From an uncultured Clostridia bacterium (GTDB lineage: Bacteria; Bacillota; Clostridia; Oscillospirales; Ruminococcaceae), in NCBI GenBank assembly GCA_945923775.1, contig CAMELR010000013.1, forward strand, positions 1-64,000: 64,000 nt of DNA, read 5' to 3'. The position numbers and the translations under genes were made by a program. How positions within the stretch are numbered: position 1 is the first letter of the stretch; each line of letters starts with the position of its first letter. Under the pieces are notes generated by a model. The model did not search any database and was not told where the DNA came from. It worked only from the letters and a program-made list of their open reading frames with translations. Positions 1 to 64,000 of this stretch are shown here, one piece after another.

Positions 1-55
1 ACCTATGACCCTCTGCTTGTAAGGCAGATGCTCTCCCAGCTGAGCTAAACTTCCA
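1..55 (-). tRNA. tRNA-Val (anticodon TAC), 3' part cut by window start
   Basis: Reverse complement reads GGAAGTTTAGCTCAGCTGGGAGAGCATCTGCCTTACAAGCAGAGGGTCATAGGT: D-arm plus anticodon arm TCTGC-CTTACAA-GCAGA with anticodon TAC. Confidence 0.85.
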
Positions 56-163
56 CATTTAGAAATCGCTTTTCGTTTTCGTTTCTTTTGTATCTCTCGT
101 CAAGCGACTTCTATATTATACACGCAAAAAGCAATTTTGTCAAGCGTTTTTCAAAACTTTTTT

Positions 164-1045
164 TTAATTTTTTTGTTCTTTGAGCAAGTTGCTTATTTCG
201 GCTGTTGAAAACTTATACTTCTTATTGCAAAAGTGACAACAAACTTCCGTTTCTTCGCCCTCGTCCACCAGTTTCTGGAGTTCTTTCTTGCCCAGGCTGA
301 TCAGAATTTGCTCAGTTCTTTCACGGGAACAGTCACAATAGTACACAGCTTCCCACTGATCAAGTATCTCACCGCCGAGACCCTCAAGAGCCGAAACAGC
401 AAGTTCCTCCGGCTTGAGCCCCTTCTCCAGCATTCCCGTAATCGACTCCATATGCTGCAAATTGTCCTCAATGACCTTAACAGAGCTGTCCAGAACCGGG
501 GGCACAAGCTGAAGCATATACCCGCCCGCAGCTTTTATAGTAGCGTCCTCATTGAACACTATGCCAAGGGCGCAGACCGTAGGGATCTGCTCACTCACTG
601 TATAGTATGCCGTGATATCCTCGGCAATATTCCCCGAAACCAGCGGGATCTGCCCGACATACGGTTCTTTCAGCCCCATATCCTTGACTACGGTAAGATT
701 TCCGTCGCGGCCAACGCAGGCGGCAACATCGAGTCCTCCGTCGCTTCTGAGTGGGACAACAGCCTTGGCATTGCCGACGCAGCATTTAACATTCCCGCGG
801 TAGTCCGCAACGACCGTAAGCGTACCGCAGGGACCGCCGCCATTAACGCGCAGAGTAAGGGTATCCCCCTCGTTCTTGAGCAGCGCGCCCATGATAGCGC
901 CCGCGGTGCACATTCTGCCAAGTGCGGCGGTCACTACCGGAGTAGGCTGGTGCAGGCGTTCGATCTCCCTGACGATATCGGTTGTATCAATTGCGGAACA
1001 TAATACACTTCCGTCCTCCGAAAGCGCTCTTACTAACTTTCCCAT
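164..1045 (-). CDS. hslO: Hsp33 family redox chaperone
   Basis: Hsp33-like throughout, with C-terminal CDC...CCHFC cysteine cluster. Confidence 0.9.
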   Translation of the reverse strand: MGKLVRALSEDGSVLCSAIDTTDIVREIERLHQPTPVVTAALGRMCTAGAIMGALLKNEGDTLTLRVNGGGPCGTLTVVADYRGNVKCCVGNAKAVVPLRSDGGLDVAACVGRDGNLTVVKDMGLKEPYVGQIPLVSGNIAEDITAYYTVSEQIPTVCALGIVFNEDATIKAAGGYMLQLVPPVLDSSVKVIEDNLQHMESITGMLEKGLKPEELAVSALEGLGGEILDQWEAVYYCDCSRERTEQILISLGKKELQKLVDEGEETEVCCHFCNKKYKFSTAEISNLLKEQKN

Positions 1046-1082
1046 GTTGTATCTCCATTATATGAACTATGCTGATGAAATG

Positions 1083-1826
1083 TTACTTTTTTCTTGCGCA
1101 GAACATTAGCTTGTCGCTCTGTGCGCCGGGTTCACTGTCGGTGAGGTATTCCCTGACCTCCAGGATCTCAAACCCGCTCTCCGAAAGGAGTTTCTCCACC
1201 TGTTCAGAAGGCATGGTAATCTCGCGGAAATTCTCCTCCATGCGCTCGTAAAGACCGTCCCCCGCTTCCGCGAAGATGTTCAGCGAAATATCCACGCCGT
1301 TGTCCACCGGGCTGAATTCATTCTGCCACACGCAGTAAACGTCGTCAAGGTCGTAAACGAACACATTATCCGCCAGCACCTTTTCGTGCTTATATATAGT
1401 ATTGAAGTCAAACAGCAGCAGACCTCCCCTGCGGAGATTGAGCGCCGCCGCCCTGAAGAACTTCGCGATATCCGCAGCAGAGCTGAGATGATTAACGCTG
1501 TCGAGGGTAGAAACGATGATATCCGCCTCGCCGTAAAGGTCAAGCTCCGTCATATCCTGGCAGATGTACTGCACCCCGTCGTGCGGCTTGTTCATAGCTT
1601 CCGAGAGCATATCCGTGGAAGACTCCGCGCCGATCACATCGTAGCCAAGCCCCGCCAGACGCGCCGTCAGATTTCCGGTGCCGCAGCCTGCGTCCGCCAG
1701 GAAATTCCCGTCACCGTCGCGGAACTTTCTGATTTTGCCGTCGTAATATTCCGCAATCTGGTCGTACGGGACATTCAGCGTGAGCTTGTCGTAGACCTGC
1801 GCGAAAACGCCGTAACCCGCCATCAC
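1083..1826 (-). CDS. class I SAM-dependent methyltransferase
   Basis: Motif LADAGCGTGNLTARLAGLGYDVIGAESS. Confidence 0.85.
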   Translation of the reverse strand: MMAGYGVFAQVYDKLTLNVPYDQIAEYYDGKIRKFRDGDGNFLADAGCGTGNLTARLAGLGYDVIGAESSTDMLSEAMNKPHDGVQYICQDMTELDLYGEADIIVSTLDSVNHLSSAADIAKFFRAAALNLRRGGLLLFDFNTIYKHEKVLADNVFVYDLDDVYCVWQNEFSPVDNGVDISLNIFAEAGDGLYERMEENFREITMPSEQVEKLLSESGFEILEVREYLTDSEPGAQSDKLMFCARKK

Positions 1827-2110
1827 TTATCTTCCTTCATGCGGTCGAAAACGATCTGATAACCGCCCGCCGCCTGGTAGTTCAGGGTCTTGTTGACTCT
1901 GGAAATCGTAGCGGTGCTTGCGCCGGTTTTCTTTACTATATCATTATATACACAGTTGTCGGTAAGGAGCTTCGCAACGTGCAGGCGCTGAGAAATAGCC
2001 TTCAGCTCCTGCGGCGTGCAGAGATCCTCGAAGAATGCGTAGCACTCGTCCTCAGTCTTGAGCGAAAGAATCGCCTTGAACAGATAGTCCATATTTTCAT
2101 CTTTTTTCAT
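1823..2110 (-). CDS. YerC/YecD family TrpR-like protein
   Basis: LKTEDECYAFFEDLCTPQELKAISQRLHVAKLL...GASTATISRVNKTLNY; typical YerC length and HTH. Confidence 0.85.
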   Translation of the reverse strand: MKKDENMDYLFKAILSLKTEDECYAFFEDLCTPQELKAISQRLHVAKLLTDNCVYNDIVKKTGASTATISRVNKTLNYQAAGGYQIVFDRMKEDK

Positions 2111-2298
2111 AGTATACCTCCATTAAGGCATTCCAGCGGCGAACCACCGGATAGTTTATCAACATTTTACCATATCAAAGCACAAAAGTCAAGACTTTTG
2201 ACCCCTAAAGCGAAAAAATTCCTCATAATAACCATCAAATCTTGACAAACGTCAGACAATGCGTTAGAATTATAAAAAAATGTAAAGGAGAAACACTC

Positions 2299-3057
2299 AT
2301 GAATATAATCTGGAACGCCGACAAATACGCGTCGGATTTCTCATTTGTGTATAAATACGGAGAAGATGTGCTGAGACTTCTCGACCTCCCCGCCGGGGCC
2401 TCCGTGCTGGCTCTCGGCTGCGGCAGCGGAGCACTCTCAAAGGCTCTCGCTGAGAGGGGCTACCGCGTAACTGCGGCGGACGCCTCCCCGGAGCAGCTCA
2501 GAAAAGCGCGCGAGCTGAACCCCGGCATTGAATACATACAGGCGGACGCGACAAACTTCACGCTTCCCAAGCCGGTGGACGGCGTATTTTCAAATGCGGT
2601 GTTCCACTGGATAGACAGCGAAAAGCAGGCGGATATGCTCTCCTGCATATACCGGGCATTGAAACCAGGCGGACAGCTCGTTTTCGAAATGGGCGGAAAA
2701 GGAAACAACCAGCTCATACACGCAGCTCTCACCGAGAAATTCACCGAGCGCGGACTTACTTATAATATAGGGAAATACTTCGCAAGCATAGGCGAGTACG
2801 CCCAGAAACTGGAGACCGCAGGCTTCAAGGTAGTCTACGCGACCCTGTTCGACCGTCCCACGGAGCTTCACGGAGAGCACGGAGCCGCAGACTGGATAGA
2901 CATGTTTGCCGGAAACGCATTCGAAGGTATGAGCAGCAAGCTGAAACGCGAAATTGAGCTTGCCGCGGAAGAGAGACTCCGCCCGGCGCTTTACCGCAGC
3001 GGAAAGTGGTACGCAGATTACGTGCGCCTGAGAATGAAAGCCGTAAAGCCGCTCTGA
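2299..3057 (+). CDS. SAM-dependent methyltransferase (trans-aconitate methyltransferase-like)
   Basis: VLALGCGSGALSKALAERGYRVTAADAS; VFSNAVFHWI. ATG 2299 follows AAAGGAG. Confidence 0.8.
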   Translation: MNIIWNADKYASDFSFVYKYGEDVLRLLDLPAGASVLALGCGSGALSKALAERGYRVTAADASPEQLRKARELNPGIEYIQADATNFTLPKPVDGVFSNAVFHWIDSEKQADMLSCIYRALKPGGQLVFEMGGKGNNQLIHAALTEKFTERGLTYNIGKYFASIGEYAQKLETAGFKVVYATLFDRPTELHGEHGAADWIDMFAGNAFEGMSSKLKREIELAAEERLRPALYRSGKWYADYVRLRMKAVKPL

Positions 3058-3157
3058 TTATGAAAAATCAAAAACCACTCATAAGTGCAGAAACAGTCTG
3101 CCGAAAACTATAATTTAGCGGTTACATGTTAACTACCGCGTCAGCTATTGGTTTTCG

Positions 3158-3385
3158 CTTCCTTTTGCTTACAAAAGGAAGTGGGAGCGTGAGGGCAAAG
3201 CCCTCACACTTCGCGCGCCAGCGCGAATACTCCGCACGGAGTGCGGCTACTCTGCGCGCCGGCGCGCAGTTAAACGTAAAAAGAGCGCTAAAGGGGTGTG
3301 GGGGAAAACAAGAGTTTTCCCCCACAATCAACACATTGTCTTTGTTGAGCCTATCCTCCGAAACAGTCCGGTGGACTGTTTCGGA
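3158..3385. repeat. dense array of short hairpins in intergenic DNA
   Basis: Consecutive inverted repeats, e.g. CTTCCTTTTG/AAAAGGAAG, GTGAGGGC-AAA-GCCCTCAC, ACTCCG-CA-CGGAGT, CTGCGCGC-CG-GCGCGCAG, GTGGGGGAAAAC/GTTTTCCCCCAC, TCCGAAACAGTCC-GGT-GGACTGTTTCGGA. Confidence 0.8.
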
Positions 3386-3473
3386 AGCACACTACGCCTC
3401 TGAACAAGCATTTTCACCAACATGTCAAACTGCACCCGCCCATAAAATCGGGTAAAAACTTCCGTATAAAAAT

Positions 3474-3500
3474 AAAAAACCGTCCAATGGACGGTTTTTT
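3474..3500. terminator. bidirectional rho-independent terminator
   Basis: AAAAAACCGTCCAATGGACGGTTTTTT. Confidence 0.8.
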
Positions 3501-3503
3501 ATT

Positions 3504-3588
3504 TGGTGCGGGTGACGGGACTTGAACCCGTATGTCATACAACACACGCACCTCAAACGTGCCTGTCTGCCAGTTCCAGCACACCCGC
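3504..3588 (-). tRNA. tRNA-Leu (anticodon GAG), CCA encoded
   Basis: Reverse complement GCGGGTGTGCTGG...CACGT-TTGAGGT-GCGTG...GGGTTCAAGTCCCGTCACCCGCACCA; long variable arm. Confidence 0.9.
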
Positions 3589-3759
3589 ATATATACCCGC
3601 TGAGATTTCCGAACCCTCCAGAAACCCTGATCTCTCAGTGAGTTTCTTTCTTTTGAGTTCCTGTCTCTCAACGACTATGTTATTATATCACAGGCAAGCC
3701 GATTTGTCAATAGCTTTTTCAAAAAAACTCAAATTTTTTCGAATATTTTTTTACCCCGG

Positions 3760-4011
3760 CTATTTAATGGGATACTTGTCCGGAAATTCCAGCCGGATAC
3801 CATTCTCCCTTGCCCTGCGATAAAGCGCGGACAACCGGCACAGTACCGCGTTTTCCTCGTATATCAGCGCGTCGATGGAAGGCTCGTCGCTCACGTTGTC
3901 GTAGTTTGTGCGGATACTGTCCAGCCTGTCCTTTAAATCGTCGTATTCTCGTTTAAATGCCCTTGCGCGGCTCTCCTCCGCTGTGTCGCGGCGTTTCAGC
4001 AGACCTTTCAT
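3760..4011 (-). CDS. hypothetical protein
   Basis: 83-aa ORF, charged coiled-coil-like; no family recognised. Confidence 0.5.
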   Translation of the reverse strand: MKGLLKRRDTAEESRARAFKREYDDLKDRLDSIRTNYDNVSDEPSIDALIYEENAVLCRLSALYRRARENGIRLEFPDKYPIK

Positions 4012-4080
4012 AGCGGCTCCTTTCGGCTCGTTAAGGCTCGTTACCGTGTTCTGCTGAATTATATTCTCCCCGCCCGGGAT

Positions 4081-5076
4081 TTATGCCGCTGTATCCCCGC
4101 TCTGAGAACCCTCCGGGCGAACTGCGTTCACAGTGTACCCCGCCTCGCCGAGAAGGTCGATTATCGACGGCTCCGCATAAAAATGCATGGTCCCCACAAA
4201 TACGAACGCGAGATCTCCGTTCTGGAGCGCGTTTATAACGAACTCCGCCATTCCCCGCTGACGGTCGGCGTACATCATATTATAATAAGTCTGCCAGTCG
4301 TCCGGGTCCGTGACCTCCTCCGGGTCGTAGACCTCCAGCCCGCGGAAATACTCGTCGTCGAAGCTGCTCCACGCGCTGTAAAGCTCCATCGTGGACTCCG
4401 CCTGCTGCCGGAACTTCTCATCATCGGAGCATTCGCCGAGCAGCTCAAGCTGAACGCTCATCGGAATGCTGCCCATCATCTTGTACTGAGCAGCAGCCCC
4501 CTCGACCTCACGTATCTCCTTGCGCTCCCTGTGAGCCATCTCCAGAAACGTGGTTTCCGTGCCGTACTGCGTCTGAAGCCCGGTCCTATCCAGCACCGCC
4601 GAGCCGAAAACAGACGTCCAGTAAAACGGCTTCATGTACTCAAGCGACTCATTATATATCCCGAGGCTTCTGAAATACTCCACAACCCCGTCATGCTCCG
4701 GAATGACCTCCGCCGCAGTAGTCCCGTCGAGCCTGAGATACCCCGCGCACTCGGAAACAAGCCTGCTGTCTCCGCTGAAAGCAACGGTGTCAAGCTCCGG
4801 CGCAACGTAGGTGCTGTTGCGGTACGCCTCCGTCACATACTCCGGATATACCGCGTCCTCAGTACCAGCATGCATGCTCCCAAGCAGGAACACCTGCGCG
4901 CCGGCCTGTTCGTCCTCCACCACCCAGAACGGCGGCGTGACCGCCCCCTCCTCGGCGGCGGGGGTGAGATCCACCTCCAGTGGAGAATTAGGCTCCCGGC
5001 TCCCGCCGGAGCACGCGGAAGCAAGCAGAATCCCCGCCGCGCACAGAATCGCCGCGGCAGTCCTGAAAAGTCTCAT
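4081..5076 (-). CDS. TraB/GumN family lipoprotein
   Basis: Lipobox LLASACSGG; PPFWVVEDEQAGAQVFLLGSMHAGTED; C-terminal FVFVGTMHFYAEPSIIDLL. Confidence 0.85.
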   Translation of the reverse strand: MRLFRTAAAILCAAGILLASACSGGSREPNSPLEVDLTPAAEEGAVTPPFWVVEDEQAGAQVFLLGSMHAGTEDAVYPEYVTEAYRNSTYVAPELDTVAFSGDSRLVSECAGYLRLDGTTAAEVIPEHDGVVEYFRSLGIYNESLEYMKPFYWTSVFGSAVLDRTGLQTQYGTETTFLEMAHRERKEIREVEGAAAQYKMMGSIPMSVQLELLGECSDDEKFRQQAESTMELYSAWSSFDDEYFRGLEVYDPEEVTDPDDWQTYYNMMYADRQRGMAEFVINALQNGDLAFVFVGTMHFYAEPSIIDLLGEAGYTVNAVRPEGSQSGDTAA

Positions 5077-5086
5077 GGCGCTTCCC

Positions 5087-5311
5087 TCAGTTCGAAAGGC
5101 GGCAGAGACAGTCCTCGCACGCCTGAGCCTCGTCGGCGTATTCGCTGACTTCCATGCGGTCGCCGTCCTCGCAGTAGTACACCAGCCACTTGCCGTCCTC
5201 GTTTATGAGGCATATCCTCTGATCCTCGTCGTCGCCGCTGCCGCAGATGTTGTAGTAGTAATGCGGAATATCCAGCTCAAAGAGCTTTGTTTGCAGATCC
5301 TGTACTGTCAT
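5087..5311 (-). CDS. hypothetical protein
   Basis: 74-aa ORF between same-strand genes. Confidence 0.55.
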   Translation of the reverse strand: MTVQDLQTKLFELDIPHYYYNICGSGDDEDQRICLINEDGKWLVYYCEDGDRMEVSEYADEAQACEDCLCRLSN

Positions 5312-5335
5312 AGTTCCTCCCTGTTGTCGTGTTTG

Positions 5336-5944
5336 TCAAAACAGCCTGCCGCTTATCTCGAACGCAGGCCCCTTCTGCCACAGGAATGTGGAAAGAAGTA
5401 TCTCGAAGCCCTCGCCCGGGCCGCACATGTAATCCGCCGGGTGTCCCTTCGGCAGACCGAAGCCCGCCAGCAGATTAGTTATAACTCCGCCGTGCGTTAC
5501 CATTGCCGCGCGGGTTATCTCCTTCTTCATCATGTCGCGGAAGATGATGTCAAGCCCGCTTATGCAGCGCAGCGAGAAATCCCCGAACTTCTCTCCCTCG
5601 GGAGGACATGCCTCCGGACCTCCCTTGAGCCACGCAGTGTATTCCGGAAGGTTCTCAAGCTCCTTCTGGGTCTTTCCCTCGAACTGCCCGAAATCCATCT
5701 CGGCGATCTCGTCCACCTTGGAAAGCTGGATATCCGGGTAGATGATCTGCGCAGTCTCAACGCAGCGCTTGAGCGGAGAGGTGTACACCTTCTCAACATA
5801 GGGGTATACACCCGCCTTAACGAGCTGCTGGATCTGCTTCTCGCCCTGGGGGCAGAGCGCGAGATCCGTCTGACCGATGTACTTTCCGTCGAGATTTCCC
5901 TCTGTGATTCCGTGGCGTATCAGATACAGATAGTAGTTTTTCAT
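5336..5944 (-). CDS. histidine phosphatase family protein
   Basis: LIRHGITEGN and VTHGGVITNLL motifs. Confidence 0.9.
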   Translation of the reverse strand: MKNYYLYLIRHGITEGNLDGKYIGQTDLALCPQGEKQIQQLVKAGVYPYVEKVYTSPLKRCVETAQIIYPDIQLSKVDEIAEMDFGQFEGKTQKELENLPEYTAWLKGGPEACPPEGEKFGDFSLRCISGLDIIFRDMMKKEITRAAMVTHGGVITNLLAGFGLPKGHPADYMCGPGEGFEILLSTFLWQKGPAFEISGRLF

Positions 5945-6214
5945 AGTTTTATTACCTTTCGTATTATAGAATGCTTTTTAACATGACTTGTGTTGACCCA
6001 GAGTTTCGGTCACAATATACAGCGTCTTAACCGCAGACAAATGTCGAAACCCGCCGGAAAGCGCATAACTGTTATAGATAATGCCCTATGGTGCTGTCGC
6101 ATTTTTGTGAAATATGACACTTTACAAATCGGAATATCCAGTTTATAATATACAATATGGTATTATAGATAAAATAAAGTAACCATGGGGAAAATAACAC
6201 TAAGGAGAAAATGT

Positions 6215-6883
6215 ATGAATAAAGACTTCCCCCGTATCATGACGCTTCTGCGTAAAGAACGGGGTCTTAGCCAGAAACAGGCGGCTGCCGACCTTGACGT
6301 CACCCAGGCGCTGCTGTCGCACTACGAAAACGGCAAGCGCGAATGCGGACTTGACTTCCTGGTGCGTGCCGCTGACTATTATAAGGTATCAGTAGATTAT
6401 CTGCTCGGCCGCTCGCCCATGAGCAGCGGGGCTTCCATTTCAGAGCAGGAGCTTCCAGAGAGCACCGACGCCGAGAAATACGAGGGCACGCCCTCCGGCC
6501 TGTCGGTATTCTTCCAGAAGAAGCTGCTGACGAACTCCATCGAGATACTGTTCTCACTGCTTATCAAAGCGAAGAACGCGGAGCTTTCAAAAGCTGTGTA
6601 CTCCTACATGTCGCTTGCGGTCTACCGCTGCTTCAGAATGGTACACAGCGCGGGGAGAGCGAACGACGAGCATGTGTTCAGCGTACCCGAGGAGAAGGTC
6701 GCAGGGCTTACCAGCGCGGCACTCGCCATCGAGGATATCCACGCGAGAACAGCGGGAACCTCCGGCGGCTCCGAGGACGATAAGATAACCACAGCGCGGC
6801 TGGAGCAGGAATACACCAAGCAGGCTGCGGCGCTGCTGTCGATAGTGAATACCTCCGAAAAGACCTTGAACAAACTCATGTGA
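6215..6883 (+). CDS. XRE-family HTH transcriptional regulator
   Basis: N-terminal LLRKERGLSQKQAAADLDVTQALLSHYENGKRECGLDFLVRAADYYKVSVDYLLGRS; ATG after AAGGAG. Confidence 0.85.
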   Translation: MNKDFPRIMTLLRKERGLSQKQAAADLDVTQALLSHYENGKRECGLDFLVRAADYYKVSVDYLLGRSPMSSGASISEQELPESTDAEKYEGTPSGLSVFFQKKLLTNSIEILFSLLIKAKNAELSKAVYSYMSLAVYRCFRMVHSAGRANDEHVFSVPEEKVAGLTSAALAIEDIHARTAGTSGGSEDDKITTARLEQEYTKQAAALLSIVNTSEKTLNKLM

Positions 6884-6995
6884 GCCTTATTTCATACATA
6901 CGCTGACAGCCTCCGGGCTGTCAGTTTTGGTTATAGGAGGATCCGGTCTGAATTTACGCAGACCGGATTTTTCGTCTGCGGTTTCAGAGCCGCTC

Positions 6996-8459
6996 TTACT
7001 TGTCAGCATTATCAGCCTTTTCAGCGCCGTCCTCAGGATTTCCACCCCTTCCGGTTCGCCGCCTTATGAACAGCTTCACTGCCTGAGCCGCAGTCTTGAA
7101 GTTGATAGCGCACAGGATAATAAAGAGAATGCAGTCGAGGACGTTGAGCAGCAGACCCTCGTCGAGGGTCATAATGCACACCGACATGGTGGATATGAGC
7201 ATAATGTTGATCGCCATTTTGAGGTAGTCAACGTTGACGGTTAGGAACTGCCGCGTATCAATAGCGCGAATGATGTACACCAGGAGGTAGCACGCCAGCG
7301 TAGCCACAGCCGCTCCGATAACGCCGAGCGGTGAGTTGAGCAGAACCAGGTTCAGCCCGATGTTGACAGCCGCTCCGATAATGCTTGTAACAAGGGAGTG
7401 CGAGGTCTTGTTCTTCGCCTCGTAGATGGAGCTGAGGAAGTTGTTGAAGCTCTGGAACACCACCGCCAGCACAAGGAACGGAACGTACATATACGCCATC
7501 TCAAATTCCTTGCTGCCGAAGAACGGCATGATTATCGGGCGCAGAACCAGCAGGATACCCGCCGCGGTGATGTACATAACGGTCTGCATCATGCTGAACA
7601 CGTTGGAATAGAACTCGCTGACCTTTCGGGAGTTCCGCTCGGTTATCGCGGACATATGCCAAGCCTGCGAGAATATCCCGACCACCAGAGCGGCGAGGTT
7701 CGGGAACTTATACGCGAAGGAGTAAACGCCGTTTGCGGCGCTCCCGTGGATAGCCGTGACCATGAAGGTATCGGAAACGTTGATTATCCACCACATGACT
7801 GCGGTAGGCATTAGCGGTACGCTGTACTGTATCATGCCCTTTGCAAGCTCGCGGTCGTTGCCGAGGGGTCTGTACTGCTTGAGCAGCCCGGCTCTCCAGG
7901 TCAGGAATACGATGGAGATAAGATCGCCGAGGGAAATGGAAAGCACGTAACCCACAACTCCCAGATGGAGCACACCGAGGAGCAGGATATTCAGCAGGAT
8001 AACCACCAGGGTGGTCAGGGTGCCGTCGATGGCGTACAGCCCGACTCTTCCCCGCGCCCGCACATAGATGGCGCATATTCCCTTGATGCTTCCCGTTGCG
8101 ACGTACATATAAATGAGCCACTGGTATCCGCTGAGCATGTCTATCATTCCGACCAGCGGAACGAACGCCGCGAATATCACCAGCCCGACCAGAGCTACGT
8201 TTATACCTATCGAGAGGACGTGGTTCTTCTTTCTGATGGTATCGTCCAGGGCATAGCGAAGCACACCCTCGTTTATCGAGAGCGTCACCACCGATATCAG
8301 CAGTGCCGAGGCGTTTATAATGTTGTTGACATCGCCGAATCCGTCCGCGCCGAGCCAGCTCGTATAAAAACGAAGCATGACATACACGAGGAACTTCGAG
8401 CCAAACTGCCCCAGCGCCAGAACAAAGGTGTTGCTTGCCAGCTTCTGGTACTTATTCAT
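6996..8459 (-). CDS. polysaccharide biosynthesis / oligosaccharide flippase (MATE/MVF-like)
   Basis: Multi-TM protein beginning KLASNTFVLALGQFGSKFLVYVMLRFYTSWLG, typical of Wzx-like flippases. Confidence 0.85.
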   Translation of the reverse strand: MNKYQKLASNTFVLALGQFGSKFLVYVMLRFYTSWLGADGFGDVNNIINASALLISVVTLSINEGVLRYALDDTIRKKNHVLSIGINVALVGLVIFAAFVPLVGMIDMLSGYQWLIYMYVATGSIKGICAIYVRARGRVGLYAIDGTLTTLVVILLNILLLGVLHLGVVGYVLSISLGDLISIVFLTWRAGLLKQYRPLGNDRELAKGMIQYSVPLMPTAVMWWIINVSDTFMVTAIHGSAANGVYSFAYKFPNLAALVVGIFSQAWHMSAITERNSRKVSEFYSNVFSMMQTVMYITAAGILLVLRPIIMPFFGSKEFEMAYMYVPFLVLAVVFQSFNNFLSSIYEAKNKTSHSLVTSIIGAAVNIGLNLVLLNSPLGVIGAAVATLACYLLVYIIRAIDTRQFLTVNVDYLKMAINIMLISTMSVCIMTLDEGLLLNVLDCILFIILCAINFKTAAQAVKLFIRRRTGRGGNPEDGAEKADNADK

Positions 8460-8482
8460 GTAGACATTCTTTCATTGTAGAT

Positions 8483-8950
8483 TTATTCGTCGTCCTGGGA
8501 GCTGCGGAGTTCCCTGAAGAACTCGGTGAGCACCCCGCCGCACTGTTCCATAAGAATGCGGCTGCGAACGAACGGAATATGCGTGAACCGCTCCTCAAAG
8601 AGGTTCACAACGGAGGAGCACGCGCCGTTCTTATCATCGAACGCGCCGTAAACCAGCCGTTTCAGCCGGGAGTTCATCACAGCCCCGGCGCACATAGGGC
8701 ATGGCTCCAGCGTAACGTAGAGCGTGCAGCCCGTGAGCCTCCAGCTTCCGAGACGCTTTGCCGCCTGCTCTATCGCCAGTATCTCCGCGTGAGCCGTGGG
8801 CGACTGCAAATGCTCCCGGAGGTTCCAGCCCTCGCCGATGATGTTCCCGTCAGGGTCGACGACTATTGCCCCGACCGGTATCTCTCCAAGCTCCGCGGCG
8901 CGCCGGGCGCGCTCCAGAGCCTGGGTCATATATTCCTCGTCAAGGGTCAT
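8483..8950 (-). CDS. tadA: tRNA adenosine(34) deaminase
   Basis: HAE and PCPMCAGA deaminase motifs; ARRAAELGEIPVGAIVV. Confidence 0.9.
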   Translation of the reverse strand: MTLDEEYMTQALERARRAAELGEIPVGAIVVDPDGNIIGEGWNLREHLQSPTAHAEILAIEQAAKRLGSWRLTGCTLYVTLEPCPMCAGAVMNSRLKRLVYGAFDDKNGACSSVVNLFEERFTHIPFVRSRILMEQCGGVLTEFFRELRSSQDDE

Positions 8951-8951
8951 G

Positions 8952-11900
8952 CTATATCCGCCTGAAGGACTGCACCAGCATTGTAAGCAGCAGCCAGACT
9001 ATATTATATCCTGCTATCCAGAAGCCGTTCAGCAGAGAATAGTTCCGGAAAATCGCAAAGATGAACACAAGCAGAACGCCCAGCGCAATGCCGAATATCT
9101 CCATTATGCAGCCGAGCCTGATACGCTCGCTGAGCGCCTTCGCGCCGTTTATCGCGGAAGCGAGGGAGGAGAACGTACCGTCGCAGGATACTGCGGCGCT
9201 TCCCTTTCCGGCGTACTTGGTGTGCTCGTCGAAGGTATCGTGAGCCTCCGCCGGGAGGATACGCACGTTATCCGTGTAGATGTCGAACAGCTCGGAGATA
9301 ACGCCCTCGGTGAGCGCGCCGTCAACGGTCTTGACGACAAGGCTGACGTCGTTGCGTGCGAGCTTCTGTACCTGGTGCTTCACCTGCGGATTTGCGGTGA
9401 GCGTAACGAAGAACAGCATGCAGACCTCTCCGGCGACCGCAAGGTAAATGACCTCGTCGTTTTTCTTGTTGAGCGCGGTCTCTTTCTTGCTGTCGGGGAC
9501 GGTGATGCCGTGGGACTTCATATGATCCCTGCTGCCGAGCAGGACGCGCCTGCTGCCTATCCAGCCGGAAACTCCCAGTCCGCTCTCATAAACACAGTTG
9601 GAAACCTTCTTGAGCAGGGCGGGCTTGTAGTTGAGCATGTTGAACAGCGGGTCAGCGAGTATGCTGTCGGAGCTTACCGCAAGGCTTGCGGCGTAGATGA
9701 TCGCCTCATCGATGGTAACGCGCTGAGAGCCGTTCTTGCCGTTCTTGTTGTAGTCCCAGATGTTCCTTATGGAAACCGAGCCAGCCGGGAACAGCGTCTT
9801 AGCCTCGACCAGCACGGAATTAACCGCGCTGAAATCCTCTACCGCGCTGTAGCCCAGGATAGCCGCGCGGCGTTCGTTGGTCTTGCGGGAAGCGCTGAGC
9901 ATCGGGAGCATAACCACGAGCGCGCCCGTGAATGAAGCGCCGACGCAGAGCACTGCGGAAAACGCAGTAGCCGCAAACGACCACTGGTTCATTATATTGG
10001 AGGTAACTCCGGTCTCAGCGAAGAAGCCGAGTGCGCCCGCAGCCAGGGAAACTCCTATCATGATGGGGGTAAGCACGCGGGAAATGCGGTCGGAAACGTC
10101 CTCGCAGTAGGTGGAGATTATGAAGTCGCAGAGCATTTCGGTCTTTCTCATGGAAGCGATGACCGGTATGCCGTGACCCGCGCCCCTTGCGAGACGTTCC
10201 GCGTCCTCGCCGTCGGTGCACTCGACGAAGTACTTGTCGGTGTCGCCGGAGATGAACCGGAAGTTGTTCTTAGCCGCGTGAACGGTACACAGCTTGGACA
10301 CGGTGTTGAAGCACAGCGCCAGCATGGAAACCAGCAGGTAGCAGAACGAGCGGTTCATTGCGAGGTAGTTGGTCTCCGCAAGGTACATCACGATAGCGCC
10401 GAGCGCGCCGAGATGTGCGAACGCGCACAGCGTGTCGCCGTCCGGCTTGCCCTTGAACAGCCTTGAAAATCCGTTGGTGATAACGCTGGAGCAGGCTCCG
10501 AAGCTGAGTATGCCGATGGTGAGATTAGCATACAGGAATATATCGGGCTTTATAAGCTCGGACAGTATAGGTATACTGTCTATCTTGAAGAAATAGAACA
10601 CTGCCGCGATGGCCGCAGCAGCGGTCAGCAGAGCCAGGATCGTCAGGCGGCCCGCAAGACCCTTCCCGGCTCTCGCAAGTCTCTCGGTTATGACGTTCTC
10701 GTCGTCTAGGTCGATGATCTCGTCCTCGTCGTCCTCATCGTCGTAATCGTCGTCCTCTGCTTCCTTTTCCTCGGCGTCCTCCACCTCGTCGTCGATGTCG
10801 GCGAGCATGAAGTTAGCTATCTTGCGCTTCTTGCGCTCCGCAAGAGCCTCTGCCTCGCGTACCGCCGCCACCGGGTCGGTCTTGGGCAGTATGCTGGTGT
10901 CTATTACCTTGTTGTCGTAGTCTATGTTGAGCGCCCTCGGCGGGAGATTTCTCGGGTCGGAGAGATCGGTGATAGTCACGGTCTGCTCCTCGGCGCGGTC
11001 CTTCTCACGCTGCTCCCTGAGCTTCTTGTTGAGGGAAGCCACCAGAGCCTCGCTGCTGCGGTCCCTCTCCACTGCCGCGTCTGACTTCTTCTGCGCGCCG
11101 GGGGTGAACAGCACCTCGTCCGCTTTTGAGCCCTTCCTGCGGGAAGTAACCGGCGAATACTCCTTGACATGCTCGGTCTCACCGCTGGACATCTTCTTGA
11201 GGTCGTTCCCGGAGACCGCCAGGGTATCTCCGATGTCGCCCTGCGGCTCCGCGGAGTTTTTCAGCCCGTCCACTGCCTTCTCGCGGGATTCCATCGGGTT
11301 GAGGGAATCCAGCAGCTCCTCCGGCTCCTCTGCGGCGCGGTCGGCCTCGAGGAGGGCGCGGTTGATCTCGCTTATGCGCTGGAGCTTCTTCATCTGCATG
11401 GTTTCGGAGGTCACGAGGTCGCTCTTGGTGTGGAACACAATATCATCGTCCCCGCCGGAAACCTTCGGCTTCACATAGGGCTGGACATACTCGCTCTCCG
11501 GCTGAACCACGCGCTCCGGCTCCGGCTTTGAAGGCTCCTCCGGCTCTCCGAACAGCTTTGCCGCCTCAGTCGGCGACGAAAGCTCGGAGGTGTAGCCGCT
11601 GTGCTCCGGTTCCGCCGGCTTTTCCGGCTCGCTGAACTGCATGCGCTGTTCCTGCTCGGCGCGCTCCTGCTCGAGCCTTCTCTGCTCCTGCTGGCGCTCC
11701 TCGCGTTCGCGGCGCTTGTTCTCAGCCTTGCGGCGGTTGGCTTCGGCTGCGCGGCGGATACTTTCCGCGCGCTCCCGGGATTCCTCGTCCTCGGAAACCG
11801 GCTCAGATTCCTCCGCAGAGGGCATGCGCGTATGCGACGTGCTGTTCATAGCGCTGTGTAGCTCAGTCTCCGAGATTATTTCGGTAACGCTCTCGGTGGA

Positions 11901-11972
11901 TTTGGAACCCCCGCCGCGCTTTCTGTCTATTTCTGCAAGAATATCGTCAATGCTGTAATTATCAGACATCAA
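8952..11972 (-). CDS. degenerate P-type ATPase-like membrane protein with long charged N-terminal region
   Basis: C-terminal half aligns by eye with P1B ATPases (GLGVSGWIGSRRVLLGSRDHMKSHGI; VIYLAVAGEVCMLFFVTLTANPQVKHQVQKL) but lacks DKTGT, TGD and GDGIND. Confidence 0.6.
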   Translation of the reverse strand: MMSDNYSIDDILAEIDRKRGGGSKSTESVTEIISETELHSAMNSTSHTRMPSAEESEPVSEDEESRERAESIRRAAEANRRKAENKRREREERQQEQRRLEQERAEQEQRMQFSEPEKPAEPEHSGYTSELSSPTEAAKLFGEPEEPSKPEPERVVQPESEYVQPYVKPKVSGGDDDIVFHTKSDLVTSETMQMKKLQRISEINRALLEADRAAEEPEELLDSLNPMESREKAVDGLKNSAEPQGDIGDTLAVSGNDLKKMSSGETEHVKEYSPVTSRRKGSKADEVLFTPGAQKKSDAAVERDRSSEALVASLNKKLREQREKDRAEEQTVTITDLSDPRNLPPRALNIDYDNKVIDTSILPKTDPVAAVREAEALAERKKRKIANFMLADIDDEVEDAEEKEAEDDDYDDEDDEDEIIDLDDENVITERLARAGKGLAGRLTILALLTAAAAIAAVFYFFKIDSIPILSELIKPDIFLYANLTIGILSFGACSSVITNGFSRLFKGKPDGDTLCAFAHLGALGAIVMYLAETNYLAMNRSFCYLLVSMLALCFNTVSKLCTVHAAKNNFRFISGDTDKYFVECTDGEDAERLARGAGHGIPVIASMRKTEMLCDFIISTYCEDVSDRISRVLTPIMIGVSLAAGALGFFAETGVTSNIMNQWSFAATAFSAVLCVGASFTGALVVMLPMLSASRKTNERRAAILGYSAVEDFSAVNSVLVEAKTLFPAGSVSIRNIWDYNKNGKNGSQRVTIDEAIIYAASLAVSSDSILADPLFNMLNYKPALLKKVSNCVYESGLGVSGWIGSRRVLLGSRDHMKSHGITVPDSKKETALNKKNDEVIYLAVAGEVCMLFFVTLTANPQVKHQVQKLARNDVSLVVKTVDGALTEGVISELFDIYTDNVRILPAEAHDTFDEHTKYAGKGSAAVSCDGTFSSLASAINGAKALSERIRLGCIMEIFGIALGVLLVFIFAIFRNYSLLNGFWIAGYNIVWLLLTMLVQSFRRI

Positions 11973-12003
11973 TATCTCTCCTAAATCCTGTGATCCGGCG
12001 GTA

Positions 12004-12735
12004 TCAGCCGCGGTGCTTTACGACCTCATACATGATTATTCCGGCGGAGACCGACGCGTTGAGCGAGTTGACCTTTCCGAACATCGGCAGTGAAAGGGTC
12101 ATGTCGCAGTTCTCACGAACCAGCCTGCCCAGCCCAAAGCCCTCGCTTCCGACCACCAGAGCCACTGCGCCGGAAAGGTCAGCCTGTGCGATGGGAGTTC
12201 CGTCGGCTTCCATGCCGTAGACCCACACCCCGGCTTCCTTGAGCCGCTTTATGGTGTCCACGAGGTTAGCGACCCTTGCCACCTTGAGCCACGCGGCGGC
12301 CCCTGCGGAGGTCTTGAATACTGTGGCGTTAAGGGAGGCGCTGCGGCGCTTGGGGATTATCAGCCCGTCAGCACCTGCTGCCTCGGCGGTACGGATTATC
12401 GCGCCGAGGTTGTGGGGATCCTCGATCTCATCGGCAATGATGATGAACGGAGGCTTCCCGCGCTGTTCAGCGTTCGCGAGGATATCCTCCACCGTGGAGT
12501 AGGAAGCGGCGGCGAGTTCCGCGGCGGTACCGCCGTGCTTGGGGGTTCCGCAGATGGCGGTGAGCCTCTCATCGCTGACTTCTTTGATAACCACGCCGTT
12601 TTGCTTGGCGAGTGCGACGATCTTCGAAAGAGCCGCTCCCTTCTGAATGTAGACCGTATCTATTTCCCTTCCCGAATTGAGGGTCTCAGTTACGGCGTTT
12701 TTGCCATAGATCAAATTTGTTTCCTGATTATCCAT
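12004..12735 (-). CDS. rlmB: 23S rRNA (guanosine-2'-O-)-methyltransferase RlmB-type (SpoU/TrmH family)
   Basis: LIYGKNAVTETL; IIADEIEDPHNLGAIIRTAEAAGADGLIIP; SLPMFGKVNSLNASVSAGIIMYEV. Start trimmed to MDNQETNLIYG. Confidence 0.85.
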   Translation of the reverse strand: MDNQETNLIYGKNAVTETLNSGREIDTVYIQKGAALSKIVALAKQNGVVIKEVSDERLTAICGTPKHGGTAAELAAASYSTVEDILANAEQRGKPPFIIIADEIEDPHNLGAIIRTAEAAGADGLIIPKRRSASLNATVFKTSAGAAAWLKVARVANLVDTIKRLKEAGVWVYGMEADGTPIAQADLSGAVALVVGSEGFGLGRLVRENCDMTLSLPMFGKVNSLNASVSAGIIMYEVVKHRG

Positions 12736-12906
12736 AATATTTCCTTTAAAAATAGTAGTTTTGCACAATGATATACATTTTACATTATAGCACATTTTCT
12801 GCACTAATGCAAGCAGTCCGGACTATATTTAGATGAAATTTTAGTGTATATACGCCGCCTGACCATATCAGCCAGAGAAGGCGCAGTGATTCGCCGATAA
12901 ATTCAA

Positions 12907-12935
12907 AGCGGAGACCGAAAGATCTCCGCTTTTTA
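12907..12935. terminator. rho-independent terminator
   Basis: AGCGGAGA-CCGAAAGA-TCTCCGCT followed by TTTT. Confidence 0.75.
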
Positions 12936-13079
12936 TTATAACTTCATCAGTATCTTAGCCGAACTGAAGCGAGTTCCAAAGGACAAATGAAGGACAAAAC
13001 CTCAGATCTTAAGCTTATTTCCGGCATAAAAAATCCCCGCCAAACAGCTCACAGAGCCGCATGACGGGAACCAATGCTA

Positions 13080-13102
13080 TGGAGCTGGGAATGGGACTCG
13101 AA
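13080..13102 (-). other. candidate tRNA 3'-end fragment / att core
   Basis: Reverse complement TTCGAGT-CCCAT-TCCCAGC-T-CCA matches tRNA 3' geometry (T-loop 7, T-stem 5, acceptor 7, discriminator, CCA); upstream T-stem half is not complementary. Confidence 0.45.
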
Positions 13103-13397
13103 TTTTCAATAAGATTATTCCAACGATTCAGCATAGGCTGAAATTTCGCATAACAATGCGGTTCACAGTGGATTACTGCTGAACCCGTTTTATGTAAAGC
13201 TCTCCCACTGTCCTTTAAATAAAGGACAGAAAAAGGACAAAAAACAACCAACAATAAATTGACGATATGACGTGCTTTTCACAGCTCATTGCTCTTTCGT
13301 CAATATAACCAAATTTATCAACTGCTTTTCGTGGAAAAGGCAGAATTTTAATATTGACAACAAGAGCGCATAGAGAAAATCTGTGCGCTTTTTTATA

Positions 13398-13481
13398 TAG
13401 GTTAACAGCCGAAAGGCTTTAACAGCATAGACGGAAAGGCCTTCTGAACGGGCGGTCCTATTCCTCACCGCCCTTCTATGC
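13398..13481. promoter_or_regulatory. structured leader upstream of rep gene
   Basis: AGCC-GAAA-GGCT hairpin, then GCATAG...GGGCGG...CCGCCC...CTATGC nested inverted repeat. Confidence 0.45.
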
Positions 13482-13526
13482 TTTATAAAACATAAAACGA
13501 GGAATAAAACAAACTGGAGGAATAAC

Positions 13527-14624
13527 ATGAATGCAATCTACCAGCTGTTAAACCCGGATAATACGATATCCCTGAACCGTCCGCTGGCTCATGCGGTCGG
13601 ACTTATGGAAACCGTGGTTTACAGCGCACTCATAGCCAAATGGCAGTATTACAGCGACAGAGGAAAACTCGACCCGGACGGGTGGTTTTATTCCACCATC
13701 GCAGATTTAGAGGAAAGCACCTCCCTGTCAGACAAACAGCAGAAACGCTGCATTACGGTTCTGGAGAAGCGCGGACTTATCAAGTGCTCCCCGCGCGGAA
13801 TGCCAGCAAAACGCAGCTTCTACATAATCGACGATATAGTTCACCTAGCCGAAATTCTTGCGGAGGGTGAGGAAAAAATGAAATCCGTAAAGCCGTCAGC
13901 GACAGAAAAATACAAGCGGAATTCCACCGCGGACGAGGAAAACAGCACTTCTGAAAAGGAAGAAACACCCTCTCAGACCGCATTACTCCATTGTTCCGCC
14001 GAAAGGGCGAAGCAAGAAACGCCAAAAGGGCGGAACAAGGAACGCCCAAACGGCGAAGCAAGGAACGCCGAAACGGCGGAACAAGAAACGCCGAAACGGC
14101 AGAACATGATACGCCCAAATGGCGGACCATGTTACGCCCAAACGGCGGACAAATCTAAAGATAATAATCTTAAAGAAAATAATCCTGATATAATCAATCC
14201 TATCAATCAATCTGGTGGGACTGATGAGATGGAATATATCACCAGGATAAAAGAGGAGCGCTCCGCTTATGCCCAGATAGTCCGGGACAACACGGATTAC
14301 GAATACCTCATTGAGCAGAATCCAGGCAAGGCGGATACCATCAACGAGCTTATCAGCATTATGGTGGACGCAATCTGTTCCACCAGACCTACAATACGGG
14401 TGAACGGCGAGGACGTTCCGCATGACGTAGTGAAAAGTACGTTCCTGAAGCTTAACAGCAGTCACATCGAGTACGTTCTGGAAGCTATGGACAACAACAC
14501 CAGCGACGTCCGGAATATTCGAAGTTACCTGATAACGGCGCTGTACAATTCCCGGCTGACGCTTAACAGCTACTGGCAGTCCCGGGTAAATCACGACATG
14601 AAAGAATACTGGCAGGAGGGGTAA
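13527..14624 (+). CDS. replication initiator (RepA-like N-terminal domain with DUF6017-like C-terminus)
   Basis: FYSTIADLEESTSLSDKQQKRCITVLEKRGLIKCSPRGMPAKRSFYI winged-HTH; C-terminal YAQIVRDNTDYEYLIEQNP...IDEL-type region. Confidence 0.75.
   Translation: MNAIYQLLNPDNTISLNRPLAHAVGLMETVVYSALIAKWQYYSDRGKLDPDGWFYSTIADLEESTSLSDKQQKRCITVLEKRGLIKCSPRGMPAKRSFYIIDDIVHLAEILAEGEEKMKSVKPSATEKYKRNSTADEENSTSEKEETPSQTALLHCSAERAKQETPKGRNKERPNGEARNAETAEQETPKRQNMIRPNGGPCYAQTADKSKDNNLKENNPDIINPINQSGGTDEMEYITRIKEERSAYAQIVRDNTDYEYLIEQNPGKADTINELISIMVDAICSTRPTIRVNGEDVPHDVVKSTFLKLNSSHIEYVLEAMDNNTSDVRNIRSYLITALYNSRLTLNSYWQSRVNHDMKEYWQEG
13997..14138. repeat. 23-bp tandem repeat array within rep CDS
   Basis: CGCC at 13997, 14020, 14043, 14066, 14089, 14112, 14135 (exact 23-bp spacing), each full unit containing GGCG-N10-CGCC. 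Confidence 0.85.
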
Positions 14625-14626
14625 TT

Positions 14627-15391
14627 ATGGCAAAGATTATAGCAATAGCAAATCAGAAAGGCGGCGTTGGCAAGACAACGACCGTGGTAAACATCGCCGC
14701 AGGACTTGCGGAACTTGGCAAGAAAGTCCTCTGTATCGACCTCGACCCGCAGGGAAATCTAAGCGACTACCTTGGCTACGACTTCACGGGCAAGCGCACC
14801 ATAGTTGACGTGCTGAAAGAAACTGCGAAGCTCTCGGAGTGCATTATGACCGCAAAAAGCGAGCCTATCGACTATGTCCCGGCAGATATTTCTCTGGCAA
14901 CCGCGGATATGTTTCTTGCACAGACGATGTGCCGTGAGCAGATTCTTGACAAGGCGATTTCCAGCGACAGCATATCGGAAAATTACGATTATTTCCTCAT
15001 CGACTGCCTGCCCTCGCTCGGAATACTGGTCATGAACGCTCTTGCGGCGGCTGACGAGGTGATAATTCCGGTTCAGGTGCAGAAATTCGCGCTCAACGGC
15101 ATAGTCCAGTTCGAGGACATTTTCAATCTCATCAAGGAAAAAATCAACCACGACCTGAAAATTTGTGGAATACTTGAAACCATGACCGACAACACCCAGA
15201 TGGCTCAGGCGGTGGACGTTGCCTTAAAGGAGCGCTACAGCGGTCTGGTTTACAAAACTACGATAAGCAAGCGCATTGAAGCCGCAAACAGCACCGCTGA
15301 GCAAAAGTCGCTGATATCCAAGAAAAACAGCGTGATAGGCGGTCAGTACCGCCAGCTTGTAAGCGAAATTCTCGAAAAGGAGGGAGTGTAA
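14627..15391 (+). CDS. ParA family ATPase
   Basis: IAIANQKGGVGKTTTVVNIAAGLAELGKKVLCIDLDPQGNLSDYLG. Confidence 0.95.
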   Translation: MAKIIAIANQKGGVGKTTTVVNIAAGLAELGKKVLCIDLDPQGNLSDYLGYDFTGKRTIVDVLKETAKLSECIMTAKSEPIDYVPADISLATADMFLAQTMCREQILDKAISSDSISENYDYFLIDCLPSLGILVMNALAAADEVIIPVQVQKFALNGIVQFEDIFNLIKEKINHDLKICGILETMTDNTQMAQAVDVALKERYSGLVYKTTISKRIEAANSTAEQKSLISKKNSVIGGQYRQLVSEILEKEGV

Positions 15392-16381
15392 ATGGCATTC
15401 AATCTCGGGGCTTCCAACAATACCGGAAAGCTGAATATGAACGACTTCCTCGGCGATGAACCGGCTGTCCAGAATGACGAAAAAGAAATCCCGATAAACC
15501 TGCTTGTTTCGTGGGAAAACCAGCCGTTCAAGATGTACAGCGACTTCAAAATGAACGAGCTGGTGGAATCCATCAAGGAAAACGGACTTCTGTCGCGGAT
15601 AATCGTGTCTCCCGCCGCTGGCGGGAAATACCGCATAATTGCCGGACACAACCGCGTTGAAGCCTGCCGCAGAGCCGGATTTACGGCGGTTCCCAGCATT
15701 GTTAAGAACGTGGACGAAAACCGTGCAAAGCTCATCATGGCGGACACAAATCTCTGCCAGCGCACCGAGCTTCTGCCGTCTGAGCGTGCATTTGCGTACA
15801 AGGCACAGCAGGAGGCTATGACAGCCCTCGGAAGCCGCCGTGCTACCAAGGACATAGCCGAGAAATACGGCGAAGCCAAGCGCACTATCCAGCGCTACAT
15901 ATCCTGCACGCGGCTGGTTCCGAAGCTTATGGAAATGCTCGACAGCGGCAGACTTACGCTGGCGACAGCCTGCCAGTTTTCGGCGCTCCCGAACAGCAGT
16001 CAGGAGGAAATCGCGGCGTACCTCAGCCGGGATTCTGAAAGGAAATTCACGGTCGAACATGCAAACTCGCTTGCGAATTTGAAGTTCTTTTCGGAATCCG
16101 ACATAGCGGAGATTTGCGGAGAGAATAAAACCGCGGCAGAATCTCCGGCAGAACGCTCAGAATCTGCAAAGTCGAGCGCTCCCGCAGAGCTAAAACATAC
16201 CGCGAAAAAGCCATCCAAACAGATAACCCTCCAGCGCAAGGAAGTTACCCAGCTCATCGGCGACGAGCTTTCCAACGAGGAGATTTCGGAGTATTTCTAC
16301 TTCTGCCTCCAGCGCCGGGATATCCTTGAGGAATGGCACAAAATGTACACGGAGGGCAAAACAGATGGCACGAACGCTTGA
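15392..16381 (+). CDS. ParB/RepB/Spo0J family partition protein
   Basis: MNELVESIKENGLLSRIIVSPAAGGKYRIIAGHNRVEACRRAG; directly after parA. Confidence 0.9.
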   Translation: MAFNLGASNNTGKLNMNDFLGDEPAVQNDEKEIPINLLVSWENQPFKMYSDFKMNELVESIKENGLLSRIIVSPAAGGKYRIIAGHNRVEACRRAGFTAVPSIVKNVDENRAKLIMADTNLCQRTELLPSERAFAYKAQQEAMTALGSRRATKDIAEKYGEAKRTIQRYISCTRLVPKLMEMLDSGRLTLATACQFSALPNSSQEEIAAYLSRDSERKFTVEHANSLANLKFFSESDIAEICGENKTAAESPAERSESAKSSAPAELKHTAKKPSKQITLQRKEVTQLIGDELSNEEISEYFYFCLQRRDILEEWHKMYTEGKTDGTNA

Positions 16382-16420
16382 TTTTTCGCGGATAATATGC
16401 TATAATTCAAGAAAGGGACG

Positions 16421-17266
16421 GTGATTCCTGTGGACGAGATAAAAACCAGCGACATCAGCGCCGAAAACCGGGCTGAAATACTTAACATCATCGAAAATTT
16501 CCGGCTGATGGACGACACGTTCATGAGTAAGGTTTTCGAGGATAAAGCGTGCGCGGAGCTTCTGCTCAGAGTGATTCTGAACCGGGACGACCTGACAGTT
16601 GTACGGGTGGTTTCGCAGTTCGAACTGAAAAATTTGCAGGGACGTTCAGCACGGCTGGATATTTACGCAGTTGACGAGCATGGCAAGCAGTACGACGTTG
16701 AGGTCCAGCGCAGCGATGACGGCGCGGCTCCAAGACGTGCGAGATACAACAGCAGTCTGCTTGACGCAAATCTGCTCAATCCAGGCGATAAGTTTGATGA
16801 ACTTCCGGAAAGCTACATCATTTTCATTACCGAGCATGACGTGCTTAAAGGCGGAAAGCCGCTTTACACGGTCAACCGCACGATCTCCGAGCTTGACCAC
16901 GCAATATTCACGGACGGTTCGCACATAATATATGTGAACGGCGAGATTCGCAACGGCACGGCTCTGGGCGAGCTTATGCAGGATTTCTTCTGCAAGGATC
17001 CGCGCGAAATGCACTACAAGGTACTGTCCGACCGGGCAGGTTATTTCAAGAAAGACAAGGAGGGTGTTGATACTATGTGTAAATTAGTGGAAGATTACGG
17101 CGAAAAGAGAGCAAGACAGGCTGCGGAATTGGCTTCAAATGAGAGAGCAGTCCGCATGGCTAATAATCTCTGGAACAAGGGCGAAAGAGATCTTCAGCAG
17201 ATTGCAGACCTGACAGACCTCCCTCTGGACGAAGTAAAGAAGCTTTTCGAAGGCAAGACAGCCTGA
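16421..17266 (+). CDS. Rpn-like / PD-(D/E)XK nuclease family transposase
   Basis: DDTFMSKVFEDKACAELLLRVIL...LDIYAVDEHGKQYDVEVQ; typical PDDEXK_2 layout. Confidence 0.8.
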   Translation: MIPVDEIKTSDISAENRAEILNIIENFRLMDDTFMSKVFEDKACAELLLRVILNRDDLTVVRVVSQFELKNLQGRSARLDIYAVDEHGKQYDVEVQRSDDGAAPRRARYNSSLLDANLLNPGDKFDELPESYIIFITEHDVLKGGKPLYTVNRTISELDHAIFTDGSHIIYVNGEIRNGTALGELMQDFFCKDPREMHYKVLSDRAGYFKKDKEGVDTMCKLVEDYGEKRARQAAELASNERAVRMANNLWNKGERDLQQIADLTDLPLDEVKKLFEGKTA

Positions 17267-17287
17267 GCACACAACAGAATAAAGCCA

Positions 17288-17311
17288 AGCGGAGACCGAA
17301 AGATCTCCGCT
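17288..17311. terminator. hairpin identical to that at 12907-12930
   Basis: AGCGGAGACCGAAAGATCTCCGCT. Confidence 0.6.
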
Positions 17312-17358
17312 GTTTCTATACAACCCTCCCAGCCACAGGGTTCACATACATTACCTCC

Positions 17359-17416
17359 GGGGCGCAGTAAAATGCGCCCCCAATCTGCGTAACAGCGGGC
17401 TAAACCCGCGATACGC
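17359..17416. promoter_or_regulatory. structured leader upstream of second ParB-like gene
   Basis: GGGGCGCA-GTAAAA-TGCGCCCC and nested GCGTA..GCGGG-CTAAA-CCCGC..TACGC. Confidence 0.45.
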
Positions 17417-17443
17417 TCCAAAAATTACAGACCGGAGGACAGC

Positions 17444-18445
17444 ATGAACATTGAAAAGATGAAAGCATTCGCACAGGCTCAGCGGGAGTCCGAGGAAAGC
17501 ATGGAGATCCGTCCTGCCCCGAAGCCAGCCGAACCGGAATACCAGCCGGAGGCTATCTACATTCCTATCGAGGACGATAAGCCGTCCGAAATGCCTGACG
17601 ATGGCTTCGCCGCAGTTTCCAACGAAGAAGAACCGGAACTGCCGGAAACAGAAACCATCGAGGCCATTATTGCAAAGTGCTTCCCGGAGGATAAGTCCTA
17701 CAATATTGAGCTGGACAGGCTGCTTCCCCTGCGTTCTCCGATTTTCACGGACGGCGGCGAACTGTCGGAACTCAGCTCGTCAATTGCGCGAATGGGCATA
17801 ACCGAGCCGCTTCTTGTTCGCTCCGCTGGGAACGGCGAGTATGAGATACTTTCCGGAAACCGCCGCCGGACTGTCGCAGAACAGCTCATGTGGGTGAAAG
17901 TCCCCTGCCGGATAGGCGATGGAAAGCTCATTACTGAAGAATACGCCAATCGGATAGTCGTGGAAACCAACCGCCAGCGATTTCCGGAACTCACTCTCTC
18001 GGAGCAGATACGGGTATCGGCAGTACTGGGCGAACGTGCTGAAAAGGAACTCGGAATTACATCGGAACAGTCGGAGTTATACGGTCGGCTGAACGATCTG
18101 GAACAGGAATTCCTGCTCATGCTGGACAGCGGTACCGTCGGTATCCTTGACGCCGAAGTCCTGCGTAGAATTAAGGAACGGGCAGTTCTGCTTAATGTTC
18201 TGAAACGGCACCCCGAAATGAAGCTCACCTCTGGAAAAATCCGTGAGCTTTCCGGCGTTGATTCGCTTACCGAGGGAGTCATCTTGGAAATACTCAGACC
18301 GAAGCCGCCGGTCATGGTGGCTGTTCCGGCTGAACTGGTTTCGGAGTATCTTGGCGGCAAAACGGCGGAGGAGATTTCGGAGGTCGTTTCAGCGGCGGTC
18401 AGAACGTACTTTTCTGGGATTAGGGATTCTGAAATTGATGGTTGA
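17444..18445 (+). CDS. second ParB N-terminal domain protein
   Basis: LSSSIARMGITEPLLVRSAGNGEYEILSGNRRRTVAEQL. Confidence 0.85.
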   Translation: MNIEKMKAFAQAQRESEESMEIRPAPKPAEPEYQPEAIYIPIEDDKPSEMPDDGFAAVSNEEEPELPETETIEAIIAKCFPEDKSYNIELDRLLPLRSPIFTDGGELSELSSSIARMGITEPLLVRSAGNGEYEILSGNRRRTVAEQLMWVKVPCRIGDGKLITEEYANRIVVETNRQRFPELTLSEQIRVSAVLGERAEKELGITSEQSELYGRLNDLEQEFLLMLDSGTVGILDAEVLRRIKERAVLLNVLKRHPEMKLTSGKIRELSGVDSLTEGVILEILRPKPPVMVAVPAELVSEYLGGKTAEEISEVVSAAVRTYFSGIRDSEIDG

Positions 18446-18526
18446 TTTTTCTTTTAGTGTGTGGTATACTTATACAGTAGGGTATTTTGTCAGCCCTACA
18501 AATCGAAATTTGGCGGGGTGAAAATT

Positions 18527-19192
18527 ATGAGTAAGAAAAAAGAATGGATTTTCTTGATAGTAGGATTTTTTGGCGCTATGCTGGGGCTGTATGGTGTTAT
18601 AGCATTTAATCGGTTTGTGCTTATGTCGCTGCCTTTGGTGTTAAGAATGGTAGGTATGCCAATTGTCTACTGGCTGATTGCTTTAATTCCTATAATTGTA
18701 ATGTTTGTTAATAAAGATAAGTTAGTGGAATATGGTTTTGACAAAGAAAAAATACTCTTACAAATTATTGTGGGTGTTTTAATAGGTATTGCAATGTCAG
18801 TTATACTAACACTAATACCACATCTGTTTGGATTTGGAGAATATGTCGATAATGGCAAAAGATATGAATACTTATGGCAATTTATTTATGAGTTTATCTA
18901 TTATATATTAGCAGTTGGTTTTGTCGAAGAATTTGTATTTAGAGGATTTGTTTATAAAAAAATTTATATCATTAGTCAAAAGGATGTAATAGCAATTGTT
19001 GTGTCATCTGCTCTTTTTGGTATGTTTCATTTGTTCGGCGGTGATTTTATCCAAATGATAATGACATCATTCATAGGAGCATTTTTCTGCTTTTGTAGAT
19101 TAAAGATTAAAAATTGTTCTACTTTATCCTTAATTATTGCACATGGAGTTTATGATGCTTTAATTACTGTCTTTGCATCTCTTTTGCAATGA
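18527..19192 (+). CDS. CPBP family intramembrane metalloprotease
   Basis: FVEEFVFRGFVYKKI and SALFGMFHLFGGD motifs; multi-TM; AT-rich. Confidence 0.85.
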   Translation: MSKKKEWIFLIVGFFGAMLGLYGVIAFNRFVLMSLPLVLRMVGMPIVYWLIALIPIIVMFVNKDKLVEYGFDKEKILLQIIVGVLIGIAMSVILTLIPHLFGFGEYVDNGKRYEYLWQFIYEFIYYILAVGFVEEFVFRGFVYKKIYIISQKDVIAIVVSSALFGMFHLFGGDFIQMIMTSFIGAFFCFCRLKIKNCSTLSLIIAHGVYDALITVFASLLQ

Positions 19193-19327
19193 AGAGATTA
19201 ATTGCATATCTATTAGAAAGATAAATTCCCATTTATCGGGCAGATACACTAATTTGTAATCCACAATTAAATAACACCCATGGAGCAGTCGGAAGATTGC
19301 TCCATTTTTCATTATACGGAGGTACCC

Positions 19328-22300
19328 ATGAGCAGATTCGACGAAATCGCCCAGATATACGACCATCGGCTTCCCCAGCTCCGCAGTCCGGAGGTATGGG
19401 AGCAGACGCTCAGAATGACCTCCAGCTTCTGGAGGCTCAATTTCTGCGAGGCAATGCTTCTTACTCTCCAGAACCCGAAAGCGGAAATGTGCGGAACAAT
19501 CGACCAGTGGAACAATATCGGACGGTACATAAGGCGCGGCGAGCATTCCACAGCGGTATTCAGAAGCCGCACGGATACACAGCTCATGTACCTTTTCGAT
19601 GTGCGCCAGACCTACGGAAAGGCGTACAATTCCAAGTGGAAGCTCTCCGAGCGAATGGCTGACGGTATCGTCGGTAAATTCAATTCCGAGAACGCAGAAA
19701 ACGCTGTTTCTTTTGAAGATTATTTGCAGAAAAGCCTTGACAAAAATATAGATATAGTATATAATTATAACAGCAAATTAAATAATGCCATCTCGAATGA
19801 CCCCAGAACGGCGGCGTTCATTCGGGCAAGTGCAGAGTTTATTTGCATGACAAGGTGCGGCATTCCAGGCGACAGCGATTTCTCGGACGTAGCTAAGATA
19901 AATTCCGACCTTTCGATCGTCGAAATTGGAAACGCCGCAGCGGCTCTCGCACAGGCAGTACTGCGCGAGATAGACGGAATCATAAGGAGGAAAGAATATG
20001 AGCGTTATGAAGCTGGAATATGCAGAAGACATCTACGATATCCCATTCGAGGAAGATCAGAACGGACTGTTCCACCCGAAATTCACGAATTACGGCAGGG
20101 CGCAGATGACTCCGCTGGAGCGCAAAGCGGTGGACCTGATGAACGAAATCGACCCGACAGCGCTGGATATGGTGAACATCAGCGGGCTGTACCTCCGGAT
20201 ATGGAAAGAGATCGGGAAGAAAGCGGAGAAAGCCCGGAACAGCACGGCGCGCTCCATGCTGGCGAAAACCTCCCTCAGCCGGGATTACTCTCAGAGCGTG
20301 AGCCAGCGGACGGAGATAGACATGGCGGCGCAGGAAGCCGCGTGGGAATCCCTGAGGACGAGCGTAGCGTGGCTGGCGGCGGAAGTCCGGAGCCGGGCGA
20401 ATCTGTCGGAGATCCAGAAAATCTCGATGAGCCTGATGACGAAGAACTAGATGAAATGGTATCTGACGACGAATCAGATACCATTTCTGTTTTTACGGAT
20501 ATTCCGGAGGAAATAAGCCCGGACAGCGATTACGCGAAGAAGCTCCTTGAAGATGAAATTATCCGCGGAAGCGGCTTTTCTAACGGAAAATTCCGCATAA
20601 GCGAGTACATTTCCGAGAATTCCCCAAGCAAAGACGAGCTTGCAAAATTCCTGAAAAATGAATACGGAATCGGCGGCAGTTCCCGGAATGACGACCCGGT
20701 AAGCTTCAGCAACCACGACGGCAAAGGGATAGAGCTGGTTCTCAGCAATAAACAGGTCATTCGGTTTAACTGGAAGAAAGTTGCCGAAGCCGTCCGCAGT
20801 GCGGTAAACAGTGGGAAGTACATCACCGAATCCGACATAGAACTGCGCCGCCGAATGACGCTTTTTGACGCTCAGCGTTTCGCAATTCACTACGAATATC
20901 CGCACTGTCTGTACAATGACCGTCTGGATTATATTCGTAAAGAAATCGCCGCCTGCGATCTGGATCATCCGATCAGGCTGAACGCCGAAATGTTCGCTGT
21001 TTATGCGGCAGAATGCGTCCGCATGAAGCCACACGTCAAGGAATCATACCAGAAAATCGACCGCAGTTCGATAGATATTCCGTGGAAGTTCAACGACTGG
21101 AGCGAAGCCGCGGAAGCAGGTAATAATCTCCCTATCGATTCCGGATACGGTCAGTTCCGTGCAATGTGCCGGGATTCTGTTTCCGAGTTGATAAACGAGA
21201 TTTCCGCGCACACCGGGCACAATCCGGCGCTTGGATTTCCGGAGGAGGAGATCACAGAATTCTTCGCTTCCGGCGAACCGCTGACGTCCGATTCTGTTGA
21301 CAAAATCACCTCGGAGGTTTTCGGGTATTTATATAATCAGGAACAGCACAGCAGGCTGAATTCCAGCAAGTCAACCGAAATTGCCGCACCGGAACAGCCT
21401 GCCGAGCAGTTTACGCTTTTCGGCGATAATGAGTTCACGATGGAAGAACCGCCAGTGGACGAGCTTCCTGACGAATCTCTGAACCGCGCCGCCGCGTACA
21501 TCAAGGATTATTTCGAGCAGGAATTCGGCAGTGCGGCTGAAATCGAGGACCCGTCGCACGTTGACCTGGCATACACCACCGACGAGGAAAACAGCGCGGT
21601 AATCAGCGTTTACGCTGACCTTGTCCAGTACCGCATAACGACTGAATACGGCGGCAATATTGCCCGTGAGGAGCAGTATAATTCTCTGGACGAGATGAAC
21701 GAGCTTGCGCTCAAGTTCCTATCCTTTGATGATTTGATTTCTCTTTCTGATGAGGAAAAAGAGCTTGAGGTGCGACACGATGTCGCAGTCGAAGAAAATG
21801 AATCGGAAGTGCGACACAGTGTCGCAGTCGAAGCTGAGTTGCGCGGCGTCCATGCCGCGCTTGGGCTTCGACAGCAGCAACATCCTGTTGCAGCACCCGA
21901 AATTGAAACAACAGACCGCGCTCATATAACCCAGAAACCGCCGCCACCGGAAAACTACCGCTTCCCCGAAAATTTTGCATACCCCACCGGTCCGAAAGCA
22001 AAGTACTCTGCAAATGTAACAGCCATAAAAACGCTGAAACAAATCGAATCTGAACACCGCCATGCGACCGCCGAGGAGCAGGACATACTTGCTCGTTACA
22101 GCGGCTGGGGCGGCATTGCAGACGCATTCGACGGCACTAAAGAAAACTGGAGCCGAGAGTATGCCGAATTGAAAGACCTTCTCACGGACAAGGAATATTC
22201 CGCCGCCCGTGAAAGCACGCTCACCGCATTTTACACCGAGCCGTATATCATAAAGAGCATTTACACGGCGCTTGAAAACATGGGATTTACAGGCGGCGAG

Positions 22301-25300
22301 ATACTCGACCCGGCAATGGGAACGGGAAATTTCTTCGGGAATCTCCCGGCAGAAATGGCGGAGAACAGCCGTTTATACGGCGTTGAACTCGACAGCCTTA
22401 CCGCCCGTATCGCAAAGGAACTCTACCCGGAAGCGAAAATACAAAACCGTGGATTTGAGCGCACTAAGCTCGAAAACGGCACATTCGATGTGATTATCGG
22501 AAACGTGCCGTTCGGGGATTTCAAGCCCTATGACCCGGAATACGACGAATACCTTATCCACGATTATTTCTTCGCCAAGTCAATCGACAAGCTGAAGCCC
22601 GGTGGAATAATGGCGCTTATCACCTCCGCCGGAACTATGGACAAGTACGATGATTCATTCCGCCGTGAGCTGTCCGGAAAAGCGGATTTTCTCGGCGGTG
22701 TAAGGCTCCCGGAGGACGCATTCCGCACAGCCGGAACGCAGACAGTCACGGATATTCTTTTCTTTCAGAAACTCGAATTTGAGCATGAAAATGACCGAGA
22801 TCCGGATTGGGTGCGTTCCGAGCGAGTTTACGGAGAAGCAAGCGTATTTCAGGAAAATCGGTATTTCCGGCAGAACCCGGGAATGGTGCTTGGAACTCCG
22901 GAAATCGTTTCGGGGAGATACGGAAACACACGCACGATAAAGTCGGACGGCAATACCGCCGAACGGCTTTCCGAAGCCATCAGCAGACTTGACGGTCATT
23001 TCTCCGCCGAGCCGACCATAGATGATGAATTACCGAAAGAAGAATACGTAGATATCCCGGACGGCGTAACTCCGTACACATATTACGTCAGCGGAGGTTC
23101 GCTGTACTATGCAGAAAACCGCAGTGCAGTGCCGTTTACGGGCAGTTCCGAACCGCGAATAAAAGCCATGTGCGGCATACTCGACCGACTGAACGAAGTG
23201 ACCGCCGCGCAGAAGAAAGGGTGTTCAGATGATGAGCTGAAAATGCTCCAAAGCCGCCTGAATAACGCATACGACGGCTTTGTAAAGAAATACGGACACC
23301 TCAACAGCCGCACAAATATCAGCGCATTTGCAGACGATATCCGCGAACCGCGGCTGACCTCGATTGAAAATGTCGAGGAACTCCCGGACGGGAAACAGCG
23401 CTTTACCAAAGCGGACATCTTTACTCAGCGGACGATAAACGTTGACCGCGTTCCGGCGCACGTTGATACAGCACTTGAAGCGCTCCACCTCTCGATAAAC
23501 TTAAAGCAGACGGTAGACCTGGATTACATTTCTCAGCTCTGCGGAAAGGACAAGGACGCGGTAATTTCGGAGCTTGGCGAGCATATTTACTGCAATCCGG
23601 CGAAGAACACCGGCGGCAGATATTCCGGCTGGGAAACAGCAGAGGAATACCTCTCCGGACACGTCCGCACTAAGCTGGCTCTGGCTCAGGAAGCCGCCAA
23701 AACCGACCCGGATTATGAGCGCAACGTAGCCGCACTTCTGGACAATCAGCCGCCGAGAATAGGGATCGAAGATATCGGCTTCCGCATAGGAACTATCTAC
23801 ATCGAGCCGGAAATGTTCCAGGACTTCGTGTACGAAACGTTCCAGACGCCGGAATGGCAGAGGCACCGTCCGAATATGCGCGGCTATTCAAAGGAGATAA
23901 CCGTTAATTATTCGCCGGAGATGAACCAGTGGAAAGTGACCAATTCAAGCGGAATGTCGGATGTGCTTTCTACTGAAACCTACGGCACAAAACGGCTCAA
24001 CGCATACGAGCTGACGGAGCTTCTTCTGAACCAGAAACGCGCTGTTGTGAATGATTACCGGGAGCTTCCGGACGGCAGAACGGAAAGGGTGTTCAACGCA
24101 AAGGAAACCATTCTTGCGCGTGAATGCCAGGACAAAATCGAGCAGGCGTTCCACGACTGGGTAATGGCGGATAAAGACCGGATTCAAATCATTGAGGACC
24201 GCTTCAACGCGCTGTTCAACAACATCAAGCCGAGGACTTACAACGGCGATTATATCACGATTCCCGGCATGAATCCGAACCTTACCCTGCGTCCTCACCA
24301 GAAAAACGTTATCGCGCGAATTGCCGCCACCGGAACCTGCATGATGGCGCACGAAGTCGGCGCAGGAAAGACGGCGGCGATGGGCGCGGCAGGAATGTAC
24401 CTCAAGTCCATAGGAGCCTGCACCAAGCCGATGTATGTCGTGCCGAATGCAGTCGTGGCGCAGTTCGGCGAGGAATTACAGCGATTCTTCCCGGAAGCAA
24501 AAATACTTGTAGCCACGTCGAAAGACATGGAAAAATCACAGCGGCGGCGTTTCCTTTCAAAGATATCCGTCGGGAATTTCGACGCGATTGTCATTCCGCA
24601 GTCGCAGTTTGAAAAAATGCCGCTTTCGCTTGAACGTCAGGAGGCGATGTATGATGAGAAGCTGACCGAAATCTCCAGTGCGATACAGGCGGCGAAAGCC
24701 GACAAGGGCGAGCGTTTCACGGTCAAGGCTCTGGAGCGCCAGCGCAAGCAGATCGAGAAGAAAATTGAGAAAATGCGCGCGGCATTCAAGAAAGACGATT
24801 TCATCACATTCGAGGAACTCGGGTGTGATTTTCTTTTTGTGGACGAGGCGCACAATTACAAGAATCTCGCCGTTTTCTCCAAGATGAACAACGTAGCCGG
24901 CGTGAATGCAAATGCGAATTCTCAAAAGGCGTTCGATATGGAGATGAAATGCCGCTATTTGCAGGAGCTTCATAACGGCGGCGGTGTGGTTTTCGCCACG
25001 GGAACACCGATCAGCAACTCCATAACCGAACTGTTTGTGTGGCAGTACCTTTTGCAAAAGCAGACGCTGGACGATATGAATATCGGCTACTTTGATAATT
25101 GGGCTTCCGTTTTCGGCGTGATTACCCAGTCTATCGAGGTCAAGCCCAGCGGTGACGGATTCCGTCCGCGGACGAGATTTTCTAATTTCGTCAATCTGAA
25201 CGAGCTTTGCAATCTGTTCGGCGAGGTGTTCGATATCGCTAAAACTGCGGATATGAACCTCAAACTGCCGGCGATCCAGAACGGAAAACCGGAAATGATA

Positions 25301-26758
25301 ATCTGTGAAAAGTCCCCGGAGCAGGAACTTCAGACTGATGAGGGAATTGAGCGCGCACGAAAAATCGAAGCAAAAATGGTTCAGCCGGACGAGGATAATA
25401 TGCTCGCCGTCTGCACATACATGACCAAAGTCGCGCTGGACGCACGAATTATCGACCCGGAAGCCGAGGAATATGACGGCGGAAAGGTTGCCCTCTGTGC
25501 TGAAAAAATAATCGAGATAAACAAGGCAAATCCCGGCACGGCGCAGGCGGTTTTCTGCGACACGAATACGCCTAAAAAGGACGCATTCTCGGTATATCAG
25601 GCGCTCCGGGACAGGCTTGTGAGATCTGGCGAATTTACCGAAAATGAAATAGCTTTCGTGCATGACGCCGCCAACGACAAACAGCGCCTTGCCATGTTCG
25701 AAAAGGTCAACAATGCCGAAATAAAAATCATCATCGGCTCGACCGGAAAGCTTGGAACAGGTGTGAATATTCAGCGGAAGCTGTCTGCCCTGCACCATCT
25801 TGACGCACCCTATCGTCCCTCGGACATAGAACAGCGCAACGGCCGCGGAATACGCCAGGGCAACGAAAATTCCGAGGTCTACATCGGGTACTACTCCACA
25901 AAAGGCACATTTGACAATTATCGCTGGCAGATTCTTGAGAAGAAACAGCAGATAATCTCGCAGATAATGTCCGGAAAGCCAGCCGCGCGAACCTGCGAGG
26001 ATATTGACGACACCGCGCTGACGTTCGCCGAGATGAAAGCCGCAACGACTGGAAATCCCCTGATAGCCGAGAAAATGACGGTGGACAACGAGGTGAATCG
26101 TCTGAAATTATTGCAGGCGAATTATTATCAGCAGCAGCGCTCTTTTGAATACGATATCAGCAAGCGATATCCGGATTTGATTTCCCGAAAAGAAAAAATG
26201 ATCGAGTGGACGAAAAAGGATATCGAGCTGATTTCCGCAGCGCCGCCGATAACGGAGGATAACTTCCGCATGACGCTTGGCGGCAGGACTTATGTTGAGC
26301 GCTCCAAAGCCGGCGACGAGCTGGCGGCGCTGGTAACAAAATACATGATGTCCGATGATTATCAGGAGTACAAATCGAGGGCAGTCGGCGAGCTGAACGA
26401 TTTCAAAATCGTGCTGATGCACCAGGGCGCTCTGGTGTCGTTGTCGCTAAAGGCGAACGGACATTACACCTGCGATTACTCAATGAGCGGGCTTGGCGGC
26501 GTGACAAGGCTGTGTAATCTGTACGAGCGCATTCCGGAGCAGATCCACGGACTTAATGCTGAGCTGGAGCAGGCAAAAAAGCAGCTTTCAAACGCAAAGG
26601 AGCAGTACGGCAAGCCGTTCCAGTATGAGGAACAGCTCCGCGCCGGTCTGGAACGCCAGGCTCAGATAAACGCCGAACTGGAGGTTGCCGACAAACCGCA
26701 TGATGAAGCGGTCATGAGCGATTATTCCGACGACGAAAACGAAGAAATGGAGATGTGA
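19328..26758 (+). CDS. giant ICE protein: N-terminal ArdC-like region, N6 DNA methyltransferase-like domain, SNF2/DEAD helicase
   Basis: ILDPAMGTGNFFGNLP, IIGNVPFGDF; MMAHEVGAGKTAAMGAAG, FLFVDEAHNYKN, GTPISNSITELFVWQ, IDIEQRNGRGIRQGN-like motif VI. Confidence 0.9.
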   Translation: MSRFDEIAQIYDHRLPQLRSPEVWEQTLRMTSSFWRLNFCEAMLLTLQNPKAEMCGTIDQWNNIGRYIRRGEHSTAVFRSRTDTQLMYLFDVRQTYGKAYNSKWKLSERMADGIVGKFNSENAENAVSFEDYLQKSLDKNIDIVYNYNSKLNNAISNDPRTAAFIRASAEFICMTRCGIPGDSDFSDVAKINSDLSIVEIGNAAAALAQAVLREIDGIIRRKEYERYEAGICRRHLRYPIRGRSERTVPPEIHELRQGADDSAGAQSGGPDERNRPDSAGYGEHQRAVPPDMERDREESGESPEQHGALHAGENLPQPGLLSEREPADGDRHGGAGSRVGIPEDERSVAGGGSPEPGESVGDPENLDEPDDEELDEMVSDDESDTISVFTDIPEEISPDSDYAKKLLEDEIIRGSGFSNGKFRISEYISENSPSKDELAKFLKNEYGIGGSSRNDDPVSFSNHDGKGIELVLSNKQVIRFNWKKVAEAVRSAVNSGKYITESDIELRRRMTLFDAQRFAIHYEYPHCLYNDRLDYIRKEIAACDLDHPIRLNAEMFAVYAAECVRMKPHVKESYQKIDRSSIDIPWKFNDWSEAAEAGNNLPIDSGYGQFRAMCRDSVSELINEISAHTGHNPALGFPEEEITEFFASGEPLTSDSVDKITSEVFGYLYNQEQHSRLNSSKSTEIAAPEQPAEQFTLFGDNEFTMEEPPVDELPDESLNRAAAYIKDYFEQEFGSAAEIEDPSHVDLAYTTDEENSAVISVYADLVQYRITTEYGGNIAREEQYNSLDEMNELALKFLSFDDLISLSDEEKELEVRHDVAVEENESEVRHSVAVEAELRGVHAALGLRQQQHPVAAPEIETTDRAHITQKPPPPENYRFPENFAYPTGPKAKYSANVTAIKTLKQIESEHRHATAEEQDILARYSGWGGIADAFDGTKENWSREYAELKDLLTDKEYSAARESTLTAFYTEPYIIKSIYTALENMGFTGGEILDPAMGTGNFFGNLPAEMAENSRLYGVELDSLTARIAKELYPEAKIQNRGFERTKLENGTFDVIIGNVPFGDFKPYDPEYDEYLIHDYFFAKSIDKLKPGGIMALITSAGTMDKYDDSFRRELSGKADFLGGVRLPEDAFRTAGTQTVTDILFFQKLEFEHENDRDPDWVRSERVYGEASVFQENRYFRQNPGMVLGTPEIVSGRYGNTRTIKSDGNTAERLSEAISRLDGHFSAEPTIDDELPKEEYVDIPDGVTPYTYYVSGGSLYYAENRSAVPFTGSSEPRIKAMCGILDRLNEVTAAQKKGCSDDELKMLQSRLNNAYDGFVKKYGHLNSRTNISAFADDIREPRLTSIENVEELPDGKQRFTKADIFTQRTINVDRVPAHVDTALEALHLSINLKQTVDLDYISQLCGKDKDAVISELGEHIYCNPAKNTGGRYSGWETAEEYLSGHVRTKLALAQEAAKTDPDYERNVAALLDNQPPRIGIEDIGFRIGTIYIEPEMFQDFVYETFQTPEWQRHRPNMRGYSKEITVNYSPEMNQWKVTNSSGMSDVLSTETYGTKRLNAYELTELLLNQKRAVVNDYRELPDGRTERVFNAKETILARECQDKIEQAFHDWVMADKDRIQIIEDRFNALFNNIKPRTYNGDYITIPGMNPNLTLRPHQKNVIARIAATGTCMMAHEVGAGKTAAMGAAGMYLKSIGACTKPMYVVPNAVVAQFGEELQRFFPEAKILVATSKDMEKSQRRRFLSKISVGNFDAIVIPQSQFEKMPLSLERQEAMYDEKLTEISSAIQAAKADKGERFTVKALERQRKQIEKKIEKMRAAFKKDDFITFEELGCDFLFVDEAHNYKNLAVFSKMNNVAGVNANANSQKAFDMEMKCRYLQELHNGGGVVFATGTPISNSITELFVWQYLLQKQTLDDMNIGYFDNWASVFGVITQSIEVKPSGDGFRPRTRFSNFVNLNELCNLFGEVFDIAKTADMNLKLPAIQNGKPEMIICEKSPEQELQTDEGIERARKIEAKMVQPDEDNMLAVCTYMTKVALDARIIDPEAEEYDGGKVALCAEKIIEINKANPGTAQAVFCDTNTPKKDAFSVYQALRDRLVRSGEFTENEIAFVHDAANDKQRLAMFEKVNNAEIKIIIGSTGKLGTGVNIQRKLSALHHLDAPYRPSDIEQRNGRGIRQGNENSEVYIGYYSTKGTFDNYRWQILEKKQQIISQIMSGKPAARTCEDIDDTALTFAEMKAATTGNPLIAEKMTVDNEVNRLKLLQANYYQQQRSFEYDISKRYPDLISRKEKMIEWTKKDIELISAAPPITEDNFRMTLGGRTYVERSKAGDELAALVTKYMMSDDYQEYKSRAVGELNDFKIVLMHQGALVSLSLKANGHYTCDYSMSGLGGVTRLCNLYERIPEQIHGLNAELEQAKKQLSNAKEQYGKPFQYEEQLRAGLERQAQINAELEVADKPHDEAVMSDYSDDENEEMEM
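19998..20450 (+). CDS. overlapping alternative-frame small protein (TnpV-like position; identity uncertain)
   Basis: SD AAGGAGG before ATG 19998; 150-aa ordered-looking sequence in +1 frame while the giant ORF frame is low complexity. Confidence 0.5.
   Translation: MSVMKLEYAEDIYDIPFEEDQNGLFHPKFTNYGRAQMTPLERKAVDLMNEIDPTALDMVNISGLYLRIWKEIGKKAEKARNSTARSMLAKTSLSRDYSQSVSQRTEIDMAAQEAAWESLRTSVAWLAAEVRSRANLSEIQKISMSLMTKN
21770..21788. repeat. palindrome family member
   Basis: GTGCGACACGATGTCGCA. Confidence 0.8.
21809..21896. repeat. 88-bp palindromic element, copy 1 (inside giant ORF)
   Basis: GTGCGACAC..TGTCGCAGTCGAAGCTGAGTTGCGCGGCGTCCATGCCGCGCTTGGGCTTCGACAGCAGCAACATCCTGTTGCAGCAC; inverted copy at 30944-31031. 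Confidence 0.85.
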
Positions 26759-26760
26759 TT

Positions 26761-27183
26761 ATGAGCATTGAATTCCGCATAAAACAGAATGGTGAGAAAC
26801 ACTGCTATTCCAACTGGACTATGAACTTGAAGTCATTCCTTACAGCACTGTATTCCAATGAAAACCCTTACGAAGCACTCATGAGCCTTGATAGAAATAA
26901 TCAGCTCAGTGATGATAATTATACTCGCGATAAGCGGAATGGCTTAATTACATACGATATCGACTTTGACAGGGACACAATAACACGCTACGAAAAAGGC
27001 AGGCAGTTCAAGCTGAACGAGATAAGCAAAATTCCGCTTGGCGCGGCGTATTCGCTTATGAGATTTCATGGTGCCGGCGTTCCGGCGGCTGTTTCTGACT
27101 GCGAATATGATGAGTATAATGATATGTCCGGGCTATTTGGAAACCGCGATTCTGAAATCAAGGACCGCGGTTTTGTTATATAG
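26761..27183 (+). CDS. hypothetical ICE protein (possibly 5' part of frameshifted gene)
   Basis: Open frame directly after giant ORF; next ORF continues in +1 frame. Confidence 0.6.
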   Translation: MSIEFRIKQNGEKHCYSNWTMNLKSFLTALYSNENPYEALMSLDRNNQLSDDNYTRDKRNGLITYDIDFDRDTITRYEKGRQFKLNEISKIPLGAAYSLMRFHGAGVPAAVSDCEYDEYNDMSGLFGNRDSEIKDRGFVI

Positions 27184-27784
27184 CAACGATGAGTATTTCG
27201 AGGCGTATTTAAATTACCTGAAGAATACCGGAGGCTATCAGTTTATTCGTTTTGTAAACGTCAGCGGGTCACAGTATATTGCTTTCACCCAGCGCGGTTT
27301 TGACAATATCAAGTCTTTTCTGATGCAGAAGCTCCAGACAAAGCGTGAGGAAGCTGACCGCCTGGAAGCAGAAATCAACGAAGCATTCAGCGCTGCGGAG
27401 CCGACTGAAATTCCTAAAGATGAAAAATCCGAACTTTCAGACCTTATAGAGAAACTCGGTTTACAAAGTCACTCATACTCTTTCAGCGTTGTTTCTCTGG
27501 ACTCGGAGATTTACGTTACCGGAGCGTATGTAGAGAGCGCTGACGAGCTTGATGAGCTTGGAATCCTCGGTCAGTTTGACAGGGATTTCGGACATGGCGA
27601 TACCGTTCATGCTGAGATAAGTTATTATATCATCGGGCAGTCCGGCGTGGAATCCGAAAGGCTCCCGGATGAATTTGGGTGCGACATCGTGTCGCACCTG
27701 GACGCGGCGGTTCAGTACGCCGACCTGCTGGAAGAACGGCCGCTAACGATTGATTTCGGTGATTATGAGATGGCGTTTGAGTGA
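27068..27784 (+). CDS. hypothetical ICE protein (possibly 3' part of frameshifted gene)
   Basis: YSNDEYFEAYLNYLKNTGGYQFIRFVNVSGSQYIAFTQRGF; no convincing start codon/SD. Confidence 0.5.
   Translation: MVPAFRRLFLTANMMSIMICPGYLETAILKSRTAVLLYSNDEYFEAYLNYLKNTGGYQFIRFVNVSGSQYIAFTQRGFDNIKSFLMQKLQTKREEADRLEAEINEAFSAAEPTEIPKDEKSELSDLIEKLGLQSHSYSFSVVSLDSEIYVTGAYVESADELDELGILGQFDRDFGHGDTVHAEISYYIIGQSGVESERLPDEFGCDIVSHLDAAVQYADLLEERPLTIDFGDYEMAFE
27678..27699. repeat. palindrome family member (inside CDS)
   Basis: GGTGCGACATCGTGTCGCACC. Confidence 0.85.
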
Positions 27785-27785
27785 T

Positions 27786-27815
27786 AGGTGCGACACGGTG
27801 TCGCACCTTTTTTTT
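27786..27815 (+). terminator. palindrome family member followed by T-run
   Basis: AGGTGCGACACGGTGTCGCACCTTTTTTTT. Confidence 0.75.
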
Positions 27816-27830
27816 GAAAGCGAGGATAAA

Positions 27831-28568
27831 ATGGCACTATACGCAAGGCAGATAAGCCCGTCCGAGCAGACCTCCCCATTCTGGGACAGCGCCGAAACAT
27901 GGGACGGCATTTTTCTTTATGAGCCGGTAAGAAAATACGCAGTAGATCCGCACTACAAAAGCATTCTTGAGGTTTTGCAGAACTATTTCGATGTTTCGCA
28001 TGACATTGCGGACAGCAGGTGCGGCGAGTACGATTCCATCGCAGAATACATAAATGACGTTTCACCGCGGCAGGACAATAACCAGTACACGGAAGAACAG
28101 CTCACCGGCTGGGAGGACGCCGCAAAGTCGTACAATTTCCCGAAAGCAGACGGCTACAATCCCTATTCGCGAATATACGATGAAATGTGGGGAATCTGCA
28201 AGGCGCTCAGTCTTGTTTCAGGCGAAGAATTTGACTGGAAGGAGATCCACGGCTGTTGTCAGGGAGAATACAACCGCGTAATTTACCCGGAGAGCAGATT
28301 TTCAGAGCAGGATATCAAAAATTTTGAATGCGAGTTTTTTAATCTTGGTACAGAGTGGTGCGTAACGGACGAAAAGCCGGATTCTCCAAACGAGATATGC
28401 GGCGGCTGTATTTACTGCCACAACACTGATATTGACAGCATTCGCAGGGAAATCGCCGAGTGTTTCGAATGCGAGCCGGGTGACATTCACCTTTATTCGT
28501 ACCACGAAAAGACCGTCTGCTACTTTGAATCAGAGCAGGACGAGGAAGAATTCGGCATGGAGATGTAA
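27831..28568 (+). CDS. hypothetical ICE protein
   Basis: MALYARQISPSEQTSPFWDSAETWDG...; acidic C-terminus EFGMEM. Confidence 0.65.
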   Translation: MALYARQISPSEQTSPFWDSAETWDGIFLYEPVRKYAVDPHYKSILEVLQNYFDVSHDIADSRCGEYDSIAEYINDVSPRQDNNQYTEEQLTGWEDAAKSYNFPKADGYNPYSRIYDEMWGICKALSLVSGEEFDWKEIHGCCQGEYNRVIYPESRFSEQDIKNFECEFFNLGTEWCVTDEKPDSPNEICGGCIYCHNTDIDSIRREIAECFECEPGDIHLYSYHEKTVCYFESEQDEEEFGMEM

Positions 28569-28572
28569 GGTC

Positions 28573-28595
28573 AGGTGCGACACCGTGCCGCACCT
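28573..28595. repeat. palindrome family member
   Basis: AGGTGCGACACCGTGCCGCACCT. Confidence 0.85.
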
Positions 28596-28612
28596 CCGGA
28601 AAGGAAAATAAA

Positions 28613-29875
28613 ATGGATATCTACAAAAACAGTCTTAAATACGCAAAAGAAAACGGCGAGCTTGAACGGTACCGCGAAAGTATGAATCTGTGTGATGAAT
28701 GCGGGACGTTTATAAGCCATTCCATCGCCGAAAATTTCAACAATAATTACCTTGATGTTAAAAAAGTCACTGCGGAAGCCGCCGGGAAATACGGCTTTGA
28801 GCCTGCAATGCTCATGCTTGCGCTACGCGTTGACAGTCTGAAATATGACGGGCGTTTCACCGCCGATAACAAGGAATGGGCGCAGAAGTTACTTGCTGAC
28901 TATCCCAATGCCGAGGAAATCCGGAAAACAGCAGACAGGACGCTCGGAACGGCTCACCCGGTTCTTCTTAACGCCGTGACGGAAGAATTAAGGTCCGCTT
29001 TCCGTGAGAGGAATAAGCAGGAAATCGAGGGCTACCGCATTGTTCAGAGGCTCCAGACTCCCAATTCTGAATTTGTCCTCGGGCAGAACAATAAAATGCC
29101 GGGCTGTTATGTGACTTGGTACAACGCCGACCACAACGGCGGAATCTCCACGGTATGGGGACATTATTTCACCTCAAACGATTCGCAGAATAATCTTGTT
29201 TCAGCATACCGCGACCTGTTCTCCAGAGCGCTTTCTGACGTAAACCAGCACACTCATTTCGAAGAACTCACACCGAAAACAGGCTCTATTATCCGAACCG
29301 TAAACGGCGAGGATATACAGTTTGAGCTGACTGACGAGGAATGTAACGGAATCTGGGATATGGTCGAACAGCAGAATGTCGAGAGCCATTTCACGGACCT
29401 GCTCAGCGAAAACGGATTTGATGTAGATTCCGCAGATGTAAAGAAAGTGATTACTGAAATGGCGGCGCAGTACCGCGAGGATTTCGGCTTCGGCGATGAC
29501 GAGGAGTTTCAGGGATACATAAGCGAACGCGATGACGACCTCAAGGAGCATCTTAATTCCGATACGTTCGGCGATGTGTACGTTGACAATGGCGTTGCAG
29601 ACTACACGGGAAGAATTATGATAATCCGTCCGGAATATTTCAGTTCACGGAGCTTCACTCCCGAGGAACAGCTATTCCTTGCGCAGTCCGGACCGGGCTG
29701 TGACCCCAAAGAATACGGCGGCGCGGTAAACGGCGTATGTCTGTACGACCGCGAGGAAGCCTCCATCACAAGCGACTGCTTCCTCGGCGCAATGCGTGAG
29801 GAACACATTCCGATGTGGGCAAGAGAAGCCCGCGATGATATTTCCGAGGAATATGACGAACAGCCGGAGATGTAG
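28613..29875 (+). CDS. DUF3849-like ICE protein
   Basis: IYKNSLKYAKENGELERYRESMNLC...MLMLALRVDSLKYDGRFTADNKEWAQ resembles DUF3849 layout. Confidence 0.6.
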   Translation: MDIYKNSLKYAKENGELERYRESMNLCDECGTFISHSIAENFNNNYLDVKKVTAEAAGKYGFEPAMLMLALRVDSLKYDGRFTADNKEWAQKLLADYPNAEEIRKTADRTLGTAHPVLLNAVTEELRSAFRERNKQEIEGYRIVQRLQTPNSEFVLGQNNKMPGCYVTWYNADHNGGISTVWGHYFTSNDSQNNLVSAYRDLFSRALSDVNQHTHFEELTPKTGSIIRTVNGEDIQFELTDEECNGIWDMVEQQNVESHFTDLLSENGFDVDSADVKKVITEMAAQYREDFGFGDDEEFQGYISERDDDLKEHLNSDTFGDVYVDNGVADYTGRIMIIRPEYFSSRSFTPEEQLFLAQSGPGCDPKEYGGAVNGVCLYDREEASITSDCFLGAMREEHIPMWAREARDDISEEYDEQPEM

Positions 29876-29903
29876 AAGTGCCGCACCTCCAGAAAGGAAA
29901 CCT

Positions 29904-30944
29904 ATGCCGCAGTATAAATACTCCCGTGACGACTACTACCGTCTGACTAACGCTCCCTGCCTGGACGTTGCCAGGGCTCTTGGAATGGAGATAAACGAAA
30001 AGGAAAGCGACCGCAAAAGCTGGAAGATAAAAGGCGAACAGGGGCTGTGCATTTACCGCGAGGGAAACGGCTGGTACCGCTTTTCGGACGGGCGGCATGG
30101 ATTTCCTATCGACCTCGTAAAAGACAAGCTCTGCTGTTCTACGGAACAGGCGCTTGATTTCATCGCCCGTTATGTCGTGAACGGAGTTTCCGGGCAGGTG
30201 AATATTCCTCGCCGGACTGCCCTGTCAGAGCCGGAAAAACCGCGTGAATTCTCACCGCCGGCACACGACATTTCACCCAGGCGCGTCATGGCATATCTCA
30301 TAAAGACAAGAGGAATCGACCCGGAAATCGTGAAAGCAATGATTCAGCAAAAGATGATAGCAGAGGACTCAGTTCATCATAACTGCCTGTTTTTCGGACG
30401 TGACGAAAACGGAGTGATACGCTCCTGCGCGGTTCGAGGCTCAACGGAAGTGAAATTCCGCGGTGAAGCTCCCGGCGGAGACAAGTCCTGCACATTCGCA
30501 ATGGCGGGCAGGAGCGATGTGCTCCGGCTGTTTGAAAGTCCCATTGACGCAATGTCGCACGCCACTTTTACAAAGCTCCTCGGAAAAGACTGGACAGCCG
30601 ACCATCGGCTAAGCGTGAACGGCAGTGGGAACTACGAGAGCATAAAAAGATACCTCGCGAACCACACGGAAATAAAATCCGTGTGGTTTTGCTATGACAG
30701 TGACCAAGCCGGACGCGACGGTGCGGAAGCCTCCAGCAGTAGGATTTTCGAGGATTTCCCGGACAGAGAATTATCGGTGATGTTCTGCTCTCCTGTCAAA
30801 AATAAGGACTGGAACGAAGCGCTCCAGCTTTTCCGGGTTTTGGAGAGCCACGGCGTCACGGTTCGTGAATTTCTTGCTCCCACGGAATTCCGGAGCATTC
30901 CGCCCCCGGACTGCGATGAGAACGAATTTGATTTTGAGCCGTAG
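29904..30944 (+). CDS. Toprim-domain primase-like protein (DUF3991/Toprim)
   Basis: SWKIKGEQGLCIYREGNGWYRFSDGRHGFPIDLV; Toprim VLRLFESPIDAMS and IKSVWFCYDSDQAGRDGA. Confidence 0.8.
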   Translation: MPQYKYSRDDYYRLTNAPCLDVARALGMEINEKESDRKSWKIKGEQGLCIYREGNGWYRFSDGRHGFPIDLVKDKLCCSTEQALDFIARYVVNGVSGQVNIPRRTALSEPEKPREFSPPAHDISPRRVMAYLIKTRGIDPEIVKAMIQQKMIAEDSVHHNCLFFGRDENGVIRSCAVRGSTEVKFRGEAPGGDKSCTFAMAGRSDVLRLFESPIDAMSHATFTKLLGKDWTADHRLSVNGSGNYESIKRYLANHTEIKSVWFCYDSDQAGRDGAEASSSRIFEDFPDRELSVMFCSPVKNKDWNEALQLFRVLESHGVTVREFLAPTEFRSIPPPDCDENEFDFEP

Positions 30945-31031
30945 TGCGACAACAGGACGTTGTTGCTGTCGAAGCCCAAACGAGGCATGGACGCCGCGCA
31001 GCTCAGCTTCAACTGCGACATCGTGTCGCAC
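30944..31031. repeat. 88-bp palindromic element, copy 2 (inverted relative to copy 1)
   Basis: Reverse complement aligns to 21809-21896 with about 10 mismatches by hand. Confidence 0.85.
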
Positions 31032-31063
31032 CTGAAAGCATTCTTTTTTCGGGAATTTTCACT

Positions 31064-31145
31064 CCGTACTTTGTACGGCAGGAATAGCGGGGTTCCCCCG
31101 CTACTGTACATCGCACCGCCAAAGGCGTTGCATGGGGTTCCTGCC
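31064..31145. repeat. nested inverted-repeat cluster upstream of relaxase operon (oriT candidate or mobile repeat)
   Basis: CCGTAC-TTT-GTACGG; TAGCGGGG-TTC-CCCCGCTA; long-range GGCAGGAA (31077) / TTCCTGCC (31138). Confidence 0.6.
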
Positions 31146-31210
31146 CATTATTCCGAGGTTCTATAATTCATCTCCTACTAAATGGCAATTTTTTAAATAG
31201 TGAGGTCAAA

Positions 31211-31669
31211 ATGTCGCAGAATATAAAACGCTCAGTATGTCTGAGTTCCGGAATGCTTGACGAGCTTCAGAGATTTGCGTCAGGCAGGAATATAACGGTG
31301 GCACAGGCAATCAGATATCTTCTTGAACGCGGATTATCTTTGACTATGTTTACCGAAGAACAGGAAACGATACGCAGATTTATCCGTGAAGAAATCCAGA
31401 CGGTAATGCCAATAGTAATGAAGCAGTATATGGACAGGCTCATAGCAATGCAGGCGGTTGCGTCAAGAACATCTGCCGCCGCTTTGCAGTGCAATGTCGC
31501 TGTGCTTGCTGAAAATTACATCGACAGCGCAACGCCGGAGGAGATACTTGCGAACGCCCTGCGGCAGTCCTGCCGTATAACCAAAACCAGACCCAAGTCA
31601 GATGACGAGTATCTGCGTGAAGCTCACGAATGGCTTAACTCCGACCTTGACGCACCAAACGACAAATAG
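31211..31669 (+). CDS. ribbon-helix-helix-like protein, putative relaxosome accessory
   Basis: IKRSVCLSSGMLDELQRFASGRNITVAQAIRYLLERGL; immediately precedes relaxase. Confidence 0.55.
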   Translation: MSQNIKRSVCLSSGMLDELQRFASGRNITVAQAIRYLLERGLSLTMFTEEQETIRRFIREEIQTVMPIVMKQYMDRLIAMQAVASRTSAAALQCNVAVLAENYIDSATPEEILANALRQSCRITKTRPKSDDEYLREAHEWLNSDLDAPNDK

Positions 31670-31690
31670 GTGCCGCACGGTGCGGCACCT
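31668..31690. repeat. palindrome family member
   Basis: AGGTGCCGCACGGTGCGGCACCT. Confidence 0.85.
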
Positions 31691-31706
31691 GCATTTAATA
31701 AGTGTT

Positions 31707-31727
31707 GGTGCCTCACCATGCGGCACC
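31707..31727. repeat. palindrome family member (diverged)
   Basis: GGTGCCTCACCATGCGGCACC. Confidence 0.7.
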
Positions 31728-31737
31728 CGGAAAGGCA

Positions 31738-32985
31738 GTGAATTCAATACCGAAAATAATCTACAAACAACAGCACGTTGGCAGTAACGGGCGGAAATTC
31801 TCTCCGTCCCGGAACGCTCATTATGTTCAGTACATAGGCGAGCGTGAGCACGTTCTCAAACCCTCGCGCGAAACCAATCTTGTGAAATATATGGGTGAAC
31901 GTGAACACGCTGCAAAGCAATCCGACAATGGGCTTTTCGGATATATCAGCGGCAGTTTTTCGGATAATTACAGCACCTCTGAAATGCAGAACTATGTCCG
32001 AAAAATCTCAACATCTCACCGCAACGTGTTCCACAGTATCTTTTCGTTCACTCCGGAAAGCGCAGAGGAAGCCGGACTGCGGACATTTGGCGACTGGGAG
32101 GAATGGGTGAAATTCCACATCAGCGATATCTCCCGTAACATGAATATGAAACTGGAAAACATAGAATATCTTGCGGCTGTTCACCTTAAAGCAGGACAGC
32201 CGCACGTTCATATCATGTGGTGGGACAAGGCGCAGGAGATTCTTATAAACAAGGTCAATCCGGCGGTTTGCGACCAGATAAGGATAGATGTTATCAAAAG
32301 CACCTATCACGACCAGTTTGTTGAACTCCACAATAAGGAGGACAGCCTGATAAAAGAGCTTCGCCAGCAGGTCGGACACAATGCCGCTGGTGCGCTTTCG
32401 GGTACACTGCATGACGATTTTACGGAAGCCATTTATCAGAAGCTGACAGCGATTCGTGAAATGCTTCCACCGAAAGGACAGGCAGTTTACAAGCTCATGC
32501 CAAAGCCTGTCAAGCAGGAACTGAATTCGCTGACGCATTTTATGATAGACAGCATTCCGGAATTCCGCAGTCTGTACGATGAAATACTGGACTGCCGCCG
32601 GGTCTACAATGAAATGCTCCACAGCGATGACAGCAGTTACGGAAAGCTCCAGATGGCGGCGTATATGGGAAAGGTGGTCGATGAAATCGAAGCCGGAGTT
32701 GGAAACACGATACTTTCCGCAATTCTCAGGGCAATTAAGGAAAAAGCGAAAAATCCGCCCGAACGAGATTCCACCCATACAAACCGCAATTCAGAATGGC
32801 AGAGGCAATGCACAGTTCAGCTGATATCCTCTGTCGGAAAACTGCTCGGACAATTCTCCAATTCCAGCCGCGGCAGACTGCATGAGGCTTCAAATCAGGT
32901 TTTCGGGCGCGGCGACCTCAGCAAGGAACAGATTCGAGAACTCCTGCTGAAAAAGCAGGATAAGGAAAACACTGCCGAGATGTAG
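31738..32985 (+). CDS. MobP-type (MobP3-like) relaxase
   Basis: NAHYVQYIGEREHV, FHSIFSFTPESAEEAGL, YLAAVHLKAGQPHVHIMWWD (HxH motif). GTG start proposed. Confidence 0.8.
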   Translation: MNSIPKIIYKQQHVGSNGRKFSPSRNAHYVQYIGEREHVLKPSRETNLVKYMGEREHAAKQSDNGLFGYISGSFSDNYSTSEMQNYVRKISTSHRNVFHSIFSFTPESAEEAGLRTFGDWEEWVKFHISDISRNMNMKLENIEYLAAVHLKAGQPHVHIMWWDKAQEILINKVNPAVCDQIRIDVIKSTYHDQFVELHNKEDSLIKELRQQVGHNAAGALSGTLHDDFTEAIYQKLTAIREMLPPKGQAVYKLMPKPVKQELNSLTHFMIDSIPEFRSLYDEILDCRRVYNEMLHSDDSSYGKLQMAAYMGKVVDEIEAGVGNTILSAILRAIKEKAKNPPERDSTHTNRNSEWQRQCTVQLISSVGKLLGQFSNSSRGRLHEASNQVFGRGDLSKEQIRELLLKKQDKENTAEM

Positions 32986-33016
32986 CATTATATTTATAAC
33001 AAGAAAGGAAAACACA

Positions 33017-33337
33017 ATGACCAAATTCGGCGATTATGAAAATCTCATCGGGTACTCCAGCGCTACTGGCGAGGAGAAAGAAATCCCTAACACGTTGGAA
33101 GATGTGGCAGACTACGTTGTCCGTGAAGGTTTAATGGGTGATGTAGAGATTTGCACTCCTTACGGAGATCCGGTGCTTAACACAATGGGATTCTTTGTTG
33201 ACAGATGTTCCGACCCTGAGTATATGGAAGCCCTTCGTCCTATTCTGATAGAAAAGCAGTTTAACTGGGATCAGTATGTCGATAAAGATGATGAAACTCA
33301 GTCTGATGAAGATGAGGACAACCAGCCGGAAATGTAA
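33017..33337 (+). CDS. hypothetical ICE protein
   Basis: 106-aa ORF with AAAGGA SD; acidic C-terminus NQPEM. Confidence 0.6.
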   Translation: MTKFGDYENLIGYSSATGEEKEIPNTLEDVADYVVREGLMGDVEICTPYGDPVLNTMGFFVDRCSDPEYMEALRPILIEKQFNWDQYVDKDDETQSDEDEDNQPEM

Positions 33338-33346
33338 TTTCGTTCA

Positions 33347-33368
33347 AGTGCGGCACGGTGTCGCACCT
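33347..33368. repeat. palindrome family member
   Basis: AGTGCGGCACGGTGTCGCACCT. Confidence 0.8.
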
Positions 33369-33430
33369 ATTCGGCAAAACTAACAAAATCTGAAATACAG
33401 GTTTGTGAATAGTTTTGCTTTCTAACTAAT

Positions 33431-33459
33431 TGACAACAGCTTTCTTTTATGGTAATATA
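33431..33459 (+). promoter_or_regulatory. candidate sigma-A promoter
   Basis: TTGACA-N17-TAATAT upstream of lipoprotein gene. Confidence 0.45.
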
Positions 33460-33502
33460 TACTTAGGAAGATAAACAGACAACCAAGACAGGAGGTTCAA
33501 AT

Positions 33503-34105
33503 ATGACACGCTTAAAAACTAACGCACTCAGGACAATATCAGCGGCAATGCTTATTTCCGTTCTTGCCGCAGTGACCGGCTGTTCCGACAGAAAGCCGGA
33601 TATAGATTACGACCTTATCGGTGGAACTTACGAAGCCGGGGAAAATGAATACAAGGTTCAGATTTTCAGCGACAGTTCAGATACCACTGCGGAAGCTCCG
33701 GCGGAATCAGAAACAGAATCTGCAACCAGTTCTATTCCCGAAACAACCAAATCCACCACGTCCAAGCCAGCGGTGACTGTTTCCACCAGCAAGGCGGTGA
33801 CAACTCCGGAGCAGACAGTCCGCACAGATCTCCCGAAAGTAACGGCAGAGCCACAGTACACCACGGCTTCCACCACGCCTGCAAAGCCGAAGCAGACCGA
33901 GCCGACGGAAATCGAAACGGATGAGAACGGCTTTCCGGCTAATCCCAAGAACGGAGATAAGTTCACGGACAGCACGGGGCAGGAATATATGTACAACAGT
34001 ATTTTTGAACGGTGGGTTCCCGGTCACAGCGGAAATGTGAATATGCAGGAGTTTCCAAGACACGGCGACTATACATACGGCGAGGGCAAACAGATACTTA
34101 ACTAA
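33503..34105 (+). CDS. Thr/Ser-rich lipoprotein
   Basis: Signal and lipobox AMLISVLAAVTGCSDR; low-complexity Thr-rich linker. Confidence 0.75.
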   Translation: MTRLKTNALRTISAAMLISVLAAVTGCSDRKPDIDYDLIGGTYEAGENEYKVQIFSDSSDTTAEAPAESETESATSSIPETTKSTTSKPAVTVSTSKAVTTPEQTVRTDLPKVTAEPQYTTASTTPAKPKQTEPTEIETDENGFPANPKNGDKFTDSTGQEYMYNSIFERWVPGHSGNVNMQEFPRHGDYTYGEGKQILN

Positions 34106-34114
34106 TAATCATTG

Positions 34115-34139
34115 CAGGTGCGACACAATGTCGCACCTG
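34115..34139. repeat. palindrome family member
   Basis: CAGGTGCGACACAATGTCGCACCTG. Confidence 0.9.
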
Positions 34140-34162
34140 TTCTGCTTTCAGGAGGATTTGAA

Positions 34163-36589
34163 ATGACTAAAAAGCAGATAATTACAAGGGTTACCGCCTT
34201 TGCCATGTTGTTCTCTTTCAGCACTACCCACGTGTTTGCCGACATAAATTTAGGAAACCAAGACGGAACCGGATTTTCAAGTGGTACATCAAATAACTAT
34301 TGGGGAGTTCATACAGACAGCGGAACATCGCTTAATGAAACTGAGGGTTTAAGGGTCACAATTTATGACACTGAAACCAACAATAAGGTTTTCAATACCA
34401 TTGATATATCGGGTAATTCAAATATTACGGCTGTATCAGACATGAACTACTTTGCTGATGGAAATGAGCTGATTTCTAAAACTACATGGCTAAACTATGT
34501 CGGAAGTGTCTACAATAGTGTTTCTCCATCAGACATGACAAGGTTCAATAATATTGTTACCTCCAAGAACTGCTTTGGTTCTGATTACAACATTCACTAT
34601 GTTGCGGAACTTTCTTCCGTTGATATTGTTTCAGCCAACAATACATCTCACCTTGAAGCAATAAAATCAATTCTTGGAGATGAGCAGTTTCTCACGGATT
34701 TATGTGCTCTAATGGGTGATGGTCTGACTTATGAGGACATCTCCAAAGGCAAATACAAAATCGCCTTTGAGCCGGTAGCCTATTTCAGATACAACGGACA
34801 GAACTGGGCAATGAGCGCCACAGAGTGCGGATTACTCAATAAGTACATGAAGAATTACTTCACTGCTGTCTGGAACAGCACGAATAATCTCCGTGCGCTT
34901 CTCGGACCGCTGACGCACTCGAATCTTCCACGCTCTGCTTTCCTTGAAAACAAGGACCTCGGAATTTCGGTATACTCTCCCTCCACCAGCGATTATTACA
35001 ACGGAAATTTCAACTACAACAGCGACACCTGCATTATTCGATGTATGGGAATAGGCGTTCTCACCGGAAACAGCGATGATGACGATGACGAGGTAGAGGA
35101 AGGCACAGCCGCGGCAGAATACCACACAGACACCGATGTTTACACATCTTTCTATGCGGTGAATATCGGCGATACGCCGTTTGTCGGGAAATCCTCATTC
35201 AGCATTTTTGACAGCGGAGGCGATACTCCCAGAATGTACGAACAGCTCAAAGAGGAAAACAAGAAGCTTATCAAAGTGACCGGAAGCCAATCCGGAGTTT
35301 CGTACACCTATGCTTACACCTCCACTGAGCTTGAAACCGTTCACGCCGACGAGGACGACCGCATAAAGATTTTCGTTGACAATCCTGCGAATGTCCCGGA
35401 CGAGGACGGAAATATGCCGTATGTATCACCCTACAAACTGCTCGGCTCATACAAGCACGGCGATGAAATCAGCCTCGGCAGTTCGTTCAAGGGAACAGTA
35501 GCTTACAAGATAAGATCCACGTCAGGCTCAACTCTTAAATCCGGTACGGTTGAGATAACCTGCCCAGCCGGCGGCGAGGAAACTATGGGCTGGATAAAGT
35601 GGCATACTCCGAGCCGTGAGCAGTCCGTGGTGATAACGCTGGAATCCAAGAGGGATACTCTGCTTCTCCTTGACGAGGAAGGAAACCAGTGCGACAAGCT
35701 GACCATCAATGCGGACATCGCAAAGGTCAAGGAATCCACGCCGCCGGACCCGCTTGTTTCAGACACCAAGCCGTCATGGCAGAGAATATATTCGCAGTCC
35801 TCGGTTCAGGAGCGAATTTCCGGATATGTTTCCGGCGACAGCGTACAGGAACTGAGCTGGTACACCTGGTCGATAGGTGCAGGCTGGTCGCAGGATTCCG
35901 ATTACGACAGGCGCAGGGTAAAAATCATAACCGGCGGCATGACCGACCCCTCCAGTCAAACACCGTACTGGGGAGCAGAAACCGAAAACCAGGATGTTAC
36001 TCTATACACATGGGGCGTGGATAATCGGTATTACCCAAGCGCAACAGCAACAAGAACGATAGGCTCTTTTTATGCCGGAGCTGTTTATATCTCAACCTCG
36101 GATATTCAGCTTGAAAAAGTGACCTACTCGGTTTCCATGTCGGCAGAAGCCGTGATATCCCCGTCAGATCACTGCAAAACTGCCGCATACAGCGAATCCA
36201 GCGGAAAATACACCATGAAATCCGGCTATGGAATACAGATAAGCGTTGACACTCATCTCTCCGGAGATACGCAGTACTGCACCGGAAGCCAGACTGCAAA
36301 CGTGCTGTTCCCGGAGTTCAACTACAACCGCCACAGCACCACACTTTACAACCGCCTGCTTGAAAAATCGGGCGGCAGTTTTGTTTTCAGGAAAAATAAA
36401 TATTCGACTTACAATGACCGGGTGCATTTCACGCCGATTTGGTTCCCGGACAGGAAAAACTACACCGTCTATGTTGAGGTTTTCGACGTGTGGTGTCCGG
36501 CTGGTCAGCTTTCGGTAAGGCTTACAGACCAGATATTCATTAATGGAAACGTTTATGACGACTGGCACATCGCGCCGACAAAACCGTAG
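34163..36589 (+). CDS. large secreted/surface ICE protein
   Basis: Signal peptide MTKKQIITRVTAFAMLFSFSTTHVFA; about 800 aa, Ser/Thr/Tyr-rich. Confidence 0.65.
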   Translation: MTKKQIITRVTAFAMLFSFSTTHVFADINLGNQDGTGFSSGTSNNYWGVHTDSGTSLNETEGLRVTIYDTETNNKVFNTIDISGNSNITAVSDMNYFADGNELISKTTWLNYVGSVYNSVSPSDMTRFNNIVTSKNCFGSDYNIHYVAELSSVDIVSANNTSHLEAIKSILGDEQFLTDLCALMGDGLTYEDISKGKYKIAFEPVAYFRYNGQNWAMSATECGLLNKYMKNYFTAVWNSTNNLRALLGPLTHSNLPRSAFLENKDLGISVYSPSTSDYYNGNFNYNSDTCIIRCMGIGVLTGNSDDDDDEVEEGTAAAEYHTDTDVYTSFYAVNIGDTPFVGKSSFSIFDSGGDTPRMYEQLKEENKKLIKVTGSQSGVSYTYAYTSTELETVHADEDDRIKIFVDNPANVPDEDGNMPYVSPYKLLGSYKHGDEISLGSSFKGTVAYKIRSTSGSTLKSGTVEITCPAGGEETMGWIKWHTPSREQSVVITLESKRDTLLLLDEEGNQCDKLTINADIAKVKESTPPDPLVSDTKPSWQRIYSQSSVQERISGYVSGDSVQELSWYTWSIGAGWSQDSDYDRRRVKIITGGMTDPSSQTPYWGAETENQDVTLYTWGVDNRYYPSATATRTIGSFYAGAVYISTSDIQLEKVTYSVSMSAEAVISPSDHCKTAAYSESSGKYTMKSGYGIQISVDTHLSGDTQYCTGSQTANVLFPEFNYNRHSTTLYNRLLEKSGGSFVFRKNKYSTYNDRVHFTPIWFPDRKNYTVYVEVFDVWCPAGQLSVRLTDQIFINGNVYDDWHIAPTKP

Positions 36590-36601
36590 AAAGGAATCAC
36601 A

Positions 36602-37318
36602 ATGCCAAACCATGTAACCAATATACTTGCGTTCACAGGGCCGCAGGAGAAGATATCCGAAATGCTCGGAAAGATACAGTTCCCCAACAAGCCCGGAACG
36701 CTGGATTTCAACAGGGTTATTCCCATGCCGGAATCGCTGGAGATGAACTCCGGAAGCATTACAAATGAAGCGATAGTATCATATATGAGGGCGGTAAACC
36801 CGGAAACTCCGTTGTTCAACGATGTAGAAAAAATGTCATTCAACGATTACATGGAGCTTATGCAAAAAATAACAAATGCCGTTGGAATACTCTATCCTGA
36901 CCGAGTTAAGGACATTACTCCCGAGCTTGTCCAGCTTGGCAGTCGGTATGTTGACAACATCAGGCAGTACGGTTGTTCAGACTGGTATGACTGGCGCATA
37001 CGAAACTGGGGAACAAAGTGGAATTCCTATGACGGCGGTTTCTGCGATGACGACAAAATACTATTTCTGACCGCATGGTCGCGTCCGCAGGAAATAATTC
37101 AGAAGCTCGCAGAGATGAATCCGGAAATCTGCTTTGAACACCTCTGGGCTGACGAAGATTACGGCTACAACTGCGGAAAAGCCGTATACGAAAACGGCGG
37201 GCAGACCGAGGAATTCCTGCCGGACGGCGGCAGTGAAGAAGCGGAAGAACTTGCAAATTCGGTGTATTCCTACGATATCATTGACGATGAATCTAAGGAA
37301 TGCGAGCCGGAGATGTGA
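36602..37318 (+). CDS. DUF1281 / Api92-like protein
   Basis: MPNHVTNILAFTG...YDWRIRNWGTKWNSYDGG...LTAWSRPQEIIQKLAEMNPEICFEHLWADEDYGYNCGK. Confidence 0.75.
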   Translation: MPNHVTNILAFTGPQEKISEMLGKIQFPNKPGTLDFNRVIPMPESLEMNSGSITNEAIVSYMRAVNPETPLFNDVEKMSFNDYMELMQKITNAVGILYPDRVKDITPELVQLGSRYVDNIRQYGCSDWYDWRIRNWGTKWNSYDGGFCDDDKILFLTAWSRPQEIIQKLAEMNPEICFEHLWADEDYGYNCGKAVYENGGQTEEFLPDGGSEEAEELANSVYSYDIIDDESKECEPEM

Positions 37319-37355
37319 CATCAAACAGCCCTATATTGCTTGCGGAGGAAAGAAC

Positions 37356-37862
37356 ATGAAACACGGAATCACAGAAAATAACAGGCTCAAAACAATAGAA
37401 ATCGACAAGTGCGAATCAGTTCCAGGCAGTCCCGAAACCAGTCATACAGCCAGACGTGCAGGCAGGCAAGAGATATTTGAACAGCTCAAAGACCACCTTG
37501 AATATCTTGGAATGATCCCAGATGACTATTTCAAGCTCTCAGAAGCTGAATCAGATATCATTCCGGCAGACTGGCTGGATTTTAACAGCATTGTTTCGTT
37601 TGACGGGAGCGATGGAATCTTTCTTGATATTTACCTCAACACATCGAATGGCACACAGAAATTTGCGTCTGGGAAAACTCTCAACGCAAGCACAGACAGC
37701 TTTATTTGGCTTTCTAGAATTGCGGCAGAATGCAATCTTATGCTAAACGGAAACGGCTGTGAACTTTTTCTCCCACAGGATATCGAAGATGAATTACGGA
37801 ATACGGATAATTCGGAGCAGATTCAAAACTGCGGCGATGAATATGACGAATTTGAACCTTGA
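37356..37862 (+). CDS. hypothetical ICE protein
   Basis: ORF with GGAGGAA SD; acidic C-terminus DEYDEFEP. Confidence 0.6.
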   Translation: MKHGITENNRLKTIEIDKCESVPGSPETSHTARRAGRQEIFEQLKDHLEYLGMIPDDYFKLSEAESDIIPADWLDFNSIVSFDGSDGIFLDIYLNTSNGTQKFASGKTLNASTDSFIWLSRIAAECNLMLNGNGCELFLPQDIEDELRNTDNSEQIQNCGDEYDEFEP

Positions 37863-37874
37863 AAGGAATCACCA

Positions 37875-38690
37875 ATGACCACCCACGGAAAATACTGCGA
37901 TTTTGACTTCTATGTTGCCAGCTTTGACGCAGCCAACCGATATGCAGGCACCGAGCCAACGTCCTCCGGACTTTCACTTCTGGAGGCGGTTTCGGAATTT
38001 TACAAGCGGTGCGGCAGATATCCGTCAAGCACTAATATCATGCTCGGCGTGGAATACACGACCAGCCGCCGTGACCTTGAACCTACCGGAAAAGGCGCGG
38101 CTGACCTGCTCCAGCGAGTAAATGGAGCGCTCAAAATTTCACGGGATTTTGAGCAGTCCGAAGTACTGAAACATGAGGGGCTTATCGCAAATAATGCTGT
38201 TTCGTTCCTGAAACAGCAGAGCGAGAATTTGTACGAACTGAGCGACAAATACACGATAGAATGCGCCCGTAAGATAGCCGAAAGCCTCAGCCAGATATCC
38301 GGAGATCCGCAGAAGTGCCGTGACCTCATGGCGCAGTTGACGGACGAATACGGTCTGGAGCGTTGTAAAGTAATCCTTGCGAACGAGTATTACGGCAATT
38401 CTTCTGGAATGCTGACCCCGGAAACGGCGGCATATCTTGACGAATCCTGCGACCGGCACGATGACCGTTTCAACATCAATGCACCGCCGATGGCTCTGGA
38501 AAACCTCGCTTCCGCAGTCCGTGAAATCGAAGGGCTGTCCGACACGGAAAACAAGATTCTCCGAGCCGGACTGGTGAACGGTGACAGAGAGCAGATCCAG
38601 AGCTGTTCTGCGCCGATTAAGTCTGAAATCGGTCATCACAACGACCTAGAGAACAATGGACTTGTGCCGGAAGATCAATGGAGTTTGTGA
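37875..38690 (+). CDS. hypothetical ICE protein (DUF3849-like C-terminal half possible)
   Basis: AAAGGAATCACCAATG start context; LMAQLTDEYGLERCKVILANEYYG. Confidence 0.55.
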   Translation: MTTHGKYCDFDFYVASFDAANRYAGTEPTSSGLSLLEAVSEFYKRCGRYPSSTNIMLGVEYTTSRRDLEPTGKGAADLLQRVNGALKISRDFEQSEVLKHEGLIANNAVSFLKQQSENLYELSDKYTIECARKIAESLSQISGDPQKCRDLMAQLTDEYGLERCKVILANEYYGNSSGMLTPETAAYLDESCDRHDDRFNINAPPMALENLASAVREIEGLSDTENKILRAGLVNGDREQIQSCSAPIKSEIGHHNDLENNGLVPEDQWSL

Positions 38691-38873
38691 TGGAAGAACT
38701 GAAATTCCTGTCAGCCGCAGTTCTGGCGCTGACCATCGCCGTTTCCTGCCAAGAAGAATACAACCCCGCCGCCGGTTACAGTCAAATGTACGGCGGCGCT
38801 GTTATTTATGAGTGGCGGCTGGATACGGTTTCGCTGTATTCTCTCAAAGGAATGCGGCTTTAACGGAGGGAGA

Positions 38874-40907
38874 ATGAAAAACAAAAGCAAATACTACCGC
38901 ATTCCAGTCTGCATATTCATCTTCATTATCGGGACTTTTGCCGCCCTGATTTTCTCAAACGCTCTGAACGATATGCTGACTGAGGACAGAATAACCACCC
39001 GAATGACGGATATCAGCGGACTTATCGGGAACGTCCTCGCTGAGGATAAGCTGAAACAGCTGTTCCTCCTGCTGGAGGTTCTGGTTCTGCTTATGTGCGC
39101 TGTCTATTATGTATGTGCCGACAGGTCATATCAGGCGGAAACCTTTGCGGTGACAGATGAAATATCCGTCCCCGTGCCATACGGACAGGGACAGCACGGC
39201 ACTGCATGGTTCATGTCGGACAAGATAAAGCGCAGGGCGTTTGACTATATCAGCATTTCTAAAGCCGACCCGCTTATTTCCCGGCTGATTTCAATCGGCG
39301 AAAACCGATACAGAGCCATCGAAAACGGAGAAGCATTCAATCCGCCCAAAGCGGACCAGACGCTCACGGACAGCGCCGGAATAGTCCTTGCAAGAGAAAT
39401 GTCCCGCGGAACGGAGCGCCTGCCCTGCATAACGGACGATTACCACACGCTGACTATCGGCGCAACGCGCTGTGGTAAGTCACGATGTCTGGTATTGCAG
39501 TCGATATGCGCTCTTGCGCTTGCCGGAGAGGGCATTGTCGCAAACGATCCCAAAGGAGAACTGTATCATTATACGCACAGCTTTCTTGAAACGCTTGGTT
39601 ACAAAGTCCACGTCATTGACTTCAATACGCCGAAAAAGTCCGACCGATACAATCCACTTCAGTCTATAATCAACGCCGTGAACGAGAACAGAATCGACGA
39701 CGCACAAAACTGCGTCTGGGATTTCGTCACCTTTCTGGTCGAGAAGAATGACCATTCCGAACCTATCTGGACCAACGGCGAATGCGCCGTAATTGCCGCG
39801 GCTGTAATGTGCGTGGTCTACGATAATCAGAACCGCCCGGAGTACCAGAACCTCACGAACGTGTACAGCTTTATTGCGAATATGTGCAGGACCGTAAACA
39901 AGGTCATGCCCATTGACGCATATATGCAGAAGCTCCCGGACAGCCACCCGGCAAAAAGCCTTATGGCAATCGCCAAAATTGCGCCGGATAAAATGGGCGG
40001 GTCGTTCTTCACCTCTGCGCTGACTACACTGCGGCTGTTCATCACCAATGATATGTACAGCCTGACAAGGGAAAGCGAGTTCTCGCTTGACGATATAGGA
40101 AAGGAGCCTAAGCAGGCTCTTTTCTTTATTCTCCCAGACCAGAAAGCCACTTATTACCCCATTGTAACGCTTATCGTTGCCCAGCAGTACGACCAGCTCG
40201 TTTCCTATGCGAAAACCCGCGGAAACCGTCTGCCGCACCGTGTGAATTTCATTCTCGATGAGTTCGGAAACTTTGCAGCTATCGACAAATTCCAGACTAA
40301 AATGACCGTTGCAGGCGGCTACGGAATACGCTGGAACCTGTTCATTCAGGACTTCAACCAGCTTATTGATGTGTACGGACAGGAGGTCGCAAAGATAATC
40401 CAGGGCAACTGCCACTACTGGATATATCTGCATTCGCAGGATAATTCCACGAACGAGGAAATTTCAAAGAGCATGGGGAAATACACCACTTCAACCTACT
40501 CGCTGGGCGGCTCAACGCAGAAATACGCCGCGCCGTCCAGTTCGACAAATATTCAGCTTTCAGAGCGCAGTCTGCTCAATCCGGACGAAGTAGCCAAAAT
40601 CAAGCGTCCGTATCAGATCGTGCTGTCGCCTGACCCTCCGGCAGTCATGTACTCGCCGGATATTTCACAGTGGACGTTCAATACCATGCTCGGCATGGGC
40701 GATAAAGCGCATAACACAAGGCTTATCGAGCTTGACGAAAACGCCCGTCCCGAACGCGGCGGGAAGTCCACTGAACAGCTTTTGTGGAAGCCCTGGGAGG
40801 AAATCCTGAAGGAAAGCTCCGCACCGCCGGCGGCAGTCCACAGGCATTCCGAATCAGCGCTTGACAATAAACCACCATTTCTCAGAAGGGAGGCGAAAAT
40901 CATATGA
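38874..40907 (+). CDS. VirD4/TraG-family type IV coupling protein
   Basis: TIGATRCGKSRCLVLQSI Walker A; VLILDEFGNFAAIDKF-type Walker B (FILDEFGNFAAIDKF); N-terminal TM segments. Confidence 0.9.
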   Translation: MKNKSKYYRIPVCIFIFIIGTFAALIFSNALNDMLTEDRITTRMTDISGLIGNVLAEDKLKQLFLLLEVLVLLMCAVYYVCADRSYQAETFAVTDEISVPVPYGQGQHGTAWFMSDKIKRRAFDYISISKADPLISRLISIGENRYRAIENGEAFNPPKADQTLTDSAGIVLAREMSRGTERLPCITDDYHTLTIGATRCGKSRCLVLQSICALALAGEGIVANDPKGELYHYTHSFLETLGYKVHVIDFNTPKKSDRYNPLQSIINAVNENRIDDAQNCVWDFVTFLVEKNDHSEPIWTNGECAVIAAAVMCVVYDNQNRPEYQNLTNVYSFIANMCRTVNKVMPIDAYMQKLPDSHPAKSLMAIAKIAPDKMGGSFFTSALTTLRLFITNDMYSLTRESEFSLDDIGKEPKQALFFILPDQKATYYPIVTLIVAQQYDQLVSYAKTRGNRLPHRVNFILDEFGNFAAIDKFQTKMTVAGGYGIRWNLFIQDFNQLIDVYGQEVAKIIQGNCHYWIYLHSQDNSTNEEISKSMGKYTTSTYSLGGSTQKYAAPSSSTNIQLSERSLLNPDEVAKIKRPYQIVLSPDPPAVMYSPDISQWTFNTMLGMGDKAHNTRLIELDENARPERGGKSTEQLLWKPWEEILKESSAPPAAVHRHSESALDNKPPFLRREAKII

Positions 40908-41233
40908 AAAAGCTCAGGAAACTCATTTCCGGAATATCTGCGGCGGCTTCGTCGGCAATGATAGCTGTTACGGCGAATGCCGAGGGAACTCTTGCTTCGT
41001 CAAAAGCGGTGACAGGCACAAAGGCTCTGCTGGCTGATATGTCAAACGTGCTTCTTGTGGTCGCTCCGCTTGTCGGCACAGCCTGCATAATTTACTTTGC
41101 GGTGCGTCACGGTGCGGCAGACGAAATGGACCAGAAAAAGTGGAAACAGCGCATAATCGTTGCGGCTGTATCCATTGTTGTCGCAGTAGTCGCAAGTGCG
41201 CTCATCAACGTGCTTGTAAGCTACTACAAGTAA
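40904..41233 (+). CDS. TrbC/VirB2-like small membrane protein
   Basis: Signal peptide plus two hydrophobic helices; directly after virD4. Confidence 0.65.
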   Translation: MKKLRKLISGISAAASSAMIAVTANAEGTLASSKAVTGTKALLADMSNVLLVVAPLVGTACIIYFAVRHGAADEMDQKKWKQRIIVAAVSIVVAVVASALINVLVSYYK

Positions 41234-41244
41234 AGGAGGATTTT

Positions 41245-41319
41245 GTGTACACATCAGGAATACCGCCCGACAAACAGGCACCTCTCATCACACCAAAAAC
41301 AAGGAGGAAAATCACATGA
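41245..41319 (+). CDS. candidate 24-aa small ORF coupled to SpoVG-like gene
   Basis: AAGGAGG-ATTTT-GTG start; VYTSGIPPDKQAPLITPKTRRKIT; stop overlaps next start as ATGA. Confidence 0.4.
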   Translation: MYTSGIPPDKQAPLITPKTRRKIT

Positions 41320-41663
41320 AGATAACCTGCGACCCCAAGAATGTACGTGTTTCCGCAAACGGAAACAGGCTCGCCACCGCCAGCATTACGCTTGATAATG
41401 CGTTCGTGGTGCGTGGACTCAGCGTTATGAACGGCTCTAAGGGCATTTTTGTCAATATGCCGAGCCAGAAAGGCGTTGACGCCGAGGGGAACACCAAGTA
41501 TTTCGATACCGCGTTCCCACTCAGCAAGGAACTCCGCGCCGAGCTTTCCAACGTGGTTATCGGCGCATATCAGCAGAAGCTCGCGGAGCTTCAGAACAGC
41601 GCTTCCCAGCGCGACAGCGAACCGCCCGAACAGGACGAAGATTACTCAAACGAAATGTTTTGA
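41316..41663 (+). CDS. SpoVG family protein
   Basis: ITLDNAFVVRGLSVMNGSKGIFVNMPSQKGVDAEGNTKYFDTAFPLSKELR. Confidence 0.85.
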   Translation: MKITCDPKNVRVSANGNRLATASITLDNAFVVRGLSVMNGSKGIFVNMPSQKGVDAEGNTKYFDTAFPLSKELRAELSNVVIGAYQQKLAELQNSASQRDSEPPEQDEDYSNEMF

Positions 41664-41680
41664 CAACAGGAGGAAACACA

Positions 41681-41932
41681 ATGAAGAACATCAGAAACAA
41701 GATCACTTTCAAGGCTCTCACTCTCCGCGAGGCGGCAAGGGAGAAGGCTCTCGCACTCAGGGCAAAGGCTCTCGACGCCACCGGCGAGGGCTACGTTGAC
41801 ACAGCGGTAAAGATCATCATCGCCGTTGTTATCGGCGCTCTGCTCATGGCTGGACTGGTCGCGCTGTTCAACGAGGTCATCATGCCCAGAGTAAACACCG
41901 AAGTCACAGAGCTTTTCGACGCCGCAGGCTGA
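41681..41932 (+). CDS. DUF6133-like small pilin-like protein
   Basis: ATGEGYVDTAVKIIIAVVIGALLMAGLVALF: Gly then acidic +5 then hydrophobic helix. Confidence 0.65.
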   Translation: MKNIRNKITFKALTLREAAREKALALRAKALDATGEGYVDTAVKIIIAVVIGALLMAGLVALFNEVIMPRVNTEVTELFDAAG

Positions 41933-42003
41933 TCCTGCTTATCTCAGTGCTAAGGGGCGTGGTTCAGACTGCGCCCCTTAACTCTGATGAAAGGTAATGC
42001 CAA

Positions 42004-42858
42004 ATGACTATTATCCTTATAATCCTTATCACGGCGGTGCTTTCCGGAATCGTCACGCTGTTTTTCTCAAACGAAATGCTGGTTGGGCTGTACGATGTGG
42101 TTTTCAATCCGGGGACTACTCTTGCGATGATAACCGGAGTTGAGTTTTTCAGCCTGCTCATGCCGGTTTCATACGGCTTCGGGATAAGCCTGATAATCCT
42201 CAAATTCCTGAAAAAAGCGTTCGATATCTACGTTCTCTGGACTGACGGCGACCCGGACGCAGACCCGTTTTTACTGCTGACGAACTTTGTCCGTGCGGTG
42301 GGAACTGCGCTGATATTCCAGTGGCTGTATCAGATTTTTGTGGATATCTGCCGTGACGTCACCGACCAGATAATGTCCGCAATAAGTCAGGGGACAAGCC
42401 CCACTATTGAATGGGTGAACGCCATCACCAGCATGGGAATCGTGCCGGCGATAGCAGGGCTTATTTTTCTCATCTGCTACCTTATTCTCCTGTTCAGCTT
42501 TATGGCACGGGGAATAGAGATGATGGTGATGAAAATAGGCGTTCCGCTTGCCTGCGTGGGACTCCTCGACAACGACAAGGGCGTTTTCCGGGCGTATATC
42601 AACCAGTTCGTGAAAGCGTTCATCACGACGATAGTGCAGATAATGCTCGTCAAAATCGGGCTGTCGCTCATGCTCAATGCCACCATGCTGTCCTCGCAGA
42701 ATATCATGTGGGGAATAGCCTGCATGATGGCGGCAATGTCTATGCCAAAGATACTCCGGGAGTTTCTTGTTCCCACCGGCGGCGATGGTCATTTTGGAAA
42801 CACCGTGTTCCAGACGGTCCACATTGCTTCTCTTGCCAAGAGCGTATTCACAAAGTAG
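42004..42858 (+). CDS. TrbL/VirB6-like conjugal transfer membrane protein
   Basis: Multi-TM; position between TrbC-like and VirB4 region. Confidence 0.7.
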   Translation: MTIILIILITAVLSGIVTLFFSNEMLVGLYDVVFNPGTTLAMITGVEFFSLLMPVSYGFGISLIILKFLKKAFDIYVLWTDGDPDADPFLLLTNFVRAVGTALIFQWLYQIFVDICRDVTDQIMSAISQGTSPTIEWVNAITSMGIVPAIAGLIFLICYLILLFSFMARGIEMMVMKIGVPLACVGLLDNDKGVFRAYINQFVKAFITTIVQIMLVKIGLSLMLNATMLSSQNIMWGIACMMAAMSMPKILREFLVPTGGDGHFGNTVFQTVHIASLAKSVFTK

Positions 42859-42865
42859 GTGGGCT

Positions 42866-43084
42866 ATGGACACGATAAACACTCTGAGCATCTGTATGCA
42901 GGGCATAATTTCCGCTGGGCTGATAATGCGTGTGATTTTCTGTGCAACACGGCTCATGCACGAGGAATATGAAGCAGCCCGGTACAAGAAGCGCATACGA
43001 AATTCAGTTGTAATGCTGATAATCGCACAGCTCATATTCCCAATAAAAGAGATTTTGATTTCATACCTCGGAAGCGGTTACTAG
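42866..43084 (+). CDS. small membrane protein of conjugation locus
   Basis: 72-aa ORF with two hydrophobic segments. Confidence 0.55.
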   Translation: MDTINTLSICMQGIISAGLIMRVIFCATRLMHEEYEAARYKKRIRNSVVMLIIAQLIFPIKEILISYLGSGY

Positions 43085-43094
43085 GAGGAAAAAC

Positions 43095-43409
43095 ATGGAC
43101 GACGACAAGCTGTATATCCCTTATGGGCTTTCGATAGAGCAGGAATACTTTCCGGGCTTTGGAGGGCGTGAACTGCGGCAGTTCCTTATCGGGACAGCAG
43201 GATCAGCGGCGGCAGGCGCTCTGATTCTCATGCTTACCGGACAAATCGCCGCGCTGATAGTTTCAATGCTCATCGGCGCCGCCGGAAGCATGATGGCGGT
43301 CAGGCGCGACCCGTACACAAGAATATCGGTCATAGGTCAGGTTTCCGACCTTATCCGGTTCCGCAGGTCGCAGAAGCACTACAAGTATGTCTACAAATCA
43401 TGGGTATAG
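43095..43409 (+). CDS. PrgI/VirB3-like small membrane protein
   Basis: Hydrophobic hairpin followed by basic segment; SD AGGAGG. Confidence 0.5.
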   Translation: MDDDKLYIPYGLSIEQEYFPGFGGRELRQFLIGTAGSAAAGALILMLTGQIAALIVSMLIGAAGSMMAVRRDPYTRISVIGQVSDLIRFRRSQKHYKYVYKSWV

Positions 43410-43813
43410 ATCATACCGTTTTCACACTGCTGTGCGTTTACTTCTTCGGGATATCCCGGCAGGACGTACAGCGGCGTGAGATATCCAACTGCGCCCCGGT
43501 GGTGCTTATTCTCGCAAGTCCGTTCGTCAGCACAGTTCCGTTTCCGGAACGCATTCTGGGACTGCTCGGACTGCTTATCCCGCTGGCGGCGGTCAGCATT
43601 ATAACGAACGGCTTCGGCATGGGAGATGTAAAGCTCTGTGCGGCTTTCGGCTGGACGCTGGGAGCGTTCACGGCTTACTGCGCACTTGCCGCCGCGCTTA
43701 CCGCCGCCGTCCTCGCGGGAAAAATCACAAATCAGAAACGACTGCCGCTTGCGCCGTTTTTGTGCGGCGCAGGTATGGCAACGATATTACTTATGGAGGC
43801 ATTTCAATGCTGA
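43400..43813 (+). CDS. A24 family prepilin peptidase (TadV/CpaA-like)
   Basis: SRQDVQRREISN and NGFGMGDVKLCAAFG (GxGD). Confidence 0.85.
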   Translation: MGIDHTVFTLLCVYFFGISRQDVQRREISNCAPVVLILASPFVSTVPFPERILGLLGLLIPLAAVSIITNGFGMGDVKLCAAFGWTLGAFTAYCALAAALTAAVLAGKITNQKRLPLAPFLCGAGMATILLMEAFQC

Positions 43814-44616
43814 AAAACCGTACTCTTATCGGCATAATCCTGATCGCCGCGGCGATAGGACTGTGCTTTGGCATTTCGCCGCTTTTCAATTCTATACTTT
43901 CAAGCAAAACCAAGATAATCCGGCTTAAACAGGACATTCCGCAGGGCGTTCAGATAACCGGCGCAATGCTGGAAGCCGTGGAGGTCGGCACGCTGAACCT
44001 CCCAGCGGATATGCAGAACGACCCAAAAGAGATAATCGGGAAGTACACAGTTTCCGCGATGTTCGCTGGGGACAGCTTCACGGACAAGAAACTGTCGGAT
44101 TCCATAGACACCTCGGACAGCCTGCTCCGTCAGCTCAAGCCGAACGAAACCGCAATGTCCGTCACCGTGAGGTCGCTTGCGAACGGACTTTCCGGCAAAT
44201 TACAGCAGGGCGACATTATCCAGATAGTTTCCGTTGACGAGGACGACAAGGCGCAGATCTACGAGGAACTCCAGTATGTGGAGGTGCTTGCGACCACCTC
44301 AGACAAAGGCTCGGACGACACCTACCGTGACGGCGAGGTCAACGCGGACGACGAGGACAGCGGCGACCAGTCCCTTTACGCGACTGTGACGATAATTTTG
44401 CAGGACAGGGCGCAGGCTCTAAGGCTTGCGGAATGCGAGAATACCTCGCTCCATGCGGTTTTCGTCACCAGAGGCGACGAGAAATTAAAGGCAGAATGCC
44501 TGAAAGCCCAGCTTGAACTTCTCACCGGAGAAATATCCACGGCGGAAGCTGACGGCACTTCTGAACCCGCCGAAATCCCCGAATCCACGGCAGAAAGCGA
44601 GGACAGCAATGGATAA
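43807..44616 (+). CDS. CpaB/RcpC-like SAF-domain protein
   Basis: N-terminal TM; IRLKQDIPQGVQITGAMLEAVEVG...NETAMSVTVRSLANGLSGKLQQGDIIQIVSV. Confidence 0.8.
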   Translation: MLKNRTLIGIILIAAAIGLCFGISPLFNSILSSKTKIIRLKQDIPQGVQITGAMLEAVEVGTLNLPADMQNDPKEIIGKYTVSAMFAGDSFTDKKLSDSIDTSDSLLRQLKPNETAMSVTVRSLANGLSGKLQQGDIIQIVSVDEDDKAQIYEELQYVEVLATTSDKGSDDTYRDGEVNADDEDSGDQSLYATVTIILQDRAQALRLAECENTSLHAVFVTRGDEKLKAECLKAQLELLTGEISTAEADGTSEPAEIPESTAESEDSNG

Positions 44617-45346
44617 CAACATCATCGCAGTATACGGAAGTCCGGGTAGCTATAAAACCACGATTGCGCTTTCGCTGGCACGGTGCATTGCTTCAAAGGG
44701 GAGCAATGTCGTGATAGTCGGGACAAGCACTATAAAGCCGCTTATGCCCATTGCCGTGCCGTTTGAGAGCAAGTTCAGCGGTTCGCTCGGAAAGGCGCTT
44801 TCAGCCGTGGATTTCGACCGTGATGTGATTCTCAAAAACATCTTCATGGTGACTGACAAAATCGGGATACTGTCCTACAATATCCGCGAGAACAGCAATT
44901 CCTACGCGGTCGTATCTCCGGACAGAATGGACGACCTGTTCATTCAGCTCCGCCAGCAGATGGGCGCGCAGATTATCGTGGACTGCACCTCTGACATCGT
45001 AAACAGCAAGCTCACGGCAAAGGCGATAATCAACGCCACGCACGTCGTTGAACTGCTTACCTGCGATACAAACGGGCTTGTTTTCGATGGCTCGCAGGAG
45101 CCTATCCTCCAGTCGGAGCAGTACAATTACCGCGACTTTATCCGGCTCATGTCGCTGAATTCCACGATAAAGCAGGACGAAGCCGCAATGAAAAACGCGC
45201 TCGGGCGAATCTCCGGCACGATACCATACTGCCCTAAAGCCGCCGAGTACCTCAATCAGGGAACTCTGCTGACAAAAGCAGTGGACGACCGCGTTTACAA
45301 CACCACGATAAAGTCCCTCGCGGAGCTTGTCACAAAGGAGGTCTGA
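44609..45346 (+). CDS. TadZ/CpaE-like ATPase
   Basis: IIAVYGSPGSYKTTIALSLARCIASKGSNVVIVG deviant Walker A; sits between cpaB and cpaF. Confidence 0.75.
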   Translation: MDNNIIAVYGSPGSYKTTIALSLARCIASKGSNVVIVGTSTIKPLMPIAVPFESKFSGSLGKALSAVDFDRDVILKNIFMVTDKIGILSYNIRENSNSYAVVSPDRMDDLFIQLRQQMGAQIIVDCTSDIVNSKLTAKAIINATHVVELLTCDTNGLVFDGSQEPILQSEQYNYRDFIRLMSLNSTIKQDEAAMKNALGRISGTIPYCPKAAEYLNQGTLLTKAVDDRVYNTTIKSLAELVTKEV

Positions 45347-45348
45347 GC

Positions 45349-46749
45349 ATGAATAATCCGTTCAGAAATCTTGCCAGAAAGCCTGCTAAGCCCGAAAAGG
45401 GCGAGATAGTCGTTGCGGATTCCGGAAACGTCAAGGAAGTCGCGAAAATAATGATAGGATTTGAAGCGCTTCTCCGGGAAACGCAGTCCTATATGTCCAA
45501 AGCCTGCGGCAACAAGCTGTTTGATTCCGACCTGAAGGACGCAATGCGCCAGCTCATCAAGCAGTACATGAAGGACCACAATTACTACGTCCCGCACATG
45601 AATCTCGCCGAAGCCGCAGACCGACTTTACGTTGAAATGGCGGAATATTCGTTCCTGACGCCGCTTCTCGCCCGAAAGGATATCGAGGAGATAAACATAA
45701 ATTCCTGGGACGATATTCAGATAATCCCGTCCAAAGGTCAGCAGTACAAGTATTCGGAGCATTTTTCCTCAGCACAGCATGCGGTTGACGTGGTGCGCCG
45801 AATGCTCCACAATAACAAGCTGGTTTTCGACGCTTCAAGACCGCTGGTCACTGGCTACCTCGACAAGAATATCCGAATTTCAGCTATACATTCGCTCATC
45901 GTGGGCGATGAGGTGGGAGTTTCGGTTTCCATACGAATCGTAAATCCCTGCAAGATAACAAAACAGCAGTTCATCGAGAGTGAAATGTGCACCGAGGAAA
46001 TTTACGAGTTCCTTGCGATATCGTTTGTTCACGGAATTTCTCAGGTATATGCCGGCGCGACAGGCTCTGGAAAAACCACAATTATGGCGGATATCATGAG
46101 CAACATTCCGGATCACCGCAGGCTTATCACCATCGAAAAATCCGTGCGCGAATTTGACCTTGTTAAGCGTGATGAAAACGGCAGAAAAATCAACAACGTC
46201 GTACACCTTGTGACCTACGAAAGCGACGATCCCACCCGCTGTGTGACTATGCAGGACCTGCTCACAAAGTGCCTTACCATGCACCCTGACGCGATATGCG
46301 TAGCCGAGATGAAGAACGAAGAAGCATGGGAAGCGCAGGAAGCCGCGCGAACCGGACACACCGTCCTCACAACGACCCACGCCTCCAGCGTACAGGGTAT
46401 CTATCCCAGACTTGCAACACTGTGTATGCAGAAGCATTCAACGCCGTATCCTACCCTGATTTCATTCGTCACCGAAGCGTTCCCGCTGGCGGTATTCCTC
46501 AAAAAACTTGATGACGGAAAGCGCCATATCATGGAAATCGCCGAGTGCCTTGGCTGTGATGAAAAGGGCAAGGTATTCACAAAAACGCTCTGGAAGTACA
46601 GAGTGGATTCTGAGCGCATTGTTGACGGAAAGACCGTGATAGACGGGCGTTTCGTCCGCGTGAACCCCATTTCAAAGGAACTCCGCGAACGTATGCACGA
46701 AAACGGCGTTCCGAACGACGTGCTTGACAGATTTTCGGAGGTGAGATAA
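45349..46749 (+). CDS. CpaF/TadA-type secretion ATPase
   Basis: QVYAGATGSGKTTIMADIMSNIPDHRRLITIEKSVREFDL; MHPDAICVAEMKNEEAWEAQEAARTGHTVLTTTHA. Confidence 0.95.
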   Translation: MNNPFRNLARKPAKPEKGEIVVADSGNVKEVAKIMIGFEALLRETQSYMSKACGNKLFDSDLKDAMRQLIKQYMKDHNYYVPHMNLAEAADRLYVEMAEYSFLTPLLARKDIEEININSWDDIQIIPSKGQQYKYSEHFSSAQHAVDVVRRMLHNNKLVFDASRPLVTGYLDKNIRISAIHSLIVGDEVGVSVSIRIVNPCKITKQQFIESEMCTEEIYEFLAISFVHGISQVYAGATGSGKTTIMADIMSNIPDHRRLITIEKSVREFDLVKRDENGRKINNVVHLVTYESDDPTRCVTMQDLLTKCLTMHPDAICVAEMKNEEAWEAQEAARTGHTVLTTTHASSVQGIYPRLATLCMQKHSTPYPTLISFVTEAFPLAVFLKKLDDGKRHIMEIAECLGCDEKGKVFTKTLWKYRVDSERIVDGKTVIDGRFVRVNPISKELRERMHENGVPNDVLDRFSEVR

Positions 46750-47678
46750 TGGACAGGCTGATATATCTTTTCGGCGCTCTGCTTATGTCCGGCGGAATTG
46801 TGGTGCTTCTGGGCATTACCCCGGAGGTCATGACGCAGGACATAATGTCGCTGCTTTCCCGGCAGAGGAGCCTGAAATACCTTGTCGCAAAGGCGCAGGG
46901 GAAAGTCCGCAGGAGCCGGCTTCAGCAGGCCGTGATGAACGTCCGCAGCGCCCTGACCGCGACCCACTCCGAGAACAAATTCTCACTGCTGATTTCCATT
47001 TCGCTTATCGGAATATGCGCCGGATTTCTGCTTGCGGCTCTGCTCCAGAATCTGCTACTTATACCCATATTTTCGGGTATATGCGTGGTGCTTCCGTATG
47101 CGTATGTGAATATGCTTCTTGCTAATTACAACCGCAGGATTTCCGAGGAGCTTGAAACGGCGCTGTCCATAATCACCACGAATTACGTCAGCAACGACGA
47201 TATAATCTACGCCGTGGAACAGTCCATAGACTACATAAATCCCCCGGTACAGCAGGCTGTCCGGAAATTCCTCACCCAGACTAAGCTCATAAATTCCAAC
47301 GTAAAGCTCGCCATTGAACAGCTCAAGGGCGAGATAAACAACGAGGTGTTCCACGAGTGGTGCGACAGCCTTATCGAGTGTCAGGACAACGTCACGCTGA
47401 AAAAGACGCTCCAGCCGATAACCGCGCGGCTTTCGGATATCCGGATAGTCAACGCTGAACTCCGCAATATGCTGATGAGTCCCCGGCGCGAACACATAAT
47501 GATGGTATTTATTCTGCTTGCGAACTACCCCATATTGTATTTCATCAACGCCGACTGGTTCAGCGTACTTTTCGATACGATATTCGGGCAGGTCGTGAAC
47601 TGCATTGTGGCGGTGGTCGTTATCGTGACGGTGATTCTGGCGTATAAGTACACCCAGCCGATTCAGTACAAGAGGTGA
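46749..47678 (+). CDS. TadB-like type II secretion F-domain protein
   Basis: TM-soluble-TM layout; directly after cpaF. Confidence 0.8.
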   Translation: MDRLIYLFGALLMSGGIVVLLGITPEVMTQDIMSLLSRQRSLKYLVAKAQGKVRRSRLQQAVMNVRSALTATHSENKFSLLISISLIGICAGFLLAALLQNLLLIPIFSGICVVLPYAYVNMLLANYNRRISEELETALSIITTNYVSNDDIIYAVEQSIDYINPPVQQAVRKFLTQTKLINSNVKLAIEQLKGEINNEVFHEWCDSLIECQDNVTLKKTLQPITARLSDIRIVNAELRNMLMSPRREHIMMVFILLANYPILYFINADWFSVLFDTIFGQVVNCIVAVVVIVTVILAYKYTQPIQYKR

Positions 47679-47680
47679 AT

Positions 47681-48577
47681 ATGAGTATTTATAACATTGC
47701 GCTGTACGCCGCTCTGGCGGCAGTCTGCGGACTGTTTGCCGCCGGGCTGTATCAGTTCGCGCTTATCCTGCTGAAAGTCCCGTCAAGCCGCACTACAAAA
47801 GCGATAAAGGCGGTCGCCGCAAGAAACCGCCCCTCCGCCGCCGGATTCAAAAACACCTACAACGACATTTCGCTGTTCGTTTCACGGTTCATACGGTTGA
47901 ACGAATTCAAGAAAAAAGAGCTTGCGGACAGCCTTAAAATCGCAAATATCTCAATGTCCCCGGAGCTTTTCACGGCGAGGGCGCTGGTGCGTTCAGCCGG
48001 AATAATGCTCCTGTCCGTGCCGTTCTTCTTTTTTCTGCCGATAATCGGACTGCTGGTTATCGTGCTGGCGGTGCTGATGTATTTCCAGGAGAAGCAGAAA
48101 GTGGATTCCTGCATAAAGGAAAAGCGGAAACAGATAGAATTCGACCTGCCGCGCTTCGTATACGCGATATCTCAGGAAATTCAGATGTCCCATGACGTTA
48201 TCTCAATTCTGGAGCGCCACAAGGACAATTTCTCGCCGTATCTCAACGAGGAAATCGAGATAACCATAGCGGATATGCGGACAGGAAACTACGAAGCCGC
48301 AATAACCCGGTTTGAGGGGCGTATCGGCAGTACGAATCTGTCGGAGGTCTGCCGCGGATTTATCCAGATGATACGCGGCGACGATACCTCGGTTTACTGG
48401 GAAACCCTCGCGATACGCTTCTCGGAATTACAGAAACAGTATCTCCGGAACATCGCGCTGAAAATCCCGCCAAAGGTACACAGGCTGTCATTCTTCCTGA
48501 TGATGAGCATGATGTTACTATATGTTGTGGTGCTTGGCTGGGAGCTTCTCAGCAACATGGGCGTTCTGTTCGGTTAA
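47681..48577 (+). CDS. TadC-like type II secretion F-domain protein
   Basis: F-domain topology; FDLPRFVYAISQEIQMSHDVISILERHK. Confidence 0.8.
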   Translation: MSIYNIALYAALAAVCGLFAAGLYQFALILLKVPSSRTTKAIKAVAARNRPSAAGFKNTYNDISLFVSRFIRLNEFKKKELADSLKIANISMSPELFTARALVRSAGIMLLSVPFFFFLPIIGLLVIVLAVLMYFQEKQKVDSCIKEKRKQIEFDLPRFVYAISQEIQMSHDVISILERHKDNFSPYLNEEIEITIADMRTGNYEAAITRFEGRIGSTNLSEVCRGFIQMIRGDDTSVYWETLAIRFSELQKQYLRNIALKIPPKVHRLSFFLMMSMMLLYVVVLGWELLSNMGVLFG

Positions 48578-48586
48578 GGAGGGCGA

Positions 48587-48991
48587 ATGAAAAAACTTCT
48601 TAGACGGCTTAAATCCACGCGCGGCGAGGGATATGTTGACATTACCGTTGCCGTTCTGATAATCATGATTTTACTGGCGGGAGTGATTAAAATCGCTCCG
48701 GTGTTCATCACGAAAATGACGCTCAATTCCTATGCAAACGAACTCTGCCGTGAAGCTGAAATCGCCGGGCGCATAGGCACGGAAACGACCGCCCGGCTTG
48801 ACCGGCTGAACGAATCCCACCCAGACCTTGCCCCCACGGTAACGTGGTCTGCAAACGGAAATATCCAGATAGGCAGGACGTTCAGCGTGACTGTTTCCAC
48901 GGATTACGATTTCAGCTTTTTCGTGTTCAATACCACCCCGATAACCATTTCAGCCACGGCGGAGGGAACAAGCGAGGTGTTCTGGAAATGA
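48587..48991 (+). CDS. DUF4320-like pilin/TadE-like protein
   Basis: TRGEGYVDITVAVLIIMILLAGVIKIAPVF. Confidence 0.75.
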   Translation: MKKLLRRLKSTRGEGYVDITVAVLIIMILLAGVIKIAPVFITKMTLNSYANELCREAEIAGRIGTETTARLDRLNESHPDLAPTVTWSANGNIQIGRTFSVTVSTDYDFSFFVFNTTPITISATAEGTSEVFWK

Positions 48992-49506
48992 AGCGTCTGA
49001 AAAAACGAATGCTTGCGAACATAGGATTTTCCTATGTCATAACCAGCGTTCTGATGATATGCGTGCTTCTCATAGGAGTGGCGGTTTTCGAGGTTATCCG
49101 GCTGTATATTCAGGCTGGCGCGGTGCGCGATAAGTTCGAGGATTCTATAATTTCAATGTGCGTTGAGAATTACTCCGAGATGTACCAGCCTATCCGCGAA
49201 AGCCACGCCGCAAGCTACCGATACAACGGATTCCGCTGGGTGAACAGCAATAAGGCGAACGAGCGATATATCCGCACATATCTCAGCCGGGCAATGAACG
49301 CCGGGGAGATAATGCAGTGCGAGATCGTGTCGGTGAGCTTCACTGTCGAGCCGGCGGCGCTTGCTCCATCGGATACTGATTCGGCGCAGAAATATGCGGT
49401 TTCCGGAACTCTGGTGGTGCGTATTCCGTACCGCTTTGCATGGGAAAGTCTGCCGCCGATCGAGATGTCGCTGGACGTTCGTTCGCAGTGGCAGGCACAA
49501 TTCTAG
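48988..49506 (+). CDS. TadE-like minor pilin protein
   Basis: ANIGFSYVITSVLMICVLLIGVAVFEVIRLYIQAG single N-terminal helix. Confidence 0.6.
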   Translation: MKRLKKRMLANIGFSYVITSVLMICVLLIGVAVFEVIRLYIQAGAVRDKFEDSIISMCVENYSEMYQPIRESHAASYRYNGFRWVNSNKANERYIRTYLSRAMNAGEIMQCEIVSVSFTVEPAALAPSDTDSAQKYAVSGTLVVRIPYRFAWESLPPIEMSLDVRSQWQAQF

Positions 49507-49517
49507 GAGGACACAAT

Positions 49518-50213
49518 ATGCAGATAGCAATAGCAGTGATAACGCTACTGATATGCGGCGGCGTACTCTACTGGTTCAAACGCACGGAAGCCCAGAAGCG
49601 CCAGCGCCGCAGTGAGGAAGAAGATGACGAGCGAATAAAGGCGGCGCAGAAAACAGCGCAGGAATTCGTGAACGCAAAAGACCTCGGAAATAACTGCCTT
49701 TATACCACGGACGGTTTCATTTTTGCCTACATAAAAATCGAGGGTCTGAACCTTGAACTGTACAGCCGGCAGGAGCAGAAGCTCATCTGCCGGGAGCTTT
49801 CGGCGGCGCTTTCTGGAATAAAGCGCCCATACAAAAGCGACGCTGTGAGCCGTCCGGCAGATATCTCCCGACCGCTTTCAGAATATCAGCGGCTGTACAA
49901 TTCTGCGGCAGGAGGCAGAAAAAAACTGCTGAAATCCGATATGAACGAACTTGCCGCAATGGTCACGACCGGAGAAACGCTTGAACGCCAGCATTACATT
50001 GCGATCTGGGACACGGTTCAGCGTTCGGACGAGCGCACCATTACAGCGGCGGCGCAGGAAATCGTCAAGAAATACACCGACAACGGAATACACGCTGAAC
50101 TGCTCGACAAAAAGGGCATTGTTCACCTGCTCAATCTGGTGAATAATCCGGCGTATGTCCACATTGAAAATACCAACATTGAGGACGTAATTTCCGTTCT
50201 CTCGGATTCATAA
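49518..50213 (+). CDS. conjugal transfer protein upstream of VirB4
   Basis: N-terminal TM; same-strand, directly before virB4-like gene. Confidence 0.5.
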   Translation: MQIAIAVITLLICGGVLYWFKRTEAQKRQRRSEEEDDERIKAAQKTAQEFVNAKDLGNNCLYTTDGFIFAYIKIEGLNLELYSRQEQKLICRELSAALSGIKRPYKSDAVSRPADISRPLSEYQRLYNSAAGGRKKLLKSDMNELAAMVTTGETLERQHYIAIWDTVQRSDERTITAAAQEIVKKYTDNGIHAELLDKKGIVHLLNLVNNPAYVHIENTNIEDVISVLSDS

Positions 50214-50222
50214 GGAGCGCGT

Positions 50223-52058
50223 ATGATAAACAAAAATCAGGCTATTGAAGTTCCGGTGAACAGCGCTTTGCAGGCGAACATCACCCCGATAGGGATAGAC
50301 TTTGAGATGAACTGCCTGCGTCTGGGCGAGAATTACTGCTGTATTTTTGCAATCACCGATTATCCGTCCGAGTGCGATTACGGCTGGTATTCCAGGCTGA
50401 CCAACATTCCCGGCACGACCGTTTCAATCAACTATGAACCGATTGACAACAGCGCGGCAGTGGCTGAAATTTCAAAGAAAATACGAATGTACCGGGGACA
50501 GGCGGCAGGCACCAAAGACCCCCGTGAGCGCCAGCGCTGTCAGAAAGCCGCGGACGACCAGGAAAAAATAATGTACAAAATGGACCAGAACGGCGAGGTC
50601 ATGGGCAGGTTCAGCACGACAATAATGGTGCTTTCCCGTGACAGGGAGGATTTTAATTCCCGCTGTGACCGTGTTAAGAATACCGCAAGCGTTCTCGGCT
50701 GTAAGATACGCATTCTTGCCAATCTCCAGAAAGAGGGCTATCAGCAGATCTCGCCGACCTATCCGCAGATAAAGCGTGTGCAGGAGATATCTTCAAGGAT
50801 ATTCCCGATAAGCACGTTCGTGGGCGGATTTCCGTTTTCGTCCGACAGCTTTAACGACAACAGCGGGTTCTACCTCGGCAAGAACAGCAATGACGGGCTT
50901 ATAATGCTTGACATCTGGAAGCGTGACCAGTCGAGGGTAAACAGCAGTATTACCATTGTGGGCGGCTCCGGTTCGGGAAAGTCCACGGCGATAAAGCACA
51001 TAATCGCTTCTGAATACGCCCGTGGGACCAAGATAATCGTCATAGACCCGGAGGGTGAATACAAGGATATGTGCCTGAATCCGCTGTTTGAGGGCGACTG
51101 GATAGACGTTGCCGGAGGGCGCGGAGGACTTATAAATCCATTGCAGATACGTCCCGTGCCGCCGGACGTGGACGAACTCCCCAACAGCCCGGACGAACCT
51201 CCGCACAACGAGAGCATAGGCGACCTTGCAATACATCTGAAAACGCTGGAAACATTCTTTCAGCTGTACATTCCGTCAATGGACGACCGTCTGCGGGCAT
51301 TGCTGAACAAGTCGCTTGTGGAGCTTTACATGAGTTTCGGGATCGGCTGGGACACAGATGTTTCCGGGCGTACTGCGGAGCAGTTCCCGACTATAAGCGA
51401 CCTTTACGGAATAATTCGGCGGAAGGTTCAGCAGAAAGACAGTTCCTCTGTCTATTACGAAGAACTGCTGACCTACCTTGAAAGCGCGGCGAACGGTGCA
51501 GACCATCTTCTCTGGAACGGTTACACTACGATTAGCCCGAGAAGCGGATTTATTGTGCTGGACACGAAATCGCTGATACAGATGTCTGGAACTGTGCTTG
51601 CGGCGCAGTATTTCAATGTGCTTTCATGGTGCTGGGAGCAGATAACCCACGACCGGAACGAGCGCATAATGCTCGTGGCTGACGAATGCTGGACCATGAT
51701 CGACCCACGCTGTCCGCAGTCGCTTGAGTTCCTCAAAAATGCCGAAAAGAGAGCAAGGAAATATGAGGGCAGTATCGTTGTGGGAACGCAGTCCACCAAC
51801 GATTTCCTTGCGCCGGAAGTCAAGTTTTACGGGCAGTCCGTACTTGACCTGCCGACATACAAACTGTTATTTTCGATGGACGGTCAGTCGCTGAAGGAAA
51901 CAACAGCGCTGTTCGACCTCAACGACGCGCAGAGCGAGCTGATAGCCTCCGGACAGCGCGGCACGGCGCTCATGAAAGCCGGAAACCGGGCAGTCAAGGT
52001 GAGATTCGTTCTCAGCGATGAACGGCTGGAGATGTTCGGCAAGGGCGGAGGACGGTAA
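50223..52058 (+). CDS. VirB4/TraE-like conjugation ATPase
   Basis: SSITIVGGSGSGKSTAIKHIIASEYARGTKIIVIDPEGEYKDM; IMLVADECWTMIDP. Confidence 0.95.
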   Translation: MINKNQAIEVPVNSALQANITPIGIDFEMNCLRLGENYCCIFAITDYPSECDYGWYSRLTNIPGTTVSINYEPIDNSAAVAEISKKIRMYRGQAAGTKDPRERQRCQKAADDQEKIMYKMDQNGEVMGRFSTTIMVLSRDREDFNSRCDRVKNTASVLGCKIRILANLQKEGYQQISPTYPQIKRVQEISSRIFPISTFVGGFPFSSDSFNDNSGFYLGKNSNDGLIMLDIWKRDQSRVNSSITIVGGSGSGKSTAIKHIIASEYARGTKIIVIDPEGEYKDMCLNPLFEGDWIDVAGGRGGLINPLQIRPVPPDVDELPNSPDEPPHNESIGDLAIHLKTLETFFQLYIPSMDDRLRALLNKSLVELYMSFGIGWDTDVSGRTAEQFPTISDLYGIIRRKVQQKDSSSVYYEELLTYLESAANGADHLLWNGYTTISPRSGFIVLDTKSLIQMSGTVLAAQYFNVLSWCWEQITHDRNERIMLVADECWTMIDPRCPQSLEFLKNAEKRARKYEGSIVVGTQSTNDFLAPEVKFYGQSVLDLPTYKLLFSMDGQSLKETTALFDLNDAQSELIASGQRGTALMKAGNRAVKVRFVLSDERLEMFGKGGGR

Positions 52059-52100
52059 AAAGCAATTCAGCCGTGGCATACTCGGCTGTCGGAGGTGTAT

Positions 52101-54059
52101 ATGGCAGTAAATCCGAAAATAATAATGATGGCGGCTCAGACCGCCAAAAATCCGAAAGTCCGCAGGGCGATACTGAATATCGTGCTGATTTCGCTGGGGC
52201 TTATAATGATGATATTCGTGGTTTTCACCGGGCTTATCAGCGGACTTCTTGCGATAATTGAGAACAACGACCTAAAAAATCACTGGAGCTATTACCGCAC
52301 CTCGATATCCGAACTTTTTAACGGTATCGAGGGCGAGATAAACACAGATGTCAAGAGCGAGGTCTACGATTTCATGCCGGATTTTTCGGTCAATCTTTCA
52401 AAGGCGGCTATCGCCAACAACTTTGACGGAAGTTCGCTTATTCTCTATGATGAGGACGAAATCAGCCGTGCGGAAACCATTATGAAAACCTATGCCGGAC
52501 AGCTCCGAAATCTTACAACACAGGACGCTTTCGACAATTTCATTGCCGGCTATCAAACCGACCTTTCCTTTTCGGATATCAGCAATATCCGCTTTGCTGA
52601 CGACAGTGAAATCGACCACATTTCCGACTACCCGGATGAGGTGCGGCTGTTCCTTTACCACCGGGCAATGGAGCAAATGCCAGTTTACAGCTACGATTTT
52701 GAAAAGGTGCAGGTCGATGGCAAGCCGGGCGAACGTCAGACGCTGGTTGTGACCGAGCCGGACGGCTCCACACAGACGGTCGAGTACACCTGCGTGGGCG
52801 GCGGCGATATTTATCTTCCGGAATTTCTGGCAATGTATAATATCTGCCAGACGCAGGAGTTTCTCCTGAAAGTCAGCGAGCCAAACCCGGCGCAGGATAT
52901 TGACGAGCAGATGGCTTCCGCCGTTGGCGGGATTCCCGAAACCGAAGAGCAGGCGCAGGAGTACATAAACGGCTCATGGGGCAGTGTTATTGACGGCAAA
53001 GGCGCAATAAAGCTGAATGTGTTTGAGGTTTCAAACCTGCGTTCCATCATGGAAAATGCTAACATGGACGGCGCAGTCAGGGTCGAGGTGGAGCGCACTT
53101 CGGACAAGCTGTCCATCGTTCTGGAAACGATCGGCGATGATGTCTGGAAAGAGTTTTTCGGAATTGACGAATCCCTCTGGGATTATGTTGAGCAGGCTCA
53201 GACCGCAATAGAAATGGCTCTTGCCGAAGCTGAAATTCCGCAGGACGAGTGGACAGTTTCGCTTGATAACATGGTTCAGCTTGCGCTGTTCGTGTACTTT
53301 GAGGGATTCTTTGAACTTCCGGTCAGCAGTTCCGAGCTTGCGCCGGGCGCCAATGGAATCCTGTCGCAGTGCGGCGATGTTTCGGAACTTCACCAGTACA
53401 CCTACGGCTCAAAAGATTTTGGCGTTCCGGAGCGCGGAATTACCCTTGAACTGACAGGAAAAACCGCAGTCCATGCTGATTTGCTGGACTGCGGCGGCTG
53501 TATTCAGGATATTTATGTGTATGATGTCTGGAACATGGACGAGCAGGATATCGCCAACGATACCAACTCAAAAGTATTCAACTGGAGCGCCGTCACGCTG
53601 GCGTACATCATCGACACCGGGCAGTTTGAAGCGGATTATGGCTTTCAGTTTCCCTCGATTGACGGAGTGCGGAACTCCGGAACAGTCACGCTGTTTCTGG
53701 AATTCACCTGCCTGAGCGAGGTTGAGTTTGAGGACGCTGACATCGGCAGTTCGTTTGATTCCGGGGATATAATCGTGGGGTACTCCCATGACGGATATTA
53801 CAGCGATCGGTATGATTCCGGGCTTTGGCGGCACAGTCTGAACCGTGGCGAGTGCGTTCCGCACGTCGGCATTAAGACCTATTTCATGTCCGGCGAAGTT
53901 TCTCAGCCCGAACCTCCGCAGGGCGCGCATTACTACTGCGGTCCAAGCGCAAAGAATATCGGTGTGGCGGCTAATCCGCGGCTTTGGTTCAAGGGCTTCC
54001 GCACGGGTATGAGCGAGGAGCTGTTTGGGACGATTCGTGCAGTCGGTAGGGAGCGATAA
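52101..54059 (+). CDS. large membrane-anchored conjugation protein
   Basis: N-terminal TM; large extracellular-type region; no hydrolase motif recognised. Confidence 0.6.
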   Translation: MAVNPKIIMMAAQTAKNPKVRRAILNIVLISLGLIMMIFVVFTGLISGLLAIIENNDLKNHWSYYRTSISELFNGIEGEINTDVKSEVYDFMPDFSVNLSKAAIANNFDGSSLILYDEDEISRAETIMKTYAGQLRNLTTQDAFDNFIAGYQTDLSFSDISNIRFADDSEIDHISDYPDEVRLFLYHRAMEQMPVYSYDFEKVQVDGKPGERQTLVVTEPDGSTQTVEYTCVGGGDIYLPEFLAMYNICQTQEFLLKVSEPNPAQDIDEQMASAVGGIPETEEQAQEYINGSWGSVIDGKGAIKLNVFEVSNLRSIMENANMDGAVRVEVERTSDKLSIVLETIGDDVWKEFFGIDESLWDYVEQAQTAIEMALAEAEIPQDEWTVSLDNMVQLALFVYFEGFFELPVSSSELAPGANGILSQCGDVSELHQYTYGSKDFGVPERGITLELTGKTAVHADLLDCGGCIQDIYVYDVWNMDEQDIANDTNSKVFNWSAVTLAYIIDTGQFEADYGFQFPSIDGVRNSGTVTLFLEFTCLSEVEFEDADIGSSFDSGDIIVGYSHDGYYSDRYDSGLWRHSLNRGECVPHVGIKTYFMSGEVSQPEPPQGAHYYCGPSAKNIGVAANPRLWFKGFRTGMSEELFGTIRAVGRER

Positions 54060-54074
54060 ATTGGAATTTGTCAA

Positions 54075-54659
54075 TCACAGTATTTTTTCATTTGCGTGGG
54101 CATAGTAAATTTTTTTAGGAGCATAATGCATAACAAGTCTCCAATCATGTTTTAGCCTATCATTTTTTTCATAAGCAGCAAGATATTCGATAGGCTCTAA
54201 ATCTCCAACAAAACATTCGCCACTATCTAAAATCAGAGATATGCTGTCCGCACTGTGACTTGTAGTGGCTACAATTTCCCCATCAATGCCTATATTTCTA
54301 AGAAATACTCTGCTTTCCTCTGTGCTGATGATTATTGCATTATTCTCATGAATAGGTTCATAAGCCAATTTCTTATCTCTAGCAAAAATACTATCCGCAA
54401 AATGTATATAGGAATATTGTATGTCTATTACAACAAGTTTAACTCCTTGATTCATCAATTCGCTTACCAAGCCAATATGGTCAGGATGATAATGTGTTGC
54501 CAAAATATAAGTAATATCGCTTATTTTTATTTTGAAATCCTTAATGGCTCTATAAAATGCAGGCAATGTCCCTGCATAGTCTGTATCAACCAGTAAATTT
54601 CCACTCATTCCACGAATAAAGAATGTATTCGTATTTCCATATTTCAATTTAATATGCAT
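54075..54659 (-). CDS. MBL-fold metallo-hydrolase
   Basis: ILATHYHPDHIGLVSELMNQG (HxHxDH); only - strand gene in the ICE backbone. Confidence 0.85.
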   Translation of the reverse strand: MHIKLKYGNTNTFFIRGMSGNLLVDTDYAGTLPAFYRAIKDFKIKISDITYILATHYHPDHIGLVSELMNQGVKLVVIDIQYSYIHFADSIFARDKKLAYEPIHENNAIIISTEESRVFLRNIGIDGEIVATTSHSADSISLILDSGECFVGDLEPIEYLAAYEKNDRLKHDWRLVMHYAPKKIYYAHANEKIL

Positions 54660-54773
54660 AGACATCTCCTTGTCAAATTCCGATATGTCGATGAGATAAT
54701 TATACCACGAACAGCCAGTAAAGTCAATCAATCCATGCTGAAAAGCGAACAATCATCAGAAAGGAACTCAACC

Positions 54774-55844
54774 ATGCTTAATCCATTACTCATTTCCAGA
54801 AAAGAAAACGCCGGAATCCTCCGCAGGATATGCTCCGAACTGGGAGCAGTTCCACGGGAAATAATCGGCGAGGACTGGTCGCTGTCGCTTTTTCTGAAAC
54901 GCGACCTGAAAAACTACCTCTATCAGTCGCATTACATTTTTGATATCTCGGCATTCAAAGAAAAGAACGACGATTTTGTGAACCTCTGTGCCGGAATATA
55001 CTACCAGAAATCGGACGCAAACATCATCATTTACGCAGATAACTGCTATCCCGGCGATGAAATTTTGGACAAGCTGGTGCACAACGGCATAACGAACATA
55101 GTTGCGAACTATCCCGACGTGGACGAAAAAACCAACATATCCATGATGTCGCTGGATCTTAAAGAATGCATTACAGAGGGACTGTCCCAGCAGAAGTGGC
55201 GGAGGTTCGACAAGTCGTTTGACGCATTCGCAGAAGCCCGCGAAGCCGCCAGAATTGCCGAAAAGGAAAAAGAAAAACCCCGCTACTCCCAGACAAAACT
55301 GCAAATCGCAGTCGTGGGAGCGCAGGGCAGAATAGGTGCAACTACTTTTGCAATACGTCTTGCGGCGTACTTCAACAGCCGTGGCGGTGAGAGCCTTGTT
55401 ATCTGTGCAAACAAGCGGAACTTCGCTCAGCTGGAGATGATTGAGGAACACTACGGAGGTTCGCACCATGACGGCATTTATACAGTCAACGGTGTGGATA
55501 TTCTTGACGGCAGGCTGGAGGAACCGGAGCGCAATATAAAAATCGTGGATTACGGCTACGTCCCGACTGACGTGCTCGACCTGCGTGGATTTGACAAGGT
55601 GTTCCTTGTCGGCGGTACGTCCTGGAATGAGCTGCCCATGATTTACGCTGCGCAGCAGCCGCTGAACGGTATAAACTACACTGTTGCCGTCAATTTCTCT
55701 GACAAAGAATCAGTCGAAAGAAATCGTGAAGTTCTTATGTTAAATCTCAATCCGGTGCTGCTACTGCCATTTGAGTCCGATCCGTTTGCTGTTGAGAAGT
55801 ATGAGGAGACATTTGACGCTGCTTTCAATATTTTTGATAATTAA
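54774..55844 (+). CDS. second TadZ/CpaE-like P-loop protein
   Basis: LQIAVVGAQGRIGATTFAIRLAAYFNSRGGESLVICANKRN. Confidence 0.65.
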   Translation: MLNPLLISRKENAGILRRICSELGAVPREIIGEDWSLSLFLKRDLKNYLYQSHYIFDISAFKEKNDDFVNLCAGIYYQKSDANIIIYADNCYPGDEILDKLVHNGITNIVANYPDVDEKTNISMMSLDLKECITEGLSQQKWRRFDKSFDAFAEAREAARIAEKEKEKPRYSQTKLQIAVVGAQGRIGATTFAIRLAAYFNSRGGESLVICANKRNFAQLEMIEEHYGGSHHDGIYTVNGVDILDGRLEEPERNIKIVDYGYVPTDVLDLRGFDKVFLVGGTSWNELPMIYAAQQPLNGINYTVAVNFSDKESVERNREVLMLNLNPVLLLPFESDPFAVEKYEETFDAAFNIFDN

Positions 55845-55959
55845 TTAAACATATAGTCTCATGAAATGTCATCCTTTTGCGGCATTTAATAATATAACAC
55901 ATAATCCAATTTTCCTTATTGGCATCTTTTGTTTTCTGTTTTTTATCTGAAATACCTTA

Positions 55960-55988
55960 TTGACATTTTGTGATACATGGTGTATAAT
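55960..55988 (+). promoter_or_regulatory. sigma-A promoter of SIR2 gene
   Basis: TTGACA-N17-TATAAT, about 35 bp upstream of the start codon. Confidence 0.75.
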
Positions 55989-56023
55989 GTATAAAAATGA
56001 CAGTAATGTGGAGGTTTAATTAT

Positions 56024-58522
56024 ATGAATGATTTAGAACAGTTAGATTACACTCTTGAAAATGGCTCTCCAATATTGTTGCTTGGTTCAGGCTTTTCTTT
56101 AGGGGCTACTAATGCAAAAGGTTCATTAGTGTGTGGCAAAGATCTTGCAAAGAAGCTATATGATGAGTTCTATATCCGTAGACGCCATGAAATACCAGAC
56201 GAGCAGTTTATGTGTGCACAAAATGTTAAAGACGACCTTAAAGAAATATGTACTTTGTTGTCTATCGAGAACAGAAGACCGCAAAGAAACAATTTTCTTA
56301 CAGAGTTATTCAGCGATTGCACTCCTGCGAGTTTCCACCATTTGCTGAATTGTTATAATTGGAATAAAATTTTCACTTTAAATATTGATGACGTTGTTGA
56401 AAAGGTATATGACAAATCCGATCTAGTAGTCTGGACAGGAGAGTCTTCCGGAAGTGATTCTACCAATAAAACCCTGTTGGTAAAATTACATGGATGTGTT
56501 AATAGTAAATCGCAAGATTATATTTTTGATGATAGTGAATACACTCAGTTTACACAATCTCAAAATTGTTTACTAAGAGAGTTTTCAGACTCAAAGGTAA
56601 AATCCGATCTAATATGCATCGGAACAGAATTCCAAGAGTATGATCTTTTGCAGATCATGGAGTGTTACAAAATGAGTGGATATAAAGATGACAAGAAAGT
56701 TTTTATCGTTTCGCCATCTATTCATAATTCTAATCTTTTGGGCAAGATCCAATACGATCCAAACTACTTTCATATCAAAATGGAAGCAGAAAAGTTTCTT
56801 ACTCACATAAAAAATGACATTGTTAAGAAAATAGACTGCCGAGAAGTTTTAAAGCAAGATGCTGCTCTATTTGTAAGCGATTACTCAAATGTAAAAAGCA
56901 GCTATGTAACAGAATTATATACGGGCGGTGAAAGCAGGTATGAGGATTTCTGGAAAGAATATAATTTTATTCATCCCAGAATGCTTTTTTATTTAAAGAA
57001 AATCGATCAAACAAATGGCAATATTATGTTTAGTATATACGGAAAAGCTTATGTTGGAAAAACCTGCTTTGCAAGAGGGGTTCTTTTTGAACTTGCAAAG
57101 AAAAACTACATTAGCATAGAGTATATGATTTTTAATGAACATAAAGTACATAATCTTCTGGATTATTTAAATACTTTGCCTAATGGTACTAAAGTTGCAG
57201 TGTTATGTGAGAATGCAGCTTATCATTATGACAAAATACAATACCTGTTAGAAAATACCCCTGCAAATATTGACAAATGCGTCATAATAGCTGTTGATAC
57301 AATATCCAATTACAATAGGAAAAAATACAGCACAACTTATTCCAAATCCAAAACTATATCATTTGAAATTACTGAGCATATTGATCGGCCTTATGCTGAG
57401 AATATTATAGATAAATTAAAATCAAATTCGTGGATCACCAATATAGGAAAATTTGCAGACAGAAATCAAGACCAGTATAAATTTGCTATAGAGGTGAACG
57501 ATATTATTGATTTGCTCTATATAAACTCAGAAGGTGTTAATTTTGAAAAGCATTTAAGCCTAGTACTTGGTGTTTCTAAAAATGACGACTCATTTAATTA
57601 TTTTACAATTTTGTCTATACTATCCTCTATGGGTATATCATATGTCCCTTTAAGAGTATTTAAAAGTCTTTTCCCAAATGACTTCAACAATATTAAATTT
57701 CACAGGTTCCTTGACACGTATAGCGATTGGGTTTCAAATGATAATAAATTTCTCCATCTGCGTTGTGCCAGATTAATAAAAAGTGCCCTTTGGAACAAGA
57801 CAGGTAAGAATGCCCTTGTTAATGAGGATAATTTAGTTGACATTATTAAGAACATAGTTCTCCAAACAGTAGGTCAATTCAACGAACAAACATCAAATGA
57901 ATGGAGTGAGCTTTTTCAGAAAGTTCTTCATGCGGACACACTTTTAGCAGAAAGGGTTTTATCTCTTGCATCTGCTAAAAACTTGTTTACCTGCCTTGAA
58001 AATGAATGCAAATCTATTAGTTATTATTGGATTGAAAGGGGTATAATAGAAGAAAAGGGCGAAAACTACGAAGAAGCACATAGATGCTTTATGAACGCTA
58101 AAAAAATACGCCCCAATTCTTACCAAACTGCACACGCTATAGCCAAAAACAACATGGAAAAAGGCATTTATTGTCGAAAACATAATAGTACTCCGAATGC
58201 AGAAGCATATTATGAGGAGGGGCTTAAATCGATGATTGAACTTGTTGAAAGCAAAGAATTTAGCAAGTCATATAATTATTCGGTTCATTCCTTAGTAGAT
58301 TTGCAACTAAAATATTCGCAGACATTTGACGTAGATTTATCGCACGATCAATGCTTATACATGGCCAATCTTTTTAATAATGCTGATGAGAAAGATGAAC
58401 ATATGTTTTCTATTGCAAAGTCGTTAAAGAATTACTGCAACAGAAATAATTATATTGAAATAGTAGGTATAATTCAAGAGTTCATACATCGAGCGGAACA
58501 GTATAAGCAAGACATTATGTAA
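56024..58522 (+). CDS. SIR2-like / STAND-type NTPase / TPR-like defence protein
   Basis: PILLLGSGFSLGATN, FTLNIDDVVEKVY, LLVKLHGCVN (SIR2_2-like); IMFSIYGKAYVGKTCFARGVLFELAKK (Walker A); C-terminal repeats. Confidence 0.75.
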   Translation: MNDLEQLDYTLENGSPILLLGSGFSLGATNAKGSLVCGKDLAKKLYDEFYIRRRHEIPDEQFMCAQNVKDDLKEICTLLSIENRRPQRNNFLTELFSDCTPASFHHLLNCYNWNKIFTLNIDDVVEKVYDKSDLVVWTGESSGSDSTNKTLLVKLHGCVNSKSQDYIFDDSEYTQFTQSQNCLLREFSDSKVKSDLICIGTEFQEYDLLQIMECYKMSGYKDDKKVFIVSPSIHNSNLLGKIQYDPNYFHIKMEAEKFLTHIKNDIVKKIDCREVLKQDAALFVSDYSNVKSSYVTELYTGGESRYEDFWKEYNFIHPRMLFYLKKIDQTNGNIMFSIYGKAYVGKTCFARGVLFELAKKNYISIEYMIFNEHKVHNLLDYLNTLPNGTKVAVLCENAAYHYDKIQYLLENTPANIDKCVIIAVDTISNYNRKKYSTTYSKSKTISFEITEHIDRPYAENIIDKLKSNSWITNIGKFADRNQDQYKFAIEVNDIIDLLYINSEGVNFEKHLSLVLGVSKNDDSFNYFTILSILSSMGISYVPLRVFKSLFPNDFNNIKFHRFLDTYSDWVSNDNKFLHLRCARLIKSALWNKTGKNALVNEDNLVDIIKNIVLQTVGQFNEQTSNEWSELFQKVLHADTLLAERVLSLASAKNLFTCLENECKSISYYWIERGIIEEKGENYEEAHRCFMNAKKIRPNSYQTAHAIAKNNMEKGIYCRKHNSTPNAEAYYEEGLKSMIELVESKEFSKSYNYSVHSLVDLQLKYSQTFDVDLSHDQCLYMANLFNNADEKDEHMFSIAKSLKNYCNRNNYIEIVGIIQEFIHRAEQYKQDIM

Positions 58523-58567
58523 TACCAAGCACCTTTTATTTTTCGTTATTAGAAGGAAGGAACCCAT

Positions 58568-59731
58568 ATGGAGATTTTATACTCAAACATTCCTCCGCTT
58601 GCTGTAAGCGATGGACAAACCACTATAACTGAATGCTTTGCTGAGCAGGCGGCAGACTGCACACAGATTGACATCGCTGTCGGATATGCCTCAAAGGCGG
58701 CTATTGAAGAACTAGACACTCTTGCGGAAAAGTATGGCTTGCACATTAACCTGCTGCTTGGCATGTATTTCATTGAAGGAATGCCCGAAGCTATGTATCA
58801 TACTGCTCGTTCAATCAATGAAAAGTGGAAATCAGCAGGCATAGGCGAAATTAGGCTTGCTAAAGTATTTAAGTATCATGGAAAGATATATGTTTTCCAA
58901 AAGAACGGCGCTGTCAAATCAGCAATAATGGGATCCGCAAATCTCGGAGTTATAAAGCTTGAGGCAAACAATCTCAGGCAGTATGAGGTATCAAGCCTGA
59001 TTACTGATACAAAAGACTGCACAGAAATGCTGAATTTAATTCACAATCTGCAGACCGACCGCTGCTCAGCGAATATTGCCGATATTAAAGGAATAAAGCT
59101 GATTCGCGAGGTGAATACTTCGCTGTCTGGCGTTGATGGAGTTAATCAGGTTCCTCAAGGGGAAGTTAAGATGTACAAGGACAGCATGACAGATATTGCA
59201 TTTACTCTGCCTATTAAAGTGCCTGCATTCAGCGAGAGACATATGGACGATGGCAAGCACTTCACGAAATCCAATCTTAATGTAAGCTATGCGGCTCCAA
59301 GAAGCCAGCGCAAGTCACGCGACTGGTATGAAACCCAGTTTACTGTCAGCAAGTCTATCACACTTCTTCCCGGCTATCCTGAGAAGAACGAAGAATTCTA
59401 TGTCATTACAGATGACGGCTATACATTTAAGGCGCATACCACCAGTGACGGAAACAAGCAGTTCAGCGCAGTTGGAGATGAATTGATCCTCGGGCGCTGG
59501 ATTAAGGGACGCCTTGTTTCCGCAGGACTTGTCCAGCCAGTTAATGATACTCAGCTTGACAAAGACCGCCGTGGAATGATTACTAAGGAAATGCTTGAGG
59601 CATACGGCTGCAATACTCTTGTCCTAACTAAAACCGATCAGAAGATGAAAGATGATGAGGGCAAAATCCTTGATGTATGGGTTCTTTCATTTGAAAAATC
59701 TCAGGCACCTGTGCAGGAGGACGATGAATGA
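58568..59731 (+). CDS. PLD-fold restriction endonuclease-like protein (NgoFVII family-like)
   Basis: FKYHGKIYVFQKNGAVKSAIMGSANLGVIKLE: HxK and GSAN. Confidence 0.75.
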   Translation: MEILYSNIPPLAVSDGQTTITECFAEQAADCTQIDIAVGYASKAAIEELDTLAEKYGLHINLLLGMYFIEGMPEAMYHTARSINEKWKSAGIGEIRLAKVFKYHGKIYVFQKNGAVKSAIMGSANLGVIKLEANNLRQYEVSSLITDTKDCTEMLNLIHNLQTDRCSANIADIKGIKLIREVNTSLSGVDGVNQVPQGEVKMYKDSMTDIAFTLPIKVPAFSERHMDDGKHFTKSNLNVSYAAPRSQRKSRDWYETQFTVSKSITLLPGYPEKNEEFYVITDDGYTFKAHTTSDGNKQFSAVGDELILGRWIKGRLVSAGLVQPVNDTQLDKDRRGMITKEMLEAYGCNTLVLTKTDQKMKDDEGKILDVWVLSFEKSQAPVQEDDE

Positions 59732-61590
59732 TGAGATACTTAAAAAGCTATCTTGATACGATCAAAAGCCGAGGAAATGTCAGCCTTGCTGATTCAATAG
59801 AAAAAACCGCCAACGATGTCGGCAGTAAATACATAGCCCCATTTTCTTATTGTTCTCATGATATTGGACTTCTTTTTGGCAATGTTCAGTCCGGTAAAAC
59901 AGGACAGATGTTCGGAATAATGTGCAAAGCTGCTGATCTGGGATTTTCAGCATTTGTGCTGCTTACGACAGACAATATCGTCTTACAGCAGCAGACGCTT
60001 GAAAGAGTACAGGCAGACTTAACTGGATTCTGCGTGTGCGGTGAGAATGATTCTGGATTATTTATAGAAAACCGCTTAATGAAGCCTGCTGTTATTGTAC
60101 TGAAGAAGAATGCACGGATCTTGAGGCTGTGGGCTAATGTCTTTGCTTCAACTGGCTTCATGAAAGGAAATCCGCTATTCATAGTTGACGATGAGGCTGA
60201 TGCAGCGTCCTTAAACAACCTTGTAAACAGAGGAAGGAAATCATCAGTAAATAAATACCTTGACTCTATTAAAAATGACGCTTCAAGCAGTATGTACCTT
60301 CAAGTTACTGGTACGCCGCAGGCTGTCCTGCTTCAAACAGCTGCGTCCGGGTGGCACCCTGCATTCACATATTACTTTGCTCCCGGCGCAGGTTATCTGG
60401 GAGGCGATTTTTTCTTTCCGAAAGACAAAAAAGCAGACTGCATAAGCTGGCTTGAAGATATTAAAGAGCCTGAAAAGCAGGTAGTAATTCACCATCTGGC
60501 TGTATCAGGTCAGATTTTTGCCGCGGGCGGTAAAACATCTAACTGCCTGATTCACCCCAGCGTAAGACAGTCTGCCCACAGCAGGTTTGAAGGCAGCATA
60601 AAGAAAGTTCTTGATGAGTATAAGAGTGATTTGAGTGCTTTCAAAGCTGACCTTCAAGATGAATATCAGACACTTAATCCACAAAAGCAGGTCAAAGCTT
60701 CATTTGCAGAAGTTTATGCCAAAGCAGAACAGCTGCTTATAAACAATGAGGTTAAAATCCTTATTATGAATGGCAGAAATAATGTTTCAAGCGATGAATA
60801 TTCCACAGGTTCAAACATAGTGATTGGAGGAAACACACTAGGCAGAGGAGTTACTTTCCCATCACTTCACACGATTTATTACACACGCACAAGCAAGAAG
60901 CCTCAGGCTGATACAATGTGGCAGCACAGCCGTATGTTCGGCTATGACCGTGATCCGGGAATGATGCGCGTGTTCATTGATGAACCCCTTTACAAGCTGT
61001 TTTCTGATATTAATGCAACAAATAATGCAATGACAGCACAAATCGAAAATGGAACTGATAAAATTCAGATGTTCTATCCAAAGGGGCTTAATCCAACACG
61101 CCTGTCAGTCCTTGACAACAAAAAAGTATTCATGCTTTCCGGTGGAACCAACTACTATCCGTTCAATCCTGAGAACAGCACAATTGATGACATTGATAAG
61201 CTTCTGGCTCCATTTTCTGAAAACACTACAAGCTATCAGGTTCACCTGAACCTGATGAAAGAAATCTTCTCTCACATCACATCAGATGAAGATTTCAATA
61301 TACAGAGCTTCCTTTCAGTAATTGATATGCTTCTCTCTCAGAATCCTGGGGCTCAGGGACAGCTTATCGTTCGCAGAGGCAGAGATGTTGCTAAGGGAAC
61401 CGGTGCCCTCCTTTCTCCAAATGACTGGGATCTGGGAAAAGCGTTCAATAATGAGATTGTTCTTACCATGTATAAGGTAACTGGTCGAAAAGGGTGGAAC
61501 AATCGTGAAATCTGGGTTCCCAACATTAAGCTGCCTGACAACGCCGTATATTATGATGTAGTAGAGGCAGACAATTCGGAGGAGCAGTAA
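59728..61590 (+). CDS. Z1-domain ATPase/helicase-like endonuclease
   Basis: GLLFGNVQSGKTGQMFGIM; FIVDDEADAASLNN; IGGNTLGRGVTFPSLHTIYYTRTSKKPQADTMWQHSRMFGYD. Confidence 0.9.
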   Translation: MMRYLKSYLDTIKSRGNVSLADSIEKTANDVGSKYIAPFSYCSHDIGLLFGNVQSGKTGQMFGIMCKAADLGFSAFVLLTTDNIVLQQQTLERVQADLTGFCVCGENDSGLFIENRLMKPAVIVLKKNARILRLWANVFASTGFMKGNPLFIVDDEADAASLNNLVNRGRKSSVNKYLDSIKNDASSSMYLQVTGTPQAVLLQTAASGWHPAFTYYFAPGAGYLGGDFFFPKDKKADCISWLEDIKEPEKQVVIHHLAVSGQIFAAGGKTSNCLIHPSVRQSAHSRFEGSIKKVLDEYKSDLSAFKADLQDEYQTLNPQKQVKASFAEVYAKAEQLLINNEVKILIMNGRNNVSSDEYSTGSNIVIGGNTLGRGVTFPSLHTIYYTRTSKKPQADTMWQHSRMFGYDRDPGMMRVFIDEPLYKLFSDINATNNAMTAQIENGTDKIQMFYPKGLNPTRLSVLDNKKVFMLSGGTNYYPFNPENSTIDDIDKLLAPFSENTTSYQVHLNLMKEIFSHITSDEDFNIQSFLSVIDMLLSQNPGAQGQLIVRRGRDVAKGTGALLSPNDWDLGKAFNNEIVLTMYKVTGRKGWNNREIWVPNIKLPDNAVYYDVVEADNSEEQ

Positions 61591-62018
61591 TGGCTGACGA
61601 TCTTACTCCAGAGCAGCGGAGAAAAAATATGCAGGCTATCAAGAGCAGTGATACAACAATAGAACTGCTCTTGAGAAAGGCTCTTTGGGCTAAGGGAATA
61701 CGCTATCGTAAGAATTACAAAGATCTTATCGGCAAGCCTGATATTGCTATCACCAAGTATAAGATAGCTGTTTTCTGTGATTCCGATTACTGGCACGGAT
61801 ATGACTGGGAGAATCGAAACAAGCGGATTAAGTCAAACCGTGATTACTGGATTCCTAAAATAGAACGCAATATGAAGCGTGACAAAGAAGTATCTGCCGC
61901 ACTTGAAGAACAGGGGTGGACTGTGCTAAGGTTTTGGGAATGGCAGATTCGCCGTGAAACAGATCAATGCGTCAATATAATACTTAATGCTGTTTACACT
62001 AAGAAAAACGAAATCTAG
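61590..62018 (+). CDS. vsr: Vsr (very short patch repair) endonuclease
   Basis: LTPEQRRKNMQAIKSSDTTIELLLRKALWAKGIRYRKNYKDLIGKPDIAITKYKIAVFCDSDYWHG. Confidence 0.9.
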   Translation: MADDLTPEQRRKNMQAIKSSDTTIELLLRKALWAKGIRYRKNYKDLIGKPDIAITKYKIAVFCDSDYWHGYDWENRNKRIKSNRDYWIPKIERNMKRDKEVSAALEEQGWTVLRFWEWQIRRETDQCVNIILNAVYTKKNEI

Positions 62019-62029
62019 GAGTGTTAACA

Positions 62030-62683
62030 ATGCGTGTTACCTTAACTAAAGATGAATTGGCAAAATGCAAGGTTTTTTCTCTCAAATGTGCAGAAAATCA
62101 GCAGGCTATAGAGTTCGGGCAGAAAACAACAAAAGCTCGTGGCGTCAAAGAGATAGCACGTGATAACTTGATCGGCAAAATAGCTGAAACTGCTTTCAGC
62201 CGCATTATGAAAGAACAATGCGGAATCGACGTTCCATTGGATTTCAATTATTATCCAAGAGGAAAGTGGGACAGCCAAGATGCTGTTATCAACGGTTGGA
62301 GAATAGACATAAAAGCAACACGATCTGGTGGGCATTGGTTTCTTATTGAATGGAGCAAACTGCATTTTAGAAAAAATGAGAATAAGCTGTCACACATATA
62401 TGTCATGTTTACCGTTGACTGGGACAGAGAGAAAGATGAGCCGACAGGAACTGCTGAATACGAGGGTGCTGCAGCAATAACTAATCTGCGTGAATGCTGG
62501 CCTTTTACGTCTGTATTGAAAAAAGGCACCTGTATTCCCGGCACTAAAGCAAAGCTTCAGGCAGACAATTTTGGAATTCCATTTGATAAACTTATATATA
62601 AAGATCCCAAAAAACTATATGCATTATTAAGCAGCAGTCAACCGCCAGAAAGATTGACTGCTGACTTCAAATGCCCAGAGTAA
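62030..62683 (+). CDS. PD-(D/E)XK-like nuclease, putative restriction component
   Basis: LIGKIAETAFSRIM ... AVINGWRIDIKATRSGGHWFLIEW (E...DxK pattern). Confidence 0.55.
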   Translation: MRVTLTKDELAKCKVFSLKCAENQQAIEFGQKTTKARGVKEIARDNLIGKIAETAFSRIMKEQCGIDVPLDFNYYPRGKWDSQDAVINGWRIDIKATRSGGHWFLIEWSKLHFRKNENKLSHIYVMFTVDWDREKDEPTGTAEYEGAAAITNLRECWPFTSVLKKGTCIPGTKAKLQADNFGIPFDKLIYKDPKKLYALLSSSQPPERLTADFKCPE

Positions 62684-62703
62684 GCCGAATAATTGGTGAT
62701 ATT

Positions 62704-63675
62704 ATGCTATTATGTAATCATTTAGCCGAACAAATTCTGTTTAACCCACTATATGATCACGCAGACGAGCTGAATATTATGTCTGCGTATGCAACTCCTA
62801 ATATGCTTTCATGGTACTTGAAAAATATACACCATAGAGTATTTGAACCGATTAAAATCAACCTTATTGTCGGAATGGTGCCGTTTGACCATCTGAGCGT
62901 AAGCATTCATGAAGGATTTAAGGGTATAGTTTCATCTGATCTTCCAGCTGAAGTTTCATCTGTTAAATGCAGCTATGTTTATGACCAGCCTGCTGAGCAT
63001 GGAAACCTTTATATTTGGAGCAGGAATGACGAGCTTCTTTCTGCTTTCACCGGATCAGCGAATTTTGTACAGAACTCTTTTATTGGCTCAGGAAGACGTG
63101 AAATTATGAAGCCATGTGCTCCAGCAGAAGCAATGGACTATTATAATTCTGTTATATCCAGAACCGTATACTGCAATCATGCTGAAGTTGAAGAATATGT
63201 TATTATAAAGTCAGCCCATCCAGTGTTAGATACTGAATGCAATCCCATAGGCCCTATGGACCCCGAAAAAACAGTAGAATTAAGCCTTATTACGAAAACC
63301 GGCGAGCCAGGAACCAAATCCGGTCTAAACTGGGGACAGCGAAGCGGCAGAGAGCCTAATGAAGCATATATTCCACTCCCTGCACCAATAGCCCGAAGCG
63401 GATTTTTCCCACTTGAGAAGCAGCATTTTACCGCTCTTACAGATGACCGAATTCGTCTTACTCTGCGCGTAGAGCAGCAGGGTGACAAAGCCATTACTAC
63501 CCCAGAAAGAAATTCTGACCTCGGAGAATACTTCCGCCGGCGGCTTGAACTAGCTAATGGTGCTTATATAACAAGAGCTGATCTCGATAGATACGGAAGG
63601 CTTGATGTGGCTTTTACCAAGCTGGACGACGAGACATTTTATATGGATTTTTCACCAAAATTTCCAAGAACATAA
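62704..63675 (+). CDS. second PLD/NgoFVII-like protein with altered HxK
   Basis: AEHGNLYIWSRNDELLSAFTGSANFVQNSF: HGN instead of HGK, GSAN retained. Confidence 0.65.
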   Translation: MLLCNHLAEQILFNPLYDHADELNIMSAYATPNMLSWYLKNIHHRVFEPIKINLIVGMVPFDHLSVSIHEGFKGIVSSDLPAEVSSVKCSYVYDQPAEHGNLYIWSRNDELLSAFTGSANFVQNSFIGSGRREIMKPCAPAEAMDYYNSVISRTVYCNHAEVEEYVIIKSAHPVLDTECNPIGPMDPEKTVELSLITKTGEPGTKSGLNWGQRSGREPNEAYIPLPAPIARSGFFPLEKQHFTALTDDRIRLTLRVEQQGDKAITTPERNSDLGEYFRRRLELANGAYITRADLDRYGRLDVAFTKLDDETFYMDFSPKFPRT

Positions 63676-63713
63676 AAAATCGCTGCAAAATCGCAGCATT
63701 TTTGAAAAAGCTA

Positions 63714-63742
63714 TTGCATTTTCGCAGCAAGTATGATATAAT
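63714..63742 (+). promoter_or_regulatory. promoter with CGCAGCAA element in spacer
   Basis: TTGCAT-N17-TATAAT upstream of HTH gene. Confidence 0.5.
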
Positions 63743-63768
63743 TGATTATGAAAAGGAGTGAGCTGTGA

Positions 63769-64000
63769 ATGGAATTTGGCAGTTACTTAAAAGAGCTTCG
63801 TGAACAAAGCGGATTAACTATGGCGGAAATACATCTGCTTTGCGGAATAACCAATTCAAGACTAAACCGTGAAGAAAATGGTAAAAGAACGCTAAAGGCA
63901 GACGAAATCAAAAAGCTTGCCAAAGCATATAATGCCAGCACAGTATTTCTTTTTCAAATGGCAGGTTTATTAGACAATGAAGATCTTGCTGAGTATCAGC
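63769..64000 (+). CDS. XRE-family HTH regulator, truncated by window end
   Basis: MEFGSYLKELREQSGLTMAEIHLLCGITNSRLNREENGKRTLKADEIKKLAKAYN; SD AAAAGGAG. Confidence 0.8.
   Translation, partial: MEFGSYLKELREQSGLTMAEIHLLCGITNSRLNREENGKRTLKADEIKKLAKAYNASTVFLFQMAGLLDNEDLAEYQ

Follow-up and report, generated by a model that had tools for sequence, protein, structure and literature searches.

The 64,000-nucleotide stretch of Clostridia DNA analysed here (the window) contains an 88-bp palindromic segment that lies in frame within the ORF of a giant helicase, at 21809-21896. This raised the question of whether a mobile palindromic repeat had entered the gene, as in the Rickettsia palindromic elements (RPEs), or whether the segment simply belongs to the protein.

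A composite segment in a helicase gene

The sequence, coordinates and in-frame position of the segment given in the initial annotation were correct, and its estimate of about 10 mismatches to an inverted copy at 30944-31031 agrees with our direct count (78 of 88 positions identical). Of all inverted repeats in the window, this pair is both the longest (88 nt) and the best, with 89% complementarity. The nested hairpins that had been described were also borne out: the single-strand fold of the 88 nt reaches -49.6 kcal/mol (z = -4.9 against dinucleotide shuffles), and its helices covary across the family described below. Two points required revision. The second copy had been read as coding on the minus strand, but it is intergenic and begins at the stop codon of an ORF ending at 30944. 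Moreover, the segment is a palindromic repeat but not a single element; it is a composite of a 65-bp family core and an adjoining palindrome, TGCGACA-NNN-TGTCGCA (GTGCGACAC) (Table 1). BLAST returned partial matches elsewhere, with outer stems that differ from those of the window core.

Table 1. Coordinates of the helicase gene, the two cores and the adjoining palindromes in the window
Feature	Position	Strand	Evidence or detail
Host gene, 2492-aa methylase/SNF2-like helicase ORF of the conjugative element	19280..26758	+	
ICE-type palindrome, peptide VRHDVA, upstream in the same helicase linker	21770..21787	+	direct repeat
ICE-type palindrome GTGCGACACAGTGTCGCA adjoining the core, peptide VRHSVA	21809..21826	+	
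Covariance-model match, core in helicase	21823-21894	-	88.2 bits (R1), 79.6 bits (R2)
65-bp family core, two hairpins, in frame in the helicase ORF	21827..21891	-	covariance model
Nested hairpin of the core: outer stem GTCGAAGC/GCTTCGAC, internal loop, inner stem GCGCGGC/GCCGCGC, loop ATGGAC	21827..21872	-	helices 2 and 3; fold
Small hairpin of the core, GCAAC-AGGAT-GTTGC	21877..21891	-	covarying stem, helix 1
Covariance-model match, second core	30946-31017	+	R1 and R2
Second 65-bp core, intergenic, directly 3' of the stop codon at 30944	30949..31013	+	
ICE-type palindrome TGCGACATCGTGTCGCA at the end of the second composite	31014..31030	+	

The host ORF matched Eco57I and Helicase_C above the cut-off and SNF2-rel just below it, and the conjugative element around it also encodes a MobL relaxase, a coupling protein and a T2SSE-type ATPase. 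TGCGACA-NNN-TGTCGCA recurs, also by itself, along this element and along a second one on contig C17; outside these two conjugative elements the window's own genome contains no exact match to it. The palindrome is present in 8 of the 43 genomes of the genus.

Between successive genes of the two elements we observed the form (A)GGTGCGACACNNTGTCGCACC(T), often directly after stop codons (27679-27697, 27788-27806, 28575-28593, 31670-31688, 33348-33366 and 34118-34136, and also on contig C17). Some of its copies are compensatory variants (GTGCCGCAC/GTGCGGCAC). The copy at 27788 is followed by a T-run and appears terminator-like, and the copy at 27679 lies inside an ORF. Elsewhere in the window, a 23-bp tandem repeat array (CGCCGAAACGGCGGAACAAGAAA) occupies 13997-14157 inside ORF 13527-14624 (DUF6017).

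A dispersed family with a covarying fold

To describe the core we built a covariance model from seven copies, which took over from an initial pattern (CGGCRTGGACGCCG). Further genomic copies were found with this model in abundance: the family occurs in 37 of 43 species genomes of one Oscillospiraceae genus, at 0 to 44 copies per genome (44 in G003, 30 in G016, 20 in G028, 16 in G014 and 5 in the window's own genome). Among 379 sampled genomes of the family Oscillospiraceae, strong matches were confined to two genera, this one and g16; three weak single matches near E = 0.001 were left out of the count. The named records with the exact core motif are Oscillospiraceae, Ruminiclostridium and uncultured Clostridia MAGs, and one IMG/VR contig also contains it. 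A 136-bp stretch had no BLASTN match among plasmids and phages, searches against Rfam under strict and permissive settings returned nothing relevant, and neither did a search of open-licence papers for such elements in Ruminococcaceae or Oscillospiraceae. We conclude that the core represents a genuine dispersed family, undescribed as far as we could search, that behaves like RPEs. Its placement in a family of integrative conjugative elements did not hold, as the core is chromosomal, genus-wide and not specific to conjugative elements. In one ORF of G022 (contig C250, L045/L056) three core units stand in tandem with a period of about 66 bp.

The core is 63-67 bp long and consists of a small hairpin (5-bp stem, loop mostly A[C/G]GA[T/C]), a spacer of 2-4 nt and a nested hairpin. 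The latter has an 8-bp outer stem almost free in sequence, an internal loop whose one side is mostly CAAA and whose other side comprises six A-rich bases, a 7-bp inner stem, and a loop ANGGAY that contains GGA in 86 of 88 copies. Across these 88 copies the loop nucleotides are fixed while the stems covary: double changes occupy 486 cells where shuffles give 134, and 97.9% of cells are paired, compared with 26-54% in slid controls. A set of 64 copies gave 310 against 88. The alignments were fitted to the core structure, so that the covariation counts lean towards it. Most of the weight is carried by the outer stem, where four Watson-Crick types occur at most positions.

In-frame copies in unrelated genes

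The clearest insertion is in purD of G001 (L125), where a 66-bp insert adds 22 residues (DTMSQSQCQKGGTDAAQSSIGG). Of 40 other genomes of the genus with a match, 39 have orthologues that span the site without the insert; the remaining PurD, from G020, is truncated before the site. A nucleotide alignment of 29 of these genomes gave a clean 66-bp difference, making purD the one gene with an empty site at the nucleotide level, and against the solved PurD chain that matched best the insert falls opposite a gap of 22 residues. In purD, the change from GGC to CGGCG could be a target-site duplication.

Homology predicts further in-frame copies in MetK, a RumA-like methyltransferase, ApbE, VirB4 and MobL. 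The MetK insert of G028 adjoins the GAGDQG motif and corresponds to a gap in a solved chain, that of the RumA-like methyltransferase is an unaligned stretch between two blocks aligned to a solved structure, and those of VirB4 and MobL are absent from the window's own homologues. Copies in ApbE, an ABC transporter, RecG, an M20 peptidase, a C5 DNA methylase and a phage capsid protein were called from ORF and Pfam evidence only. Overall the core is read in all six frames, three sense and three antisense, and the mean number of stop-free frames per copy is 4.25 out of 6, compared with 3.40 for shuffled copies.

We dropped two candidates, SecA (L184) and pyrimidine phosphorylase (L208); the copy precedes the domain start in the former and lies upstream of the domain in the latter, and both look like false ORF extensions. 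A SAM riboswitch match from Rfam at L040 is consistent with a metK gene there.

Mobility and the size of the mobile unit

In G016, nine near-identical copies have different right flanks, which indicates recent multiplication. The window segment probably includes one member of a family of non-autonomous mobile DNA hairpins, each about 65 bp long, scattered through one Oscillospiraceae genus. No target-site duplication was consistent across copies, and by eye the ORFs between close copies (L121, L123) share no gene. We found no candidate transposase, and we count this against our preferred explanation.

The mobile unit may exceed 65 bp in G003 and G016, because there the core is nested in larger palindromic repeats, in either orientation in G003. 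Could the core then be a mere module of composite repeats that are the true mobile units? The long common flanks with further hairpins in these two genomes speak for this, but the purD insert is the core alone (66 bp) and the core takes either orientation within the larger repeats, and we regard this explanation as unlikely, if still the strongest competitor. The larger repeats themselves (L086-L105 in G003, L261-L270 in G016) are intergenic and palindromic, about 200-250 bp long, with the core as a module and with arms GTGCAAATTGCGA/TCGCAATTTGC or an end CTTTGTGCGGTGTTGCC.

A second possibility is that the core is a REP-type element whose movement depends on a tyrosine transposase of the RAYT/Y1 (IS200/IS605-like) kind, an enzyme that cuts single-stranded DNA in its folded form. 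Such enzymes use single-strand hairpins recognised by structure, and REPs may also lie within genes (PMC3733652). Against this, Pfam Y1_Tnp was detected in only 9 of 43 genomes, and in none of the highest-copy ones (G003, G016, G028, G014) nor in the window's own, and GTAG stands near the edge in only 7 of 88 copies. We therefore consider this origin improbable.

DNA or RNA

If pairing were under selection in RNA, G-U should be better tolerated than A-C, and this was not so: compared within the core family alone, G-T accounted for 17 and A-C for 21 of 1725 stem cells. Intergenic copies between co-directional genes were likewise without strand bias (13 sense, 17 antisense). From these two results the constraint looks to be at the level of DNA. 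They suggest either a constraint on the DNA that is the same for both strands or copies that arrived as perfect palindromes and have since decayed neutrally, and the stem covariation could also come from hairpin-templated correction, with no need for an enzyme that recognises the fold.

The same results argue against a cis-acting RNA, of which the specific form would be GGA-loop hairpins that bind CsrA and are spread or kept for post-transcriptional control. We chose the GGA loop as the reason to test CsrA before the outcome was known. The C-G closed hexaloop ANGGAN of the core fits the CsrA/RsmE consensus (CANGGANG), and CsrA is encoded in 38 of 43 genomes of the genus. In the 27 that are at least 90% complete, csrA and the element coincide perfectly, with 23 genomes having both and 4 neither (Fisher 6e-5 if the genomes are taken as independent), but all four that lack both fall in one 9-row subclade of the PurD tree. 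G030, without either, stands beside its sister G037, which has both, a single case suggesting a second event. In the family sample every genome with a strong core match has CsrA; yet CsrA occurs in 53 of 126 sampled genera and strong element matches in two. About half of the small-hairpin loops, furthermore, are CGA and not GGA. The coincidence may be phylogenetic and we treat it as a lead; a CsrA-binding RNA as the explanation of the family seems to us very improbable, somewhat more so than a Y1-driven origin.

A variable linker in the helicase

Comparison of helicase orthologues with and without the insertion, as the initial annotation had proposed, found that most are without it. With the further genomic copies described above, neither of the two outcomes that the annotation had named as refuting its reading was observed. 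The only orthologue with the same core is on contig C63 of G022, where its peptide is nearly unchanged. Helicases that are more distant contain neither the palindrome nor the core; on contig C17, the paralogue lacks the core and has a different stretch at the linker site. Between its two VRH palindromes the G022 protein has more than 100 residues for which the window has no counterpart. Judged by these alignments, the linker that holds the core is a variable site, and it looks as if segments had been swapped or deleted between VRHxVA palindromes. Since a copy of the palindrome is already present at 21770-21787, the inserted stretch may start there.

The VRHxVA palindrome brackets the linker in the window (21770-21896), in G022:C63 (L155) and in G000:C17 (L177), and the linker is wholly different among these close relatives. 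The G015 helicase was rejected as an empty site, as it has a larger deletion.

That the segment is a conserved helicase domain with an incidental palindrome, as the open ORF and the G022 peptide might suggest, is refuted by copies in both orientations, in all six frames and often intergenic, by stems that change through compensatory pairs, and by other helicases without the core.

How the core may move and why it matters

Returning to the preferred explanation, a mobile DNA hairpin, we propose that an enzyme acting in trans would make new copies by recognising a single strand in its folded state by the nucleotides left unpaired, presumably the loop ANGGAY, the loop NGA and the internal loop CAAA / AANNAA. 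Recognition of this kind would leave the stems free to vary as long as they remain paired. Insertions in genes would survive where length and frame fit and the approximately 22 residues extend a linker or a loop of the protein. In the window, the core would have joined the GTGCGACAC palindrome of the conjugative element within the variable helicase linker. We make no claim that the core benefits its host. A bolder proposal, which we hold only tentatively and think rather unlikely in full, is a class of mobile DNA hairpins for which fold and loop nucleotides are the only recognition signals; a non-Y1 enzyme would move them, core enzymes of gut Clostridia would receive ready-made in-frame peptides from them, and their persistence would perhaps depend on CsrA.

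Coding palindromes have so far been known mainly from Rickettsia and Wolbachia; here they occur in gut Clostridia, which are not obligate intracellular bacteria. The core adds about 22 aa to enzymes of purine and methionine metabolism with the reading frame unbroken, which shows how central enzymes like PurD and MetK can acquire new surface segments. With 88 aligned copies, recent bursts in G016 and a clear empty site, the way in which gene-invading palindromes move becomes testable. Covarying stems around fixed loops hint at what is recognised by the mobilising machinery, and with copy numbers from 0 to 44 over the 43 genomes that machinery can be sought by presence and absence.

Comparison with known systems

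A high rate of in-frame palindromes has been described in a review as a speciality of Rickettsia (PMC10969869; see also PMC3767692). Like the core, RPEs and the Wolbachia palindromic elements are small palindromes of one lineage, found between genes and in frame within conserved genes, where they encode extra loop peptides. The core differs from RPEs in having two hairpins, in stems that covary around fixed loops and in its use of all frames.

REP/RAYT systems, with GTAG- and CGTC-tagged palindromes, resemble the core in being short dispersed hairpins with conserved unpaired bases that sometimes lie in genes (PMC3733652). A REP, however, is a single hairpin of 20-40 bp, whereas the core has two hairpins in 65 bp, no GTAG tag, and no Y1 transposase in its high-copy genomes. 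Bacterial MITEs such as ERIC, BOX and RUP are likewise small and non-autonomous, and their open frames can become fused to genes (PMC10969869). They normally carry constant terminal inverted repeats and duplicate their target site, in contrast to the core, whose stems vary between copies and for which no steady duplication was seen. In the coding palindromes of Nematomorpha mitochondria (PMC6649704) inverted repeats are also retained in translated genes; there, each of the two arms codes for a conserved portion of the protein that the gene itself specifies, whereas the core is a foreign repeat that was inserted.

The description of the window segment as RPE-like stands for its behaviour, that of a dispersed palindrome inserted in frame in conserved genes, but not for its size or host: RPEs measure 100-150 bp (PMC3767692, PMC10969869) against 63-67 bp for the core and 88 bp for the window composite, and they belong to Rickettsiales in the Alphaproteobacteria, the core to Oscillospiraceae and Clostridia MAGs. 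By this comparison the term "RPE-like" holds as a description of how the core behaves and not as proven kinship.
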